The position numbers and the translations under genes were made by a program. DNA of 64,000 bases. It comes from Mycobacterium noviomagense (lineage in GTDB: Bacteria > Actinomycetota > Actinomycetes > Mycobacteriales > Mycobacteriaceae). Shown here one piece after another: positions 1 to 64,000 of this stretch. The stretch is from NCBI RefSeq assembly GCF_010731635.1, contig NZ_AP022583.1:4216001-4280000 (forward strand), in the 5' to 3' direction. Below the pieces are notes generated by a model. The model had not been told where the DNA came from and did no database searches. It saw only the letters and a program-made list of their open reading frames with translations. Each line of letters starts with the position of its first letter. Positions within the stretch are counted from its first letter, which is position 1.

Positions 1-592
1 TTGGAATGGTGTGAATACCGTCGTAACTCCGTCGTGGTTCAGCGACTATGTGCTGTCGGTAGGTGCGGTGGATTCCAGCGGTGCGCCGATGACCAACATG
101 AGCGTGGCCGGGCCGTGGGTATCGATCGCTGCCCCAGGCACAGACATCGTCGGGCTCTCACCTCGTGACGACAGCGTGATCAATGCGATTGAGGGGCCGG
201 AGAATTCGTTGTTGGTCCCATCAGGCACGAGCTTTTCCACGGCGATTGTCTCCGGCGTGGCAGCGTTGGTCCGGGCTAAATACCCGCAGTTGTCAGCGCA
301 CCAGGTGATCAACCGGTTGATCCGTACCGCGCGGCCGCCGGCTCGTGGCGTGGACAATCAGCTCGGCTACGGCGTCGTTGATCCGGTGGCCGCGCTGACC
401 TGGGATGTGCCGGAGGGTCCGGCGAAGCCGCCGGAGAAGCTGTCCGCGCCACTGAAACCGCCACCGCCGACACCGCCCCGCAACATGACGCCGGTATGGG
501 TGGCCGCCGGTGGGCTTGCTGCCGCCCTGCTGATCGCCGGCGCGGTGGTCGGTGGTGCAGTGTTGATGCGGCGACAAGGGAGGCAGCCATGA
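1..592 (+). CDS. mycP5: Mycosin-5 serine protease, 3' part (5' end outside window)
   Basis: C-terminal part of the ESX-5 mycosin, a membrane-anchored subtilisin-like protease of the type VII secretion system. The frame is open from base 2, so the gene enters from the left; a GTG at 11 is internal. The subtilase Ser box G-T-S-F-S-T-A is visible, with the catalytic Ser codon at 230-232. It is followed by a Pro-rich linker (about 430-480) and one C-terminal transmembrane helix ending in an R-R-Q-G-R tail. His and Asp of the triad lie outside the window. The stop overlaps the eccE5 start (ATGA at 589-592). The ESX-5 assignment rests on the order mycP-eccE-eccA followed by PE/PPE genes. Confidence 0.93.
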   Translation, partial: WNGVNTVVTPSWFSDYVLSVGAVDSSGAPMTNMSVAGPWVSIAAPGTDIVGLSPRDDSVINAIEGPENSLLVPSGTSFSTAIVSGVAALVRAKYPQLSAHQVINRLIRTARPPARGVDNQLGYGVVDPVAALTWDVPEGPAKPPEKLSAPLKPPPPTPPRNMTPVWVAAGGLAAALLIAGAVVGGAVLMRRQGRQP

Positions 593-1797
593 GAGCGCAG
601 CGCCGATTCGGGCTCGACCTGTCATGGCCGCGCCTCACCGTGGTGTTCTTGATCGACGTCGCGGTGTTGGCACTGGTCAGTCATTTGCCGGACGCATGGC
701 AGACGAATCACATCGCGTGGTGGTCGGGTGTCGCCGTGGCAGCGTTGGTGACGATCGTCGCGTTGATCAGCTATCGGCGGACTCCGCTCGCCACCGCGCT
801 GGCCGCGCGGGTGCTGGACCGATTCGTCGATCCGGAAATGACGCTCACGGAGGGGTGCACGCCCGCCATCGACCACCAGCGCCGCTACGGCCGCGACGTG
901 GTCGGTATCCGCGAGTACGACGGCCAGCTGGTCGCAGTCGTCGCGGTGGACGGGCACGACGAGGCCACATCGGGACGGCACCGAAACCAGGGAGCAGGAC
1001 AGGGGTGGTTGCCGGTGGAGGCGATCGCGGCTCGCCTGCGCCAGTTCGACGTGCGTCTCGACGCGATCGACATCGTTTCCGTGGGAACGAGGCACTCGTC
1101 CGAAACCAGGGTTGTCGCGGACGACGACGATGACGATGACACCGGTCCTCTGGAGGATTGGCGTCCTTTCGATGAGCACCACACCTGGCTGGTGTTGCGG
1201 ATGGATCCGCAGCGCAACGTCGCCGCGGTGGCGGCGCGCGATTCGGTGGCATCGACGTTAGCGGCGGCTGCCGAGCGGCTGGCTTATGACCTCGACGGGC
1301 GGCGTTGGAGAGCGCGGCCGCTGACCTCCGCTGAGATCGACGACATGGACGCCACTGTGCTGGCAGGGCTGCAGCCGGCTCATGTCAGCCCCCGCCGGCG
1401 CCGGCTGAAATACAAGCAGCCCGAAGGGCATAAGGAATTCGTGACCAGCTTTTGGGTTTCGCCGCGCGACATCACATCGGACACGCTGGAACGGCTGTGG
1501 CAGCCGGACACCGCGGCCACCGCGGTGACGCTTCGCCTCACGCCACGCCACGGCGGTGCCGAGGTGTCAGCGTGGGTGCGCTACCACAGCAGCCAGCGGC
1601 TCCGCCGAAGGGTATGGAGCGGACTGAACCGGCTGACCGGTCGCCAACTGGATGCGGTGTGCGCCAGCATGCCGGTGCCCACCCGGCGTTCACGGCTGGC
1701 GGTTCCTGGTCGCGAGTTGCGTGATGACGAAGACCTCGCGGTCCTGGTGGGCCAGGCGCCAGAGCAGTCGCCGACCCCGGCGGTGGCGCAACGATGA
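589..1797 (+). CDS. eccE5: ESX-5 membrane complex protein EccE5
   Basis: 402 aa. EccE subunits sit at the periphery of the type VII membrane complex. Two hydrophobic helices occupy roughly residues 10-30 and 40-65; the rest is soluble. I start at ATG 589 because it overlaps the mycP5 stop and has a GGGAGG ribosome site at 578-583; an in-frame GTG farther upstream would lie inside mycP5. A run of acidic codons around 1121-1141 gives seven consecutive Asp. The family has no catalytic motif to check, so the call rests on position, length (Rv1797 is similar) and the two N-terminal helices. Confidence 0.9.
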   Translation: MRAQRRFGLDLSWPRLTVVFLIDVAVLALVSHLPDAWQTNHIAWWSGVAVAALVTIVALISYRRTPLATALAARVLDRFVDPEMTLTEGCTPAIDHQRRYGRDVVGIREYDGQLVAVVAVDGHDEATSGRHRNQGAGQGWLPVEAIAARLRQFDVRLDAIDIVSVGTRHSSETRVVADDDDDDDTGPLEDWRPFDEHHTWLVLRMDPQRNVAAVAARDSVASTLAAAAERLAYDLDGRRWRARPLTSAEIDDMDATVLAGLQPAHVSPRRRRLKYKQPEGHKEFVTSFWVSPRDITSDTLERLWQPDTAATAVTLRLTPRHGGAEVSAWVRYHSSQRLRRRVWSGLNRLTGRQLDAVCASMPVPTRRSRLAVPGRELRDDEDLAVLVGQAPEQSPTPAVAQR

Positions 1798-3623
1798 GCA
1801 GTCCGCAGACTGCCACCGACGCCCGAAACGCGATGGTGGCTGGTCTGCTGGCATCCGGCATTTCGGTGAGCGGGCTTCAGCCCAGCCGCAACCCACAGGT
1901 GGCGCTGCAGATGTTCACCACGGCCACCAAGATCGATCCGGGCATGTGCGATGCCTGGCTGGCGCGACTGCTGGCCGGCGACCAGAGCATCGAAGTGCTG
2001 GACAATGCCTGGGCGACGGTCAACACATTCGGCTGGGAGATTCGTCGACTTGGCTTGTCGGACTTAGAATTTCGTCCGCAAGTCTCGGACGGGCTGTTTC
2101 TGCGGTTGGCCGTCACCAGTGTCGATTCGCTGGCGGCTGCCTACGCTGCCACGCTCATCGACGCCAAGCGCTACGCGGAAGCGGCACGGCTACTCGATGA
2201 AACCCAGCCGCGGCAGCCCGTCGACGCCGAACTGGTCCGCTACGTGCGCGGCCTGCTGCATTTCCGCACCGGCCGCTGGCCCGACGTGCTGACCCAGTTC
2301 CCACCGGCGACGCAGTGGCGACAGCCGGAACTGAAAGCCGCTGGAGCCGCGATGGCCACGACCGCGCTGGCCTCGCTGGGTGTGTTCGAGGAAGCCTGCC
2401 GGCGCGCCGAAGAGGCGATCGAGGCGGACCGGGTGCCCGGCGCCGCCAACGTCGCGATGTACACCAAGGGAATGTGCCTGCGGCATCTGGGTCGCGAAGA
2501 GGAGGCACTCGAGTACCTGCGCCGGGTGTACGCGCGGGACGCCAAGTTCACCCCCGCCCGAGAAGCGCTGGACAACCCCAACTACCGACTGGTGCTGACC
2601 GACCCGGAGACCATCGAGGCCCGCACCGACCCGTGGGATCCCGACAGCGCGCCCACCCGGGAGCAGACCGAGGCCGCCCGCCACGCCGAGATGGCCAAGA
2701 AGTATCTGGACGAAGGCGATGCCGAGCTGGGCGCAATGCTGGGCATGGAGAAGGCTAAGCGCGAGATCAAGCTCATCAAGGCCACGACGAAGGTGAACAT
2801 GGCGCGGGCCAAGATGGGGCTGCCGGTGCCGGTCACCTCGCGTCACACCCTGCTGCTGGGACCGCCGGGTACCGGAAAGACATCGGTGGCACGGGCTTTC
2901 ACCAAGCAGCTGTGCGGGCTGGGCGTGTTGCGCAAGCCGATGGTGGTGGAAACCAGCCGCTCGAAGCTGCTGGGCCGCTACATGGCCGACGCCGAGAAGA
3001 ACACCGAGGAGATGCTCGAAGAAGCACTCGGCGGGGCGGTCTTCTTCGACGAGATGCACACGCTGCATGAGCGCGGCTATCACCAAGGCGACCCATACGG
3101 CAACGCGATCATCAACACCGTGCTGCTCTACATGGAAAATCACCGCGACGAGCTGGTGGTGTTCGGGGCAGGCTACGCCAAGGCGATGGAGCGGATGCTC
3201 GAGGTGAATCCTGGCCTGCGGCGGCGGTTTTCGACAGTGATCGAGTTCTACAGCTACACGCCTGACGAGCTGATCGCGCTGACCAAGTTGATGGGCCGGG
3301 AAAACGAAGACCTCGTCAGCGACGACGCGGTCGAGGTGTTGCGGCCGTCGTACACCAAGTTCTATCTCGAGGAGAACATCTCCGAGGACGGCGACTTGAT
3401 CCGCGGTATCGATGTGCTCGGCAACGCCGGGTTCGTCCGTAACGTGGTGGAAAAGGCGCGCGATCACCGCAGTTTCCGCCTCGACGACGAGGACCTCGAT
3501 GCGGTGCTGGCCAGCGACGTCGACGAGTTCAGTGAGGACCAGCTGCGCAAGTTCAAGGAGCTGACGCGCGACGATCTCGCCGAAGGCCTCAGCGCGGCGG
3601 TAGCCGAGAAGAAAGCGGACTGA
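1794..3623 (+). CDS. eccA5: ESX-5 AAA+ ATPase EccA5
   Basis: 609 aa cytosolic CbxX/CfqX-type AAA+ ATPase. EccA proteins are thought to act on ESX substrates or chaperones, possibly releasing EspG from PE/PPE pairs. The N-terminal half is helical and TPR-like (about residues 1-270). The ATPase half has Walker A G-P-P-G-T-G-K-T near residue 355 and Walker B V-F-F-D-E-M-H near 416, then the arginine-finger region L-R-R-R-F near 470. The start overlaps the eccE5 stop (ATGA). This is the last core gene of the ESX-5 run; after it the genes switch to the minus strand. Confidence 0.95.
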   Translation: MSSPQTATDARNAMVAGLLASGISVSGLQPSRNPQVALQMFTTATKIDPGMCDAWLARLLAGDQSIEVLDNAWATVNTFGWEIRRLGLSDLEFRPQVSDGLFLRLAVTSVDSLAAAYAATLIDAKRYAEAARLLDETQPRQPVDAELVRYVRGLLHFRTGRWPDVLTQFPPATQWRQPELKAAGAAMATTALASLGVFEEACRRAEEAIEADRVPGAANVAMYTKGMCLRHLGREEEALEYLRRVYARDAKFTPAREALDNPNYRLVLTDPETIEARTDPWDPDSAPTREQTEAARHAEMAKKYLDEGDAELGAMLGMEKAKREIKLIKATTKVNMARAKMGLPVPVTSRHTLLLGPPGTGKTSVARAFTKQLCGLGVLRKPMVVETSRSKLLGRYMADAEKNTEEMLEEALGGAVFFDEMHTLHERGYHQGDPYGNAIINTVLLYMENHRDELVVFGAGYAKAMERMLEVNPGLRRRFSTVIEFYSYTPDELIALTKLMGRENEDLVSDDAVEVLRPSYTKFYLEENISEDGDLIRGIDVLGNAGFVRNVVEKARDHRSFRLDDEDLDAVLASDVDEFSEDQLRKFKELTRDDLAEGLSAAVAEKKAD

Positions 3624-3694
3624 GCAACCTGCCACCAGCCCCTCGGCAGCGCTGCGACCGCTTTGCCGCCTACTCAGCGGATGCGGCAGTCCAG

Positions 3695-3913
3695 CTATGC
3701 CAGCTGCCGCATGGCGGCACCCGTTAAGTTAGCTAGTTCTTCGCTGGCACGCCGCTCGACCAATAGCGGGATGAAATCCCGCACGGTGCTCTGCTGGAAC
3801 TGTGTGTATGCGTGCTGGACCACCGCAGCAACATCGTCAGCCGGCAGCGCCGCATACTTCTCGACGAGTCGACGCTCAACCGCATCTATTAAGGCCCGCT
3901 CTTCTTGAGGCAC
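3695..3913 (-). CDS. Small helical protein, three-helix-bundle type (DUF3562-like)
   Basis: 72 aa, starting at GTG 3913, 31 bases after the potassium-channel stop, so probably the last gene of that minus-strand unit. The sequence is almost wholly helical with an ERRLVEKY...VAAVVQHAY...FIPLLVERRASEEL pattern. That resembles small actinobacterial three-helix-bundle proteins of unknown role, often seen beside channels or stress genes. No strong ribosome site is visible and no in-frame ATG lies between the channel stop and this GTG, so the start is tentative. Confidence 0.6.
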   Translation of the reverse strand: MPQEERALIDAVERRLVEKYAALPADDVAAVVQHAYTQFQQSTVRDFIPLLVERRASEELANLTGAAMRQLA

Positions 3914-3944
3914 CCGACCATTGTGTCCATCGCATTGCGATTGG

Positions 3945-5750
3945 TCAACCGACAGATTGATTTTGGGCAACAAGCTCTTTCGCTCCTTCTGTGTTGATAC
4001 TGACGTTGACCTGTTGGTCTTGGCGCGGGCGCTCATAGCTGGTCGTGAGCTGCTTCGGAGGTTGTCCTTTGCGTAGGGTCGCGAGCAGTTCGCGGTAGGG
4101 ACCGACGAGGTAGACGGTGTCGCCCGCGTTGAGCAAGGCGTCGCGGCGTGGATGCAGCTTGACCGGGGCGTCCGGCCGGGTAATCGCGATGACGCGCGCC
4201 TCCGTGGACAGGTCGAACATCCGCAGCTCATCGAGTTCGCTGCCCGCTTCGACATGCATGGCGCCGACCACGAATGAGCTTTGGCCGACCGAGAACGTGC
4301 CCAGAACCTCTAGGCCCATGGCGGCCCCGATGAACCACGGTGCGGCCAGTTCGACCGTCGAGCGGACGTTTTCGAAATCGAACCGCTGTGCTACCGCGAA
4401 ACCCAGTGCACGGTCGTACACGCGCAGCACAATCGGGACGTCGTGCCACCGGTTGACCTCCGGCCGTACCCGGGGTCCCAACATCTCGCGGAGCATGATC
4501 CCCGTCTCGATGTTGACCATGTCATCGCCGGTCAGTACCGCCACCGCGCGGCAGCGGTCGACACGGGCCGATTCGAGCGTCTGCCGCAACGTGGCGTCCC
4601 CGAAGATCACCGGCACGTCCAGTTCGGATGCCGACGACAGGAAGCGGTTGTCTTCGTCGCGCTCGATTATCGCGACGTCATACCCGGCGGCGGTGAGATC
4701 ACTGACGACGCGGATACCAAGCGAGCCTAGTCCGACGACGATCACATGGTTGCGGAGATGACGCACCCGTCGCCTACCGGCCGTGTGGGTGAAGCGGCGC
4801 GACAGTAGCAGGTCGGCGATGAAGCCGATCAGGATCGCCGAGGTGGTCATGCCGACGAACATAGAAATGATGCTGAACACTCGCAGCCAGCTGGGCTGTT
4901 GGGCAAAGCTGAAATCGCCGTAACCAACCGTGGTGAGCGTCTCGGCGCCCATATACAACCCGTCGAGCCACGTCATCCCCGAAGGCAGCTGGTAGCTGAA
5001 GCGCAACAGGATCGTTGAGCCGATCAGCAGGATCAGCCCCACCGCAGACAAGGGAAAAAATGCCGGGTTGACGTCGTCGCGCAGGGTGCGTGCGGCGTCG
5101 AGTAGTCGCCGTAGCCGAGACTGGCGTGTGCGCCTTCCGATAGGCCGCGGTCCCCTGATGCCGCGGCCGGCCAACTCGTCAGCGGTGCCGATCATCGCCG
5201 TCCAGTCGCCGGCGTTCACCCGCAGATCCCGGCCGGGAGACCCGAGCACCTCTCCGGGGGTAAAGGACTGCTCGCCTCGAATCACCGCCACCGGGGCGAG
5301 GTCACCGTAGAGCTCGCGCAACGTCGCGTCACGCGGCGCCTCGCTGCCCCAAACACCGAATTTGATGCCAGCGGCCTCGAATGGGTGCGTGCTGCTCGCC
5401 AGACAAGCCTCGACAACCGACTGCGCCGCTAAGTCCGCGACGTCGAGGATCGCCCCCGGCCCATTGTCGGCGGCTACCGCTTCTCGCAGCACGTCGTTGG
5501 TCAGCCGCGCCACCACGCGCGCGTGCGGGTTGGCCCTCCTTGCCAGTAGTGCGATTTCGAGATTTGTCGCATCGTCATCTCCCGCGCACACCACGGCGAC
5601 CGCTTCGGCAACCCCGGCATTGGCGAGGTCGGTGTCACCGAGCTTGACGACGCTCGCGCCGGCGTTCTTCAACTCCTCGATGATCGTCGTCGCCAGTGCG
5701 TCCTCACCACTGACAATGATGTGGCCGTACATGATCTCCGCGGCTCCCAT
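3945..5750 (-). CDS. Two-RCK potassium channel (RCK-pore-RCK)
   Basis: About 601 aa. Order: an N-terminal TrkA-N-like Rossmann domain with a degenerate glycine loop (first about 130 residues), a TrkA-C-like stretch, then two transmembrane helices around a K+ selectivity filter T-V-G-Y-G-D near residue 275. A second TrkA-N domain with an intact G-L-G-S-L-G loop and a final TrkA-C domain follow. It should be a ligand-gated K+ channel of the inner membrane. It lies 22 bases after the NRAMP-like gene and is probably co-transcribed with it from the leftward M-box leader. Start choice: ATG 5750 or ATG 5732 (M-Y-G-H-I-I). The nucleotide-binding loop suggests NAD(H) or nucleotide sensing; the ligand is unknown. 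Confidence 0.85.
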   Translation of the reverse strand: MGAAEIMYGHIIVSGEDALATTIIEELKNAGASVVKLGDTDLANAGVAEAVAVVCAGDDDATNLEIALLARRANPHARVVARLTNDVLREAVAADNGPGAILDVADLAAQSVVEACLASSTHPFEAAGIKFGVWGSEAPRDATLRELYGDLAPVAVIRGEQSFTPGEVLGSPGRDLRVNAGDWTAMIGTADELAGRGIRGPRPIGRRTRQSRLRRLLDAARTLRDDVNPAFFPLSAVGLILLIGSTILLRFSYQLPSGMTWLDGLYMGAETLTTVGYGDFSFAQQPSWLRVFSIISMFVGMTTSAILIGFIADLLLSRRFTHTAGRRRVRHLRNHVIVVGLGSLGIRVVSDLTAAGYDVAIIERDEDNRFLSSASELDVPVIFGDATLRQTLESARVDRCRAVAVLTGDDMVNIETGIMLREMLGPRVRPEVNRWHDVPIVLRVYDRALGFAVAQRFDFENVRSTVELAAPWFIGAAMGLEVLGTFSVGQSSFVVGAMHVEAGSELDELRMFDLSTEARVIAITRPDAPVKLHPRRDALLNAGDTVYLVGPYRELLATLRKGQPPKQLTTSYERPRQDQQVNVSINTEGAKELVAQNQSVG

Positions 5751-5772
5751 CGCTGATCTGGAGGCACACCGG

Positions 5773-7575
5773 TCAGCCAACGCCGGCTTGGACAACTTTG
5801 ACCACGACCAGCACACCGGCGAGGACCAAGTAGACGCGGAGCGTCAGCAGCCCTGCCCGCCGTACTGGCGACATCACCGGCCGCTCGAGGGTCGCGAACG
5901 CGGGCATGCGCCAGGTTGCACGCACCTTGTTGCGAAAAGCTTTGCGGTCGGCGCGGGTCAACGTGGGGAAATTGTCCAGTTCTTCCAACTGTTCGGGATT
6001 GAGCGCACCCAACGGCACGGTGTCCTCCGCGTCGTGTCGGTCGGCGTACCAACCGATTGCGAAGACGATCACGGCGCCGAGTAGGCCGATCGCGCCACCG
6101 CCAACCAGGGCACCCTCGAGCGTGTCGGTTGACAGGTTCGGAAACAATGTCACCGCCGTCAACATCAACGACAGCACGACGAGCGACCACACGATCATCC
6201 AAGCCAGGGCATTCTGCCGGAAACTGTTCACCCACGGCCCCAGTACCGGACGGTCGTTGCACAGGAGAACCAGAAATACCGTTGCCGACGGCAGCAGGAT
6301 GCCGGCGAGAACCTGCACACCCTGCGTGATCAGTCCCAGGACATGATCGGGGCTGAATGCGACCACAGCCGAAATCCCAAGCAGCGCAGCGTAAGTACTG
6401 TAGAACAGCGGCGCTTCGGTCATCTTCCAATGCAACGAATGCGGCTTGCCGAGCGTGTCACCAAGCGCGTAGGTGGTGGACAGCCCGATCACGTTCGCGC
6501 CGATGAGCGAGCAGTCCAGTAACACGATCGCGAACAGCACGCCGACGGTGTGGCCGACGTGGTGGGACAGCTGAGCAGCGACCGCCCCGGCGTCGGTGAA
6601 GTTCCCTGCGTCGCTGGTGCGGCCCAACCCGAACGCGGTGGCTGCCATGAGCGCGATGCCCCCGCCGATGACCCCGACAATGCCGATAGCCAGATCGGCA
6701 CGCCCGTACGGTATCCAGCGGGGCGTGATGCGTTTGTCGACGACATTGGACTGCTGAAAGAACAGCTGCCAGGGCGCCACTGTGGTGCCTACGATCGCGA
6801 TGATCACCATCAATACGATCGAGTCGGGTTCGCCCGGCAAGGAAGGCACCAGCCCACGGGCGCTTTCCCCTAGCGTGGGATGCACCAACAGCACCACCGG
6901 GACAAGCGCCAGGTTTATTGCCAGGAGCACGAACATCAGTTGCTCCCAACGACGGAACGAACCGCCTGCGACCACTCCGAAGAGCAACACCGCGGCAGCC
7001 GGAATCGCGATAGCTCTCGGGCAGCCCAGAAATCCGAGTGCCAATGAGACACCGATGAATTCGGTGACGATCGTCAACGCGTTGAGAATCAACAAGTCAC
7101 CGATGCTGAATGCGCCCCAAAACTTGCCGAACCGTTCGAAAATCAGCCGCGCATGACCAACTCCGGTGACCGCGCCCAACCGCAGCACCATCTCCTGGTT
7201 GACGTAGAGCACTGGGATCATCAACAGCAACGTCCACAACAGGCTCATCCCGTAGTTCTGCCCAACCTGGGCGTAGGTCGCCACGCCACCGGCATCGTTG
7301 TCGCCGATCATCACGATCAGTCCCGGCCCGGTGATGACCATCAGCGTTCGCAGCCGCTGCCAGCGGCTGCGGCCCGGGCCAGTGGCGTCGCGTGCGATGC
7401 GGCCGAACGCGCCAATGATGTCGCCGACATGTGCCGAATCGATCACCGCCGACCCGGATTCGCTGGCGATCACATCCGCTGCGACATGGCTACCATTATC
7501 GCCCGGGGCGCCGTCGGTGGTCGCTGAGCTACCAACGCCGACAATGTCGTCTGGCCGGGTGGAGATCTCAGTCAT
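5773..7575 (-). CDS. NRAMP-like divalent metal transporter (atypical metal site)
   Basis: 600 aa with a roughly 75-residue cytosolic N-terminus, then the NRAMP membrane core and a hydrophobic C-terminal helix. The TM1 motif, D-P-G-N in MntH/NRAMP, reads D-A-G-G (residues 94-97). The TM6 M-P-H motif reads A-P-W (267-269), so the soft-metal-coordinating Met is gone. NRAMP relatives that lost this Met have been described as Mg2+ carriers (general knowledge), so Mg2+ or Mn2+ import is likely here (inference). An N-terminal segment D-S-A-H-V-G-D-I-x-G-A-x-G-R-I (46-60) is shared with the second NRAMP gene at 14737. The start ATG 7575 follows GAGAGG. It sits downstream of the leftward M-box. Confidence 0.88.
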   Translation of the reverse strand: MTEISTRPDDIVGVGSSATTDGAPGDNGSHVAADVIASESGSAVIDSAHVGDIIGAFGRIARDATGPGRSRWQRLRTLMVITGPGLIVMIGDNDAGGVATYAQVGQNYGMSLLWTLLLMIPVLYVNQEMVLRLGAVTGVGHARLIFERFGKFWGAFSIGDLLILNALTIVTEFIGVSLALGFLGCPRAIAIPAAAVLLFGVVAGGSFRRWEQLMFVLLAINLALVPVVLLVHPTLGESARGLVPSLPGEPDSIVLMVIIAIVGTTVAPWQLFFQQSNVVDKRITPRWIPYGRADLAIGIVGVIGGGIALMAATAFGLGRTSDAGNFTDAGAVAAQLSHHVGHTVGVLFAIVLLDCSLIGANVIGLSTTYALGDTLGKPHSLHWKMTEAPLFYSTYAALLGISAVVAFSPDHVLGLITQGVQVLAGILLPSATVFLVLLCNDRPVLGPWVNSFRQNALAWMIVWSLVVLSLMLTAVTLFPNLSTDTLEGALVGGGAIGLLGAVIVFAIGWYADRHDAEDTVPLGALNPEQLEELDNFPTLTRADRKAFRNKVRATWRMPAFATLERPVMSPVRRAGLLTLRVYLVLAGVLVVVKVVQAGVG

Positions 7576-7638
7576 CGGCCTCTCACTTTCCGAACAGAAT
7601 CGTGGTTGCAGGTGTGCAGTGTGTGCTGGGCCGGTGTG

Positions 7639-7845
7639 TCATTTGCGGTCGCTTTCAGCACGGGACCGATGACCGCCCGGGGTGGCAGTGATTACTGCCG
7701 GCGGCATTGTCGAGACATATAGGGCGGCTCGCTGCTGTGGAGCCAGATTGCAGCGAGCGCGTAACCGGCCCGCCATCTGCCGAGCGGCGTGTAACCCGAT
7801 CCACCGGTGGGTCCTTGGAATCCGCTGTGCAACAAAACGAGTCAT
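7639..7845 (-). CDS. Small orphan protein 2 of the leftward M-box unit
   Basis: 68 aa, basic, beginning M-T-R-F-V-A-Q. A clear TAGGAGAA ribosome site precedes ATG 7845 by seven bases. No domain is recognised. It lies 132 bases after the second minus-strand leader ORF and 63 bases before the NRAMP-like gene. Its first residues and ribosome site resemble those of orphan 1 (8080-8451), and both loosely recall PE protein starts (M-S-F-V-T-T-Q). In M. tuberculosis the other M-box gene, Rv1535, is also a small orphan; whether they are related needs alignment. Confidence 0.6.
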   Translation of the reverse strand: MTRFVAQRIPRTHRWIGLHAARQMAGRLRARCNLAPQQRAALYVSTMPPAVITATPGGHRSRAESDRK

Positions 7846-7977
7846 GATCTTCTCCTAGGAGTGACGCCCGGCCGGCTTGCCGTAGTCCACCTCAGTGCCC
7901 GAGCAGTCTCGGGTGCGCTTCATTAACCGCCCGTTCACCAATGGTGTACAGGCGCAGGCGAAAGACGCCCGCTGCGC

Positions 7978-8058
7978 TCAGACGGCAGAAGGAATGCCGC
8001 GGCCGGATTGGGACGGAACGGACTTCGAATACGGATATGGACTATCGCTCTGATTCAT
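7978..8058 (-). CDS. 26-codon leader ORF, copy B
   Basis: ATG at 8058-8056, stop TGA at 7980-7978. A perfect AGGAGG (8074-8069) lies ten bases upstream. The peptide contains Q-S-D-S-P-Y-P-Y-S-K-S-V and ends G-I-P-S-A-V. It aligns without gaps to copies A (8582-8662) and C (9602-9682). The ribosome site starts six bases after the stop of orphan 1, and the ORF precedes orphan 2 by 132 bases. Likely a cis-acting leader peptide rather than a functional protein. Confidence 0.78.
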   Translation of the reverse strand: MNQSDSPYPYSKSVPSQSGRGIPSAV

Positions 8059-8079
8059 TTCGCCCTCACCTCCTCACGG

Positions 8080-8451
8080 CTAGAACACACGCTGTGTCGC
8101 AATTATCTGCAAGTCCTGACGGCCCTCGGGCAGCTTCTTGCCGATGCGGCCGCGATAGTGCGACCACGGCAGACGGTGCTCAGCCGGCGTGCCCACCATC
8201 TGGTCGAGCAGGTTCGTGGCATGTAGGGCCAGCGCGACATGATGCTGGACATGCCCTAAATCGCTGAAGGCCCGGAACATGTCGGCGCAGCTCACGTTTG
8301 GATCTGTTATCCCCGATAGGACCTCGAGTGCGTCACAAAGCGCCGCTCGGACATCCCCGCAGGCTCGGTGGATCTGGCGCTCGGGGTTAGGAGCGGGCAT
8401 TTGCTTTGCCCTCGGGCCACTCGGATGTGCCTGTGTCGCAACAAAATCCAT
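8080..8451 (-). CDS. Small orphan protein 1 of the leftward M-box unit
   Basis: 123 aa, starting M-D-F-V-A-T-Q at ATG 8451 after the ribosome site CAGGAGAA. The ribosome site and first seven residues resemble a PE gene start, but the rest does not follow the PE domain: a helical stretch with D-V-R-A-A-L-C-D-A-L-E-V-L, then H-V-Q-H-H-V-A-L-A-L-H. It could be a decayed PE gene with a replaced body or a lineage-specific gene. It is the first gene behind leader ORF A (130-base gap), and its stop abuts the ribosome site of leader ORF B. No function can be assigned. Confidence 0.6.
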   Translation of the reverse strand: MDFVATQAHPSGPRAKQMPAPNPERQIHRACGDVRAALCDALEVLSGITDPNVSCADMFRAFSDLGHVQHHVALALHATNLLDQMVGTPAEHRLPWSHYRGRIGKKLPEGRQDLQIIATQRVF

Positions 8452-8581
8452 GATGTTCTCCTGGCAGCAGCCCAACCGGCTGGCACGCAGAATTCCGCCG
8501 AGGGCGAGCGAATGCCGGCGCGCTTCATCGCTCTGCGCACCGATAGCGCGCAGACGTCAGCGAAACAGCGTCCGTTAACGC

Positions 8582-8662
8582 TCAGGCGGCTGGAGAGATG
8601 CCGTGACCGGATCGGGACGAAACGGACTTCGAATACGAATACGGACTGTCGCTCGGACTCAC
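8582..8662 (-). CDS. 26-codon leader ORF, copy A
   Basis: GTG at 8662-8660, stop TGA at 8584-8582. AGGAGG at 8678-8673 is ten bases upstream. The peptide contains P-S-D-S-P-Y-S-Y-S-K-S-V and ends G-I-S-P-A-A. It lies between the leftward M-box hairpin and orphan 1. Relative to copies B and C it shows synonymous wobble changes (Asp GAC against GAT; the same Ser and Tyr codons), which supports selection on the peptide. See the findings for the proposed Mg2+-sensing role. Confidence 0.8.
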   Translation of the reverse strand: MSPSDSPYSYSKSVSSRSGHGISPAA

Positions 8663-8716
8663 TTCGCCCTCACCTCCTCACGGCCGGGGCACACGCGGGT
8701 GCCATCACGTTACACA

Positions 8717-8917
8717 ACGGGGTGAGGCGACCTGGCGACTCGGCCAGGGGCGGCACCCCTCTCGTCTGAGCTTTGGCACTGCAAGGCGTATCCGGAAGAT
8801 CCGGAAGCCACTTGGGCTCAACCCTTAAGCCGGGAGGAGCTGTCCTGACCCTGGGCGTCTCTCGACGTTCGGGGTCAGTGGCCTGTATCCCTGCAGACGC
8901 CTCACCTAGCGAGGTGC
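8717..8917 (-). promoter_or_regulatory. M-box (ykoK) Mg2+ riboswitch, leftward copy
   Basis: Read on the minus strand, 8917 to about 8757 carries the M-box landmarks in order: CTAGGTGAGGC, GTCGAGAGACGCC, GGGTCAGGACAG, then CAGTGCCAAAGCTC and a closing CGAGAGG. A GGGGTG...CCTGG...CCAGG...CACCCC hairpin follows (about 8760-8717) as the expression platform. It differs from the rightward copy by one base in roughly 165. M-boxes turn expression on when Mg2+ is low. This copy should control orphan 1, orphan 2, the NRAMP-like gene and the K+ channel. Confidence 0.93.
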
Positions 8918-8927
8918 TTGCCCCTAC

Positions 8928-8957
8928 ATGCTGGCACTCACACCTGGTGCCCGTCAA
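8928..8957 (-). promoter_or_regulatory. Candidate promoter for leftward M-box transcript
   Basis: TTGACG (8957-8952), an 18-base spacer, and CAGCAT (8933-8928), one mismatch from the mycobacterial TANNNT -10. A start near 8921 would place the M-box at the very 5' end of the RNA. The rightward promoter has the same layout, which strengthens both. Confidence 0.55.
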
Positions 8958-9305
8958 ACATTTGGCAAAATTCGCTCCGCCGAACTCCATGGCGCCACGG
9001 CCGAGGCGTTAATAAAACACGCAGCCGCGACATCAGACTCTGTCAACATCTTGGGTGTGGTTGCGCCGGCGCGCTTTTGGAGCGGCCCAGATGTGCTGCA
9101 GTGGCCAGACTGCCTAGCTGCGTACGTTCCTGACGAAGGCCGATCAGCCCCGATTTGTTCACGCCCGCGATGACGCGGGCCTCGGAACGCCGATGCCCGA
9201 AGCCGGCAAGCCAGCCAGTCAGCTGCGCCTGACTCGCACGAATGCCGGCACCTCGAGACCGGCGCGCGCCGTTGGTGACATATCGCACTAGGTCACGGTG
9301 TTGGG

Positions 9306-9334
9306 TTGACGGACGGCCTTCCGGGTGCCACGAT
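9306..9334 (+). promoter_or_regulatory. Candidate promoter for rightward M-box transcript
   Basis: TTGACG (9306-9311), a 17-base spacer, and CACGAT (9329-9334). It predicts a start near 9341, a few bases before the M-box. Architecture matches the leftward promoter. Confidence 0.55.
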
Positions 9335-9345
9335 TGCCCATGCAT

Positions 9346-9545
9346 GCACCTCGCTAGGTGAGGCGTCTGCAGGGACACAGGCCACTGACCCCGAACGTCG
9401 AGAGACGCCCAGGGTCAGGACAGCTCCTCCCGGCTTAAGGGTTGAGCCCAAGTGGCTTCCGGATCTTCCGGATACGCCTTGCAGTGCCAAAGCTCAGACG
9501 AGAGGGGTGCCGCTCCTGGCGGAATCACCAGGCTGCCTCACCCCG
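9346..9545 (+). promoter_or_regulatory. M-box (ykoK) Mg2+ riboswitch, rightward copy
   Basis: Same landmarks as the leftward copy: CTAGGTGAGGC at 9354, GTCGAGAGACGCC near 9398, CAGTGCCAAAGCTC near 9482, and a closing CGAGAGG. The GC-rich hairpin at about 9504-9544 has no U-tract, as is usual for mycobacteria. In M. tuberculosis an M-box precedes the PE20-PPE31 operon (Rv1806 on), which matches the genes here. It should derepress PE-PPE-PPE-esxM-esxN at low Mg2+. Confidence 0.94.
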
Positions 9546-9601
9546 ATGTGCGACATGGTGGCACTCCCATGTGCCCTTGGCCCTGAGGAGGTGAGAGCGG
9601 A

Positions 9602-9682
9602 ATGAGTCGCGGTGATAGTCCGTATCCGAGTTCGGTGACCGTTTCGTTCGGATCCGACCCCGGCATCAATCCCGTCGCCTGA
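9602..9682 (+). CDS. 26-codon leader ORF, copy C
   Basis: ATG 9602, TGA 9680-9682, with GAGGAGGTGAG upstream giving AGGAGG ten bases before the start. The peptide begins M-S-R-G-D-S-P-Y-P-S-S and ends G-I-N-P-V-A; length and register equal copies A and B, with D-S-P-Y and G-I-x-P conserved. It lies between the rightward M-box and the PE gene, 126 bases before the PE start. Most likely a regulatory leader peptide. Confidence 0.78.
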   Translation: MSRGDSPYPSSVTVSFGSDPGINPVA

Positions 9683-9808
9683 ATCGGCTTGCGCCGCTTC
9701 ACTTAACGCGCATTCCCACCCGTTGGTGCGTATGCGTGATTTGGCGTGCTCTGACACGACTACATGCCCCTCCCGGGGTTCCCTATTGCTTGCTTGAGGA
9801 GAAGTGTC

Positions 9809-10105
9809 ATGTCTTTTGTCACTACACAGCCGGATATGTTGGCCGCGGCAGCGAGCCAATTACAGGGACTTGGCTCGGCATTGGCCGCCCAGAACGCGGC
9901 GGTAGCAGCGCCGACGACCGGCGTGGTGCCCGCTGCTGCCGACGAGGTATCCGCCCTGACTGCAGCACAATTCGCGGCACACGGGCAGCTGTACCAGGCC
10001 GTCAGCGCCCAAGCCACGGCAATCCACGAGATGTTCGTGACGATCTTGGGGACCAGCGCCGGATCGTACGCGGCCACTGAGGCGGCGAACGCCACGGTCT
10101 TGTGA
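9809..10105 (+). CDS. PE family protein (PE20-like), PE domain only
   Basis: 98 aa, consisting only of the PE domain: helix-turn-helix with P-E-like N-terminus (M-S-F-V-T-T-Q-P-D) and the C-terminal type VII secretion signal Y-x-x-x-E at Y87-E91. PE proteins pair with PPE proteins and leave the cell through ESX-5. The start ATG 9809 has GAGGAGAA upstream; an upstream in-frame start at 9764 would lack a ribosome site. First gene after the rightward M-box and leader ORF. By position it matches Rv1806 (PE20), whose PE20/PPE31 pair is implicated in Mg2+ passage across the outer membrane. Confidence 0.93.
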   Translation: MSFVTTQPDMLAAAASQLQGLGSALAAQNAAVAAPTTGVVPAAADEVSALTAAQFAAHGQLYQAVSAQATAIHEMFVTILGTSAGSYAATEAANATVL

Positions 10106-10126
10106 GCGCTCGGAGGTTTAACCGCA

Positions 10127-11341
10127 ATGGATTTCGCAGCTTTGCCGCCGGAGATCAATTCGGCCAGAATGTATGCCGGTCCCGGAGCGGGCCCGATGCT
10201 GGCCGCCGCTGCTGCCTGGAACCAGCTAGCTGCCGAAATGCGCACGACAGCAGTCTCTTACGACTCGGTTATCTCTGGGCTGACTAGCGGGAGCTGGTTG
10301 GGTCCGGCATCCACGTCTATGACAGCCGCGGCCGCACCGTATGTGGCATGGATGAATACCACCGCCACGCAGGCTGAGCAGACGGCCGCCCAGGCCCAAG
10401 CGGCCGCCGCGGCCTACCAGGCCGCGTTTGCGATGACGGTGCCGCCACCGGTGATCGCAGCCAACCGTGCGCAGTTGGCGGCGCTGGTGGCAACAAACTT
10501 CCTGGGGCAGAACACCCCGGCGATTGCGGCCACCGAAGCGCACTACGCGGAGATGTGGGCTCAGGATGCGGCCGCCATGTACGGCTATGCCGCCAACTCG
10601 GCGGTCGCGACGCAGCTGGCCCCGTTCAACGTGCCGCCGCAGACGACCACCGCGAACGCGCTGGCCAGCCAGGCCGCCGCGGTCAGTCAGGCCACCGGGA
10701 CCTCGGCGGCCACCAGCAGCACGTCCGCTGTCGGTAAAGCATCGACGGCTTCGGGGCTGACCTCCCTGCTGGGAGGCGCCACATCGTCGACGGACTCCAC
10801 AGGCTCGTCCGGGCTGGCGGGTCTCCTGAACGGGTCGAACAACTCGGCGCTGGGAACCTTCCTGAACTCCAACTTCTTCAGCACTGCCGTAGTCAACGGA
10901 TCCCTTGCGGGCGGGCCGTTCAACCCGCAGTTCCTGCTGCAGACGTTGCAGGGGTTCAGCTTCCTGAACGCCGCCAAGGATGCCGCCAACGGCGGATGGC
11001 TACCGGGGTTGGCAGACCTGTTCGATCCGGCGGCGGCCGGCCTGACGCCGGCTGGCGTGCCAGGCCTGGGTGGGGCCGGGTCGGCGGTGTCGGCCGGGCT
11101 GGGCAAGGCGGCCTCCGTGGGTGGTCTGTCGGTGCCACCGAGCTGGGCCTCGGCCGCCCCCACCAGCCCGATCGCCTCCGCGCTGGGCGGCACCCCGCTG
11201 GCTGCTCCGCCCGGCGCTCCGGTCGGTGGGCCGGGCGGCTTTGCTTCGCCGATGGGGATGACCGGCGGGCTAAGGCGCGCGATCCCGAAATACGGCTTCC
11301 GGCTTCCTCCTGTGATGGCACGTCCGCCGGCCGCCGGATAA
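10127..11341 (+). CDS. PPE protein, SVP subfamily (PPE31-like)
   Basis: 404 aa. The N-terminal PPE domain (about 1-180) has L-P-P-E at residues 6-9 and the W-x-G secretion motif at W57. A Ser/Gly/Ala-rich middle follows, and the L-S-V-P-P-S-W motif of the PPE-SVP subfamily sits in the C-terminal third. It starts 21 bases after the PE gene and is the likely partner of that PE. Predicted ESX-5 substrate located in or on the outer membrane. Confidence 0.93.
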
Positions 11342-11362
11342 CGGACTGATGGGAAGAGTGTC

Positions 11363-12616
11363 ATGATCGACTTTGCACTGTTGCCGCCGGAAATCAACTC
11401 GGCGAGAATGTATTCCGGTCCGGGAGCGGTCCCCATGCTGGCCGCCGCTGCTGCCTGGAATCAGCTGGCGGCTGAAATGCAATCGACTGCAGCGTCTTAC
11501 AGCTCCGTGATCTCGGGGCTGACCAGCGGGAACTGGCTGGGTCCGGCGTCCACGTCGATGGCAGCCGCGGCTGCGCCCTATGTGGGGTGGATGAACACCA
11601 CCGCCGTGCGGGCCGAGCAGACAGCCGCCCAGGCCCAAGCGGCCGCCGGGGCATACCAGGCCGCGTACGCGATGACGGTGCCGCCGCCGGCGATTGCGGC
11701 CAACCGTGCCCAGCTGACATCGCTGGTGGCGACCAATTACTTAGGCCAGAACACGCCGGCAATCGCAGCTACCGAGGCGGAGTACGGCGAGATGTGGGCC
11801 CAGGACGTCGCCGCGATGTACGGCTACGCCGCCAACTCGGCGGCCGCCGCCCAGCTGACCCCGTTCACCGCGCCGCAGCCGACCACCACCGCGAGCGCGG
11901 TGGTGAACCAAACCGCTGCCGTCAGCCAGGCCACGGGTACCTCGGCGGCGACGACCGCAACCGCCACCACCGCCACTTCGGCCGCCCCCAACGCATCCAG
12001 TGCGTCCGGGTTGGGCGACTTCCTTGGGATCACGGCACCGGGATCCAACCAGTCGACGACGGGACTCGCCGGACTGCTGAACACCCTCGACGGGTCCAAC
12101 GGGTCGTTGATCGGTGCCTTCCTCAACAACGCGTCAGTGGTGAACCTCAGCAATGCCTTCACCACCAACGGAATTCTGAACCCGACATCGTTCATCGACT
12201 CGGTGACGGGATTCAGCTACCTGTTTCCCTCGATGGCTGCGGCCGATGCGGGCGCGGTGGAAGATTTCGCGGCCGGACTCGGTCTCGGCCCGGCGGCCGG
12301 CGCGCTCGGGTCAGCAGCGGGCCTGCCAGGACTGGGCGCGGTGTCGGCCGAAATGGGCCAGGCCGCATCGCTGGGCGCCTTGTCGGTACCGCACGGTTGG
12401 GCTTCGGCCGCTCCGGCATTCAGCCAAGCGCTGTCGCGCACCAGCGGGCTGAGTGCCGCTCTGGGCGCCACCCCGCTGGTATCGCCCAACGCGCCAGTAG
12501 GCATGCCCGGGATGCCATTGGGCGGGATCGCGGGCATGGCCAGCCATGAAGGCGACGAACTGCCCCTGTACGGTTTTCGCCCCATCGTGATGGCCCGCCC
12601 GCCGGCGGCCGGTTAG
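11363..12616 (+). CDS. PPE protein, SVP subfamily (PPE32/33-like)
   Basis: 417 aa with the same plan as the preceding PPE gene: L-P-P-E near the start, W-L-G around residue 58, and L-S-V-P-H-G-W in the C-terminal part. The first 180 residues are clearly paralogous to 10127-11341, so this is a tandem duplicate. It starts 21 bases after that gene, in the same M-box-controlled transcript. Confidence 0.92.
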
Positions 12617-12689
12617 GAGGGCAGACGCTTTTGCACCACAACATGTTTCGTTCGGATGGATTACTTCGAGAAGTTAAGGAGACACACCG

Positions 12690-12986
12690 ATGACCACCCG
12701 TTTTATGACCGACCCGGACCAGATGCGGGCGATGGCGGGCCGTTTCGACGTGCACGCGCAGACCGTTGAGGACGAGGCCCGCAAGATGTGGGCGTCGTCG
12801 GTCAACATCGCCGGTGCCAGCTGGAGTGGTACTGCACAGGCCACCTCCTACGACACCATGGGCCAGATGAACCAGGCCTTCCGCAACATCGTCAACATGC
12901 TGCACGGCGTGCGTGACGGGCTGATCCGCGACGCGAACAACTACGAACAGCAAGAGCAGGCGTCCCAGAACATCCTGCGCAGCTAG
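12690..12986 (+). CDS. WXG100 protein, EsxM-like, copy 1
   Basis: 98 aa helical hairpin; W-S-G at the turn and a C-terminal Y-x-x-x-E secretion signal (Y-E-Q-Q-E). It is the CFP-10-like partner of the following EsxN-like protein; ESX-5 paralogues of this pair in M. tuberculosis are esxI/J/K/M/O/P/W with their esxL/N/V partners. ATG 12690 has AAGGAG upstream. The protein is identical to copy 2 (28329-28625) except at residue 2. Confidence 0.93.
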
Positions 12987-13013
12987 CAACGAAAACTGTT
13001 AGGAGACAACGAC

Positions 13014-13298
13014 ATGACGATCAACTATCAATTCGGTGACGTCGACGCCCACGGTGCGACGATTCAGGCGCAGGCTGCGTCGTTGGAGGCCGAGCACCAG
13101 GCGATCATCCGCGACGTGCTGGCCGCCGGTGACTTCTGGGGTGGCGCCGGGTCGACGGCGTGCCAACAGTTCATCACCGAGTTGGGCCGCAACTTCCAGG
13201 TGATCTACGAGCAGGCCAACGCCCACGGCCAAAAGGTGCGAACGGCCAGCAGCAATATGTGCAGCACCGACAGCGCCGTCGGCTCCAGTTGGGCCTGA
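13014..13298 (+). CDS. WXG100 protein, EsxN-like (Mtb9.9 family), copy 1
   Basis: 94 aa, starting M-T-I-N-Y-Q-F-G-D-V-D, with W-G-G at the hairpin turn. ESAT-6-like partner of the upstream EsxM-like protein; the pair should be secreted by ESX-5 as a heterodimer. Start ATG 13014 with TTAGGAGA upstream. It differs from copy 2 (28653-28937) at seven residues. A strong hairpin follows at 13323-13346. Confidence 0.93.
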   Translation: MTINYQFGDVDAHGATIQAQAASLEAEHQAIIRDVLAAGDFWGGAGSTACQQFITELGRNFQVIYEQANAHGQKVRTASSNMCSTDSAVGSSWA

Positions 13299-13322
13299 TC
13301 TGGTCACCGAGCTCAAATGCCC

Positions 13323-13346
13323 GGGGCGGCAACACGATGCCGCCCC
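13323..13346 (+). terminator. Hairpin terminator after esxN copy 1
   Basis: Perfect nine-base stem GGGGCGGCA (13323-13331) with TGCCGCCCC (13338-13346) around a six-base loop. No U-tract, which is common for mycobacterial terminators. It probably ends the M-box/PE/PPE/esx transcript before the MgtE-N gene. Confidence 0.75.
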
Positions 13347-13393
13347 GTCGCCCAACAACCATTAACGCCCCTTGGCGTCGAGAAGGGATACCC

Positions 13394-14740
13394 ATGAGCA
13401 TGTCAGTCGTCGAGCCCCGCGATGTCGGTGCCGGTCGTTTTGTGATCCATCTATCTGCGCTGTTGCGCGCCCCTGTGGTGACACCATCCGGCGAGGCGAT
13501 TGGCCGGGTTGACGACATCATCGTGCGGCTGGGCGGTACGGACACCTATCCACTGGTGACCGGCATCGTCGCGGCAGTCGGCGGTCGGCGGGTGTTCGTC
13601 GGCACGGGGTCGGTTCAGCGGTTCGAGTTGGATCGGGTAACGCTGGGCCAGAACACGATCGACCTCCGACACTTCGAACGCCGGCCCGGTGAGGTGTTGT
13701 TGCGTGCCGACGTGCTCGGGTATCGGTTGATCGACGTGGCCGCGGGCGAGCTGGTGCGCGCCTACGACGTCGAGCTCGAGGACAGCGGAGAAGGGTGGGT
13801 GCTTGCGCGGCTCGACACTCGGCGTCCGCCCAGGCTGTTCGGACTGCTGAAAACCCCCGGCGGTCACGCCGCCCGGGACTGGAAGGCATTCGAGCCCTTG
13901 ATCGGACATAGCCGGTCGATTGCCGTGCGCCGCGTTTCGGGGCGGATGGGGGCGCTGAAGCCGGCGCAGATCGCTGACCTGCTCGAAGAGGCGGATCGCG
14001 CTGAGGGCGGAGAAATCCTTGACCGCGTGCGCAGTGACCTCGAGCTCGCAGCAGACGTTTTCGAAGAACTCGAACCGGAGAAAGCCAGTCGGCTGCTCGA
14101 TGACATGCCCGACGGGGAAGTCGCCGCCTTGCTCAGCCGGATGCGTGCCGACGACGCCGCCGACGCGATCATGGACCTGCGCCAGTCGCGGCGCCGTCGG
14201 GTTCTCGACTTGATGCCTGGACCGCACCGTACGAAGGTGATCACCCTTCTCGGGTTCAATCCTGGCAGCGCGGGTGGATTGATGAACGTCGACATCGCCT
14301 CGTGTGGAACGGGGGCAACTGCGGGGGAGGCACTCGCTGTCATCGGCACCGCACAGGCCTTGCAGCCGGAGGCGCTCTTGCAGATGCACGTTCTCAACGA
14401 GCGCGAGCAGCTGGTCGGGGTGGTATCGGTGATCGCGCTTTTGCAGGCGCATCCCGCGGACATGGTTGCCACGCTGATGGATTCGGATCCGACCAGGGTT
14501 ACTCCCGACGCCGATCTGATCGACGTCGCTGTGCTGATGGCCGACTACGACCTGCACACCATCCCGGTCGTCGATGACGAGGATCGGGTGCTGGGCGTTG
14601 TCACGGTCGACGACGTGCTGAAAGCAACTATTCCCGACGACTGGCGCCGGCGAGAACCCGGCCCACGTCCGGTCCGTGAACAACCTGCTGTCACAGACGA
14701 TTCCATCTCGATCGGCGGCGACGGGGGTGACTGGCGATGA
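13394..14740 (+). CDS. Soluble PRC-barrel / MgtE N-domain / CBS-pair protein
   Basis: 448 aa with no transmembrane segment. PRC-barrel-like beta segments fill about residues 15-165. An MgtE intracellular N-domain (about 185-299; L-E-P-E-K-A-S-R-L-L-D-D-M-P-D) and two CBS motifs (about 300-435) follow. In MgtE channels the N and CBS domains bind Mg2+ and gate the pore; here the pore is absent. Its stop overlaps the ATG of the NRAMP-like transporter (ATGA at 14737-14740), so the two are translationally coupled, suggesting a Mg2+-sensing regulatory subunit (inference). ATG 13394 follows AGAAGGGA; upstream in-frame starts would run back into esxN. Confidence 0.88.
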   Translation: MSMSVVEPRDVGAGRFVIHLSALLRAPVVTPSGEAIGRVDDIIVRLGGTDTYPLVTGIVAAVGGRRVFVGTGSVQRFELDRVTLGQNTIDLRHFERRPGEVLLRADVLGYRLIDVAAGELVRAYDVELEDSGEGWVLARLDTRRPPRLFGLLKTPGGHAARDWKAFEPLIGHSRSIAVRRVSGRMGALKPAQIADLLEEADRAEGGEILDRVRSDLELAADVFEELEPEKASRLLDDMPDGEVAALLSRMRADDAADAIMDLRQSRRRRVLDLMPGPHRTKVITLLGFNPGSAGGLMNVDIASCGTGATAGEALAVIGTAQALQPEALLQMHVLNEREQLVGVVSVIALLQAHPADMVATLMDSDPTRVTPDADLIDVAVLMADYDLHTIPVVDDEDRVLGVVTVDDVLKATIPDDWRRREPGPRPVREQPAVTDDSISIGGDGGDWR

Positions 14741-16401
14741 CCACTCTCGACCGCGCCGCCGACGAGCTGGCAGTCCAGACGCCGCCCACGGCGGTGCTGG
14801 ACAGCGCCCACGTCGGCGACATCGAGGGTGCGCTGGGCCGGATCAGCCTCAGCGACACCGATCGTCCGCGGACCCTCAAGGTGCGCCTGGCTACGATGCT
14901 GGCGATCGTGGGGCCGGGCTTGATCGTCATGGTCGGCGACAACGACGCTGGCGGAGTCGCGACGTACGTGCAGGCTGGACAGAACTACGGCTACAGCCTG
15001 CTGTGGGTGCTGCTGCTGTTGATTCCTGTGCTGATTGTCAACCAGGAGATGGTGGTCCGGCTCGGTGCGGTTACCGGGGTCGGACACGCACGGTTAATCA
15101 ACGAACGGTTCGGCCGCGGGTGGGGCTGGTTCTCCGTCGGCGACCTGTTCATCCTGAACTTTCTGACGCTGGTCACCGAATTCATCGGGATCACGTTGGC
15201 GGCCGACTACATCGGAATTCCCAGATATCTGGTCGTCCCGTTCGCTGCGATCGCGTTGATCGCGATCATGACCACCGGCAGCTTCCGGCGCTGGGAACGC
15301 GCGATGCTCGTGTTCATCGTGATCACATTGCTTCAGATTCCCATGCTGTTGATGTCCCATCCCCACTGGGGGCACGCGGCCAAATCGTTTGTCCTGCCGG
15401 GCGTCAACGGCGGATTCACCTCTGACTCGGTGCTGCTGATCATCGCCATTGTCGGCACCACCGTCGCGCCTTGGCAGCTGTTCTTCCAGCAGTCCAACGT
15501 CGTGGACAAGCGCATCACGCCGCGCTTCATCGGCTACGAGCGGGCCGACACCGTCCTAGGCGCCTTCGTCGTGGTGGTCGGGGCGGCCGCGTTGGTGATG
15601 ACGGGCGACTGGGCCGCCCGCGCCACCCACACCCGTGGGAATTTCGTCGACGCCGGAACGGTCGCGCACCTGCTCGGCCAGCACAACAACATCCTCGGGT
15701 CGGTGTTCGCGATCGTGTTGCTCGACGCCTCGATCATCGGCGCGGCGGCGGTGACCCTGTCCACCAGCTACGCATTCGGGGACGTGTTCGGGCTCAAGCA
15801 CTCGCTGCACCGCGGCTTCGCTGACGCCAAAGCGTTTTACCTGTCCTACACCGGGATAGTGGTGGCAGCGGCTGCGATCGTTTTGATCCCGGGAGCGCCG
15901 CTGGGCCTCATCACCACCGGCGTGCAGGCCTTGGCCGGATTGCTGCTGCCGAGTGCGAGCGTCTTTCTCTTGTTGTTGTGCAACGATCGGCAAGTGTTGG
16001 GGCCGTGGGTTAATCGTGCCTGGCTCAATGTGGTGGCCGGGTTCATTGTCAGTGTGCTGTTGCTGTTGTCCGGGGTGTTGATGGCCACCACAATGTTCCC
16101 CGACCTTGACGTTGTCTCTATCGCCGTCAAGCTCACGGCCGGTATGGCCATATGCGCCGCAGTCACGTTGGGTGTGCTGAGGTGGTCCGGTCGTCGGTGG
16201 CCCAAACCACCCCCGTCCGGCGAGCTATCGCTTGAGTTGGCAACAGCTGAGCGGACCACCTGGCGGATGCCGCCATTGACCTTACTGGAGCCGGTGACAT
16301 GGTCGGTCGGGACTCGATTGGGCATGCTCGCTTTGCGGGGTTATCTCGTGGTCGGGGCAATCTTGTTGGTAATCAAAGCCATTCAACTCGGCAGCGCCTG
16401 A
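14737..16401 (+). CDS. NRAMP-like divalent metal transporter coupled to MgtE-N protein
   Basis: 554 aa. TM1 reads D-A-G-G (residues 70-73) and TM6 reads A-P-W-Q (244-247), the same substitutions as in the gene at 5773-7575. The N-terminal cytosolic stretch carries the shared D-S-A-H-V-G-D-I-E-G-A-L-G-R-I (22-36). Eleven or so hydrophobic helices and a cytosolic loop near residues 495-515 follow. Loss of the TM6 Met suggests a hard-metal substrate such as Mg2+ (inference). It overlaps the upstream sensor-like gene by four bases. Confidence 0.88.
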   Translation: MTTLDRAADELAVQTPPTAVLDSAHVGDIEGALGRISLSDTDRPRTLKVRLATMLAIVGPGLIVMVGDNDAGGVATYVQAGQNYGYSLLWVLLLLIPVLIVNQEMVVRLGAVTGVGHARLINERFGRGWGWFSVGDLFILNFLTLVTEFIGITLAADYIGIPRYLVVPFAAIALIAIMTTGSFRRWERAMLVFIVITLLQIPMLLMSHPHWGHAAKSFVLPGVNGGFTSDSVLLIIAIVGTTVAPWQLFFQQSNVVDKRITPRFIGYERADTVLGAFVVVVGAAALVMTGDWAARATHTRGNFVDAGTVAHLLGQHNNILGSVFAIVLLDASIIGAAAVTLSTSYAFGDVFGLKHSLHRGFADAKAFYLSYTGIVVAAAAIVLIPGAPLGLITTGVQALAGLLLPSASVFLLLLCNDRQVLGPWVNRAWLNVVAGFIVSVLLLLSGVLMATTMFPDLDVVSIAVKLTAGMAICAAVTLGVLRWSGRRWPKPPPSGELSLELATAERTTWRMPPLTLLEPVTWSVGTRLGMLALRGYLVVGAILLVIKAIQLGSA

Positions 16402-16449
16402 CCTGGGCCGCTGCAGACGACTGGATACAACTAGGAAGGGAGAAGGATC

Positions 16450-16653
16450 GTGTTCATCATCAGGCTCCTCAACGGAGACGAAGTCCGCGCAACCGACGGA
16501 GCGCAACTCACGATCAACCACGACACCGGCGTGGTCAGCGTTTGCCGTGTCGAGGGATTCGAGGAAGTCACGACGCACTACTCGCCGTCAGCCTGGGAAA
16601 TGGTCACGCACCGGGTCAGAGTCAGGCCGCCCGCTATCTCCGTGGCGCGGTAA
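16450..16653 (+). CDS. Small hypothetical protein after NRAMP-like gene
   Basis: 67 aa, starting at GTG 16450 (V-F-I-I-R-L-L-N-G-D-E-V-R-A) with GGGAGAAGGA upstream. Mostly beta-strand-like; no cysteine or metal-ligand cluster and no membrane segment. It follows the NRAMP-like gene by 48 bases, so probably belongs to the same unit. No family recognised. Confidence 0.6.
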   Translation: MFIIRLLNGDEVRATDGAQLTINHDTGVVSVCRVEGFEEVTTHYSPSAWEMVTHRVRVRPPAISVAR

Positions 16654-16798
16654 CGGCCGCTAACCAGTTGCCTCCTGCCAGGCGACGGTGGCGCTCGCCC
16701 GCGTTCGAGCGAGATTGCATGTGTGGCGTCACCGTACGCGATCGGCATGCGCTTCATAGTCATTCAGCGACCTGTAGAGATGGGACAAAGGAAGTTCT

Positions 16799-18868
16799 GT
16801 GACGACTTTGGCTGACGGGCAGAAGGTGTCGCCGTCGTTTTCTGACGTGTGTAAGCGGGCCTTCTTGGGTAGACCCATGATCACCGACCAGCTCCAGCAC
16901 GAGCGGTTATCGAACCCCGTTGCGCTGGGCGCGCTCTCACCGGACGCGATCTCGTCAACTGCCTATGGTCCCGAGCAGATCATGGTCGAACTGCTGCCTG
17001 CTGCAGGGATGGCCGCGTTCATGTTGTTGCTTCCGCTCACCGGCGTCATCTTGCTGATCCTGGCGCTGGTCGCCGCATCGTATCGCCAGGTCGTCATGGC
17101 ATACACGCGCGCTGGTGGCTCCTACATCGTGGCCCGGGAGAACTTCGGACCCCGAGCGGCCCAGATCGCCGCAGCCGCACTGCTGATCGACTACGTGGTC
17201 ACCGTGGCGATCCAATGCGCGGCCGGCACGGTGGCGGTGGTGTCGGCGATACCGCCGCTCGGCCCGTACAGCTTGGAAATCACCATCGGCGCGGTACTGG
17301 TCTTTTGCTACGCGAATCTGCGGGGATTGCGGGAGGCAGGCCGGACGTTCGCGGTGCCGACCTACTCGTTCGTCGTCATGCTCGGCCTAATGACCGTGGT
17401 CGGCGTGGTGCGTGAGATCTTCTGGGGTTTACCCCAATACGATCCGCAGCACATTGTTGGAGCGGTACCGATTCATCAGGGCAACGGATTGGTGATGGGT
17501 GCGACCATCCTGGTGATACTGCGGGCGTTTGCCAATGGTGGTTCGTCACTGACCGGAGTAGAGGCTATCTCCAATACCGTCAACCTGTTTCGGGAGCCGC
17601 AGGGCCGCAATGCGCGTCGGGTCCTGACGATAATGGCCTGGATCCTGGGGTTGTTGCTGGCCGGTGTCGCCTGGCTTGCCTACGCGACCCATGCCACTCC
17701 GTATGTCGCCGGATATCCGTCGATGCTTTCCGAGATCGCCCGAGCGGTTTTCGGCAGCGGGCTGGTCGGCAGCGCCCTGTACTTTCTGTTGCAGGCTTCG
17801 AGCGCGGCCATCCTGTACAACGGCGCGAACACCAGCTTCAACGGCTTTCCCGCGTTGGCTAACTTCGTCGCCGAAGACCGTTTCCTGCCACGGCCGCTGA
17901 TGAAGCGAGGCCACCGGCTGGTGTTCTCCAACGCGATCATCACGCTGACCGTGTTGGCGGTGGCACTGCTGCTGGTCACCCACGGCTCGGTCAACGCGTT
18001 GGTGCCGCTTTTCGCGATGGGCGTTTTCAGCGCATTCGCCATGGCCGGCTATGGAATGACCAAACACCATCTCACCCACCGTGACCCAGGCTGGCGTCGC
18101 AAACTGGCGATCAACCTGTCGGCGGGAATCTTGTCGACGATCGTGGTCGGGATCTTCGCGGTGGCCAAGTTCGACGAGGGAGCCTGGCTGATCGTCGTCG
18201 TGTTCCCGTTGCTGGTCTTGGCATTGATGCGGCTCAACCGGCAGTACCGCGACGAGGCCTCGGTGCTGGAGATGTCAGGCAGCGCGCGTCCGGAGCTGGT
18301 CAAGCATGCGCGACATCGAGTGATCGTCTTTGTCGACAGCATCGACCTGGCCGAGATGGAGGCGCTGCGCTACGGGAAGGGACTGCACGCCGACGAGTTG
18401 ACCGCAGTGCATTTCGTGCTGGATCCGGCTCATGCCACGCGATTGCGAACGCGCTGGGAGCACTTCGATCACCAGACCAGGTTGCGTGTGATCGAATGCC
18501 CCGATCGTCACCTGTGCCGGGCGGCCCAAGAGCTGATCCTGCAGGAGCTGGACGATCACCCCGGTTCCCAGGTGACGGCGCTGCTGCCTCGTCGAACATT
18601 CTCGCCGCTGCTTGGCCGGCTGCTTCATGACCGCACCGCTGACAAGATGGCCAAAGTCATCAGCCGCATCCCCGGCGCCACCCCGCAAATCGTCCCCTAC
18701 GACATACGGTCCCGGATCGCACAGGCGAGCCGGGCAAAGCAACAGGGTGCGATCTGGTCAAGTGCTGCCGATCGCCGCACACGCGGCGACCAACGGAAAC
18801 CGGCCTACGTCGAAGGTCGAGCCCGCATACCAAGTCGTCGAGACCCAGTCACTGTCGGCTTCCGGTGA
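16799..18868 (+). CDS. KimA-like K+ importer (APC superfamily permease)
   Basis: 689 aa. The first about 480 residues are a twelve-helix APC-type permease, the last about 200 a soluble domain. The segment L-S-P-D-A-I-S-S-T-A-Y-G-P-E-Q (46-60), followed by T-R-A-G-G-S-Y-I-V-A-R-E-N, closely matches KimA (YdaO) of Bacillus, a high-affinity K+/H+ symporter that is gated by c-di-AMP through its cytosolic domain. An amino-acid permease remains possible. Start GTG 16799 follows AAAGGAAG. No c-di-AMP riboswitch is visible in the 145 bases upstream. Confidence 0.85.
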   Translation: MTTLADGQKVSPSFSDVCKRAFLGRPMITDQLQHERLSNPVALGALSPDAISSTAYGPEQIMVELLPAAGMAAFMLLLPLTGVILLILALVAASYRQVVMAYTRAGGSYIVARENFGPRAAQIAAAALLIDYVVTVAIQCAAGTVAVVSAIPPLGPYSLEITIGAVLVFCYANLRGLREAGRTFAVPTYSFVVMLGLMTVVGVVREIFWGLPQYDPQHIVGAVPIHQGNGLVMGATILVILRAFANGGSSLTGVEAISNTVNLFREPQGRNARRVLTIMAWILGLLLAGVAWLAYATHATPYVAGYPSMLSEIARAVFGSGLVGSALYFLLQASSAAILYNGANTSFNGFPALANFVAEDRFLPRPLMKRGHRLVFSNAIITLTVLAVALLLVTHGSVNALVPLFAMGVFSAFAMAGYGMTKHHLTHRDPGWRRKLAINLSAGILSTIVVGIFAVAKFDEGAWLIVVVFPLLVLALMRLNRQYRDEASVLEMSGSARPELVKHARHRVIVFVDSIDLAEMEALRYGKGLHADELTAVHFVLDPAHATRLRTRWEHFDHQTRLRVIECPDRHLCRAAQELILQELDDHPGSQVTALLPRRTFSPLLGRLLHDRTADKMAKVISRIPGATPQIVPYDIRSRIAQASRAKQQGAIWSSAADRRTRGDQRKPAYVEGRARIPSRRDPVTVGFR

Positions 18869-19105
18869 GTGGTCAAGACAACGCACGTGACTTCGATAGC
18901 GACTAGGTTGACGGACGTGAAGGACTTTGAGAGACAAAGCCTTCCTCATGCGAGGCCAACTGACGCCGACGGGTGTCTGTGGTTGGCAAGGCGGCTTACC
19001 CGCAGGTGCTGGCAGCGCCGTCCGGCCTGCGATCGCCTCGTAAGTGCCAGACCGCTCCTGGGCGGACAAATTTTGACAGCCTGCCGTACCGACCGTCGTG
19101 TGACG

Positions 19106-19450
19106 ATGATGGCAGGCATGCGCGTTCTACTCCTGATATCCAGCGTTGCCGCCGTCATCGTTCTGGCTGTACCAGCTCATGCCGACCCCAGTGGCGACGA
19201 CGCCACTTTCCTCGCTTCGCTCAACCAGGCCGGCATCACCTACACCAATCCCGACCGAGCCATCGGGGCCGGCAAAGCGGTCTGCGACCAGTTAGCCAAC
19301 GGCGCGAAGGCTCCAGACCTCGTCAAACAGCTGACGGATGTCAACCCAGGTTTCACCGGGAACGGCGCCATCAAGTTCGCGGGGATTGCGGCAAGTGTCT
19401 ACTGCCCCGACCAACTACAGAGCGGCAGCAGCAGTAGCGACAGCGGATAG
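19106..19450 (+). CDS. Secreted DUF732 protein (Rv1810-like), copy 1
   Basis: 114 aa: signal peptide (hydrophobic V-L-L-L-I-S-S-V-A-A-V-I-V-L-A-V-P-A-H-A-D, cut near A-H-A), then a DUF732 domain with A-I-x-A-G-K-A-V-C and a C-terminal Y-C-P, giving one likely disulfide. Function unknown; the M. tuberculosis homologue Rv1810 sits between PPE33 and mgtC. Start could be ATG 19106, 19109 or 19118. A TTGACA lies at 19073-19078 with no matching -10. Confidence 0.82.
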   Translation: MMAGMRVLLLISSVAAVIVLAVPAHADPSGDDATFLASLNQAGITYTNPDRAIGAGKAVCDQLANGAKAPDLVKQLTDVNPGFTGNGAIKFAGIAASVYCPDQLQSGSSSSDSG

Positions 19451-19740
19451 ACCACACGCATGCCGTGACCGAACGAGTCAGCATGCTGACCGGCGTGGCG
19501 TGCCGGAAATGCGGTTAGCGCGGCAAACAATTCATGCGGTAGTTACGCGCAGATAGTCGGCAGGGGTAGCGTTGGCTGCTACCTGCTGCAGATCACCGAG
19601 CACGCTGGAGACAACTTGTCCAATCTCGAGGACTTCGTCACCTGCGAAATCTGGGCGGCATCCGGCAGGCCGGTGCGGCGTCGTCTGCGGTCACCTCGAT
19701 CGCCCGGCGCGGACGCGGCTGCGCGGAGGGGCGGGTCGCG
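19451..19740. other. 290-base gap before lone PPE gene
   Basis: No gene, RNA or repeat recognised. A short open frame at 19572-19772 has no ribosome site and overlaps the PPE start. The last 20 bases hold the PPE ribosome site GGAGGGG. Confidence 0.5.
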
Positions 19741-20724
19741 ATGGATTTAGGTGCGTTACCCCCGGAAACTAATTCCGGGCACCTGTACGCAGGGCCGGGA
19801 TCCGATCCGATGCTGGCCGCTGCGGAGGCCTGGAACCGGCTGGCCGAGGACCTGTACGCCGCAGCCGCCGGCTACGGGTGGGTGGTTTGCGGGTTGACCA
19901 GCGAAGGATGGTTGGGGTCGGCATCACTGGGGATGGCGGCCGCGGTCGCGCCCTATGTGACGTGGATGAGGACTACGGCAGCGCTCGCGGAACAGGCTGC
20001 TGGCCAAGCCAGGGAAGCGGCGGCGGCCTATGAGGCCGCGTTCGCGCAGACGGTGCCCCCACCGGTCATCGCGGCCAACCGTGCTCGGTTCACGTTGCTT
20101 GCCGTGAGGAACGTTATCGGTCAAAATTCGCACGACATCGCGGCCATCGAAGGCCGCTATGACGAGATGTGGGCACAGGATGCCACGGTGATGTACCGCT
20201 ACGCCGCCTCTTCGGCGGCCGCGGCCACATTGACGCCATACGTGCCACCGCTGCAGAACACTAATCACGCCCAATCGGCCGGATCTGCTGCCGGCGTGGT
20301 AGACACCACCGGTGACAACCGCGCGACACTCTCGCGGCTGATGTCGATAGTGCCCCATACACTGCGGAAACTCGCTCACCCTTCGGAAGCCAGGTCTGTC
20401 GGCTCGATCTTGTCGACAGTTGTGGGCATGCCCGCGGGATTGACGACCGCGACGAGTCGTCCCGTCAGTGGGGATGTACCGGTGGTGTCGGCGGCTCGGG
20501 GCCGCGCGGCGTCAGTCGGCCGGTTGTCGGTGCCGCAGGTATGGAGGACGGCGGCCACGGCCAGCCGCCCGCAGGCCGCGATAACCCCGAACCCAAGCCC
20601 TATACCAGGCGCCTTGACAGAGACACCCATAACACTGTCGACGGGTACAGCCGGCTACTTGGTTGCTTATCCTGCGCGTCGGTATCGCGCCACCGTCAAG
20701 GAAGTTCGGCCAGCCGGTGGATAG
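19741..20724 (+). CDS. Short PPE protein, SVP subfamily, without PE partner
   Basis: 327 aa. The PPE domain (about 1-180) has L-P-P-E and W-L-G; the linker is short and the SVP motif reads L-S-V-P-Q-V-W. The C-terminus is shorter than in the other PPE proteins here and lacks the usual Gly/Ala repeats; several conserved Ala/Gly positions carry Arg or Cys, suggesting relaxed constraint. GGAGGGG precedes ATG 19741. No PE gene is adjacent. Confidence 0.85.
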   Translation: MDLGALPPETNSGHLYAGPGSDPMLAAAEAWNRLAEDLYAAAAGYGWVVCGLTSEGWLGSASLGMAAAVAPYVTWMRTTAALAEQAAGQAREAAAAYEAAFAQTVPPPVIAANRARFTLLAVRNVIGQNSHDIAAIEGRYDEMWAQDATVMYRYAASSAAAATLTPYVPPLQNTNHAQSAGSAAGVVDTTGDNRATLSRLMSIVPHTLRKLAHPSEARSVGSILSTVVGMPAGLTTATSRPVSGDVPVVSAARGRAASVGRLSVPQVWRTAATASRPQAAITPNPSPIPGALTETPITLSTGTAGYLVAYPARRYRATVKEVRPAGG

Positions 20725-20813
20725 TCGCTACCGGAGCATGTTCTACGAACTCGGCGCTGCAGGATCGGCGAAACATGCTCGCCGAGCATAGATGAGGAGA
20801 GGCAGACGCATCG

Positions 20814-21181
20814 TTGGATGCCGAAGCCCTTGTCCTGCACCAGGTTCACTGGGCGAAGCTCGCCGCCGATGCAGCCGCGGAAGTAGTTTCGCTGCCCTTG
20901 ATCTGGACCGGCCGTCGAAGCGTGGGGCTCGTGGTTCATTTCCTCACCCCTGCGATCGCCTCGGCAGCTCTTTTCGGCGCCGACACCAAGCACCTGCGCT
21001 CGAACCGGCGCGGCAGGTACGTCTTGAGCACATGCCTGCGGCAGCGCAAGCTGTTCGCCTGGTGGGCGACGCGGTGATGACTGTCGGTGCATGGCAACGC
21101 AACAGTCTTTTCATCGCTGCAGGCGTCCGCATCGTGCTCGCCGGTTGGTCGCATGGCTTGGTGGTGCGGGCGCCGGGGTAA
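20814..21181 (+). pseudogene. Frameshifted mycobacterial membrane-protein remnant
   Basis: Two frames join into one protein-like sequence: the first (about 20814-21025) ends with S-N-R-R-G-R-Y-V-L, the second (about 21026-21181) continues E-H-M-P-A-A-A-Q-A-V-R-L-V-G-D-A and ends W-S-H-G-L. This pattern recalls a family of about 120-aa mycobacterial membrane proteins of unknown function. One frameshift near 21025 separates them. Confidence 0.6.
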
Positions 21182-21230
21182 GCCGCACGGCGGATGAGTT
21201 CTGATCTGACGTATGTGAATCTTGCCTTCG

Positions 21231-21490
21231 TGACCTGCCCGACGAGGCCGCACGTCGCTCTGTGCTGCGGCGCGGATTGGCCCGCGAATACGCCGCATTG
21301 GCCTGGAATGCGGTCGAGATGGCTCGGTCTAGCAGTGATGGCAACCCACGCTAAATCAGTGGCGCTGGCCGGGTTCGGTCTAGACTCGCTGATTGAGATC
21401 GGCGCCTCGCTGGTGGTCATTTGAACGCTTTACGGAGCCGGTGCGGCCCGTCAACAATTCGCACTGCGAATAACCTTCGCCCGCACTTGT
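21231..21490 (+). pseudogene. Cation-efflux family gene, 5' fragment left of IS
   Basis: Frame one reads L-P-D-E-A-A-R-R-S-V-L-R-R-G-L and A-L-A-W-N-A-V-E-M; after a shift, S-V-A-L-A-G-F-G-L-D-S-L-I-E-I-G-A-S-L-V-V-I, then an in-frame TGA at 21422 where the family has Trp, then A-A-R-Q-Q-F-A-L-R up to the IS edge. These are hallmarks of small cation-diffusion-like transporters. The gene continues right of the element at 22827. Confidence 0.75.
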
Positions 21491-21560
21491 GGTTCCCCCG
21501 CTTTTCCGGAGGCTTCCGAGCCGGGTTTGATCATGCAAGCCTGGAGGAAGGAAGTTTCCA

Positions 21561-21871
21561 GTGGCAGCGAACAGGAAGTACCCGATCGAGCTGCGTGAGC
21601 GCGCGGTGCGGCTGTAGCGGGACTCCGATCCAAGCCGGTGATTGCGCAGCTGGCGCGGCAGCTGGGCGTGCACCCGGAGGCCTTGCCGAACTGGATCCGT
21701 CAAGACGAGGCCGACCGGGGCGAGCGCCACGATCGGCCCACGACGGAGATGATTGAGGAGAACCGCCGGCTGCGCGCCGAGGTCAAGGAGCTGCGGGCGG
21801 TCAACGAGGTGCTCAAGGCGGCGAGCGCGTATTTCGCACAGGAGATCGGCCCGACCCGGAGGCGGTCATGA
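21561..21871 (+). pseudogene. IS3-family orfA, broken
   Basis: GTG 21561 begins V-A-A-N-R-K-Y-P-I-E-L-R-E-R-A-V-R-L, then TAG where the family has Tyr. A one-base loss near 21631 moves the rest into another frame (Q-L-G-V-H-P-E-A-L-P-N-W-I-R-Q-D-E-A), ending in a leucine-zipper-like helix. Helix-turn-helix DNA-binding subunit of the transposase in the intact ancestor. Confidence 0.8.
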
Positions 21872-22798
21872 ACTTCGTTGACGTGCATGACTTCTCGGTC
21901 GGTCTCGTACTGCGGGTCCTGGGCATTCCGGCATCGACGTACTACGACTGGCGCAAGGCGCGACGCGAGCCGTCGCGGCGGGCACGCGAGGACACCGAGC
22001 TGCTGGGGTTGATCGACGAGATCCGCGGCTCCCACGAGTTCGCCGCCACCTGCGGCTCGCCACGGCTGTGGCTGGAACTGCGCAACCGCGGCATCCGCGT
22101 CGGCCGCAAGCGCGTCGAGTGGATCATGCGCGAAAATGGCCGCAAAGGCGCCTACCTGCGCCGAGGCTGGAAGCACGGGTCGACCCGGCAAAACCTTAAG
22201 CACACCGCCGCGCCGGACCTGCTCGGCCGCGACTTCACCGCCACAGCGCCCAACCAGAAGTGGGTCGCGGATCTCACTCGGATTCTCACGCTAGAGGGTG
22301 TGGTGTGGCTGGCCAGCGTGCGCGACGCGTTCTCCAACAAAGTGGTCGGCTGGGACAGCGGCCTACGTGCCACCACCGAGCTGGTCATCTCAGCGCTCGA
22401 CTACGCGATCTGGTCTCGTGACGTCCGCGACGGGGAGCTGGTCCACCACAGCGACAAGGGCTGCCAATACACCTCGATCCGGTTCACCCAACGGCTGCTC
22501 GACGCCGGCATCGCACCGTCCACCGGGGGCGTCGGGGATTCGTTCGATAACGCCCTCGCGGAGAACCTGTGGTCAGCCATCAAGGTCGAGCTGATCTACT
22601 GGCCCGCAACAACTTCGTCACCAGAGCAGAAGCGCAGGCGACGTTGTTCCGCTACATCGACGGATGGTACAACCCCGACGCATCCAAGCCGGACTCGGCG
22701 GACTCTCACCCAACGAGTACGAGGCTGCGTGGCAGGCCAGCCAGCAGCATCAACCCCAACGGGCTACCCTCCAACCCGAGGGTGCCGATCCCAGATAG
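21868..22798 (+). pseudogene. IS3-family orfB (DDE integrase), broken
   Basis: Starts ATG 21868 overlapping the orfA end. The DDE residues are present in V-A-D-L-T, H-H-S-D-K-G and N-A-L-A-E-N. After K-V-E-L-I-Y-W the frame shifts near 22605 (N-N-F-V-T-R-A-E-A) and again near 22675 (I-Q-A-G-L-G-G-L-S-P-N-E-Y), reaching TAG at 22796. Confidence 0.82.
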
Positions 22799-22826
22799 CA
22801 AAGTCTCCGGGAAATCCGGGGGAACC

Positions 22827-23040
22827 CCTACTGCCAGCGCTAGCAGCATATCTGCTGACCCAGTCAACCGTGTTGTCAACCAGAAGCTTTCATCCCGGCA
22901 CTCGGTTACCGGCATTGCGCGGACAGCGACCACCGCGGTAGCGATGTTCGCGCTTCCGGCGGGGAAGGCCCAAGCGGGTAAGCGGCTGGGCAATCCCGTG
23001 GTGATCGCAGAAGGGGTTACCCCTCTCTGTCAACCTGGGT
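22827..23040 (+). pseudogene. Cation-efflux family gene, 3' fragment right of IS
   Basis: Immediately after the IS end the frame reads P-A-L-A-A-Y-L-L-T-Q-S-T-V, then after a frameshift A-V-A-M-F-A-L-P-A-G-K-A and L-G-N-P-V-V-I-A-E-G, the expected continuation of the fragment at 21231-21490. Together they show the IS landed inside this transporter gene. Confidence 0.75.
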
Positions 23041-23063
23041 TGAGGCACCCCCCTGACAATTAG

Positions 23064-23305
23064 TGACCCAGATCTTCTTCGGCTGGTACAACGATGAACA
23101 TCGCCATACCGCGCTGGGGCTGCATACCGCCTCTGATGTCCACTACGGCCTGGCCGAAGCAATCCGCGACAAGCGCGCCGGCGTACTCGACGCCGCTTAT
23201 GCCGCACATCCCGAACGGTTCGTCCGCAAGCCGCCCGAACCGCCGAAGATCCCCGAAATCTCGTGGATCAACCGCCCCGACCAACCAGAGGAGGATGCAG
23301 TAAAT
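23064..23305 (+). pseudogene. Transposase C-terminal remnant (second IS)
   Basis: Encodes W-Y-N-D-E-H-R-H-T-A-L-G-L-H-T and A-A-Y-A-A-H-P-E-R-F-V, the C-terminal end of an IS3-type integrase distinct from the element at 21491-22826. No start, no DDE core and no paired end are present. Confidence 0.75.
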
Positions 23306-23845
23306 GCCGCGCAACGGTGCCTCATTCAGGTTGACAGGTTCCCTACCCGTCATAGGCGTCGGTTTCGGTTCATTCTGCTGTGTAACAGCAACGTCAGATT
23401 AGTTGTGTGCCTCGGCTGCCCACTCCAGTTCGATACCGGACGTCGAGTGGCCTACCCATGTGATTTGCGTAACAAGCACAGTTGTTTCACGGCGAACCAC
23501 CCGGTGAAGTGAAGGCTGGTTTACGTTTCAATTACCTGGAGTGAACGCAACACAAACAATGTGCACGCAGCATGGTCGCGACAGTATGGGGTCGCGACTG
23601 TGAGAGGCACCACACCAGGCAGGTCGAGCATCGAAATGCTCACTGCTGCAAGATGTTCCCAAATGCGAGTGATGAACTAAGGCCGATTCGAAGACGTTTC
23701 AGATCTTTCTGGCAGGGAGTAGACAGGGCCGCTTGAGAGAGTGGCCGGTACGAGTTCTCGGGAACTCATTGGCGCAAGAGGGTTCGGCTCGTCAGCGCGG
23801 CGGCCGTGATGCGCCGGAGCCGAACGATTCACTGAGGTTGAGGGC
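23306..23845. other. 540-base gap with one perfect hairpin
   Basis: No gene seen. A perfect stem GAGTTC (23752-23757), loop TCGG, GAACTC (23762-23767) lies about 80 bases before the next PPE gene and could act in its 5' leader or as a regulator site. The rest is probably IS debris and promoter. Confidence 0.5.
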
Positions 23846-25111
23846 ATGGATTTTGGTTTGTTACCACCAGAGATCAACTCGGGCAGGATGTATGCGGGGC
23901 CAGGACCTGAGCCGTTGTTTGCTGCGGCTGCCGCGTGGGACGGCCTGGGAACGGACTTGGCTTTGACGGCATCCTCCTACCAATCGGTGATCTCAGGGCT
24001 TACCAGCGCGTCGTGGTCCGGCGCTTCGTCGGCGTCGATGGCGGCCGCGGCCGCACCATATGTGGCGTGGATGAATGGCACCGCCGCGCAGGCTGAGCAG
24101 GCTGCCAGCCAGGCCAGGGCGGCGGCGGCAGCTTACGAGGCCGCCTTCGCGGCGACCGTGCCGCCGCCAATGATCGCGGCCAACCGTGCCCGCCTGGCGG
24201 CGCTGATCGCAACGAACATCCTGGGGCAGAACACGCCGGCGATCGCGGCTACCGAAGCGGAGTACGCCGAGATGTGGGCCCAGGATGCGGCCGCCATGTA
24301 CGGCTATGCCGGCTCGTCGGCGATTGCCGCCCAGATGGCGCCGTTCAGTTCGCCGCCGCAGACCGCCAGCGCCGCGGGCACGGCCGCTCAAGCCGGCACG
24401 GTCGCCGAAGCCGCTGGGACATCGGGCGGTAGCAGCGTGAACGCGGCGTTGTCACAGCTGGTTTCGCTGGTGCCGAACACGCTACAGACCCTGGCATTGC
24501 CGGCGTCGTCATCGACGTCGTCGACGTCGGGGCTCCAGTCCAGCCTGTCGAGCCTCGCCACCTTGGTGACCAACGTCACCGGACCGTATTCGCCGTTCGC
24601 ACTGACCGACGTGGCTGGCGCGCCATACCTGTTCGGCATGCAAGGCGTGCTCCTACCGCAAAACGGACAGGGTGTCGCCGCATTGCTCGGCGGCCCAGCG
24701 TCAAAGCCGATCACCGGGGCGCTCGCGCCTCTGGCCGAGGGAACTGGGTTGCAGGCGGGTGTTCCAGGTCCGGCCGGCTTCGGTGGAGGGGCGGCATCGG
24801 GGGCGATGGGCCGCGCCGGCCTGGTGGGCGCGCTCTCGGTGCCGCAGAGCTGGGCCTCCGCGGCACCGGCAATCAGAACGGCTGCGGCGGTCATGCCAAG
24901 CACCGCACTGGGTGCCGCCCCAGCCGTCGCCGCCGATGGCCAGGCAGGCCTCTTCAGCGACATGGCTCTGGCGAGTTTGGCTGGACGGGCAGTCGGCGGT
25001 ACCGCGGCTCGTTCCATCACAGGTTCGGCTACCAGTGTCCTGGGTGGCGCGGTTGCTGAAGTAGCCCCGACCACGGCGACCATCATCGTCATCCCGCCGA
25101 CCCAAGAATGA
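23846..25111 (+). CDS. PPE protein, SVP subfamily
   Basis: 421 aa. L-P-P-E at residues 6-9, a W-S-G secretion motif near residue 57, Ser/Thr-rich linker about 195-230, then L-S-V-P-Q-S-W in the C-terminal part. The C-terminus is hydrophobic (T-I-I-V-I-P-P). Only a weak ribosome site (GAGG) precedes ATG 23846. It is followed 42 bases later by another PPE gene; no PE gene is adjacent. Confidence 0.9.
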
Positions 25112-25153
25112 CCGCCGCTGAACGGCTTTGACAAGTTGGGAGAACACAGAGCT

Positions 25154-26533
25154 ATGGCAACGGATTTCGGTGCCCTACCACCGGAGATCACCTCCGGCCG
25201 GATGTATGCCGGTCCCGGCGCGGGATCCATGCTGACCGCGGCGGCGGCCTGGGATGCTCTGGCTGCTGACATGCATTCCGCAGCTGCTTCCTACGCGTCG
25301 GTGGTCTCGGGCCTCACCAGCGGCCCGTGGTCGGGGCCGTCGTCGGCGTCCATGGCGGCTGCGGCCGCACAGTATGTCGCATGGGTGTCTGCCACGGCGG
25401 CGCAGGCCAGAGAGACCGCGCTGCAGGCCAGGGCCGCGGCCAGTGCCTATGAAACCGCATTTGCTATGACAGTGCCGCCGCAGGTGATTGCGGCCAACCG
25501 CAGTCAGCTCGCGTCGCTGGTGGCGACGAACATCTTGGGGCAGAACACCGCGGCGATCGCGGCCACCGAAGCGCAGTACGGGGATATGTGGGTCCAGGAT
25601 GCCGCCGCGATGTACGGCTACGCCGGCTCGTCGGCAGCCGCCACGAAGGTGACGCCGTTCGCTGTGCCGCCGCAGACCACCAATGCGGCTGCGCTGGCCG
25701 GCCAGACGGCCGCGGTGACGCAAGCTGCCGGCACCTCAGGGGGCACCGGAGCCGAGTCAGTGCTGTCCGGCATCCCGCAGCTGTTGCAAGATCTCGCATC
25801 GGCCAGCACGCAGTACAACACCGACATGGGGAACCTGCTGGACAGCCTTACCGGCTCGTCATCGGCAGCATCGATGTATCAGTCTTTGTTCTCGATCGGT
25901 TCTGGCGCGAAGGCGATCCTGCCGGCCAACGACGCCATGATCACCGCGCTCTTGGGCATGGTGCAGTTCCAGAAGTTCTACCACCCGGTTGTTCCGTTCC
26001 GTCCCGAGTTGATCCCGAAGTCGGATCTGGGCGCCGGTCTTGGGCTGCGCTCGGCAGCCTCCACCGGCATGGCCACGACGGTGTCGGCGGGTGTCGGGGA
26101 GGCCTCGACAGTGGGAACGTTATCGGTCCCGCCGAGCTGGGCCGCCGCCACGCCGGCAATCCGACTGGCGGCCAATGCGTTCCCGGGCGCCAGCGTAGCC
26201 GCGGCCCCAGCCGCCGCTATCCCGGCAAGCCTGCTCAGCCAGATGGCGCTGGGAAGTCTGACCGGAGGCGCGCTGGGCGGCTCTGCCCCTCGGGTGATCA
26301 ACGGAACCGCGGCCCGCGGCCGCAACGCGGGCAAAGACGGCAGCCAACCGGTCAACCTGGACCGCGTCATCGCGCAACTGCGGCAGCGACCAGAGGCGGT
26401 GCAGCACTGGCAAGTTGACCAGGACGGGCTCGACGATCTGCTGGCGAACCTGGCCAAGAAGCCCGGCATCCATACGGTGCACCTGTCGGCTGAGAAGGCC
26501 AAGCCCACCTCGCCGCGGTCGCAGCCAGGCTAG
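25154..26533 (+). CDS. PPE protein, SVP subfamily, with extra C-terminal domain (PPE33-like)
   Basis: 459 aa. Typical PPE domain with L-P-P-E and W-S-G, and L-S-V-P-P-S-W in the usual place. After an R-G-R-N-A-G-K linker comes a folded-looking tail of about 60 residues ([15 protein letters not shown], then L-D-D-L-L-A-N-L) that the other PPE proteins here lack. ATG 25154 has GGGAGA about 11 bases upstream. Co-directional with the DUF732 gene 78 bases on, as with PPE33-Rv1810 in M. tuberculosis. Confidence 0.9.
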
Positions 26534-26611
26534 CGATGCGCATTAACCCTGCTGCGGCCCGGCGAGTTCCGCAGCCGCAAACAGAGTGCCAGTCAACAGC
26601 AAGGAGTGCCA

Positions 26612-26953
26612 ATGAGATTCATGCCAGCCTTAGCTAGCGTCTGCACGCTGATCGCTCTGGCCGGGCCAGGACATGCCGATCCCGGCGCCGAGGAGGGTAC
26701 TGACAATGCCGCCTTCCTTGCCTCGCTGCGAAACGCAGGAATCACCTATAACAACGCAGATCAAGCCATAACAGCCGGCCATGCTGTCTGCGGGCTGATC
26801 GACAACGGCGAATCAGGTCTGGAGGTTCTCAAGGACCTGAAAAGCACCAATCCCGGATTCACGACCGACGGCGCAGCACAATTCGCTGCGATTGCCGCGA
26901 GGTCTTACTGTCCCCAACAACTGGCACCAAGCAGCGGTGCAGGCGCGAAATAG
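26612..26953 (+). CDS. Secreted DUF732 protein (Rv1810-like), copy 2
   Basis: 113 aa with a signal peptide cut near G-H-A-D, then the DUF732 domain (A-I-T-A-G-H-A-V-C-G-L and a final Y-C-P-Q-Q-L). Closely parallels copy 1 at 19106-19450 (F-L-A-S-L-x-x-A-G-I-T-Y in both). AAGGAG lies five bases before ATG 26612. It sits just after the PPE33-like gene, the position of Rv1810. Confidence 0.88.
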   Translation: MRFMPALASVCTLIALAGPGHADPGAEEGTDNAAFLASLRNAGITYNNADQAITAGHAVCGLIDNGESGLEVLKDLKSTNPGFTTDGAAQFAAIAARSYCPQQLAPSSGAGAK

Positions 26954-27095
26954 CCTGCACCGAAAGGCCCAACCGGTGTGCGCCGCTTTACCGGCCGCCG
27001 AGCACGTCGTCAGCAGATGCTGTGAGCCTCGCAGGCCGAGGCGCGGCGGCGGGCGGCTAACGGCTCTTAGTGTGGTTAACCGAGCTCGGCGTGCG

Positions 27096-27121
27096 GCTCA
27101 CCGAGCGCCGGTTCGGTGAGC
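27096..27121 (+). terminator. Hairpin in gap after DUF732 gene
   Basis: Perfect nine-base stem GCTCACCGA (27096-27104) with TCGGTGAGC (27113-27121), eight-base loop. It lies in a gap of about 360 bases between the DUF732 gene and the narK remnant that otherwise holds no recognised feature. Likely a transcription terminator for the PPE-PPE-DUF732 unit. Confidence 0.55.
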
Positions 27122-27317
27122 TCGAGCGATCCTTACCCAGGTCGGCCAGTTGAAATTCACGACTAATTTACAGCTGCGGTCGCGAGCGATGAAGGATGGC
27201 CCGAGATTAGCGTGATCGTCGGCCAATGTTAATCGCGAGGGGGTTGAATGGGCCGCGCGCATCGGATTGTCAGCTGGCATGCCGTTACCTTGTTCTTGCC
27301 GGCTTTGGACACGTGCA

Positions 27318-27904
27318 CCGCAGGCGTCGTTGCATGCCGCCGAGTTCGCATTCATCGGGCCGATGGTTGGGTCACTGGCACGGATCTACGGCGGCCGCGT
27401 GGCTGACCGCTTCGGAGGCGGCCGCGTCACCTTGACCGTCTTTGGCGGCATGATCGCCGTAACCGGAGCGCTGGCCGGCATCAGCACTCACCACGACCAC
27501 ACCGCCGGGGCCACCTCCACTGCCGCGACGATCGAGTGTGTCGCATGCTTCATCGCGTTGTTCGCCTTGTCCGGACTGGGCAAAGGGGCGGTTTTCAAGC
27601 TGATTCCGACTGCTGTCGACGCGCGCAGCTATACGCGGGTGTTCAGTGAACCCGAACGCCGACAATGGTCACGTAACATGTCCGGAGCACTGATCGGGTT
27701 CGCCGCCGCGGCTGGAGCGTTCGGCGGCGTCGGCATTAATCTCGCGCTGCGCGCGAGTCCTACCAAAGCATCCGCACCGACACCGCGGCGCTGTGGACCT
27801 TTTTGGCGGCCTATGTCGCCGCAGCGGTCATCACGTGGACAATGTACGCGACCCGAGGCAAAGTGGGGATAACGAGAGAAAGGATGAGTAAATGTCATTT
27901 GTGA
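27318..27904 (+). pseudogene. narK-type transporter remnant
   Basis: Matches the C-terminal third of the intact transporter at 30337-31749: L-H-A-A-E-F-A-F-I-G-P, then I-Y-G-G-R-x-A-D-R and F-A-L-S-G-L-G-K-G. A frameshift near 27757 moves the end into another frame (E-S-Y-Q-S-I-R-T-D-T-A-A-L-W-T-F). The first two thirds are missing. The remnant frame overlaps the start of the following PE gene. Confidence 0.85.
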
Positions 27905-28191
27905 CAACACAACCCGAGCTGCTCGCAGGAGCGGCCGACGACTTGCAAGGCATTGGCGCTGATATGGCGGCCCAGAACGCGGCCATGGCAGCTCCGACTA
28001 CGGGCGTGGTTCCCGCTGCCGCGGAAGAGGTATCAGCGTTGACAGCTGCACAGTTTGCCGCGCATGCCACAATGTATCAGGCGATCAGCGCCCAAGCGGC
28101 CGCGATCCACGAGATGTTTGTAAACACGATGTACACCAGCGCGGGATCGTACGCGGCCACCGAGGCCGCCAATGCGGTCGCGGCACGCTAG
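27892..28191 (+). CDS. PE family protein, PE domain only, copy 2
   Basis: 99 aa, M-S-F-V-T-T-Q-P-E-L at the start and Y-x-x-x-E at Y87-E91. Closely related to the PE gene at 9809. GAAAGG lies upstream of ATG 27892, within the end of the narK remnant. The usual PPE partner is missing; instead esxM/esxN copies follow after 138 bases. Confidence 0.92.
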   Translation: MSFVTTQPELLAGAADDLQGIGADMAAQNAAMAAPTTGVVPAAAEEVSALTAAQFAAHATMYQAISAQAAAIHEMFVNTMYTSAGSYAATEAANAVAAR

Positions 28192-28328
28192 CAGTGCGTT
28201 AGCGACACCACCACTCAGAACGAACGATATTGTTGCGCAGGAGTTTCGGCGGTGAGCCGTTGGCCATTGTTGCAATCGATCGGCAACGGCGGCTACTGCC
28301 GCATGACCTCGAGATAGGAGATTAGGAA

Positions 28329-28625
28329 ATGCCTACGCGTTTTATGACTGACCCGGACCAGATGCGGGCGATGGCGGGCCGTTTCGACGTGCACGCGCAG
28401 ACCGTTGAGGACGAGGCCCGCAAGATGTGGGCGTCGTCGGTCAACATCGCCGGTGCGAGCTGGAGTGGTACTGCACAGGCCACCTCCTACGACACCATGG
28501 GTCAAATGAACCAGGCCTTCCGCAACATCGTCAACATGCTGCACGGCGTGCGTGACGGGCTGATCCGCGACGCGAACAACTACGAACAGCAAGAGCAGGC
28601 GTCCCAGAACATCCTGCGCAGCTAG
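28329..28625 (+). CDS. WXG100 protein, EsxM-like, copy 2
   Basis: 98 aa; identical to copy 1 (12690-12986) except Pro instead of Thr at residue 2. W-S-G turn and Y-E-Q-Q-E signal as in copy 1. The DNA is also nearly identical from the fourth codon on, while the upstream leader differs (TAGGAGATTAGGAA here). Partner of the next gene. Confidence 0.93.
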
Positions 28626-28652
28626 CAACGAAAACTGTTAGGAGACAACGAC

Positions 28653-28937
28653 ATGACGATCAACTATCAGTTCGGTGACGTCGACGCCCACGGTGCGACG
28701 ATTCGGGCGCAGGCTGCGGCGTTGGAGGCCGAGCACCAGGCGATCATCCGTGACGTGCTGGCCGCCGGTGACTTCTGGGGTGGCGCCGGGTCGACGGCGT
28801 GCCAACAGTTCATCACCGAGTCGGGCCGCAACTTCCAGGTGATCTACGAGCAGGCCAACGCCCACGGCCAAAAGGTGCAAACCGCCAGTGCCAACATGAA
28901 CAGCACCGACACCGCCGTCGGCTCCAGTTGGGCTTAG
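28653..28937 (+). CDS. WXG100 protein, EsxN-like, copy 2
   Basis: 94 aa, W-G-G hairpin. Seven substitutions from copy 1, most in the last 20 residues (for example Cys82 to Asn). The 27-base intergenic region before it is the same in both copies. Expected to be secreted through ESX-5 with the EsxM-like partner. Confidence 0.93.
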   Translation: MTINYQFGDVDAHGATIRAQAAALEAEHQAIIRDVLAAGDFWGGAGSTACQQFITESGRNFQVIYEQANAHGQKVQTASANMNSTDTAVGSSWA

Positions 28938-28948
28938 TACCACCGGGG

Positions 28949-29434
28949 TTAGTCGGGGCTGCCGAAGATGGATACCACTCCTTTGGATTCGAATAGCGCC
29001 AAGCGAATGGCATCGGGCGTCTGGTAACCATGCTCGCGGAGAATCGCGTCAAGGTCGGCATGGGTGATACCGCATCGTTTCATGTTGGTTTGGTGCAATT
29101 GCCCGTCGCGGACCAGCACCCGAACCGGTGGGTCAACCAGGCGACGCATCCACGGGTTGAAACGCAACCGAGCGACAATGTCATGCGCAGCAATTAACGT
29201 CAGCAGTGCCGCTGCCCCTGTGAGCCAGGACGTGTCGGCGGCCGTGGCGGTCCGGCCCACAATGGCGCCGACTGCGACGGCGGTTACCCAGTCAAATGGT
29301 GTGAACGCGGAGATGGTGCGACGAAGCGTGAGCCGGAAAGCCCCGGCGGCAGTTACGAATAGGGCAAGCGCCTTGAGCGCTGCGTAGGCTGCGGGCTGCC
29401 ATCCATCGATTAACTGCGCCAGCACCTCGTTCAT
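28949..29434 (-). CDS. DUF421 (YetF-like) membrane protein
   Basis: 161 aa: three hydrophobic helices in the first about 90 residues (F-T-P-F-D-W-V-T-A-V-A-V-G-A-I-V-G-R is a DUF421 signature), then a small cytosolic domain with L-V-R-D-G-Q-L. Function unknown. The start is ATG 29434 because it overlaps the stop of a preceding 27-codon ORF (ATGA). It ends 12 bases from the convergent esxN copy 2. Confidence 0.85.
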   Translation of the reverse strand: MNEVLAQLIDGWQPAAYAALKALALFVTAAGAFRLTLRRTISAFTPFDWVTAVAVGAIVGRTATAADTSWLTGAAALLTLIAAHDIVARLRFNPWMRRLVDPPVRVLVRDGQLHQTNMKRCGITHADLDAILREHGYQTPDAIRLALFESKGVVSIFGSPD

Positions 29435-29514
29435 CGAAAACACCGGCCGTTTCGGCTGTCGTATGTCTGGTTGGCAGCGCGCGCCATTGGGAGCCGCCCT
29501 CGTGCGTCGACCAT
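29431..29514 (-). CDS. 27-codon leader ORF coupled to DUF421 gene
   Basis: ATG 29514 with AAGGAGG five bases upstream; the peptide begins M-V-D-A-R-G-R-L-P and ends N-G-R-C-F-R. Its stop at 29433-29431 overlaps the DUF421 start. The DUF421 start itself has no ribosome site, so the leader probably delivers ribosomes by coupling. Confidence 0.6.
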   Translation of the reverse strand: MVDARGRLPMARAANQTYDSRNGRCFR

Positions 29515-29680
29515 TGTTCCCTCCTTATTTCTCATCAGCGCGGCCCCGCCAATGAATTGGCCGCTCGAGCGATCGTCCACCGAGTCGAAATCAGCTCGAG
29601 CGTAACGCGTTGCGTCGCATTCCCGTTTTGGTTCATACAGCATCGACGCAGCCCTTCGGGGCAGTACACCACACTCAGCA

Positions 29681-29686
29681 TATAAT
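29681..29686 (+). promoter_or_regulatory. Perfect TATAAT -10 element
   Basis: TATAAT at 29681-29686, in an AT-richer patch 80 bases before the DUF385 gene. No good -35 at the usual spacing, so a tentative promoter. The 29515-29764 gap otherwise holds only the leader-ORF promoter region on the other strand. Confidence 0.45.
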
Positions 29687-29764
29687 GACTCTATGCAACA
29701 GTGTGGTTGGGTGCTGGTCTGACTGATCGCGGATAGGCGCGAAGAGCGGCCACTCACTGAAAGG

Positions 29765-30253
29765 ATGGGGAGGGTGCAGATCACCAAGAACGTCCGCCCA
29801 CCGAAAGGCTTGAGAAAGCTAGTTTTTCGCTTTCCGATCTATGTGTATCGAGCTGGCCTCAGCCCGCTTTTCGGGCAACGTCTTTTGCTGCTGCATCACA
29901 TCGGGCGGGTGTCGGGCAAGCCACGTCAAGCGGTACTCGAAGTCGTCGACGATGATCCGGCCGACGACAGCTATGTCGTCGCCTCGGGATGGGGACCGAC
30001 CGCCGCGTGGTACCGCAAGGTCATGCATACGCCCGACGTCACGATCCAGGTGGGCAGGCGGACTATACCGGTCAGAGCGGCGAAGCTCGACGAAGAAGAC
30101 GGAGCAAAGACATTCGCGAAATACGCTGCGCGTCATCGAGCGGCAGCGAAATACCTACTCCCGCGACTACTTGGCTACTCAGTCGATGGCTCAGAGGCTG
30201 ACTTTCGCGCGGTCGGGCACCAGCTGCCGTTTATCCGCTTTGTCCCTCACTAA
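29765..30253 (+). CDS. DUF385 / Ddn-like F420-dependent protein family member
   Basis: 162 aa split-barrel protein. The segments H-H-I-G-R-V-S-G-K-P-R and V-V-A-S-G-W-G-P-T-A-A-W-Y-R are typical of the nitroreductase/deazaflavin-dependent family, which uses F420H2 for quinone or nitro reduction. The substrate cannot be inferred. Start ATG 29765 after GAAAGG; a GTG nine bases downstream would have its ribosome site too close. It stands alone on this strand. Confidence 0.8.
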   Translation: MGRVQITKNVRPPKGLRKLVFRFPIYVYRAGLSPLFGQRLLLLHHIGRVSGKPRQAVLEVVDDDPADDSYVVASGWGPTAAWYRKVMHTPDVTIQVGRRTIPVRAAKLDEEDGAKTFAKYAARHRAAAKYLLPRLLGYSVDGSEADFRAVGHQLPFIRFVPH

Positions 30254-30336
30254 GCCTGAATTGACGCGGGAAGCCGGTCTGGGCGGTCCGTGCCGCCGGT
30301 ATCGACGACGGGTTGTGTGCGATCCATGGCCGTGGT

Positions 30337-31749
30337 CTACAGCTGCCCAACATGGGCGGCCGGTTTCTGCATGGCGGCTTGCTGCTGCTCAAAGCGCGTC
30401 GAGGCCGGGCGACGAACGTACCTCACCCAGGTCAGAACGCCAGCAACGATATAGAAAGCCAAGAAGATCCAGTACGCCGGCGTATCGGTGCCGGTGTTCA
30501 GGTAGGACTGCCGCAGCGCCAGGTTGATCCCCACACCGCCGAGTGCGCCGAAAGCCGCGACAAATCCGATTACTGCGCCCGAAGTGGCGGCCGACCAGTG
30601 CCGGCGTTCGAGCTCAGTGACGGCCAGTAGGTGGCTGCGCGCCTCGAAAACCGACGGGATCATCTTGTATACCGATCCATTTCCCAACCCGGACAGCAGA
30701 AACAGGACCATGAAGCCGCAGATATAGCCCACCATCGTGGCGGCAGTCGTGGGACCGGGATTGTGGTCATCCACCGTGCTGATGGCCACCAGCATCGCGG
30801 TGGCCAACCCCATGGCGGCGAAGACCGTTAGCGCGACTCGGCTGCCGCCGATGCGGTCGGCGAGCCGGCCGCCGTAGATGCGGGCCACGGAGCCCAATGC
30901 TGGTCCAATGAAAGCGAATTCGGCGGCATGCAGTGCTGCCTGGGCATGGGTTTGCCCGGTGGCTTCGAAATTCACTTGCAGCACGAGGCCGAAGGCGAAC
31001 GAGAAGCCGATCCATGAACCGAAGGTGCCCAGGTAGAGCAGCGCCAACAGCCAGGTGTCCCGCTCGGAGAGAATCGAGCGCAGGTGGCTGACCTCGGTGG
31101 GGTGCTCAAGGTTGTCCATGTAATGAGCTGCGCCGATCGCGACGACCGTCAACAGCATCACGTATAGGCCACATACCCAATAGGGTTGGCGGTGGCCGGC
31201 GATTGCGATCACAAGCAGCCCCACCAATTGGATCACCGGCACGCCGAGATTGCCGGCCCCGGCGTTGAATCCCAGTGCTGAGCCCTTCAGCCGGTGAGGG
31301 TAGAACGCGTTGGTGTTGGTCATCGATGCCGCGTAATTAGCGCCCCCGCAGCCAGTAAGCGCCGCGCACACTAAATATGGCCACAGCGGCAGGCCGGGAT
31401 GGGCCAGCAGCACGATAGCGCTCACGCTGGGGACGAACAGTATCAGGATCGAAAAGACTGTCCAACTCCGGCCACCGAAGCGCGCAATGCCCAACGAATA
31501 TGGGATACGCAGGCACGCCGCGACCAGTGTGGCGGTAGCGCCCAGCAGGAACTTGTCGGCCGGAGAAAAGCCGTACACATTGCGGGGCATGAAGAGCACC
31601 ATCACCGGCCATAGCGTCCAAATCCCGAACGCCACGTGGTCACAGGCGACGATCCAGAGCAGGTTGCGGCGCGCGATCGCCTTGTTGCCCGCCTCCCACG
31701 CGACAGTGTCTTCAGCGTCCCAGTACGAGATGCGATGCGAGCGGGCCAT
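30337..31749 (-). CDS. NarK-type nitrate/nitrite transporter (MFS, NNP family)
   Basis: 470 aa, twelve hydrophobic helices. The NNP nitrate signature G-F-N-A-G-A-G-N-L-G is present in the middle and a second glycine-rich motif L-S-G-L-G-N-G-S in the C-half. NNP carriers move nitrate or nitrite across the inner membrane. Start ATG 31749 sits eight bases inside the methyltransferase stop; upstream in-frame Met codons overlap that gene further. Likely co-transcribed with the methyltransferase. A truncated paralogue lies at 27318-27904. Confidence 0.88.
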   Translation of the reverse strand: MARSHRISYWDAEDTVAWEAGNKAIARRNLLWIVACDHVAFGIWTLWPVMVLFMPRNVYGFSPADKFLLGATATLVAACLRIPYSLGIARFGGRSWTVFSILILFVPSVSAIVLLAHPGLPLWPYLVCAALTGCGGANYAASMTNTNAFYPHRLKGSALGFNAGAGNLGVPVIQLVGLLVIAIAGHRQPYWVCGLYVMLLTVVAIGAAHYMDNLEHPTEVSHLRSILSERDTWLLALLYLGTFGSWIGFSFAFGLVLQVNFEATGQTHAQAALHAAEFAFIGPALGSVARIYGGRLADRIGGSRVALTVFAAMGLATAMLVAISTVDDHNPGPTTAATMVGYICGFMVLFLLSGLGNGSVYKMIPSVFEARSHLLAVTELERRHWSAATSGAVIGFVAAFGALGGVGINLALRQSYLNTGTDTPAYWIFLAFYIVAGVLTWVRYVRRPASTRFEQQQAAMQKPAAHVGQL

Positions 31750-31756
31750 CTCGCTG

Positions 31757-32614
31757 TTATGCCCGGGCGCTGCCAGCGTTTCCAGTCGGGCACCACTTTG
31801 ATGCGACGACAACCAGGTACTCCCACTGCATTACGCCCTTCGACATGTGGCGCTGCGCCAGCTCGACGAGTTGGGTGTCGAGGCTCTCGACCAGCACGGG
31901 ATTGTCGGCGATGTTGCGGTAGGCGTTGATGGTCGGACCGTAGTGGTGCTTGAAGTACTCGTGCACCGACTCGGGGCTGTCGAACCGGTCGACCGTCAAC
32001 ATGCCCCGCCGAGCGCTGATTTCGCTGACTCGCTGGCCCAAGAGCCCCGCGACATAATCCTCCCGGCCCCACAGCGCCGCCAGCGGCACGGTCGGATCCA
32101 GCGTCGGCCGGTACGGCCTGATGGCTGCGAGCATCTGGCCGAAGAAGCCCTCCGGTGTCCAGCTGATGAGCCCGATCCTTCCGCCGGGCCGACACACCCT
32201 CACCAACTCGTCGGCCGCACGCTGATGCCGCGGCGCGAACATGACCCCGATCGCCGAAACCACCCGGTTGAACGCGCCGTCGGCGAACGGCAGCGCTTCG
32301 GCGTTGGCCTCGCGGCACTCGATGCTGAGTTCCTGTTCCACAGCTCGTGTTTGGGCGCGGTGCAGCAGCTCCGGGGTGAGGTCACTGGCAACCACCTCGG
32401 CACCCACTTTCGCGGCGGGGATCGAGACGTTGCCGGAGCCAGCGGCGACGTCGAGCACCCGATCGCCCGGGCCTATGCCCGTGGCGGCGACCAGTAATGG
32501 GCCGAGAGGGGCCATTACCTCCTCGGCCATCAAGGCGTAGTCGCCCATCGCCCACACCGCCCGGTGTGTGGTCGCCACGGCGTGTTCTGCGCCGGCAGGG
32601 GTGTCGATGCTCAT
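31757..32614 (-). CDS. Class I SAM-dependent methyltransferase
   Basis: 285 aa. Motif I reads V-L-D-V-A-A-G-S-G-N, then D-L-T-P-E at motif II and A-E-A-L-P-F-A-D-G-A-F of the ubiE-like group. The acceptor substrate is unknown. Start ATG 32614 has AGGAG at the right distance; earlier in-frame Met lacks one. Divergent from the MarR gene, with palindromic sites between. Confidence 0.85.
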   Translation of the reverse strand: MSIDTPAGAEHAVATTHRAVWAMGDYALMAEEVMAPLGPLLVAATGIGPGDRVLDVAAGSGNVSIPAAKVGAEVVASDLTPELLHRAQTRAVEQELSIECREANAEALPFADGAFNRVVSAIGVMFAPRHQRAADELVRVCRPGGRIGLISWTPEGFFGQMLAAIRPYRPTLDPTVPLAALWGREDYVAGLLGQRVSEISARRGMLTVDRFDSPESVHEYFKHHYGPTINAYRNIADNPVLVESLDTQLVELAQRHMSKGVMQWEYLVVVASKWCPTGNAGSARA

Positions 32615-32708
32615 ACAAATCTCCTGACGAAAGCAACGGGTGGGTGCGCCAACACCGTCGTCGGCGCCATGGCGGCAAAACTTCACGCACCAAGCTCACA
32701 TGCAGCTA

Positions 32709-32741
32709 TAGTAATACTAGGAGATAGTTTACTCTAACTAT
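32709..32741. promoter_or_regulatory. Palindromic operator candidates between methyltransferase and marR
   Basis: Two AT-rich palindromes in a GC-rich setting: TAGTA-A-TACTA at 32709-32719 and ATAGTT-6-AACTAT at 32724-32741. The motif CTATAGTA occurs twice. Such pairs fit binding of the dimeric MarR protein encoded to the right, which would control both directions. Confidence 0.6.
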
Positions 32742-32834
32742 AGTAGGTGCCTGCTAAACTGCTGGATGCAGCTGTGAAAATCGCATCGACGAGCGCCGCG
32801 TCCGGCGGGATGAACCAGGAGCGGAAAGCAGACA

Positions 32835-33317
32835 ATGGCAACCGAAAGCGCGGCAGCAACAATGGAATCACTCGATGCGATCACTGACGCGTTGCTGACC
32901 GCGTCGCGGTTACTGGTCGCCATCTCGGCTCACTCGATTGCCCAAGTCGACGAAACAATCACAATTCCGCAGTTCCGGACCCTGGTGATCCTGTCGAATC
33001 GCGGGCCGATCAACCTCGCCACGCTGGCTGGGCTGCTCGGCGTCAAACCCTCGGCCGCGGGCCGGATGGTCGATCGACTCGTAAGCGCCGGACTGATCGA
33101 CCGCCAACCACATCCCAACTCGCGGCGCGAACTACTTGCCGCCTTGACTCCCCGCGGACGAAAGGCGGTGCGGCAGGTCACTTCTCACCGGCGCGCTGAG
33201 ATTGCGCGCATCGTCGAAAAGATGCCGCCCTCAGAGCGCCATGGGTTGGTGCGCGCTCTGACCGCGTTTACCGGCGCCGGGGGAGAGCCGGCCGCCGACT
33301 TCGAGGGTGACGTGTAG
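32835..33317 (+). CDS. MarR-family transcriptional regulator
   Basis: 160 aa winged helix; the DNA-binding helix region is L-A-T-L-A-G-L-L-G-V-K-P-S-A-A-G-R-M-V-D, followed by the wing R-Q-P-H-P-N-S-R-R-E. Divergent from the methyltransferase/narK unit, so it is probably their local repressor through the palindromes at 32709-32741 (inference). Ligand unknown. Start ATG 32835 preceded by weak GGAAAG. Confidence 0.88.
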   Translation: MATESAAATMESLDAITDALLTASRLLVAISAHSIAQVDETITIPQFRTLVILSNRGPINLATLAGLLGVKPSAAGRMVDRLVSAGLIDRQPHPNSRRELLAALTPRGRKAVRQVTSHRRAEIARIVEKMPPSERHGLVRALTAFTGAGGEPAADFEGDV

Positions 33318-33422
33318 CTATCCGCTCTTCAACGGGCGGTCCCGGGCGACCGACGTTTCGCAGCGCGACCGAGGCGATTTTGGCCGCATCGAGCGCCGCC
33401 TGTGCGCTGATACCATCCCACG

Positions 33423-34832
33423 GTGCCGGCGGCGAAAGATACCGGTCCCGACGAGTCCAGTGGGCGGTTGGGCGCATTCATCCAGAGCTCCGGCTACGTG
33501 CGCAAGTGGCTCATCCTTGGCATTGCCATCGGCGTCATCGCCGGCGTGGGCGCGGTTGTCTTCTATCAGTTGCTGAAATACGCCGGCGAGTTTCTGCTCG
33601 GCTATCTGGCCGACTACCGCATCCCTACGCCCGTGGGGGAGGACGGCCACCATCCGGCCTCCGGTTTCCACCGTCCATGGGCTATTCCGCTGGTGACGAC
33701 GGCCGGTGCGTTCTTGTCGGCGGTCATCGTCGCCTGGCTTGCCCCGGAGGCCGAAGGCCATGGCACCGACGAAGCGATCGAGGCGGTCCACAGCTATCCC
33801 ACCAACATCCGCAGCAGGGTGGTGCTGGTCAAGATGGTGGCAAGCGCACTGACTATCGGGTCTGGCGGTTCGGGTGGTCGCGAGGGCCCTACCGCTCAGA
33901 TCTCGGCAGGCTTCGGATCGCTGCTGACCCGTCGCCTGAACCTTCCAGTCGAGGACGGCAGGATCGCGGTTGCCGTGGGTATCGGCTCAGGGATCGGAGC
34001 GATTTTCGGCGCACCGCTGGGCGGAGCAGTACTGGCGACCTCAATCATCTATCGCGAAGACCTCGAGTACCGCTCACTGGTGCCCGGTTTCATCGCCTCC
34101 GCCACGGCGTATGCGGTGCTCGGCTCGATCATGGGCTTCGAGCCGCTGTTCGGTTTTGTCGACGCGGAATACCGCTTCGAGGAAGCCTGGCCGCTGCTGT
34201 GGTTCGCGCTAATCGGCGTGATCGCTGCGGCGATCGGCTATCTATATGCCCGCGTCTTCTACTGGACGGTGGCATTGACCGATCGACTGCCCGGGGGCGT
34301 ACTCAAACCGACCTTCGGGGGACTGCTGGTAGGGCTGTTAGGGCTGCTGATCCCTCAAATCCTGAGCAGTGGATACGGCTGGATTCAGGAAGCCATCGCA
34401 CGACCGACACTGACGGCGATCCCGTTGTGGATCGTTCTCGCCCTACCGATCGCCAAAATCGTCGCGACGTCATTGTCGATTGGCACGGGAGGATCTGGCG
34501 GAATTTTCGGTCCCGGCATTGTGATTGGCGCATTTGTCGGGGCGGCGATCTGGCGGGTGGGTGAACTGTGGGGCTTGCCCGGAGTACCCAGCGACCCTGG
34601 CATTTTCGTGGTAGTGGGAATGATGGCATGCTTCGGCAGCGTCGCCCATGCGCCGCTCGCCATCATGATCATGGTGGCCGAGATGACCGGATCCTTCGCC
34701 GCGATACCCGGAGCGATCATCGCGGTCGGCATCGCGTCGCTGCTGATGTCGCGCAGCGGCGTAAGCATCTACCGGTCCCAGCGGCTGAATCGCGAGACGG
34801 CCGAGGCGGAACGCGCGCGTCAGTCCGCGTGA
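33423..34832 (+). CDS. ClC-family chloride channel or H+/Cl- antiporter
   Basis: 469 aa. The filter motif G-S-G-G-S-G-G-R-E-G-P (146-156) contains the gating Glu E154, and G-I-F-G-P near residue 360 gives the second filter loop. No CBS domain at the C-terminus. Presence of the gating Glu suits either a channel or an exchanger. Start GTG 33423. It lies 147 bases before mgtC on the same strand and may give charge compensation for cation uptake (inference). Confidence 0.9.
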   Translation: MPAAKDTGPDESSGRLGAFIQSSGYVRKWLILGIAIGVIAGVGAVVFYQLLKYAGEFLLGYLADYRIPTPVGEDGHHPASGFHRPWAIPLVTTAGAFLSAVIVAWLAPEAEGHGTDEAIEAVHSYPTNIRSRVVLVKMVASALTIGSGGSGGREGPTAQISAGFGSLLTRRLNLPVEDGRIAVAVGIGSGIGAIFGAPLGGAVLATSIIYREDLEYRSLVPGFIASATAYAVLGSIMGFEPLFGFVDAEYRFEEAWPLLWFALIGVIAAAIGYLYARVFYWTVALTDRLPGGVLKPTFGGLLVGLLGLLIPQILSSGYGWIQEAIARPTLTAIPLWIVLALPIAKIVATSLSIGTGGSGGIFGPGIVIGAFVGAAIWRVGELWGLPGVPSDPGIFVVVGMMACFGSVAHAPLAIMIMVAEMTGSFAAIPGAIIAVGIASLLMSRSGVSIYRSQRLNRETAEAERARQSA

Positions 34833-34979
34833 CACCGCGGCGCTATTGCCCCAAGCACCGCGCCGATCCCAACCCTGCCGATCACCCGGCTGTACATCCC
34901 GTGTTCGTCTGGCCGTCGCCAAAACCAGACACACTGTTTGCAGGTAATCGGCCGCCTCACCAGGAAGGAGCGCCGTGTC

Positions 34980-35711
34980 ATGAACACGCTGAGCCTGGCC
35001 GACTTCGTGCTGCGCTTGGCAGTTGGCCTCGGTTGCGGCGCGCTGATCGGCCTGGAACGGCAATGGCGGGCCCGCATGGCCGGACTGCGCACCAACGCGC
35101 TGGTGGCAACCGGGGCCACCCTGTTCGTGCTCTACGCGGCGGTCACCAACGACAGTAGTCCGACACGAGTGGCCTCGTATGTGGTATCCGGGGTCGGATT
35201 CCTCGGCGGAGGGGTGATCCTGCGTGAGGGATTCAATGTTCGCGGGCTGAATACCGCTGCGACGCTGTGGTGTTCGGCCGCGGTGGGGGTGCTGGCCGCC
35301 TCCGGGCATCTGTTGTTCACTGTGATCGCCACCGGCACCGTCGTCGCCATCCACCTCCTGGGCCGCCCGCTGGGCCGGTTGATCGACCACGACAACAACG
35401 TCGTCGAAGAAAGCGAAGACCAGCAGCCCTACCAAATTCAGTTGATTTGCCGTCCCAAGAGCGAAAAATATGCGCGCGCCCAAATCGTGCAGCACACCAG
35501 CACCAACGACCTCATCCTGCGCGGAATCCACACCGGACGCGCTGGCGACGACAATGTTGCGCTGACCGCTTACCTACTCATGGATGGGCACGCGCCAGCG
35601 CGACTTGAGCGCCTCGTCGCCGAACTGTCTCTGCAGCCGGGCATTCAGGCGGTGCATTGGTACGCCGGTGAGCCGAGCGACTCACTGCCGCCGATGTCAG
35701 ACGCCGGCTAA
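34980..35711 (+). CDS. mgtC: MgtC-family protein (Rv1811-like)
   Basis: 243 aa: about five N-terminal helices with the MgtC/SapB signature (G-L-E-R-Q-W-R, then V-S-G-V-G-F-L-G-G-G-V-I), and an ACT-like soluble domain from about residue 145. MgtC proteins are needed for growth at low Mg2+ and in macrophages, partly by controlling ATP synthase, and do not themselves carry Mg2+. AGGAAGGAG precedes ATG 34980. No M-box lies directly upstream. Confidence 0.92.
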   Translation: MNTLSLADFVLRLAVGLGCGALIGLERQWRARMAGLRTNALVATGATLFVLYAAVTNDSSPTRVASYVVSGVGFLGGGVILREGFNVRGLNTAATLWCSAAVGVLAASGHLLFTVIATGTVVAIHLLGRPLGRLIDHDNNVVEESEDQQPYQIQLICRPKSEKYARAQIVQHTSTNDLILRGIHTGRAGDDNVALTAYLLMDGHAPARLERLVAELSLQPGIQAVHWYAGEPSDSLPPMSDAG

Positions 35712-36025
35712 GAGACCATCTACCTGTTCACTGGGCTGGTGAACGGTCGTACACCTAACTGAGAAGCTATCACAGAATTCGTCTACTGCCAGGAATTTTC
35801 ACCCTGATCGGATTCCGGTGTTGTGTGCTCGCCTATTCACTCAGTAGGATGGTAACTGTCCGGAACTGCTGCTGGTGCCGGATGGGGTGGCCAACCGTTA
35901 GGGCCGGGGGAAGTTGTCGCCGCGGCGGCTGCTGCGGGTGTCGTTCGGTTGCCGCGGTCTCATGCGACCGCAGGTTTGCCTTATCTGACACGGGGCACTC
36001 ATAACCCTCTGGAGAGGAGTGGCCG
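35712..36025 (+). promoter_or_regulatory. 314-base gap with candidate promoter
   Basis: A TTGTGT (35821-35826), 18-base spacer and TAGGAT (35845-35850) form a plausible promoter for the diiron/ferredoxin unit. GGAGAGGAG just before 36026 is the ribosome site. No gene seen in the gap. Confidence 0.4.
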
Positions 36026-36955
36026 ATGCCTGAAGTGGAAGTGCGCCACGATGGACACCCTGCGTTTCGTCGCCAAGTTCGCTTCGACTGGTCGAATTTG
36101 CCGTTGCACTGGGTACCCGATGACCCGTTCGCGACGCACATGATGAACGTGTTGCATTTGCTGCTGCCGGAAGGGGAGCGGCATTTCATCAAGGCCGTCT
36201 TGGAAGCGTCGTCGCTCGTCGACGATCCCGAGCTGGAGGCGGCGATCAAACCGTTCATCCAACAGGAGTCCTGGCATGCCTGGGCGCACCAAGTGGTGCT
36301 CGACCACTTGGCCGAGCAAGGCATCGACACCACGCCGTACACCACCCGGCTGGGGAGATATTTGTCGTGGGCACTGGGGGATCCGCCTAAGTGGTGGCCG
36401 CCGGCGATGAAGCGGTGGTGGCTGTATCGGCGGCTGGCCGATGTAGCTGCGCTCGAGCACTTCACCGCGGTGCTAGGTCAGTGGGTGCTGCAGAACCAGG
36501 GTCTGGATTACGCGGGCACCGACCCGGTCATGCTGGACTTGCTGCGCTGGCATGGGGCCGAGGAGATCGAGCACCGCTCGCTGGTATACGACGTGTATCA
36601 GCATGTGTGCGGCAGCTACCCGCTGCGGGCACTGTCCATGTTGACGACCGCGCCGCAGTTCATGTTCTGGTGGTTTCTCGGGGTGCGCTTCCTGATGACC
36701 CACGACCCGACCATCGACGCCAAACCGCGCTGGAGCGACTGGCTGCGCGCCGCGCGCGAGTACAAGGTGCCGGGGCCGTGGAAGTTGCTGGTGACCGTCC
36801 CGGTCCGCTACCTGCGTCCCAGCCACCATCCCGGTACCGAGGCGTCCACACAGATGGCGGTGGACTACCTGAAGCACTCGCCGTCGGCCCGCGAAGCCCG
36901 GAAGCGCGCCATTACCCAACTGAATCCGCAGCGCGCCGACACAGTCGAGGCATGA
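36026..36955 (+). CDS. Ferritin-like diiron protein (PF10118 metal-dependent hydrolase family)
   Basis: 309 aa. Annotated families call this metal-dependent hydrolase, but the ligands fit a diiron helical bundle: E49/E51 in an early helix, E81-x-x-H84, E144-H145, and E180-x-x-H183 (W-H-G-A-E-E-I-E-H). Several aromatic hydrophobic stretches suggest membrane contact. It is followed at 22 bases by a ferredoxin and then a ferredoxin reductase, the expected electron donors of a diiron oxygenase or desaturase (inference). GGAGAGGAG precedes ATG 36026. Confidence 0.8.
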   Translation: MPEVEVRHDGHPAFRRQVRFDWSNLPLHWVPDDPFATHMMNVLHLLLPEGERHFIKAVLEASSLVDDPELEAAIKPFIQQESWHAWAHQVVLDHLAEQGIDTTPYTTRLGRYLSWALGDPPKWWPPAMKRWWLYRRLADVAALEHFTAVLGQWVLQNQGLDYAGTDPVMLDLLRWHGAEEIEHRSLVYDVYQHVCGSYPLRALSMLTTAPQFMFWWFLGVRFLMTHDPTIDAKPRWSDWLRAAREYKVPGPWKLLVTVPVRYLRPSHHPGTEASTQMAVDYLKHSPSAREARKRAITQLNPQRADTVEA

Positions 36956-36976
36956 GTTGCTAAGGACGGAGATTCG

Positions 36977-37168
36977 ATGAAGGTTTTCGTGGATTTCGAC
37001 ACCTGCGACGGGAACGCCGTTTGCATGAGTATTTGCCCTGAAGTCTTCGAACTGGGCGACGACGGTTATCTTCACGTGCTCCGAGAAGAACCGGGCGAGG
37101 ACCTGCGCGAAAAGGTCAAGGGCGCGGAAGTGTCCTGCCCCACCCAGGCCATCACCATCCAGGATTAA
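36977..37168 (+). CDS. 3Fe-4S-type ferredoxin
   Basis: 63 aa. Cys10, Cys16, Cys20 and Cys54 (the last in V-S-C-P-T-Q-A-I). The first group is C-x2-N-x2-C-x3-C-P, with Asn13 where 4Fe ferredoxins have Cys, so either a 3Fe-4S cluster or a 4Fe-4S cluster with a non-Cys ligand. This pattern is common in mycobacterial ferredoxins serving P450s. Four bases before the reductase gene, so one operon. Confidence 0.93.
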   Translation: MKVFVDFDTCDGNAVCMSICPEVFELGDDGYLHVLREEPGEDLREKVKGAEVSCPTQAITIQD

Positions 37169-37172
37169 TGCC

Positions 37173-38381
37173 GTGTCGTCAGATCAGCAGCTGAAACAGG
37201 TCGTGGTCGTCGGTGCTGGCGTGGCGGGCATGCGGGCGGCAGAGACTCTGCGAGTCGCGGGCTACGACGGTGCGCTGACGATTGTGAGCGCTGAACGGCA
37301 TGCCCCCTATCACCGGCCGCCACTATCGAAGAAACTGCTCACCGGACAAGTGCAGCGCGCAGGCATCGATTTGGCGCCGCACATCGATCTCGATGCCAGG
37401 GTGCTGCGCGGGGCGTCTGCCGTCGGGCTTGACATGTCGTCGCGCACCGTGCTGGTCCGAGACGACGACCGCGAGCAGGAGTTGGGCTTCGACGGGCTGG
37501 TCATCGCCTCCGGCGCCGCTCCACGGGAATGGCCGGGCGGCCCCGTGCCCGACGGGGTGTTCCTGTTGCGCACCGTCGACGACTGCCTGACTATCCGCCA
37601 GCGACTGCAGGCGCGTCCGCGGGTCGTCGTCGTCGGCGGCGGGTTCATCGGCGCAGAGGTCGCCGCGAGTTGCCGGTCGCTGGGGCTGGATGTCGCGTTG
37701 ATCGAATTGACCGCAGGGCCGTTGCTGGGAGCGCTTGGCGAGGAGATGGCTGATCGCTACGCCGCGCTGCACCGCCAGCACGGCGTGGACGTCCGGGTCA
37801 ATGTCGGCGTCGACACGTTTATCGGCGAAGGCCACGTAAGGGCCGTGCGGCTCACCGACGGCAACGAGTTGCCGGCCGACCTCGTACTCATCGGCCTCGG
37901 CGTCGACCCGGCCACCGGCTGGTTGGACGGTTCGGGGTTGCGGATCGACGACGGTGTGGTGTGCGATGCCACCGGTGCCGTCGAGGGCGGCACCCGTGTC
38001 GTCGCCGCTGGCGATCTCGCTCGCTGGTGGCATCCGCTCTATGAGAAGCATCTGCGGGTCGAGCACTGGGAACACGCGGCGCGCCAAGGTGCGGCGGCCG
38101 CATGCACACTGCTGGCCGGCCCGGGTCACGGTGACACGTACGACGAAGTGCCCTACTTCTGGTCGGATCAGTACGACGTCAAGTTGCAGATGCTCGGTGT
38201 GCCAGACGATTACGACGCCATGCAGGTGATTGAAGGCGATCTCGACGCCTGGAAGTTCGTCGCCGCCTACGGGCGCGACGGCCGGACCATAGCGGTGGTG
38301 TCCACCATCCCCGGACGGGTGCATGCCTACCGCAGCGCGATCGCCGACCGTGCTGCGTTCCCGCCGGAAGCCGCCGCATAG
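37173..38381 (+). CDS. NAD(P)H ferredoxin reductase
   Basis: 402 aa. FAD-binding G-A-G-V-A-G-M-R-A-A-E-T-L near the N-terminus, second Rossmann motif G-G-G-F-I-G-A-E-V-A near residue 160, and the conserved A-A-G-D-L-A before the C-terminal domain. Rubredoxin/ferredoxin-reductase type (BphA4/PdR group). GTG 37173 start, directly after the ferredoxin. Should pass electrons to that ferredoxin and on to the diiron protein at 36026. Confidence 0.92.
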   Translation: MSSDQQLKQVVVVGAGVAGMRAAETLRVAGYDGALTIVSAERHAPYHRPPLSKKLLTGQVQRAGIDLAPHIDLDARVLRGASAVGLDMSSRTVLVRDDDREQELGFDGLVIASGAAPREWPGGPVPDGVFLLRTVDDCLTIRQRLQARPRVVVVGGGFIGAEVAASCRSLGLDVALIELTAGPLLGALGEEMADRYAALHRQHGVDVRVNVGVDTFIGEGHVRAVRLTDGNELPADLVLIGLGVDPATGWLDGSGLRIDDGVVCDATGAVEGGTRVVAAGDLARWWHPLYEKHLRVEHWEHAARQGAAAACTLLAGPGHGDTYDEVPYFWSDQYDVKLQMLGVPDDYDAMQVIEGDLDAWKFVAAYGRDGRTIAVVSTIPGRVHAYRSAIADRAAFPPEAAA

Positions 38382-38417
38382 TCAGCTGACGTTAGGGATC
38401 GGCGCCTACGAGATTGA

Positions 38418-39398
38418 GTGCATCCTAGGGTGTCGGATGTGGATGCGATCGCGGATTTCTTGTCCGTGCTGCCGGCGCAAATGCGCGACCCGGTACTCTT
38501 CGCCGTCCCGTTTTTCCTGCTGCTGCTGATCCTCGAATGGACCGCCGCGCGAAAGCTCGAACACATCGAAAACGCGGAGCGGCCGCCGTCCGGGGCGTAC
38601 CTGACACGCGATTCCCTGACCAGCATCTCAATGGGCCTGGTGTCGCTGGCCACCACCGCGGGCTGGAAGTTCCTGGCGCTGCTCGGTTACGCCGCGATCT
38701 ACGCGTATCTGGCACCCTGGCATCTGTCGGCGACCCGGTGGTACACGTGGCTGATCGCGATCCTCGGCGTCGACCTGCTGTATTACACCTATCACCGCAT
38801 CGCTCATCGCGTTCGTCTGATCTGGGCCACGCATCAGTCCCACCACTCCAGCCAGTACTTCAACTTCGCCACCGCGCTGCGCCAGAAGTGGAACAACAGC
38901 GGCGAGATCCTGATGTGGATTCCGTTGCCGCTGTTGGGAATTCCGCCGTGGCTGGTGTTCGCCAGCTTCTCGGTGAACCTCATCTATCAGTTCTGGGTAC
39001 ACACCGAACGGATCGGCAAGCTACCGCGACCGGTCGAATTCGTCTTCAACACTCCGTCGCATCACCGGGTGCACCACGGCATGGACCCCGAGTACCTGGA
39101 CAAGAATTACGGCGGCATCTTCATCGTCTGGGATCGGCTGTTCGGCACGTTCCAGCCCGAGCTCTTCCGACCGCACTACGGGCTGACCAAGCAGGTCGAC
39201 ACGTTCAACATCTGGAAGCTGCAGACCTACGAATACGTCGCGATCGCCCGGGATGTGCGCTCGGCGGCACGGCTTCGTGATCGGCTCGGTTACGTGTTCG
39301 GACCACCCGGCTGGCAGCCCCGCAGCAGTGGGCGGCTAAACGCCGATCCGGCGGGCGAATTTGTCACTCGGTCGCCGTCGCGGGTCACAAGCCGGTAA
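38418..39398 (+). CDS. Sterol desaturase / fatty-acid hydroxylase family protein (Rv1814-like)
   Basis: 326 aa from GTG 38418 (GTG 38430 also possible). Membrane diiron enzyme with the three histidine boxes H126-x3-H130, H139-x2-H142-H143 and H215-H216-x2-H219-H220. Four or more hydrophobic helices. Rv1814 is called erg3 but its true substrate is unknown. The neighbouring ferredoxin/reductase pair could also serve it. Confidence 0.85.
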
Positions 39399-39480
39399 CG
39401 TCTCGAGGCGCTACGCCGATGGTCTGCACAGGACCTACTCTTCGGCCGGCGTCGTGCCGGCCGCCGACGGATCGGAGTCG

Positions 39481-40182
39481 ATGGTGCGCCGGGCTGCAAT
39501 ATACGCATTCGCCGCGACGCTCACCGCGGCGCTGACGGCATGGCTGGCGCCGATGGTCGCCGGGGCCGATCCCGTGCTGGTGTATCCGGGCATGGAAATC
39601 CACCAGGACACCCACCTGTGCACCCTGGGCTACGTCGACCCGGCACTGCGGGTCGCCTTCACCGCGGGACACTGCCGCGGCCACGGCCCGGTCACCGACA
39701 GGGACAACCACGTCATCGGTAACCTGGCGACGTTTCGCGACAACACTCCCAACGGCGCCACCGTCGCAACCGACCAGCAGATCAACGACTACGAGGCGAT
39801 TGTGCTGGCCGACGACGTGACCGCGAACAACATCCTGCCCGGCGGGCGTGCGCTGGGATCCGATCCTGGTCTCGTGGTGCGGCCCGGAGATCCCGTCTGC
39901 CATTTCGGCGTCGTCACCGGTGAAAGCTGCGGCACCGTCGAGCGCGTCAACAACGGCTGGTTCACCATGTCCGAAGGCGTCGTCAGCCAAAGCGGCGACT
40001 CCGGTGGGCCGGTGTATGTGACCTCCAATCCAGGGTCGGCGCTGATCGTCGGAATGTTCAACAGCAGGTGGGGGCAGTTCCCGGCGGCCGTGTCCTGGGT
40101 GTCGGCGTCCCAACAGGTCCGCGAGGACGTCGGGGTGGGCAAAGTCAGCAGCGCAGCGGCCGGCCTGCCGCCGCGCACCTGA
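39481..40182 (+). CDS. Secreted trypsin-like serine protease (Rv1815-like)
   Basis: 233 aa. Signal peptide (first about 28 residues, cut near V-A-G-A-D). Catalytic His64 in T-A-G-H-C, Asp103 in N-D-Y-E-A-I, Ser174 in S-G-D-S-G-G-P. Two probable disulfides (Cys47-Cys65, Cys140-Cys150). Start ATG 39481 chosen for the signal peptide; the frame is open further upstream. Substrate unknown. Confidence 0.9.
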
Positions 40183-40260
40183 CACCTCGCACGGCTCCCA
40201 GCGGCGGGTCCCAGCGCCAAATCAAGAGCACTGTTCTCGCTTTGTGCCACACTTGACGCC

Positions 40261-40944
40261 ATGGCCACGCGGCAGGCCTCGCGGAAGCGCATTGAGGCGC
40301 AAATCGTAGAGCTGGGCCGCCGCCACCTCGTCGACCACGGGGCGGCCGGGCTCTCGCTGCGTGCGATCGCCCGCGACCTGGGCATGGTTTCCTCGGCGGT
40401 CTACCGGTACGTGGCCAGCCGCGACGAGCTGTTGACGTTGCTGCTCGTCGACGCCTACAACGAACTAGCCGATACCGTGGACGGGGCCCGCGACGCCATG
40501 GCAGAGGCGTGGAGCGACGACGTCATCGCGATCGCGCACGCGGTCCGCCGATGGGCCGTCGCACACCCGGCGAGGTGGGCGCTCCTGTACGGCAGCCCAG
40601 TGCCGGGCTATCACGCACCCGCGGAACGGACCGCTGGACCCGGCACCCGGGTGGTGGGCGCATTGTTCGACGCGGTAGCCGCCGGGATCGCCACCGGCGA
40701 GATTATGTTGACGGACGATGCTGCGCCGCAGCCAACGTCGTCGGACTTCAGGCGGGTTCGCGACGAGTTCGGGTTTCCCGGAGACGACCGCGTCGTCGCC
40801 GAGTGCTTCCTGTTATGGGCAGCCATTGTGGGTGCGATCAGCCTGGAGGTGTTCGGGCAGTACGGACCCGACATCCTGACCGACCCCGAAGCGGTCTTCG
40901 ATGCCCAGAGCCGGTTGTTGGTTGATGTGTTGACGCGGCGATGA
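40261..40944 (+). CDS. TetR-family regulator (Rv1816-like)
   Basis: 227 aa. N-terminal helix-turn-helix (L-S-L-R-A-I-A-R-D-L-G-M-V-S-S-A-V-Y-R-Y) around residues 36-56, then a helical ligand domain. Stands between the protease and the VOC gene, all on the plus strand. The target is not evident. Confidence 0.9.
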   Translation: MATRQASRKRIEAQIVELGRRHLVDHGAAGLSLRAIARDLGMVSSAVYRYVASRDELLTLLLVDAYNELADTVDGARDAMAEAWSDDVIAIAHAVRRWAVAHPARWALLYGSPVPGYHAPAERTAGPGTRVVGALFDAVAAGIATGEIMLTDDAAPQPTSSDFRRVRDEFGFPGDDRVVAECFLLWAAIVGAISLEVFGQYGPDILTDPEAVFDAQSRLLVDVLTRR

Positions 40945-41054
40945 CGCCTGTCACGCGTGAATTAGAACGTGTTCATCGAGCTTGACCGCGCCTGCAGCAG
41001 CCGGCCGTGCAACGCCTATCTGTCGGCCTAGCAGCTGGGCTATCCTTCGAGGCG

Positions 41055-41555
41055 ATGAGCCTACACGCCGGATCGCCGGTCCAGATCGCGTGGGTAACCG
41101 CCGACCTGAACACCACCGAAACCGCTCTCACCGGCGTATTAGGCGTCCGCAAGTGGGTGCGGCTACCGGACGTCCATTTCCCGTCGGACACCTGCCGCTA
41201 CCACGGGAAGCCCGTCGACTTCGTCGCCAGCATTTCCCTGAGCTACCTCGGCGACATGCAGCTGGAACTCATCGAACCGGTCCGCGGGCCGAACATCTAT
41301 AGTGACTTTTTGCGCGACAGCGGACCGGGGCTGCACCACATCTGCATCGAGGCGGAAAGCGCCGAGCAGTTCGACGCGATGATCGCGGCGGCCGGCGAGC
41401 ACGGGGCAGAGGTTGCGCAAGAGGGCCTGATGCCCGGCGGTATGCGGTTCGCCTACATATCGGCACCGCAGGCCGGGGTGCCGTTCGTCGAGATCGCGCA
41501 CATCTCGCCAGAAATCCGGGCGCTCTTCGACTACGTGAAGCAGGAGCAGCAGTGA
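41055..41555 (+). CDS. VOC (glyoxalase/dioxygenase fold) protein
   Basis: 166 aa with the paired beta-alpha-beta-beta-beta modules of the VOC superfamily; metal ligands plausible at His14-like N-terminal positions are not clear, but G-L-H-H-I-C and P-F-V-E-I-A are typical strands. Its stop overlaps the start of the FAD dehydrogenase (GTGA at 41552-41555), so the two act together. Possibly a hydratase or epimerase step next to the dehydrogenation. Start ATG 41055. Confidence 0.78.
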   Translation: MSLHAGSPVQIAWVTADLNTTETALTGVLGVRKWVRLPDVHFPSDTCRYHGKPVDFVASISLSYLGDMQLELIEPVRGPNIYSDFLRDSGPGLHHICIEAESAEQFDAMIAAAGEHGAEVAQEGLMPGGMRFAYISAPQAGVPFVEIAHISPEIRALFDYVKQEQQ

Positions 41556-43015
41556 GCATCCAGGCACCGGCAACGGTCAATGCGGGCGATGTGACGTCGT
41601 GGTCGGACGACGTCGACGTGGTGGTCATCGGGTTCGGCATCGCCGGTGGCTGCGCGGCCGTCAGTGCGGCCGCCGCCGGCGCCCGGGTGCTGGTTTTGGA
41701 GCGCGCCGCCGCGGCCGGTGGTACCAGCGCAATGGCGGGCGGGCATTTCTACCTCGGCGGCGGCACCGCGGTGCAGCAAGCGACCGGCCACCCGGATTCC
41801 CCGGAGGAGATGTACAAGTATCTGGTCGCGGTGTCGCGGGATCCCGATCGCGAAAAGATCCGCGCCTATTGCGAGGGCAGCGTCGAACACTTCAATTGGC
41901 TTGAAAATCTTGGCTTTCAGTTCGAGCGCAGCTTCTACCCTGAGAAGGCGGTTATCCAGCCCAACACCGAAGGGTTGATGTACACCGGCAACGAGAAGGT
42001 GTGGCCGTTCTTTGAAAAAGCGCTGCCGGCGCCGCGGGGGCACAAGGTGCCGGTGCCTGGCGACACCGAGGGCGCAAAGCTCGTGATCGACTTGCTGCTC
42101 AAGCGCGCGGAGAACCTCGGTGTGCAGATCCGGTATGAGACCGGTGCGACGCAGCTAATCGTGGACGGGTCGGGCGCGATCACCGGGGTGATGTGGAAGC
42201 AATTCTCGGAAACCGGTGCGGTGAAAGCGAAGTCGGTGATCATTGCCGCCGGTGGATTTGTGATGAACAACGAGATGGTGGCGAAGTACACCCCGAAACT
42301 GGCGGAAAAGCCGTTCGTATTAGGCAACACCTATGACGACGGCCTGGGCATCCGGCTGGGTATGTCGGCCGGTGGTGCCACCCAGCACATGGACCAGATC
42401 TTCATTACGGCGCCGGCCTACCCGCCGTCGATCCTGCTGACCGGGGTCATCGTCAACAAACTCGGAAAGCGGTTCGTCGCCGAGGACAGCTATCATTCGC
42501 GCACTTCGGGTTTCGTGATGGACCAGCCCGACAGCGCGGCGTTCCTTATCGTCGACGAGGCGCACCTGCAACGCCCACAAGTGCCGCTGGTGCCGTTGAT
42601 CGACGGCTGGGAGACCGTCGAGGAGATGGAAGCCGCGCTGGGCATCCCGACGGGCAACCTCGTTGCGACGCTGAACCGCTACAACGAGTTCGCGGCCCGC
42701 GGGGAGGACCCGGACTTTCACAAGCAGCCGGAATTCCTTGCGCCGCAAGACAAAGGGCCGTGGGGTGCGTTCGACCTGTCACTAGGTAAGGCGATGTATG
42801 CCGGGTTTACCATCGGCGGGCTGGCCACGTCGGTGGACGGTCAGGTGCTGCGTGACGACGGCACCGTCGTCCCGGGTTTGTATGCGGTCGGCGCGTGTGC
42901 ATCGAATATCGCCCAGGACGGCAAGGGATACGCCAGCGGCACCCAGCTCGGTGAAGGGTCATTCTTCGGCCGCCGCGCCGGAGCCCACGCCGCTGCCATG
43001 CGCGAGCAGACGTAA
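41552..43015 (+). CDS. FAD-binding dehydrogenase (Rv1817-like)
   Basis: 487 aa. FAD fingerprint V-V-V-I-G-F-G-I-A-G-G-C-A-A near residue 24 and A-A-G-G-F-V-M near 230, C-terminal G-K-G-Y-A-S-G-T-Q-L-G-E-G. Related to fumarate reductase flavoproteins and 3-ketosteroid dehydrogenases. GTG 41552 start overlaps the VOC gene. The substrate could be a steroid or other cyclic ketone. Confidence 0.88.
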   Translation: MSIQAPATVNAGDVTSWSDDVDVVVIGFGIAGGCAAVSAAAAGARVLVLERAAAAGGTSAMAGGHFYLGGGTAVQQATGHPDSPEEMYKYLVAVSRDPDREKIRAYCEGSVEHFNWLENLGFQFERSFYPEKAVIQPNTEGLMYTGNEKVWPFFEKALPAPRGHKVPVPGDTEGAKLVIDLLLKRAENLGVQIRYETGATQLIVDGSGAITGVMWKQFSETGAVKAKSVIIAAGGFVMNNEMVAKYTPKLAEKPFVLGNTYDDGLGIRLGMSAGGATQHMDQIFITAPAYPPSILLTGVIVNKLGKRFVAEDSYHSRTSGFVMDQPDSAAFLIVDEAHLQRPQVPLVPLIDGWETVEEMEAALGIPTGNLVATLNRYNEFAARGEDPDFHKQPEFLAPQDKGPWGAFDLSLGKAMYAGFTIGGLATSVDGQVLRDDGTVVPGLYAVGACASNIAQDGKGYASGTQLGEGSFFGRRAGAHAAAMREQT

Positions 43016-43072
43016 AAGCCCCCGTTTTCCAGGCGATTTGGGTACTTTTGCGTCTGTTCGCGCCTAAGCGCC

Positions 43073-44986
43073 CTACACTGGGGCCGGCTCCTCCTCGACC
43101 CGGCTCAGCCGCCAATGCCCTTCGCCGAGCAGCTCAAGGCGATGATCGTGGTGCGGCTCCACAGTGCTGCGGTGGCTGACGCTGACCACTACGGTGTCCG
43201 GTAATTCGTTGCGCAGCAACTGATACATCGCCAACTCCAGCCCTTCGTCCATCGCCGACGTGGCCTCGTCGAGGAACACCGCTTTGGGCTTGGTCAACAG
43301 GACCCGGGCGAATGCCACCCGCTGCTGTTCGCCGGGGGAGAGCACCTTCGCCCAATCCTGCTCCTCGTCGAGGCGGTTAACCAAATGCGGCAGCACAACT
43401 TTCGTCAAAACCTGGCGCAACTCACTGTCAGGAATGTCGGCGGCGGAGGACGGATAGGACACCACGGCTCGCAGATCACCGAGCGGCACATAGGGCAGCT
43501 GCGAAAGGAACATCGTTTCGTTAGGCCCGTCAGGCCGCCGCAATGTGCCCGACGCGTACGGCCACAACTCGGCAAGGCTGCGCAGCAGCGTCGTCTTACC
43601 GCTGCCCGATGGTCCGGTGATCACCAACGCCTCACCGGACGACAGGTGCACGTCGAGGGAATCGATGAGCTGGTCGCCGTCCGGCGTGCGCACCTCTAAA
43701 GCCTCGATCTCGACCGCATCGTCGGCGCTCGGTGTGGTGAGAATCTCGGGCAGCTCGCGGGCTTTCTCGTCGGCTACAACCAGACCGTGCAGCCGGATGA
43801 TCGCCGCGCGGTAGCTCGCGAACTGGTCATAGGCGTTACGGAAGAACGACAGGCCGTCGTGAATGCTTTCGAACGCGGTCGCCGACTGGGTAACGTCGCC
43901 GAACCTGATCTGGCCGGCGAATAACCGCGGCGCTTGCAGTACCCAGGGCAACGGCACGATCGCCTGGCTCATCGAGACGTTCCAGCCGAACCACCCGATC
44001 GTCCGGTTCACGAACCGCAGGTAATTGTCGATGATCGGGCGGAACCGTTCGGACAGCTGCACTCGTTCAGCCCGCTCGCCGCGGTAGAAACCGACCGCCT
44101 CGGCGGCATCACGCACCCGCACCAGCGCATAACGGAAGGCTGCGTTGGTGAGCTCGTTGCGAAAGCTCAGCCAGATCAGCGGTCGCCCGATCCAGAATCC
44201 GATGATCGTCGCGAACAATACATAGGCGATGACGCTCCAGAACAACGCTTTGGGAATGCTGAAACCCCAGATGGTAAATGTTCCGGAGAGCTTCCACAGA
44301 ATGGCCGTGAACGAGAATACCGACAGCACCGAATTCACGGCGCCGAACAGCAACACGCTGTTGGAGCCGTTGGACGGCACGTTAGGTGTGGCTCCCACCC
44401 CGGCGGTGAACACGTCGATGTCTTGCTGGATTCGCTGGTCGGGGTTGTCGATGGTGGAGTCGATGAAGCGTCCGCGGTAGTAAGAGCGCCCGGTGAGCCA
44501 ATCGCCCGTGAGTCGGTCGGTCAGCCAGACGCGCCAGGCAACGATAAAGCGTTGCATGAGATACATGTCGAGCATGAAGCGGGCAATGTGCAGTACCGCC
44601 ATGATGCTGAAGACCCATAGCGACATCCAAAAGCCGTGAATTCCAGACTGTTTGACCTGTTGGTTGTGGGCGGCTATACCCTGCACCGCGGTCTGGACAG
44701 AGGAATTCAGATCGTTGGCCTGGTAGCTGAACAACACGTTGAGGCGCACCGCGATAACGACCGACAACAGCAGCACGGCAAGCATCAGCCAGACCCGAAC
44801 GCTGCGGCGACCGACGAAATAGCCGCCGGTGATCCGCCAGAACTGGCGCCCCCACGGCGTGAGTAGTCGCAGCAGCGCCAACACTGCGACCACGCACACC
44901 GCGCTTATCACCCATGCCAGCGCAATCCAACGCAACGAATCGACCAGGGCGTGACTCCAGTCGATGGATGGCTTGAACAGCTCCAC
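43073..44986 (-). CDS. bacA: ABC transporter, BacA/SbmA type with ATPase (Rv1819c-like)
   Basis: 637 aa: N-terminal SbmA/BacA-like membrane domain (six or more helices, to about residue 380), C-terminal ATPase with Walker A G-P-S-G-S-G-K-T, signature L-S-P-G-E-Q-Q-R and Walker B A-V-F-L-D-E-A-T. Rv1819c imports cobalamin and hydrophilic compounds such as bleomycin. GTG 44986 has AGGAG upstream and gives the family length; the in-frame ATG at 45121 would overlap the ilvG start on the other strand. Confidence 0.92.
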
Positions 44987-45120
44987 GGTGTGCCCACTCC
45001 TTTGATCTGTGCGGCCGGCGGCGCCGACGAGCGCCAACTCATGACTTTCCCGATGACTTTCCCGCGAAGCTACCTGAGCGCAGCCGTCCAGAGCGCCACG
45101 GCGATCGTTACGCTCGGCCA

Positions 45121-46764
45121 ATGAGCACCGATGCCCCCAGCAACCAGACCACCCACGCCGGCCGTCTGATCGCGCGGCGGCTGAATGCCAGCGGCATCGA
45201 CACCATATTCACCCTGTCGGGCGGCCACCTGTTCTCCATCTACGACGGCTGCCGCAGCGAGGACATCCGGCTGGTCGACACCCGCCACGAGCAGACCGCC
45301 ACCTTCGCCGCCGAGGGCTGGTCGAAGGTGACACGACAACCCGGTGTGGCCGCGCTGACCGCCGGTCCGGGTGTCACCAACGGGATCAGCGCGATGGCGG
45401 CCGCGCAGCAAAACCAGTCACCGCTGCTGGTGCTGGGCGGCCGCGCGCCCGCAGCTCGGTGGGGCATGGGCTCGCTGCAGGAAATCGACCACGTGCCGTT
45501 TGTGGCGCCGCTGGCCCGCTTCGCGGCCACGGCGAAATCCGCCGACGATGCTGGGCGACTGGTCGACGACGCGCTGCGGGCAACGGTGGCCGCGCCATCG
45601 GGCGTCGCGTTCGTCGACTTCCCGATGGACCACGTCTTTTCGCCGTGCGAGGACGACAACCGCCCGGGCGCGCTGACCGACCCGCCGCCGGCGCCCGCAC
45701 CCGACGGCAAGGCCCTCGACCGCGCCGCAGAATTGCTGGCCGCGGCCCAGCGGCCGGTGATCATGGCGGGCACCAATGTGTGGTGGGGCCATGCGGAAGC
45801 GGCGTTGCTGCGGCTGGTCGAGCAGCGACGGATACCGGTGCTGATGAACGGGATGGCACGCGGCACGGTACCCGCCGACCATCCGCTGGCGTTTTCGCGT
45901 GCGCGTTCAAAAGCGTTGCGGGAGGCCGATGTTGCCGTAGTGCTCGGGGTGCCGATGGACTTCAGGCTGGGCTTCGGCGGGGTGTTCGGAGCCGAGACTC
46001 AGCTCATCGTCGCCGACCGCGCCGCACCCCAGCGCGAGCATCCGCGTCCGATCGCGGCCGGGCTCTACGGCGATCTGTCGGCGATCTTGTCGGCGCTTGC
46101 CGACACCAGCGGACCCGACCATGAAGAGTGGATCGGGCTGCTGTGCGAGACCGAAACCGCCGCGCGCGATCTCGAACGCGCCGAGCTGGCCGACGATCGC
46201 GCCCCCCTACATCCGATGCGGGTGTATGCCGAGCTGGCGCCGCTGCTGGACCGTGACGCGATCGTCGTCGTCGACGCCGGAGATTTCGGCTCCTACGCGG
46301 GCCGCGTGATCGACAGCTACGTTCCGGGCGCCTGGCTCGACAGCGGCCCGTTCGGCTGCCTGGGCTCGGGGCCGGGTTATGCGCTGGCAGCTAAGCTGGC
46401 CCGGCCGGACCGCCAGGTAGTACTGCTGCAGGGCGACGGCGCATTCGGGTTTTCCGGCATGGAGTGGGACACGTTGGTCCGCCACGGCGTGCCGGTCGTC
46501 TCGGTGGTCGGCAACAACGGCATCTGGGCCCTGGAGAAACACCCCATGGAGGCCCTCTACGGCTACTCGGTGGTTGCCGAGCTGCGGCCGGGGACGCGGT
46601 ATGACGAGGTGGCGCGCGTGCTCGGCGGCCACGGTGAGCTGGTATCAACACCCAACGAGCTGCGCCCGGCCCTGGAGCGCGCTTTCGGTAGCGGTATGCC
46701 CGCCGTCGTCAACGTGCTCACCGACCCCGCGATCGCGTATCCGCGCCGTTCGAACCTCGCCTGA
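45121..46764 (+). CDS. ilvG: Acetolactate synthase-like TPP enzyme (IlvG, Rv1820-like)
   Basis: 547 aa. Three TPP-enzyme domains: pyrimidine-binding with catalytic Glu in R-H-E-Q-T-A-T-F, central domain, and PP domain with [12 protein letters not shown] and V-V-G-N-N. It could be acetolactate synthase or an oxalyl-CoA decarboxylase relative. Divergent from the ABC transporter (134 bases between start codons). No regulatory subunit gene nearby. Confidence 0.9.
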
Positions 46765-46870
46765 TGGCGCTGAACGTGCGCAGTTGCACACCGGCGACCG
46801 GCGTGTCGCGGACAGACACGCACGCTCGTGCCGGTGACGGCCCTCCGTCGAGTCCGCGTACCGTTGACCT

Positions 46871-49195
46871 GTGCCGAAGACCACCAGCGCTCAGCCGGGG
46901 CGCCTGAGCAGCCGCTTCTGGCGCCTGCTCGGCGCGAGCACGGAGAAGAACCAGAGCCGTTCGCTGTCAGAGGTCAGCGCGTCGGCGGAATACGACGAGA
47001 AGGCCGCCGGGCTCAACGACGAACAACTGCGCAAAGCGGCCGGGCTATTACGGCTCGACGACCTCGCCGAGTCCGCCGACATTCCGCAATTCCTTGCCAT
47101 CGCCCGGGAAGCCGCCGAGCGGTCCACCGGGCTGCGCCCCTTCGACGTGCAGCTGCTCGGCGCGCTGCGCATGCTCGCCGGCGACGTGATCGAAATGGCC
47201 ACCGGCGAGGGCAAAACCCTGAGCGGCGCGATCGCCGCCGCCGGGTATGCGCTGGCGGGCCGACACGTGCACGTCGTCACCATCAACGACTACCTGGCCC
47301 GCCGCGACGCCGAGTGGATGGGCCCGTTGATCGAGGCGCTGGGGTTGACGGTCGGCTGGATCACCGCGGAGTCCACCGCCGAGGAGCGGCGTAAGGCCTA
47401 TAAATGCGACGTCACCTATGCCTCGGTCAACGAGATCGGCTTCGACGTGCTGCGCGACCAGTTGGTCACCGACGTCGCCGACCTGGTGTCGCCCGATCCC
47501 GACGTCGCGCTGATCGACGAGGCCGACTCGGTGCTGGTCGACGAGGCGCTGGTGCCGTTGGTGTTGGCCGGGACCACCCATCGCGAGACTCCGCGGCTCG
47601 AGATCATCCGGCTGGTCGGCGAACTGGAGCCCGGCGACGACTACGACACCGACTCCGACAACCGCAACGTCCACCTCACCGAAGCCGGTGCCCGCAAGAT
47701 CGAGAAGGCGCTCGGCGGCATCGACTTGTACTCGGAGGAGCACGTCGGCACGACACTGACGGAAGTCAACGTCGCACTGCACGCGCATGTGCTGTTACAG
47801 CGCGACGTGCACTACATCGTGCGCGACGACGCCGTGCACCTGATCAACGCCTCCCGGGGCCGCATCGCGCAGCTGCAGCGCTGGCCGGATGGGCTGCAGG
47901 CCGCCGTCGAGGCCAAGGAAGGCATCGAGACCACCGAGACCGGCGAGGTGCTCGACACCATCACGGTGCAAGCCTTGATCAACCGCTACGAAACCGTGTG
48001 CGGGATGACCGGCACCGCGCTGGCCGCCGGGGAACAGCTGCGCCAGTTCTACAAACTCGGCGTCTCACCGATTCCGCCGAACAAGCCGAACATTCGTGAA
48101 GACGAGGCCGACCGGGTGTACATCACCGCGGCCGCCAAGAACGACGCGATCGTCGAGCACATCATCGAGGTGCATGAGACCGGACAGCCCGTGCTGATCG
48201 GCACCCGAGACGTCGCCGAGTCCGAGGAGCTGCACGAGCGGCTGCTGCGCCGCGGCGTTCCGGCGGTGGTGCTCAACGCCAAGAACGACGCCGAGGAGGC
48301 GCGGGTGATCGCCGAGGCCGGCAAGTTCGGGGTGGTCACGGTGTCCACCCAGATGGCCGGGCGCGGCACCGACATCCGGCTCGGGGGCTCCGACGAGGCC
48401 GACCACGACCGGGTCGCGGACTTGGGTGGCCTGCACGTGGTCGGCACCGGGCGACACCAGACCCAACGGCTGGACAACCAGCTGCGCGGGCGGGCCGGGC
48501 GCCAGGGCGACCCGGGTTCGTCGGTTTTCTTCGCCAGCTGGGAAGACGACGTCGTCACCGCCAACTTGGAGCGGCACAAGCTGCCGATGGCCACCGACGA
48601 CAACGGTCGCATCACCAGCCCCAAAGCGGCCGGCCTGCTCGACCACGCGCAGCGGGTCGCCGAGGGCAAGATGCTCGACGTGCACGCCAACACCTGGCGC
48701 TACAACCAGTTGACCGCCCAGCAGCGGACCATCATCGTCGAGCGGCGCAACGCGCTGCTGTCCACTGACACCGCCCGCAAGGAGCTGGCCGAGCTGTCAC
48801 CGAAGCGGTACAAGGAGCTGGCCGAGGAGCTCTCCGAAGACCGTCTGGAAAAGATCTGCCGGCTGATCATGCTCTATCACCTCGACCGCGGCTGGGCCGA
48901 TCACCTGGCCTATCTGGCCGACATCCGGGAGAGCATCCACCTGCGCGCACTGGGCCGGCAGAATCCGCTCGACGAGTTCCACCGGATGGCGGTCGACGCG
49001 TTCGCGTCGTTGGCCGCCGACGCGATCGAGGCGGCCCAGCAGACGTTCGAAACGTCACCGGCCATCGAGGACGAGCCGGGCGTGGACCTGTCCAAGCTGG
49101 CCCGGCCGACGTCGACGTGGACGTACATGGTGCGGGACAACCCGTTGGCCGACGACACGCTTTCGGCACTGAGCCTGCCGGGGGTGTTTCGGTAG
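46871..49195 (+). CDS. secA2: Accessory Sec ATPase SecA2
   Basis: 774 aa. Walker [20 protein letters not shown] motif, DEAD-like L-I-D-E-A-D-S, and G-R-A-G-R-Q-G-D in the second motor half. Shorter than SecA1 (missing the long C-terminal linker and Zn-binding tail). Rv1821 exports SodA, PknG and other proteins without classical signals. Start GTG 46871. Followed by pgsA2 at 12 bases. Confidence 0.94.
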
Positions 49196-49206
49196 GGTCA
49201 CGGCTC

Positions 49207-49809
49207 ATGAGCGGCCCAGCTGCGCGCGACCGGGTGCTGACCGTACCCAACGCGCTGAGCGTTGTCCGGCTTCTGCTCATCCCGGTCTTCATCTACCTGC
49301 TATTGGTGGCGCACAGCGACGCTTGGGCGCTTGCGATCTTGATCTTCAGTGGCGCGTCGGATTGGGCCGACGGCAAGATCGCGCGGTTGTTGAACCAGGC
49401 GTCGCGGCTGGGGGAACTGCTCGACCCGGCGGTTGACCGGCTCTACATGGTGACGGTTCCGATCGTGTTCGGATTACGCGGCATCGTGCCGTGGTGGATC
49501 ATCGCTGTGTTGCTGGCGCGCGATGCGCTACTAGCCCTGGAGCTGCCGGTGCTGCGCAGCCGCGGGTTCACCGCGCTGCCCGTGCTCTACATCGGCAAGG
49601 CAGCGACTTTCGCTCTGATGTCGGCGTTCCCGCTCATCCTGCTGGGGCAGTGGAACGCACAGTGGAGTCGGGTGGTGCTGGCCTGCGGCTGGGCGTTTCT
49701 GATCTGGGGCCTGTACATGTACCTGTGGTCGTTCGTTTTGTACGTGGCTCAGATGATCCTCGTGGTCCGCCGACTGCCCAGGATGGGAGGCGAAGCGGCT
49801 CATGGCTAA
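49207..49809 (+). CDS. pgsA2: CDP-alcohol phosphatidyltransferase (PgsA2, Rv1822-like)
   Basis: 200 aa, about five helices. The family motif D-G-x2-A-R-x8-G-x3-D-x3-D is present (D-G-K-I-A-R, then G-E-L-L-D-P-A-V-D). Likely makes phosphatidylglycerolphosphate or a cardiolipin-type product at the membrane. Start ATG 49207, just past the secA2 stop. Confidence 0.92.
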
Positions 49810-50719
49810 CCCGACGCTGGGCGGCTATGACCCCGTCGCGGGCCGCAGCGCGCACGAGGCTGAGCGACCGCAACTGATCCCCGTGCCATCGCTGCTGCGG
49901 GCACTGCTATCGGAGCACCTGGATCCTGGCTACGCCGCGGCAGCCGCCGAACGTGCCCGCGCCACCACACCGCCAACGCGGCGCGCGCGCATGCTTGGCC
50001 GGATCTGGCAAGCGGCGGCGGCGTTACTGGTCGCCGTGGTTTTCGCGGCGGCGGTCGCGCAGGCCCGTTCGGTTGCGCCAGGCGTCAGCGCTGCTCAGCA
50101 GGTGCTGGCAGCGAGCGTCCGATCAGCCGAGGCGTCCACCAACGAGCTGACCGAGCGCCGTAACGCGCTGGCAGCGCAGGTCGACGACGTGCAGCGGCGC
50201 ACGCTGGTCGCCGACGCGCAGGGGCAGCGACTGTTGGGCAACCTCGACAAGCTGGCCTTGGCCTCGGCCAGCACGCCGGTCATCGGTCCAGGTCTGACCG
50301 TGACGGTGACCGACCCGGGTGTCAGCCCGAATCTGTCTGACGTCTCCAAACAACGGGTGGCCGGCGGCCAGCAAATCATTTTGGACCGGGATCTGCAGCT
50401 GGTGGTCAATTCGTTGTGGGCCAGTGGCGCCGAAGCTATCGCAGTGGGAGGCGTCCGGATCGGACCCAACGTCACCATCCGGCAGGCGGGCGGCGCGATC
50501 TTGGTCGACAATAATCCGGTTAGCAAGCCGTACACGATCCAGGCCATCGGACCGCCGCACGCCATGCGCGATCAGTTCGACAACAGCCCCGGCCTGCATC
50601 GGCTCCGGCTGCTGGAGGTTTCCTACGGTGTCGGTGTCAATGTCAGCGTCGGCGACGGGCTCACTTTGCCGGCGGGGGCTGTTCGGGATGTTAAGTTCGC
50701 CAAGCCGTTTGGCCCCTGA
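49802..50719 (+). CDS. DUF881 membrane protein (Rv1823-like)
   Basis: 305 aa. One hydrophobic helix near residues 70-90 ([13 protein letters not shown]), coiled-coil region, then the DUF881 domain. DUF881 proteins flank small basic protein genes in actinobacteria and are linked to division or sporulation in some. Starts inside the pgsA2 end (ATG 49802), so coupled. Confidence 0.88.
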
Positions 50720-50784
50720 TTCGGACCGACAGGAATCGTGATGACACCAGCATCTACCACCGCCGCGGCGAAAGCCCGAGCCAG

Positions 50785-51117
50785 ATGATCGGTCTCGCGG
50801 CTCTGGTCGTCGGCATCGTGCTGGGTTTGGTCTTCCATCCCAGCGTGCCCGAGGTCATTCAGCCCTACCTGCCGATCGCCGTCGTCGCCGCGCTCGACGC
50901 GGTGTTCGGCGGATTGCGGGCCTATCTCGAGCGGATCTTCGACCCGAAGGTCTTCGTGGTGTCGTTCGTATTCAACGTGTTCGTGGCCGCGCTAATCGTC
51001 TACGTCGGCGATCAACTCGGTGTCGGAACGCAATTGTCGACCGCGATCATCGTGGTGCTGGGCATCCGCATCTTCGGCAATACCGCCGCACTTCGACGCC
51101 GGCTGTTCGGGGCTTGA
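50785..51117 (+). CDS. Small basic protein, DUF1290 (Rv1824-like)
   Basis: 110 aa, three hydrophobic helices; A-L-D-A-V-F-G-G-L-R-A-Y-L-E and G-N-T-A-A-L-R-R-R are the family hallmarks. Membrane protein of unknown function, always beside DUF881 genes. ATG 50785. Confidence 0.92.
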   Translation: MIGLAALVVGIVLGLVFHPSVPEVIQPYLPIAVVAALDAVFGGLRAYLERIFDPKVFVVSFVFNVFVAALIVYVGDQLGVGTQLSTAIIVVLGIRIFGNTAALRRRLFGA

Positions 51118-51122
51118 CGGCG

Positions 51123-51971
51123 ATGACCGATCAACCGGCAGCACGTGGCGGCGAGCAGCAACACGACTCCCACGCTGACGGAGCCGCGCCGCACGGTCGC
51201 CACGAGCTGCCGCCCGACTATCCGCGGCGAAGGTTCGGATGGTTGCGGCGATCGGATCTGGGCGGCGTATTGCGGCGTGGCCGTTCACAGTTGGTGTTCG
51301 GTGCGCTGGCGATCGTGTTGTGCTTCGTGCTGGGTGTCGCGATCGTCACCCAGGTCCGGCAGAACGAGTCCGGTGATTCGCTGGAAACCGCTCGTCCGGC
51401 TGACCTGTTGGTGTTGCTGGACTCGTTGCGGCAGCGCGAGGCGACGCTGAACACCGAAGTCACCGAACTGCAGCGCACGCTGAGCTCGTTGCAGGCATCC
51501 GGCAGCAGCAACCAGGCGGCTATCGAAAACGCGCAGGCGAGACTGGCTGCGCTGTCCATCCTGGTCGGGACGGTCGGAGCCACTGGTCCCGGTGTCAGCG
51601 TCAAGATCGACGATCCGGGACCGGGCGTCGCGCCGGAGGCGATGCTCGATGTCATCAACGAGCTGCGGGCCGCCGGCGCCGAGGCCATCGAGATCAACGA
51701 CGGGCACCAGGCGCTGCGGGTGGGCGTCGACACCTGGGTGGTCGGCGCACCTGGTGCGCTGACCATCGACGGCAAAACCCTGTCGCCGCCGTATTCGATT
51801 CTGGCCGTTGGTGATCCACCCACGCTGGCCGCGGCGATGAACATCCCCGGCGGCGCAGTAGACAGCGTCAAACGCGTGGGCGGCCGCATGTCGGTGCAAC
51901 AGTCGGACCGAGTCGACGTCACCGCCTTGCGACAACCGAAACCACACCAATACGCTCAGCCAGTCAAATAA
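51123..51971 (+). CDS. DUF881 membrane protein (Rv1825-like)
   Basis: 282 aa. A hydrophobic helix near residues 60-80 (L-V-F-G-A-L-A-I-V-L-C-F-V-L-G-V), coiled coil E-A-T-L-N-T-E-V-T-E-L-Q-R-T-L, then DUF881. ATG 51123 is preferred over TTG 51114, which would overlap the small basic protein stop. Second DUF881 paralogue of this run. Confidence 0.86.
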   Translation: MTDQPAARGGEQQHDSHADGAAPHGRHELPPDYPRRRFGWLRRSDLGGVLRRGRSQLVFGALAIVLCFVLGVAIVTQVRQNESGDSLETARPADLLVLLDSLRQREATLNTEVTELQRTLSSLQASGSSNQAAIENAQARLAALSILVGTVGATGPGVSVKIDDPGPGVAPEAMLDVINELRAAGAEAIEINDGHQALRVGVDTWVVGAPGALTIDGKTLSPPYSILAVGDPPTLAAAMNIPGGAVDSVKRVGGRMSVQQSDRVDVTALRQPKPHQYAQPVK

Positions 51972-51998
51972 GCTATATCGACCAGAACAGGATTGCTT

Positions 51999-52397
51999 GT
52001 GACCGAAATCCCGCCCGACCTGCATTACACCGCCGAGCACGAGTGGGTACGTCGCACCGGCGACAACACGGTGCGGGTGGGCATCACGGACTTCGCGCAG
52101 TCGTCGCTGGGTGATGTGGTGTTCGTCCAGCTGCCCGAAGTCGGTACAAATGTGACCGCGGGCGAATCCTTCGGCGAAGTGGAATCCACCAAGTCGGTAT
52201 CCGATCTGTATGCGCCGGTTTCGGCGAAAGTCGTTGCGGTCAACGGTGATCTGGAAGGCAGTCCCCAACTGGTGAACTCCGACCCGTACGGCGCGGGTTG
52301 GTTGCTCGATCTCGAAGCCGACGGGAGCGACGCCCTCGAACAGGAATTCGCCGCGCTGCTCGACGCCGACGCCTACCGCGGGACGCTGACCGAATGA
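51999..52397 (+). CDS. gcvH: Glycine cleavage system H protein
   Basis: 132 aa lipoyl carrier. Lipoylation Lys lies in V-E-S-T-K-S-V-S-D. It shuttles the aminomethyl group between GcvP (gcvB downstream at 55631), GcvT and dihydrolipoamide dehydrogenase. GTG 51999 fits the family length better than TTG 51993. Confidence 0.94.
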
Positions 52398-52617
52398 CGA
52401 TTGTTAAGGTGCCTTTCGCCAGCACGAGCCCGCGGGCGCAGATGCGGCCGTTCGACGGCCCGCGGAGCAACCTGGCATCGGGTCGGGTGATCCTGCGGTG
52501 GTGGGCACATTGGGGACCCGTGCGCGGTACGGTCAAGACAACGACGGTAAATCGGTCGGATAGCCGGCCCAGTGGGCCCGGCCAGACAGCGCCACAGCGG
52601 CCAGTGAGGAGCAGCCG

Positions 52618-53091
52618 GTGACGGAAAAGGACAACGACCAGACCTCAGACGAAGTCACGGTGGAGACGACATCGGTCTTCCGGGCCGACTTCCTCAACGA
52701 ACTGGATGCTCCCGCGCAAGCGGGCACGGAGAGTGCGGTTTCCGGCGTCGAAGGCCTGCCGGCCGGCTCGGCGTTGCTGGTCGTCAAGCGGGGCCCCAAC
52801 GCGGGCTCTCGCTTCCTGCTCGATCAACCCGTCACCTCGGCGGGCCGGCATCCCGACAGCGACATCTTCCTCGACGACGTCACCGTGAGCCGTCGGCACG
52901 CAGAATTCCGCTTGGAAAGCGACGAATTCCACGTCGTCGACGTGGGCAGCCTCAACGGCACCTACGTCAACCGTGAACCGGTCGATTCGGCGGTGTTGGC
53001 AAACGGTGACGAAGTCCAAATCGGCAAATTCCGCTTGGTGTTTCTGACCGGCCCCAAGCCCAGCGAGGACGGGGGATCGGCCAGCTCGTGA
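52618..53091 (+). CDS. garA: FHA protein GarA
   Basis: 157 aa. N-terminal E-T-T-S with Thr17/Thr18, the PknB/PknG phosphorylation site of GarA, and an FHA domain (about 55-145; G-R-H-P-D-S-D, S-R-R-H-A-E, N-G-T-Y-V-N). Regulates 2-oxoglutarate metabolism according to its phosphorylation state. GTG 52618. Overlaps the start of the next gene by four bases. The 220-base gap upstream shows no other feature. Confidence 0.95.
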
Positions 53092-53831
53092 CCGCGCCCG
53101 AGACGCCCGCGCTGACCGGGATGTCGATCGGAGCGGTACTGGAGCTGCTACGACCGGAGTTCCCGGACATCACCATCTCCAAGATTCGGTTCCTGGAAGC
53201 CGAGGGGTTGGTGACCCCCCAGCGCGCAGCCTCGGGGTATCGCCGGTTCACTGCGTACGATTGCGCCCGGCTGCGCTTCATCCTCACCGCCCAGCGGGAC
53301 CACTATCTACCGCTGAAGGTGATCAAGGAGCAGCTGGATGCCCAGCCCGACGGTGAGCTGCCGCCTTCTGTATCGCCTTACGGCGTACCGCGTTTGGTGC
53401 CGGTAGCAGGTGCCTCACCCGCAGCCGACACGACGTCGGTGGCCCCGACCGGAGTCCGGCTGAGCCGAGAGGATCTGTTACAGCGATCAGGCGTGGACGG
53501 CGAGCTGCTCACCGCACTGCTCAAGGCGGGCGTCATCACCACCGGACCGGGCGGTTTCTTCGACGAGCACGCCATCGTCATCCTGCAATGCGCCCGGGCG
53601 CTGGCCGACTACGGCATCGAACCGCGGCATCTGCGGGCCTTCCGTTCCGCGGCTGATCGCCAATCCGACCTCATCGCGCAGATCGCCGCGCCTCTCGTCG
53701 GGGCCGGCAAAGCCGGAAAGGCCGGCGCGCGGGACCGCGCCGACGACTTGGCGCGGGAGGTGGCCGCGCTGGCGATCACCTTGCACACGGCGTTGATCAA
53801 GTCGGCCGTACGCGACGTTCTTCACCGCTGA
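53088..53831 (+). CDS. MerR-family regulator (Rv1828-like)
   Basis: 247 aa. MerR winged helix near residues 10-80 ([20 protein letters not shown]). A linker and a C-terminal domain with a second helical unit follow. Translationally coupled to garA. Target unknown. Confidence 0.9.
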
Positions 53832-53937
53832 GGACTAGACTTCGTTCGACGGCTTGGTGTTCGGTGGTGTGAGGTTCGCCCGACCCCGTGACACCGGGTC
53901 GGGTGGACACGGCGGCACGTGCGGAGGGCAGACACAG

Positions 53938-54432
53938 ATGGCTGAAGTTCGCGTGGTGGGCATTCGCGTCGAGCAGCCGCAGAACCAGCCGGTGCTGTTG
54001 CTGCGCGAGGCCAACGGTGACCGCTATCTGCCGATCTGGATCGGCCAGTCGGAGGCCGCTGCCATCGCTCTAGAGCAGCAGGGCGTCGAGCCGCCCCGTC
54101 CGCTGACGCACGACCTGATCCGCGATGTCATTGCCGCCCTTGGGCATTCCCTCAAGGAGGTGCGGATCGTTGACCTGCAGGAGGGCACCTTCTACGCCGA
54201 CCTGATCTTCGACCGCAACATCAAGGTCTCGGCGCGGCCCTCGGACTCGGTGGCCATCGCGCTGCGGGTGGGCGTGCCGATCTACGTCGAGGAGGCGGTG
54301 CTCGCGGAAGCGGGTTTGCTGATCCCGGACGAAAGCGACGAGGAGCCCACCAGCGCTGTGCGCGAGGACGAAGTGGAGAAGTTCAAGGAGTTCCTCGACA
54401 GCGTGTCGCCCGACGATTTCAAAGCGACCTAA
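53938..54432 (+). CDS. DUF151 / bifunctional nuclease family protein (Rv1829-like)
   Basis: 164 aa. P-V-L-L-L-R-E-A-N-G-D-R-Y-L-P-I-W-I-G and E-A-A-A-I-A-L are the DUF151 signatures; the acidic C-terminus resembles Rv1829, same length. ATG 53938 with GGAGGG upstream. Lies between two MerR genes. Confidence 0.9.
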   Translation: MAEVRVVGIRVEQPQNQPVLLLREANGDRYLPIWIGQSEAAAIALEQQGVEPPRPLTHDLIRDVIAALGHSLKEVRIVDLQEGTFYADLIFDRNIKVSARPSDSVAIALRVGVPIYVEEAVLAEAGLLIPDESDEEPTSAVREDEVEKFKEFLDSVSPDDFKAT

Positions 54433-54686
54433 TCGATCAAATGCTGCGCGCTGATCGCGGACGTCAAGCGCTGTCCGTGATGTTACGGATGCGTCTCATC
54501 TGTGACTTCGACCTCGACACGCCCCCCGGAAAGCCTCGGCCGCCCCCGATCGCGGCCATACTTTGATGGCGGCTTGATCGTGACGAGCAGCACGACAGCT
54601 TGTCGAAAAGCGTATGCTCTCAAGCACTCGGGCCTGACCAAGCGCGACTGCGGGGGCAGTCAGTGACAGCGGCGAGAGGAAGCACC

Positions 54687-55331
54687 GTGGGCGACCAACC
54701 ACGTCAAGATGAGTTAGACCTTGATTCCGGATCCGCCACGGGTGACAAGTCCGCACCGAGCCCCGAACCCGCCGCCACAGCGCCGAGCGAACCCGTGCAA
54801 CCGGGCCTGTTCCCCGACGACTCCGTGCCCGACGAACTTGTCGGCTACCGCGGGCCGAGCGCCTGCCAGATTGCTGGCATCACCTACCGCCAGCTGGACT
54901 ACTGGGCCCGCACGTCGCTGGTAGTGCCGTCGATCCGCAGCGCGGCCGGCTCCGGCAGCCAGCGGCTGTACTCGTTCAAGGACATTCTCGTTCTCAAGAT
55001 CGTCAAGCGGCTGCTCGACACCGGTATCTCGCTGCACAACATCCGGGTCGCGGTCGACCACCTGCGTCAGCGCGGCGTGCAGGATCTGGCCAACATCACC
55101 CTGTTCTCCGACGGCACGACGGTGTACGAATGCACGTCGGCCGAGGAGGTGGTCGACCTGCTGCAGGGCGGCCAGGGCGTGTTCGGCATCGCCGTGTCGG
55201 GCGCGATGCGCGAGCTGACCGGCGTGATCGCCGACTTCCCCGGCGAGCGCGCCGACGGCGGCGAGTCGATCGCCGCGCCGGAGGACGAGCTGGCGTCGCG
55301 CCGCAAGCACCGCGACCGCAAGATCGGCTAG
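54687..55331 (+). CDS. MerR-family regulator (Rv1830-like)
   Basis: 214 aa from GTG 54687 (GAGAGGAAG upstream); GTG 54663 would give 222 aa. MerR domain about residues 55-130 (I-T-Y-R-Q-L-D-Y-W-A-R-T, Q-R-L-Y-S-F-K-D). Rv1830 has been linked to cell division. The glycine riboswitch begins about 55 bases after its stop. Confidence 0.88.
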   Translation: MGDQPRQDELDLDSGSATGDKSAPSPEPAATAPSEPVQPGLFPDDSVPDELVGYRGPSACQIAGITYRQLDYWARTSLVVPSIRSAAGSGSQRLYSFKDILVLKIVKRLLDTGISLHNIRVAVDHLRQRGVQDLANITLFSDGTTVYECTSAEEVVDLLQGGQGVFGIAVSGAMRELTGVIADFPGERADGGESIAAPEDELASRRKHRDRKIG

Positions 55332-55386
55332 CTGGTCCGCGCTCATAGGCCTGAATAGCAGTCGGTAAAATCGGCTGTGCATCGAT

Positions 55387-55610
55387 CCCGCGCGGGAGAG
55401 TTCCGTGACCGCCAGCCACGGACGCCGAAGGAGCAACACCTCTCCGTCAACCTCTCAGGCACCCGGACCGCGCGGGGACACGATGCCTCTGGAAAGCGGT
55501 GACAATGTTCACCCGCCGATGGGGAAAGACATGTTGGGCTTAGCGCAGCTGTCGAATCTCTCAGGCGCCCGGCTCGGGTAGGGACAGAGGGAGAGGACCC
55601 GTAGTCCTCT
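55387..55610 (+). promoter_or_regulatory. Tandem glycine riboswitch of gcvB
   Basis: Aptamer 1 (about 55387-55485) has GGGAGAG, GCCGAAGGAGCAA and CTCTCAGGCACCCGGACCGC. Aptamer 2 (about 55488-55590) has GGAAAGCGGTGAC, GCCGATGGGGAAAG and CTCTCAGGCGCCCGG. A seven-base hairpin AGAGGAC/GTCCTCT (55592-55598 with 55604-55610) follows and could be the switch or attenuator. Glycine should activate gcvB. Confidence 0.95.
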
Positions 55611-55630
55611 GCCGATGTCAGGAGCCCGCG

Positions 55631-58477
<2,847 letters not shown>

Positions 58478-58482
58478 GCTTT

Positions 58483-59343
58483 CTATCCGAAGCGCTCGAT
58501 GATCGCCTGCGCGATACGTTCTGGCGCGTCTTCCTGGATGAAGTGCTTGGCTTTCGGTAGCTCGGCGACGACGTGATCGGGGAAAGCCGCGCGCATCCGT
58601 GGCAGGGATTGGCCGGGCGGAAACGCGGGATCCTTCATGCCCCATACCAGCACAGCGGGTTTCGAACCCAGCGTTGCGGGGACCTCGTTGGCGAGCTGCT
58701 CCAGCAATGGGCGGGCGGCCAGGATTTCCCTCGGCATCCGCGCCACCCCCAACCGGGCCTCCGGAGTGGGCTGCACTCGCCGGTAGTGCGCCATAACTTC
58801 TGGGCTTAGCCGCCGCGCTGTTCCCGCGGGAATCAGCCGCTCGACGAAGAAATTGCGCTGCAGGATCGCGTATTGCAGCGGACGGCTCGACATGACCTTG
58901 CTGAATATCTTGGCCCGTAGATCGTCGGCGGGCCAGAACCTGGTGTTGCCCAAGACGACGCCGCGCACCCGGTCTGCGCGGGCCACGTCGACGGCCATGC
59001 TGATCGGGCCGCCCCAGTCCTGTCCCATCGTCAGGTAGCCGTCCAGACCGAGGTGGTCCACCAAGTCGCCGACGGCGTCGGCGTGCTGTTCGACCGTGTA
59101 CTCGAACCCGGACGGGCGCTCCGAGAGCCCGAAACCGAGGTAGTCGGGCGCGATGCAGCGGAAGCGGTCGCGCAGCGCCACGATGATGTCGCGGTACAGG
59201 AAGCTCCACGTCGGGTTGCCGTGGCAGAACATAATCGGCGCCCCGGAGCCCTCGTCGACGTAGTGCATGCGGCCCCGCGGCCCGTCGAACCATTGCGACG
59301 CGAACGGGTACAGCTGGGGATCGGGAGTGAACTCGACAGTCAT
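58483..59343 (-). CDS. Haloalkane dehalogenase-like alpha/beta hydrolase (Rv1833c-like)
   Basis: 286 aa. Nucleophile Asp109 in G-Q-D-W-G-G-P, halide-stabilising Asn42 (H-G-N-P) and Trp110, catalytic His267 in A-K-H-F-I-Q-E-D. All the residues of a haloalkane dehalogenase are present. ATG 59343. Divergent from the lipZ-like gene 40 bases away. Confidence 0.9.
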   Translation of the reverse strand: MTVEFTPDPQLYPFASQWFDGPRGRMHYVDEGSGAPIMFCHGNPTWSFLYRDIIVALRDRFRCIAPDYLGFGLSERPSGFEYTVEQHADAVGDLVDHLGLDGYLTMGQDWGGPISMAVDVARADRVRGVVLGNTRFWPADDLRAKIFSKVMSSRPLQYAILQRNFFVERLIPAGTARRLSPEVMAHYRRVQPTPEARLGVARMPREILAARPLLEQLANEVPATLGSKPAVLVWGMKDPAFPPGQSLPRMRAAFPDHVVAELPKAKHFIQEDAPERIAQAIIERFG

Positions 59344-59383
59344 TGCGCTCCTTTGATGCCGTACAAGATGGTAAGCCCGTACT

Positions 59384-60250
59384 GTGCTTCCGCAGACTGT
59401 TCAGGACTGGCGCGACGGTGGCCGTTTTGTGTCGACGCGTGTGGGCAAGGTATTCGTCCGCTCAGGTGCAGGTGAAGGGCCGACGGTATTGCTGCTGCAC
59501 GGATTCCCTTCCAGCTCATACGATTTCCGCTCGGTGATCCCACATCTCGGGCAGCGGCCCTGGCTGACCCTGGATTTTTTGGGGTTTGGGTTGTCGGACA
59601 AGCCGCGGCCGCATCGCTACAGCCTGCTCGAGCAGGCCGACATCGTGCAGGAGGTGGTCGCGGCAACGGACACCGGTGCGGTGATGATCCTGGCCCACGA
59701 CATGGGGACGTCGGTGACCACCGAACTGCTGGCCCGCGACCTGGACGGCTCCTTGCCGTTCAACGTGCAGCGCGCCGTGCTGTCCAACGGCAGCGTGATC
59801 CTGGAGCGGGCCAGCTTGCGCCCGATCCAGAAGCTGCTGCGCGGTCCGCTCGGCCCGGTGTTGGCCCGGCTCGCGAACCGGCGCACGTTCACCCGCGGGT
59901 TCGCCCGGCTGTTCACGCCGGCGCACCCGCTCTCACGCGAGGAAGCTGCCGCCCAGTGGGCGTTGCTGTCCTACAACGGGGGACACCATATCGCGCACTT
60001 GTTGATTTCCTACCTGGACGAACGGGTGCGTTACGCCGCCCGCTGGCATGGCGCGGTGAGCGACTGGCCCCACCCGCTCGGCTTCGTATGGGGGCTCGAC
60101 GACCCGGTGGCCACCACGAATGTGCTCGACGGGTTGCGGGCACTACGCCCGGACGCTCCGGTTGTCGAGTTGGCCGGGATGGGCCACTACCCGCAGATAG
60201 AAGACCCCCCGGCTTTCACTCGGGCGGCGCTGTCCATGCTCGACAGGTAA
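59384..60250 (+). CDS. lipZ: Alpha/beta hydrolase (LipZ, Rv1834-like)
   Basis: 288 aa. Oxyanion H-G-F-P (39-42), nucleophile elbow A-H-D-M-G with Asp106, and His268 in G-M-G-H-Y-P. An Asp in place of Ser suits epoxide hydrolase or dehalogenase chemistry rather than lipase/esterase, despite the lip name. GTG 59384 gives the same length as Rv1834. Confidence 0.88.
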   Translation: MLPQTVQDWRDGGRFVSTRVGKVFVRSGAGEGPTVLLLHGFPSSSYDFRSVIPHLGQRPWLTLDFLGFGLSDKPRPHRYSLLEQADIVQEVVAATDTGAVMILAHDMGTSVTTELLARDLDGSLPFNVQRAVLSNGSVILERASLRPIQKLLRGPLGPVLARLANRRTFTRGFARLFTPAHPLSREEAAAQWALLSYNGGHHIAHLLISYLDERVRYAARWHGAVSDWPHPLGFVWGLDDPVATTNVLDGLRALRPDAPVVELAGMGHYPQIEDPPAFTRAALSMLDR

Positions 60251-60255
60251 GCGGC

Positions 60256-62310
60256 TCAGCTCAAGAAGGTGGTGACCGCGGTGGCCAGGTCGGGGGAGGC
60301 CGACGTGGCCAGGTTCTGGTAGCTGCCGCCGCTGAGGTGCGCGACGGCTTCCCAGGTGGACCGGTCGGGATCGGCGCCGAAGTCGATGACGTTCACCGCG
60401 ATGGGCTTGGCCGGGTCCACGCTTTGGCGGATGAAGTCCTGCAACCCCGGCCCGTCGAGCGTCTGGTCGGTGTGCGGCCCCGCTGTGATGACCAGCACCG
60501 AATTCGTTTGGCCGGCATGGAAATTCGCGAGGGCGTCCTTGTAGACCAGCCGCAGCGTGGTGAACGACACCGCGCCGCCGGACGTCGAATACTGCTTGTC
60601 CAGGGTGGCGGTCAGCGCCGCGGAGCGGGGCTGACCGTTGACCGGCTCGTCGAGCGGCCCGCTGGACACCTCGCTGCGGCCTTCTTTGCCGTCGAAGGTC
60701 CACAGCCCCACCGCCGAGTTTGCGGGCAGCGCCCGGATCCGGTCCTGCAGTGCGGCAACGACGTTGGCCAGCCGGGTCTTGCCGCCCTCATCGGTGGCCA
60801 TCGACTGGTCGAGCATGATGATTGCGGCCGGTCCGCTGGCCGGTGTGGTCAGCGCGCTGGCCAGCGTTGCGCGCATCGACTCATCGCCCACCGACAGGGT
60901 GGCCGACAGCGGCGCGAAGTTGGTGACGTCGCTTTTCGGCGGGTTGACACCTTGAACGCGAAAGCCCGCTTTCGCCAGCTCGTCCAGCTGGTCGGGTTTG
61001 TGCATGAAGTGAGCGAACTCGCTGGCAGCGCTGACCTGCTCTTGCGACAGCCACGACCCGCTGAGCAGCACGGTCGGATAGTCGGCGACCGCAACCGGGC
61101 CGGGCGGCAGCCACGACCTCAGCGTGCTGGCGGCATCGTTCGATTGCCCGCGCTGGAACACCTGCTGCTCGGTCGTGACCACCGCATGCACCGGCGCCGC
61201 GGCCGGATCGCCGGGTTTGAGCAACGCGTTCATCGCCTCGGTCAGCGAGTTGTCCGCCAGCTTGGGCTGCGCGTCGATCAGCGTGCGCACGGCGCCGCTG
61301 CCGGCCGTCGGTGGGGCGCCGGGCGGCGCGGATGCGGCCGCCACCGCCTCGCCTGCCAGATACGCGGCATCACTGTTGCCGGCCAGCGGCAGCGCCAGCC
61401 GCAACGATCCCCAGGCCGGCAGGTTGACCGCTGCCAGCGCGTCCGGCTTGGTCTGCAAGCCCGGCAGCGACGCCCAATTCTGGTTGCCCAGCGCGCGTTG
61501 CAGCTCGGGCCGCACCGCGAGCACCACCGGCGAGCTGACCAGCGAGCGGCTGTCGCTGATGGTTTGCTTTCCTGCTGCCGCCGACAGCCGCGCCGCCGAC
61601 ACCGAGCTGCCCGGTATCCACAGCGCGGGACGGTCACCGAGCTGTGACGGCCACTTGCCGATGAATCCGTCGACGACGGCGTCGGAGCTCGCGGACTTGA
61701 CGCTGACGTTCATGCAGTGATCACCGACGGGGGTTGCCGACTTGTTGTAGCGCTCCGCGAACTGCTGCACCCGGTCGGCGATCGTCGAGTCCGCGATGAC
61801 GGCCAGGGTCTCCGTGGCCCCCACGCAGCGCGCCGCGGCGGTGTGCGAGCGGTTGGACAACGCGTCACCGAAAAAGCGCCACAGGATCACTGCCGCCACC
61901 ACGACGACGACCGCTACCAGCGCCGCGATCACGCCGATGCTGACGCCGCGCGGCCCGCCGTCACTGCGATGCCCGCCGCGCCATTGGATGCGATGACCTC
62001 CGCCGGTGGGCGGCAGTTCAGGCGGCTGGCCGCTCCGCGAGAAAGCTGGATAGTCGTCCGGCTCATCCTCGTCAAGGTCGTCGGCGAAGTCGTGGTCGAC
62101 GTCGTCGTCGGCGAAGTCGTCCAGGCCCTGATCGCCCGGGTGGCCGGCATAGCCCTGGTAGGACTCCTGCCGCGGGTAGCCGACAGCGGGGCCGCCTACG
62201 TGGTGGCGGCCCGTGTCGTCGTCGTCATCCCAGCCCGGGTAGTCGTCCGGCAGGTCGTCGGACGGTTCAGCGGCGGAATCCTCGGGCTCGGGCATGCTGT
62301 GCCTACCCAT
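60256..62310 (-). CDS. Membrane-anchored VWA-domain protein (Rv1836c-like)
   Basis: 684 aa. Acidic N-terminus (first about 90 residues), one transmembrane helix at 124-146 (S-I-G-V-I-A-A-L-V-A-V-V), then a solute-binding-like extracytoplasmic region and a C-terminal VWA-like domain (I-I-M-L-D-Q-S-M; the MIDAS D-x-S is present, next Ser replaced by Ala). ATG 62310. Rv1835c, present beside it in M. tuberculosis, is missing here. Confidence 0.88.
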   Translation of the reverse strand: MGRHSMPEPEDSAAEPSDDLPDDYPGWDDDDDTGRHHVGGPAVGYPRQESYQGYAGHPGDQGLDDFADDDVDHDFADDLDEDEPDDYPAFSRSGQPPELPPTGGGHRIQWRGGHRSDGGPRGVSIGVIAALVAVVVVVAAVILWRFFGDALSNRSHTAAARCVGATETLAVIADSTIADRVQQFAERYNKSATPVGDHCMNVSVKSASSDAVVDGFIGKWPSQLGDRPALWIPGSSVSAARLSAAAGKQTISDSRSLVSSPVVLAVRPELQRALGNQNWASLPGLQTKPDALAAVNLPAWGSLRLALPLAGNSDAAYLAGEAVAAASAPPGAPPTAGSGAVRTLIDAQPKLADNSLTEAMNALLKPGDPAAAPVHAVVTTEQQVFQRGQSNDAASTLRSWLPPGPVAVADYPTVLLSGSWLSQEQVSAASEFAHFMHKPDQLDELAKAGFRVQGVNPPKSDVTNFAPLSATLSVGDESMRATLASALTTPASGPAAIIMLDQSMATDEGGKTRLANVVAALQDRIRALPANSAVGLWTFDGKEGRSEVSSGPLDEPVNGQPRSAALTATLDKQYSTSGGAVSFTTLRLVYKDALANFHAGQTNSVLVITAGPHTDQTLDGPGLQDFIRQSVDPAKPIAVNVIDFGADPDRSTWEAVAHLSGGSYQNLATSASPDLATAVTTFLS

Positions 62311-62404
62311 GCCGGTGCCTGCACCCTTTCCGTGGACCAAGGGGTACTGCTGCCAATTCGGCGCCGAGTCTACTCATCGGTAGCGACTGCTTCCGCAGCG
62401 GAAA

Positions 62405-64000
62405 TCACCCGCTCGCACGAGCTTTGAACTCGCGACGGCGCCGGTGCAGGATCGGCTCGGTGTAGCCGTTGGGCTGTTGGGTGCCGGACAAGATGAGGTC
62501 CTGTGCGGCGAGGAACGCGACGCTGTCGTCGAAGTTGGGCGCCATCGGCCGGTAGTTCGGATCGCCGGCGTTCTGCTGGTCAACCATGGGGGCCATCCGT
62601 TCCAGACCGGCCCGCACATCTTCGGCGGTGATCACGCCGTGGCGCAGCCAGTTGGCCAGCAACTGGCTGGAGATCCGCAGCGTCGCGCGGTCTTCCATCA
62701 AGTCGATGTTGTGGATGTCGGGCACCTTCGACGAGCCGATGCCCTGGTCGATCCAGCGCACCACGTAGCCCAGGATCGACTGGCAGTTGTTGTCGACCTC
62801 TTCGCGGATCTCGTCTTGCTCCCACGCCAGTTCCTTGGCCAGCGGGATGGTCAGCAGCTGGTCGATCGAGGCGCGTTTCTTGCCCTCCAGCTCTTTTTGC
62901 ACCGCCACCACGTCCACCTGGTGGTAGTGCATCGCGTGCAGCGTCGCGGCGGTGGGTGAGGGCACCCAGGCGGTGCTGGCTCCGGCGCGGGGCTGGGCGA
63001 TCTTCTGCTCGACCATGTCGGCCATCAGCTCGGTCATCGTCCACATGCCCTTGCCGATCTGGGCGCGCCCGGCGAAACCGGCGGCCAGGCCGACGTCGAC
63101 GTTGTTGTCCTCGTAGGCCAAGATCCAGGGCTGGGTCTTCATGGAACCTTTGCGCACCATCGGGCCAACCTCCATCGAGGTGTGGATCTCGTCGCCGGTG
63201 CGGTCCAGGAAACCGGTGTTGATGAAGACGATCCGGTCGGCCGCGGCCAAGATGGCGGCCTTGAGGTTGACGGTGGTGCGCCGCTCCTCGTCCATGACGC
63301 CGACCTTGAGGGTGTTTTGCGGCAGTCCGAGCACGTCTTCGACGCGGCTGAACAGCTCGGTGGTGAACGCGACCTCGTCGGGGCCGTGCATCTTCGGCTT
63401 GACGATGTAGATCGAGCCGGTGCGGCTGTTGACCAGCGGGCCGTTGGCGTCGGAGGCCTTCAGCCCGTGAATGGCGCACAGACCCGTGAAGAGCGCGTCC
63501 TGGATGCCCTCGAACACCTCTTGTTCTTCGTTGCCATCGGCGCTGTAGACGATCGCGTCGTTGGTCATCAGGTGACCGACGTTGCGGACGAACAGCAGCG
63601 CGCGCCCCGGCACGGTGAACTCGCTGCCGTCGGGCGCGCTGTAGGTGCGGTCTTGGTTGAGGACCCGGGTGAATGTCTTGCCGTCCTTGTCCACCTCGGC
63701 GGACAGGTCACCCTTGTTCAGGCCGAGCCAGTTGCGGTAGGCGCGGGTCTTGTCGTCGGCGTCGACGGCGGCCACCGCGTCCTCGAAGTCCACGATCGTG
63801 GTGACCGCGGATTCGAGGACGACGTCCTTGACGCCGGCGCGGTCGGTCTTGCCGATCGGCGACTCCGGGTCGATCAGGATTTCAATGTGCAGGTCGTTGT
63901 TGACCAGCAGCACCGACCAGTCGGGAGAGCCGAGTTCGCCTGTGTAGCCGGCGAATTGGTCAGGGTCGGCCAGGCCCCGGTCGTCCTCGTCGCCCTCGAC
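62405..64000 (-). CDS. glcB: Malate synthase G, 3' part (5' end outside window)
   Basis: 531 residues visible of about 740; the frame is open to base 64000. Condenses glyoxylate and acetyl-CoA to malate. Seen: [32 protein letters not shown] and the C-terminal R-R-R-E-F-K-A-R-A. At the place where M. tuberculosis GlcB has the reactive Cys619, the sequence reads G-I-G-S-S-K-V-P-D, so that Cys is Ser. Confidence 0.94.

Follow-up and report, generated by a model that had tools for sequence, protein, structure and literature searches.

Three copies of a uORF2/Rv1805A-family leader ORF at a Mycobacterium noviomagense locus with two M-boxes: a possible cassette acting on the ribosome through its first codons

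Why should three ORFs of exactly 26 codons, with a common core, stand ahead of different genes at one mycobacterial locus, and on what might they act? The locus lies in a 64,000-nucleotide stretch of Mycobacterium noviomagense contig NZ_AP022583.1, called the window here. An earlier note, made from the letters of this DNA, described the ORFs as conserved leader peptides in M-box-controlled leaders and proposed that they form a second, translation-based Mg2+ sensor. Its account of the ORFs themselves was confirmed on the sequence. Leader ORF A (8582–8662, minus strand; GTG start; VSPSDSPYSYSKSVSSRSGHGISPAA), leader ORF B (7978–8058, minus strand; ATG start; MNQSDSPYPYSKSVPSQSGRGIPSAV) and leader ORF C (9602–9682, plus strand; ATG start; MSRGDSPYPSSVTVSFGSDPGINPVA) each consist of 26 sense codons and a stop. 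Each is preceded by a Shine-Dalgarno (SD) sequence, AGGAGG (A, 8673–8678, minus; B, 8069–8074, minus; C, 9586–9591, plus), at a spacing of exactly 10 nt, and the gap to the next likely start is 130 nt for A (8451), 132 nt for B (7845) and 126 nt for C (9809). Residues 5–8 are D-S-P-Y in all three without exception, Y-S-K-S-V is common to A and B, and all three have G-I-x-(P/S) near the peptide end. A fourth copy in the same genome, outside the window, lies behind an rv1535-type M-box (MSSSESPDRYPGPVSSRTGPRHAASS).

The description of these leaders as M-box controlled held for A and C but not for B. M-box aptamers were found at 8750–8920 (minus strand, ahead of A; Rfam RF00380, 152.6 bits) and 9343–9513 (plus strand, ahead of C; 151.8 bits), both far above the RF00380 gathering score of 44, and A and C begin 87–90 nt behind their aptamers. 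B has no M-box of its own; its start lies 21 nt beyond the preceding gene's stop codon and, reading along the shared strand, 691 nt beyond the point where M-box A ends. The first gene after A (8080–8451, minus strand) has 123 codons from ATG, or 131 from an upstream TTG, and no Pfam match; we take it to be Rv1805c-like. The first gene after C (9809–10105, plus strand) is a pe20-like PE gene. B is followed by a 68-codon gene (7639–7845, minus strand) whose relatives follow the leader ORF elsewhere. Used as a query for homologues, the 68-codon protein matched nothing but itself. Beyond it lies a gene for an NRAMP-fold transporter (5773–7575, minus strand) closest to the solved Mg2+ transporter EleNRMT: its GTTVAPW segment aligns with GTTIAPW of 7qia (E 3e-56; next chain 9e-15), and it carries the two helix-6 changes, Met to Ala and His to Trp, taken from PMC8806188 as marks of an NRMT. 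B therefore sits between the 123-codon gene and the 68-codon and NRMT-like genes, all on one strand, and these three genes and B are presumably carried on one transcript.

The earlier note left it open whether such an ORF had been described, and the family is in fact already in print. A, B and C are members of the uORF2/Rv1805A family, represented in M. tuberculosis by uORF2/Rv1805A, Rv1535A and Rv0115A (D'Halluin et al., RNA 2026, PMC12810186), and C occupies the position orthologous to Rv1805A. As in that family, an M-box is followed by a strong SD and a short ORF with Pro7 and the N-terminal part kept, and then by a pe20 or rv1535-like gene; an M-box-free homologue is also reported there. 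A and C have the SD and ORF downstream of an M-box, B has the SD and ORF without the M-box, and all three have the N-terminal residues with Pro7. According to the available text of that paper, ribosomes translate M. tuberculosis uORF2 (one copy), an upstream anti-SD can mask the region where they initiate, the end of the aptamer competes for that anti-SD, and the uORF2 peptide had no effect on M. smegmatis biofilm. Termination in the uORF2 leader is Rho dependent, and since the reported site lies upstream of uORF2, Rho termination need not depend on uORF2 translation. To what the available text describes, our sequence comparisons would add an intergenic copy (B) behind an M-boxed copy and ahead of a transporter, a close linkage of ORF and M-box, selection apparently confined to about the first ten codons, near-fixed codons, a covarying stem-loop ahead of the SD and such ORFs outside mycobacteria.

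A and B are 85.8% identical over 106 nt (blastn, E 1e-29), and this match, together with model matches across the genus, indicates more than chance likeness. A sequence-only model of SD plus ORF, built from the four copies of this genome, matched at least 124 of 248 genus genomes (E<=0.01, among the best 150 matches listed). A recent tandem duplication from A to B was considered and rejected because other genomes contain relatives of each that are as close to it as its partner is, or closer. Other same-strand pairs of copies, 1.6 to 5.5 kb apart, occur in pe/ppe loci (1.6 kb in G180, G072 and G022, among others), a spacing that the 3-kb loci of the A and B relatives are too short to show. An M-box-free copy behind an M-boxed copy and ahead of an NRAMP gene was seen only at the window locus, among the loci examined.

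Across 28 mycobacterial genomes, chosen rather than drawn at random, 63 of 67 M-boxes had a model match within 250 nt (at least one, L109, without a clear start or core), and one more had a clear ORF, giving 64/67. The ORF is thus linked to the aptamer rather than to any single gene. Another 25 matches, several of them weak, had no Rfam M-box inside 250 nt; two of these (L080 and L110) retain an aptamer remnant detectable with nhmmer. Six M-box-free copies of the Rv0115A type sit 63–82 nt ahead of a gene of 58–59 codons.

The association extends beyond the genus. A short ORF behind an SD was present at all 17 non-mycobacterial M-boxes found in two draws, the ORFs being chosen by eye from lists of SD-led ORFs. 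In one non-mycobacterial family, a full SD match occurred in 57 of 58 M-box leaders, compared with 7/58 on the reverse strand and 1/58 after shuffling; the 58 remain from 60 M-box rows after removal of one that lay on a 116-nt fragment and another below the Rfam cut-off, and four of the 58 are also among the 17. The genes downstream of ten of the 17 encode Nramp, CorA, MgtE, MgtC, E1-E2 ATPase and BPD transporter proteins, with one unmatched. G-x-S stands at residues 4–6 in eight of the 17 ORFs, outside the order, and DSP occurs near the start in 15 of the 58 leaders. In 29/58 the ORF finishes in G-(T/A/M)-R, so the peptide end may matter outside mycobacteria. The uORF2 peptide is called specific to mycobacteria in PMC12810186, a restriction that does not hold for like ORFs given the 17/17 and 57/58 leaders elsewhere. 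These comparisons suggest that similar ORFs follow M-boxes in other actinomycetes, and common descent of the mycobacterial and non-mycobacterial leader ORFs is likely.

Which part of the ORF is maintained by selection was assessed in three types. For codons 2–11, pN/pS was 0.07 (nramp), 0.28 (pe20) and 0.31 (rv1535), values lowered to some extent because the mycobacterial copies were collected with a model that favours the conserved start; from codon 12 to the end it was 0.77, 0.99 and 1.06. The sets held 20, 29 and 33 sequences, giving 10, 14 and 16 independent pairs by nearest-neighbour pairing, and were restricted to rows that had the full length for their type (24 or 26 codons) and in which residue 6 was S, R, C or G. 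The difference between the two segments suggests that only about the first ten residues are under selection in the three types tested, as would be expected of a peptide that acts while still short, on the ribosome. Selection on the peptide, which the earlier note had read from synonymous differences between copies, therefore stands for codons 2–11, but the synonymous sites are not free. Among 176 of the 185 distinct ORFs, Ser2 is AGT in 158/159, Ser6 is AGT in 159/161 and Tyr8 is TAT in 104/106 cases, unlike the proline codons, which vary. This near fixation implies that the codons or the RNA are also selected.

The confinement of selection bears on two other explanations. One is that only the act of translation counts, ribosomes on the ORF holding Rho off whatever the peptide sequence. 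This explanation would suit the published copy, for which Rho termination and a translational platform are described (PMC12810186), and the freely varying second half; it is nevertheless very unlikely given the low pN/pS of codons 2–11 and the almost fixed codons. The other is a free small peptide with a target in trans, such as the PE20-PPE31 transporter, as hypothesized in PMC12810186. Genomes with several copies, M-box-free copies and the retention of early residues are compatible with a trans role; the second half, however, is neutral, the ORF is retained before unrelated transporter families with no PE/PPE gene following, and nearly every M-box has its own copy when one per genome would be enough for a trans factor, so that we consider a trans role quite improbable. 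Selection on the first ten or so residues and the ORFs behind M-boxes elsewhere suggest instead that the ORF serves as a regulatory leader and not as the source of a finished protein.

The near-fixed codons might mean that the ORF start is conserved as an RNA element in which the reading frame is incidental. A stem-loop (GGCAC/GTGCC) precedes the SD of A (8688–8703, minus strand) and, by sequence, that of C (9560–9575, plus strand; one nucleotide out of register); a candidate seen by eye before the SD of B (8083–8098, minus strand) overlaps the end of the preceding gene. The covariation alignment comprises 57 of 120 distinct sequences, including A, and leaves out B, C, the rv1535 type (whose stem is placed otherwise), the mgtE type, divergent or truncated rows and near-duplicates. 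Within it, 285/285 cells were paired and both-side changes numbered 31 against 10.7 in shuffles; two of five covariation measures were not above shuffles (179/500 were as high for pairs with both-side changes and 437/500 for further pair types). The folding energy was ordinary against shuffles except in the rv1535 type, so the case for the stem-loop rests on its compensatory changes, and it is present with or without an M-box. When all mycobacterial copies were tested together for covariation, differences between types overwhelmed the result. By eye, a start-codon hairpin (GGGC or GGAC with GUCC) is possible in many leaders, and B and C are unable to form one.

In consensus folds the SD/start region paired with the ORF's far half. 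This pairing was mildly better than in synonymous shuffles (mean z of -0.36 to -1.66, depending on type) and was rejected as a candidate: it was no better than in codon-permuted sequence (mean z -0.19 to -0.65) and showed no significant covariation. Pairing of aptamer CGGATACG with ORF CGTATCCG was likewise rejected: an 8-nt match occurs in some pe20-type copies, and the mean is not type specific (6.44 with own aptamers against 6.12 with those of other types; rv1535, 6.19 against 6.47). Between the aptamer tail and the leader, pairing was type specific in pe20 alone. Searches by fold, covariation, aptamer-ORF and aptamer-tail pairing thus found no RNA pairing that accounts for the frozen codons. 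When residue 6 is changed the third T is retained in 12 of 15 copies, which, with the AGT and TAT codons, the upstream stem-loop and the consensus folds, would fit an RNA element. The failure of the start/far-half pairing against codon-permuted controls, the retention of T in just 31 of 70 copies changed at residue 8, and the variation of codons 3, 5, 7 and 9 mainly at third bases make that explanation extremely improbable.

Does the peptide sense Mg2+, as proposed? In an MgtL/MgtQ-like sensor, low Mg2+ would cause ribosome drop-off at an acidic, proline-bearing start, and the freed RNA would refold so that downstream transcription or translation continues. Like MgtL of mgtA, the present ORFs lead a Mg2+ transporter and have their key residues at the very start, with Rho involved (PMC11282234). 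MgtL, however, has E2 and D4 (EPDP), whereas each window copy has D5 as its single acidic residue among residues 2–11 and an M-box lies upstream here. In 146 mycobacterial copies there was one such residue in 104, two in 39 and none in 3; the copies derive from 188 rows, 185 of them distinct and 182 assigned to types, of which two without a recognizable SD were removed, and the remaining 180 were reduced to 148 by similarity and to 146 by removal of two degenerate rows by hand. B resembles mgtQ of Salmonella mgtCBRU, an intergenic short ORF with AGGAGG inside an operon and a Mg2+ transporter gene next (PMC8092293), since B also lies between same-strand genes ahead of such a gene. It differs in having 26 codons with N2 and D5, where mgtQ has 8 codons with D2 and E5; the mgtQ type is further marked by alternative stem-loops that hide or expose the RBS downstream. 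In Clostridium acetobutylicum an M-box also precedes the NRAMP-related Mg2+ transporter NrmT (PMC4072509), with an intrinsic-terminator platform (Figure 1 legend of that paper) where a leader ORF intervenes here.

A sensor of this kind would be consistent with the position of the ORFs in Mg2+ leaders, the constraint on about the first ten codons, the prolines at 7 and often at 3 and 9, and the intergenic placing that B shares with mgtQ. In the non-mycobacterial family, 24 of 58 leaders are acidic at both residues 2 and 4, like MgtL, which keeps Mg2+-sensitive drop-off in consideration. The single acidic residue of most mycobacterial copies, the absence of any in 13/58 of the non-mycobacterial family and the loss of D5 from several non-mycobacterial leaders, which have S, H, R or G there, weaken the acidic-chain argument, and we judge the MgtL/MgtQ-like version unlikely. 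Of the earlier proposal, then, a conserved leader ORF tied to M-boxes within and beyond the genus stands, and a second Mg2+ sensor is a possibility rather than a demonstrated function.

We give an even chance to a reading in which A, B and C represent one leader cassette that works in cis, its first codons acting on the ribosome. The cassette would run from stem-loop through strong SD, short ORF and spacer to the first gene. At low Mg2+ the SD would be freed and ribosomes would load; the S-P or D-S-P segment and its U-ending codons might then delay the ribosomes or change their behaviour before the chain has grown long, and the presence or early loss of ribosomes would set both RNA polymerase escape from Rho and translation of the first gene. 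The remainder of the ORF would merely need to stay open. B would be the same cassette reused between genes, and the transporter half of the operon would therefore have its own translational gate under M-box A. More tentatively, actinomycete M-boxes in general could be two-layer switches, in which the aptamer opens the SD and the leader ORF then serves as a ribosome-based gate. That gate would consist of about the first eight codons, proline-linked with U-ending Ser-AGU, Asp-GAU and Tyr-UAU, sensing Mg2+ or elongation speed before the Mg2+ transporter is made, in a portable cassette reused between genes (B) and free of the aptamer (Rv0115A type).

The role of Rv1805A is the question left by PMC12810186, as far as its available text goes. 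If selection on the start only, the near-fixed codons and the wider spread hold, that question moves from the function of a small protein to the effect of the leader on the ribosome. Were it to hold throughout a bacterial class, the pairing of a riboswitch with a conserved leader peptide of its own would make a useful model for layered control by RNA and ribosome.

The PE and PPE genes of the locus mark the window as mycobacterial. Two M-box aptamers (Rfam RF00380) are arranged divergently, M-box A (8920–8750, −) toward the transporter operon on the minus strand and M-box C (9343–9513, +) toward a PE gene starting at 9809 (+), with PPE genes next downstream. Each aptamer is followed by a stem-loop, a Shine-Dalgarno (SD) AGGAGG, and a 26-codon ORF: A at 8662–8582 (−) and C at 9602–9682 (+). 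A third ORF, B (8058–7978, −), begins 21 nt past a 123-codon gene (8080–8451, −), probably Rv1805c-like, which is itself downstream of A; beyond B are a 68-codon gene and then an NRAMP-fold transporter. The spacings and residues reported in the earlier note all held when rechecked in the sequence, but B, also placed there under M-box control, lacks its own M-box. The SD boxes of A, B, and C each contain TGA in all three frames, so any upstream reading frame terminates there. Four M-boxes occur in the single-contig M. noviomagense genome (4.78 Mb). Besides those of A and C there is an rv1535-like one, again followed by a 26-codon ORF, and one ahead of a Stealth-like gene that has no such ORF. 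The genes at 9809, 8451, and 7845 start alike (MSFVTTQ, MDFVATQ, and MTRFVAQ) in similar SD-start contexts, hinting that leader and gene start share an origin or that the leader captured PE genes. Elsewhere in the window are tandem glycine riboswitch aptamers (55383–55597, +; RF00504; 68.9 and 47.1 bits).

The core of this finding is already known because the family has been published as uORF2/Rv1805A (D'Halluin et al., RNA 2026; PMC12810186). The accessible part of that paper places uORF2 downstream of the pe20 and rv1535 M-boxes, reports its expression, and describes an anti-SD/anti-anti-SD platform combined with Rho-dependent termination. Its homologue Rv0115A is M-box-free, and Pro7 is conserved; the peptide is stated to be mycobacteria-specific, with its function left open. 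No account of this ORF outside mycobacteria, or of M-box leader peptides in general, was found in the accessible literature, where coverage of subscription journals was thin.

R1, a sequence-only model of SD and ORF built from this genome's four copies, matched in at least 124 of 248 genomes of the genus (E ≤ 0.01), and Rfam M-boxes occurred in at least 130 of them. A census anchored on the aptamer and not on R1 alone took in all 67 Rfam M-boxes found in 28 selected genomes. An R1 match lay within 250 nt downstream of 63, at least one of them (L109) degenerate, and one further M-box (L278) had a clear but divergent ORF, VISGDSPHRQQLPH... The three M-boxes lacking a leader ORF (L004/L281, L279, and L280) all precede alike Stealth-type genes, identified by Pfam (Stealth_CR1-3) at L004 and judged alike at the others. 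Conversely, 25 of 88 ORF matches in the 28 genomes had no Rfam M-box within 250 nt; L080 and L110 keep an aptamer remnant (nhmmer), and several are weak. Rv0115A-type copies, M-box-free in all six examined, lie 63–82 nt ahead of a 58–59-codon gene. In the reduced genome of M. leprae TN, the order M-box, leader ORF, NRAMP gene is retained, and one contig (G070 C11, about 96031–103079) carries at least three M-boxes on one strand in about 7 kb.

Sampling 200 genomes from the order and 394 from the class yielded 17 M-boxes outside the genus, and all 17 were followed by an SD-led short ORF 54–155 nt past the aptamer. These ORFs start, for example, MSPGHSPRL, MSPGHSRCL (three times), MSSGSSPQP, MTSGSSPQP, MSPGRSPLS, MSPNGSN, MSISDRPQP, or MPDDSRS, and AGT stands exactly at codon 6 in 10. 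One other family was sampled separately (200 genomes, 50 with M-boxes) by picking the best SD-led ORF of 8–75 codons without using the motif. A full SD match was found in 57 of 58 leaders, compared with 7 on the reverse strand and 1 after shuffling, and AGT or AGA fell within codons 2–8 in 51, compared with 3 and 9, respectively. The commonest start, MDSDSPGR (14/58; GAT AGT CCG GGC CGA), closely resembles that of the rv1535 type in mycobacteria (DSPDR); DSP occurred among the first eight residues in 15 leaders and S-P or R-P at residues 5–8 in 36, and some picks (e.g., L373 and L374) seem unrelated. All these ORFs, mycobacterial and other, are likely to be of common descent.

Nearest-neighbor pairs within three types (10, 14, and 16 pairs), the sole correction for relatedness, gave pN/pS of 0.07, 0.28, and 0.31 for codons 2–11 and 0.77, 0.99, and 1.06 from codon 12 to the end. 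The window copies, with few sites, follow the same trend, early versus late (A–B, 0.35 versus 0.86; A–C, 0.45 versus 2.07; B–C, 0.55 versus 2.84). Among 176 copies, collected with R1 and hence biased to a conserved start (the M-box-anchored counts and motif-free picks are free of that bias), residue 5 is Asp in 151, and three codons are near-fixed: Ser2 AGT (158/159), Ser6 AGT (159/161), and Tyr8 TAT (104/106). In four long window genes, AGT encodes 8 of 148 Ser and TAT 8 of 38 Tyr. All four Pro codons are in use at Pro3 and Pro7. The third-position T is kept in 12 of 15 copies with residue 6 changed and in 31 of 70 with residue 8 changed, the remainder mostly GAC of the rv1535 type. By these measures, the early peptide is under selection, as are particular codons or letters; the earlier claim of selection on the peptide stands for the early codons but leaves out the constraint on AGT and TAT. 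RNA pairing that might account for it was sought in the leaders, and none was found.

The stem-loop before the SD was aligned in 57 leaders, chosen out of 120 distinct sequences and covering several types, some with an M-box and some lacking one. All 285 cells of its 5-bp stem are paired, compared with 20–74% in slid versions, and 31 cells changed on both sides (shuffle mean 10.7; 0/500 as high). The numbers of pairs with two-sided change (3; 179/500 shuffles as high) and of further pair types (5; 437/500) were not above shuffles.

Among solved chains, the window transporter (5773–7575, −) is nearest to 7qia (EleNRMT, an Mg2+ transporter; E = 3e-56; next chain, 9e-15), and it has APW where an MPH-like helix-6 motif is expected, with the Ala and Trp that, in the accessible literature, mark NRMTs. 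Because of this nearest chain and these residues, its cargo is likely to be Mg2+, not Mn2+; what is apparently the same M-box branch is termed manganese-type in the accessible part of PMC12810186. The 123-codon gene has relatives in just 8 of the 248 genomes surveyed for the genus (E ≤ 1e-5), several of these relatives downstream of M-box and leader ORF. A is closest to the leaders preceding such relatives, and B resembles those about as much as it resembles A. In the pe/ppe loci of several genomes, two same-strand leader ORFs are separated by 1.6–5.5 kb; among loci examined, an M-box-free copy downstream of an M-boxed copy and ahead of an NRAMP gene is found in the window only. In M. fragae the order is M-box, uORF, 123-codon-gene relative, and two NRAMP genes, with no second uORF. 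A family of 58–71-codon genes without Pfam match, ending ...RANLYVSRMPVAVITASLGGHP or RAERYVAHMPTAVLGAC, is found downstream of the leader ORF at loci of the transporter and Rv0115A types (window 7639–7845, −; L064, L066, L070, L071, L074, L092, and L157); the RAERYVAHMPTAVLGAC end of the 58–59-codon gene at Rv0115A-type loci resembles RANLYVSRMPVAVITA... of the 68-codon family (L157).

The leader ORF is similar in kind to MgtL, but A, B, C, and many other copies lack the repeated acidic residues by which MgtL-type drop-off is defined; it is therefore not classed as MgtL-type, and the acidic-chain parallel drawn in the earlier note is weak. The likeness of B to mgtQ is confined to position. 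Because the ORF stays with the aptamer while the transporter families change (Pfam on 10 of the 17 genes downstream of non-genus M-boxes gave two Nramp, two CorA, two MgtE, one MgtC, one E1-E2 ATPase, one BPD transporter, and one unmatched), and because its second half varies neutrally in those types that were tested and its start is constrained in both peptide and codons, the reading that best fits the sequence evidence is a cis-acting leader that would be at work while the nascent chain is short.
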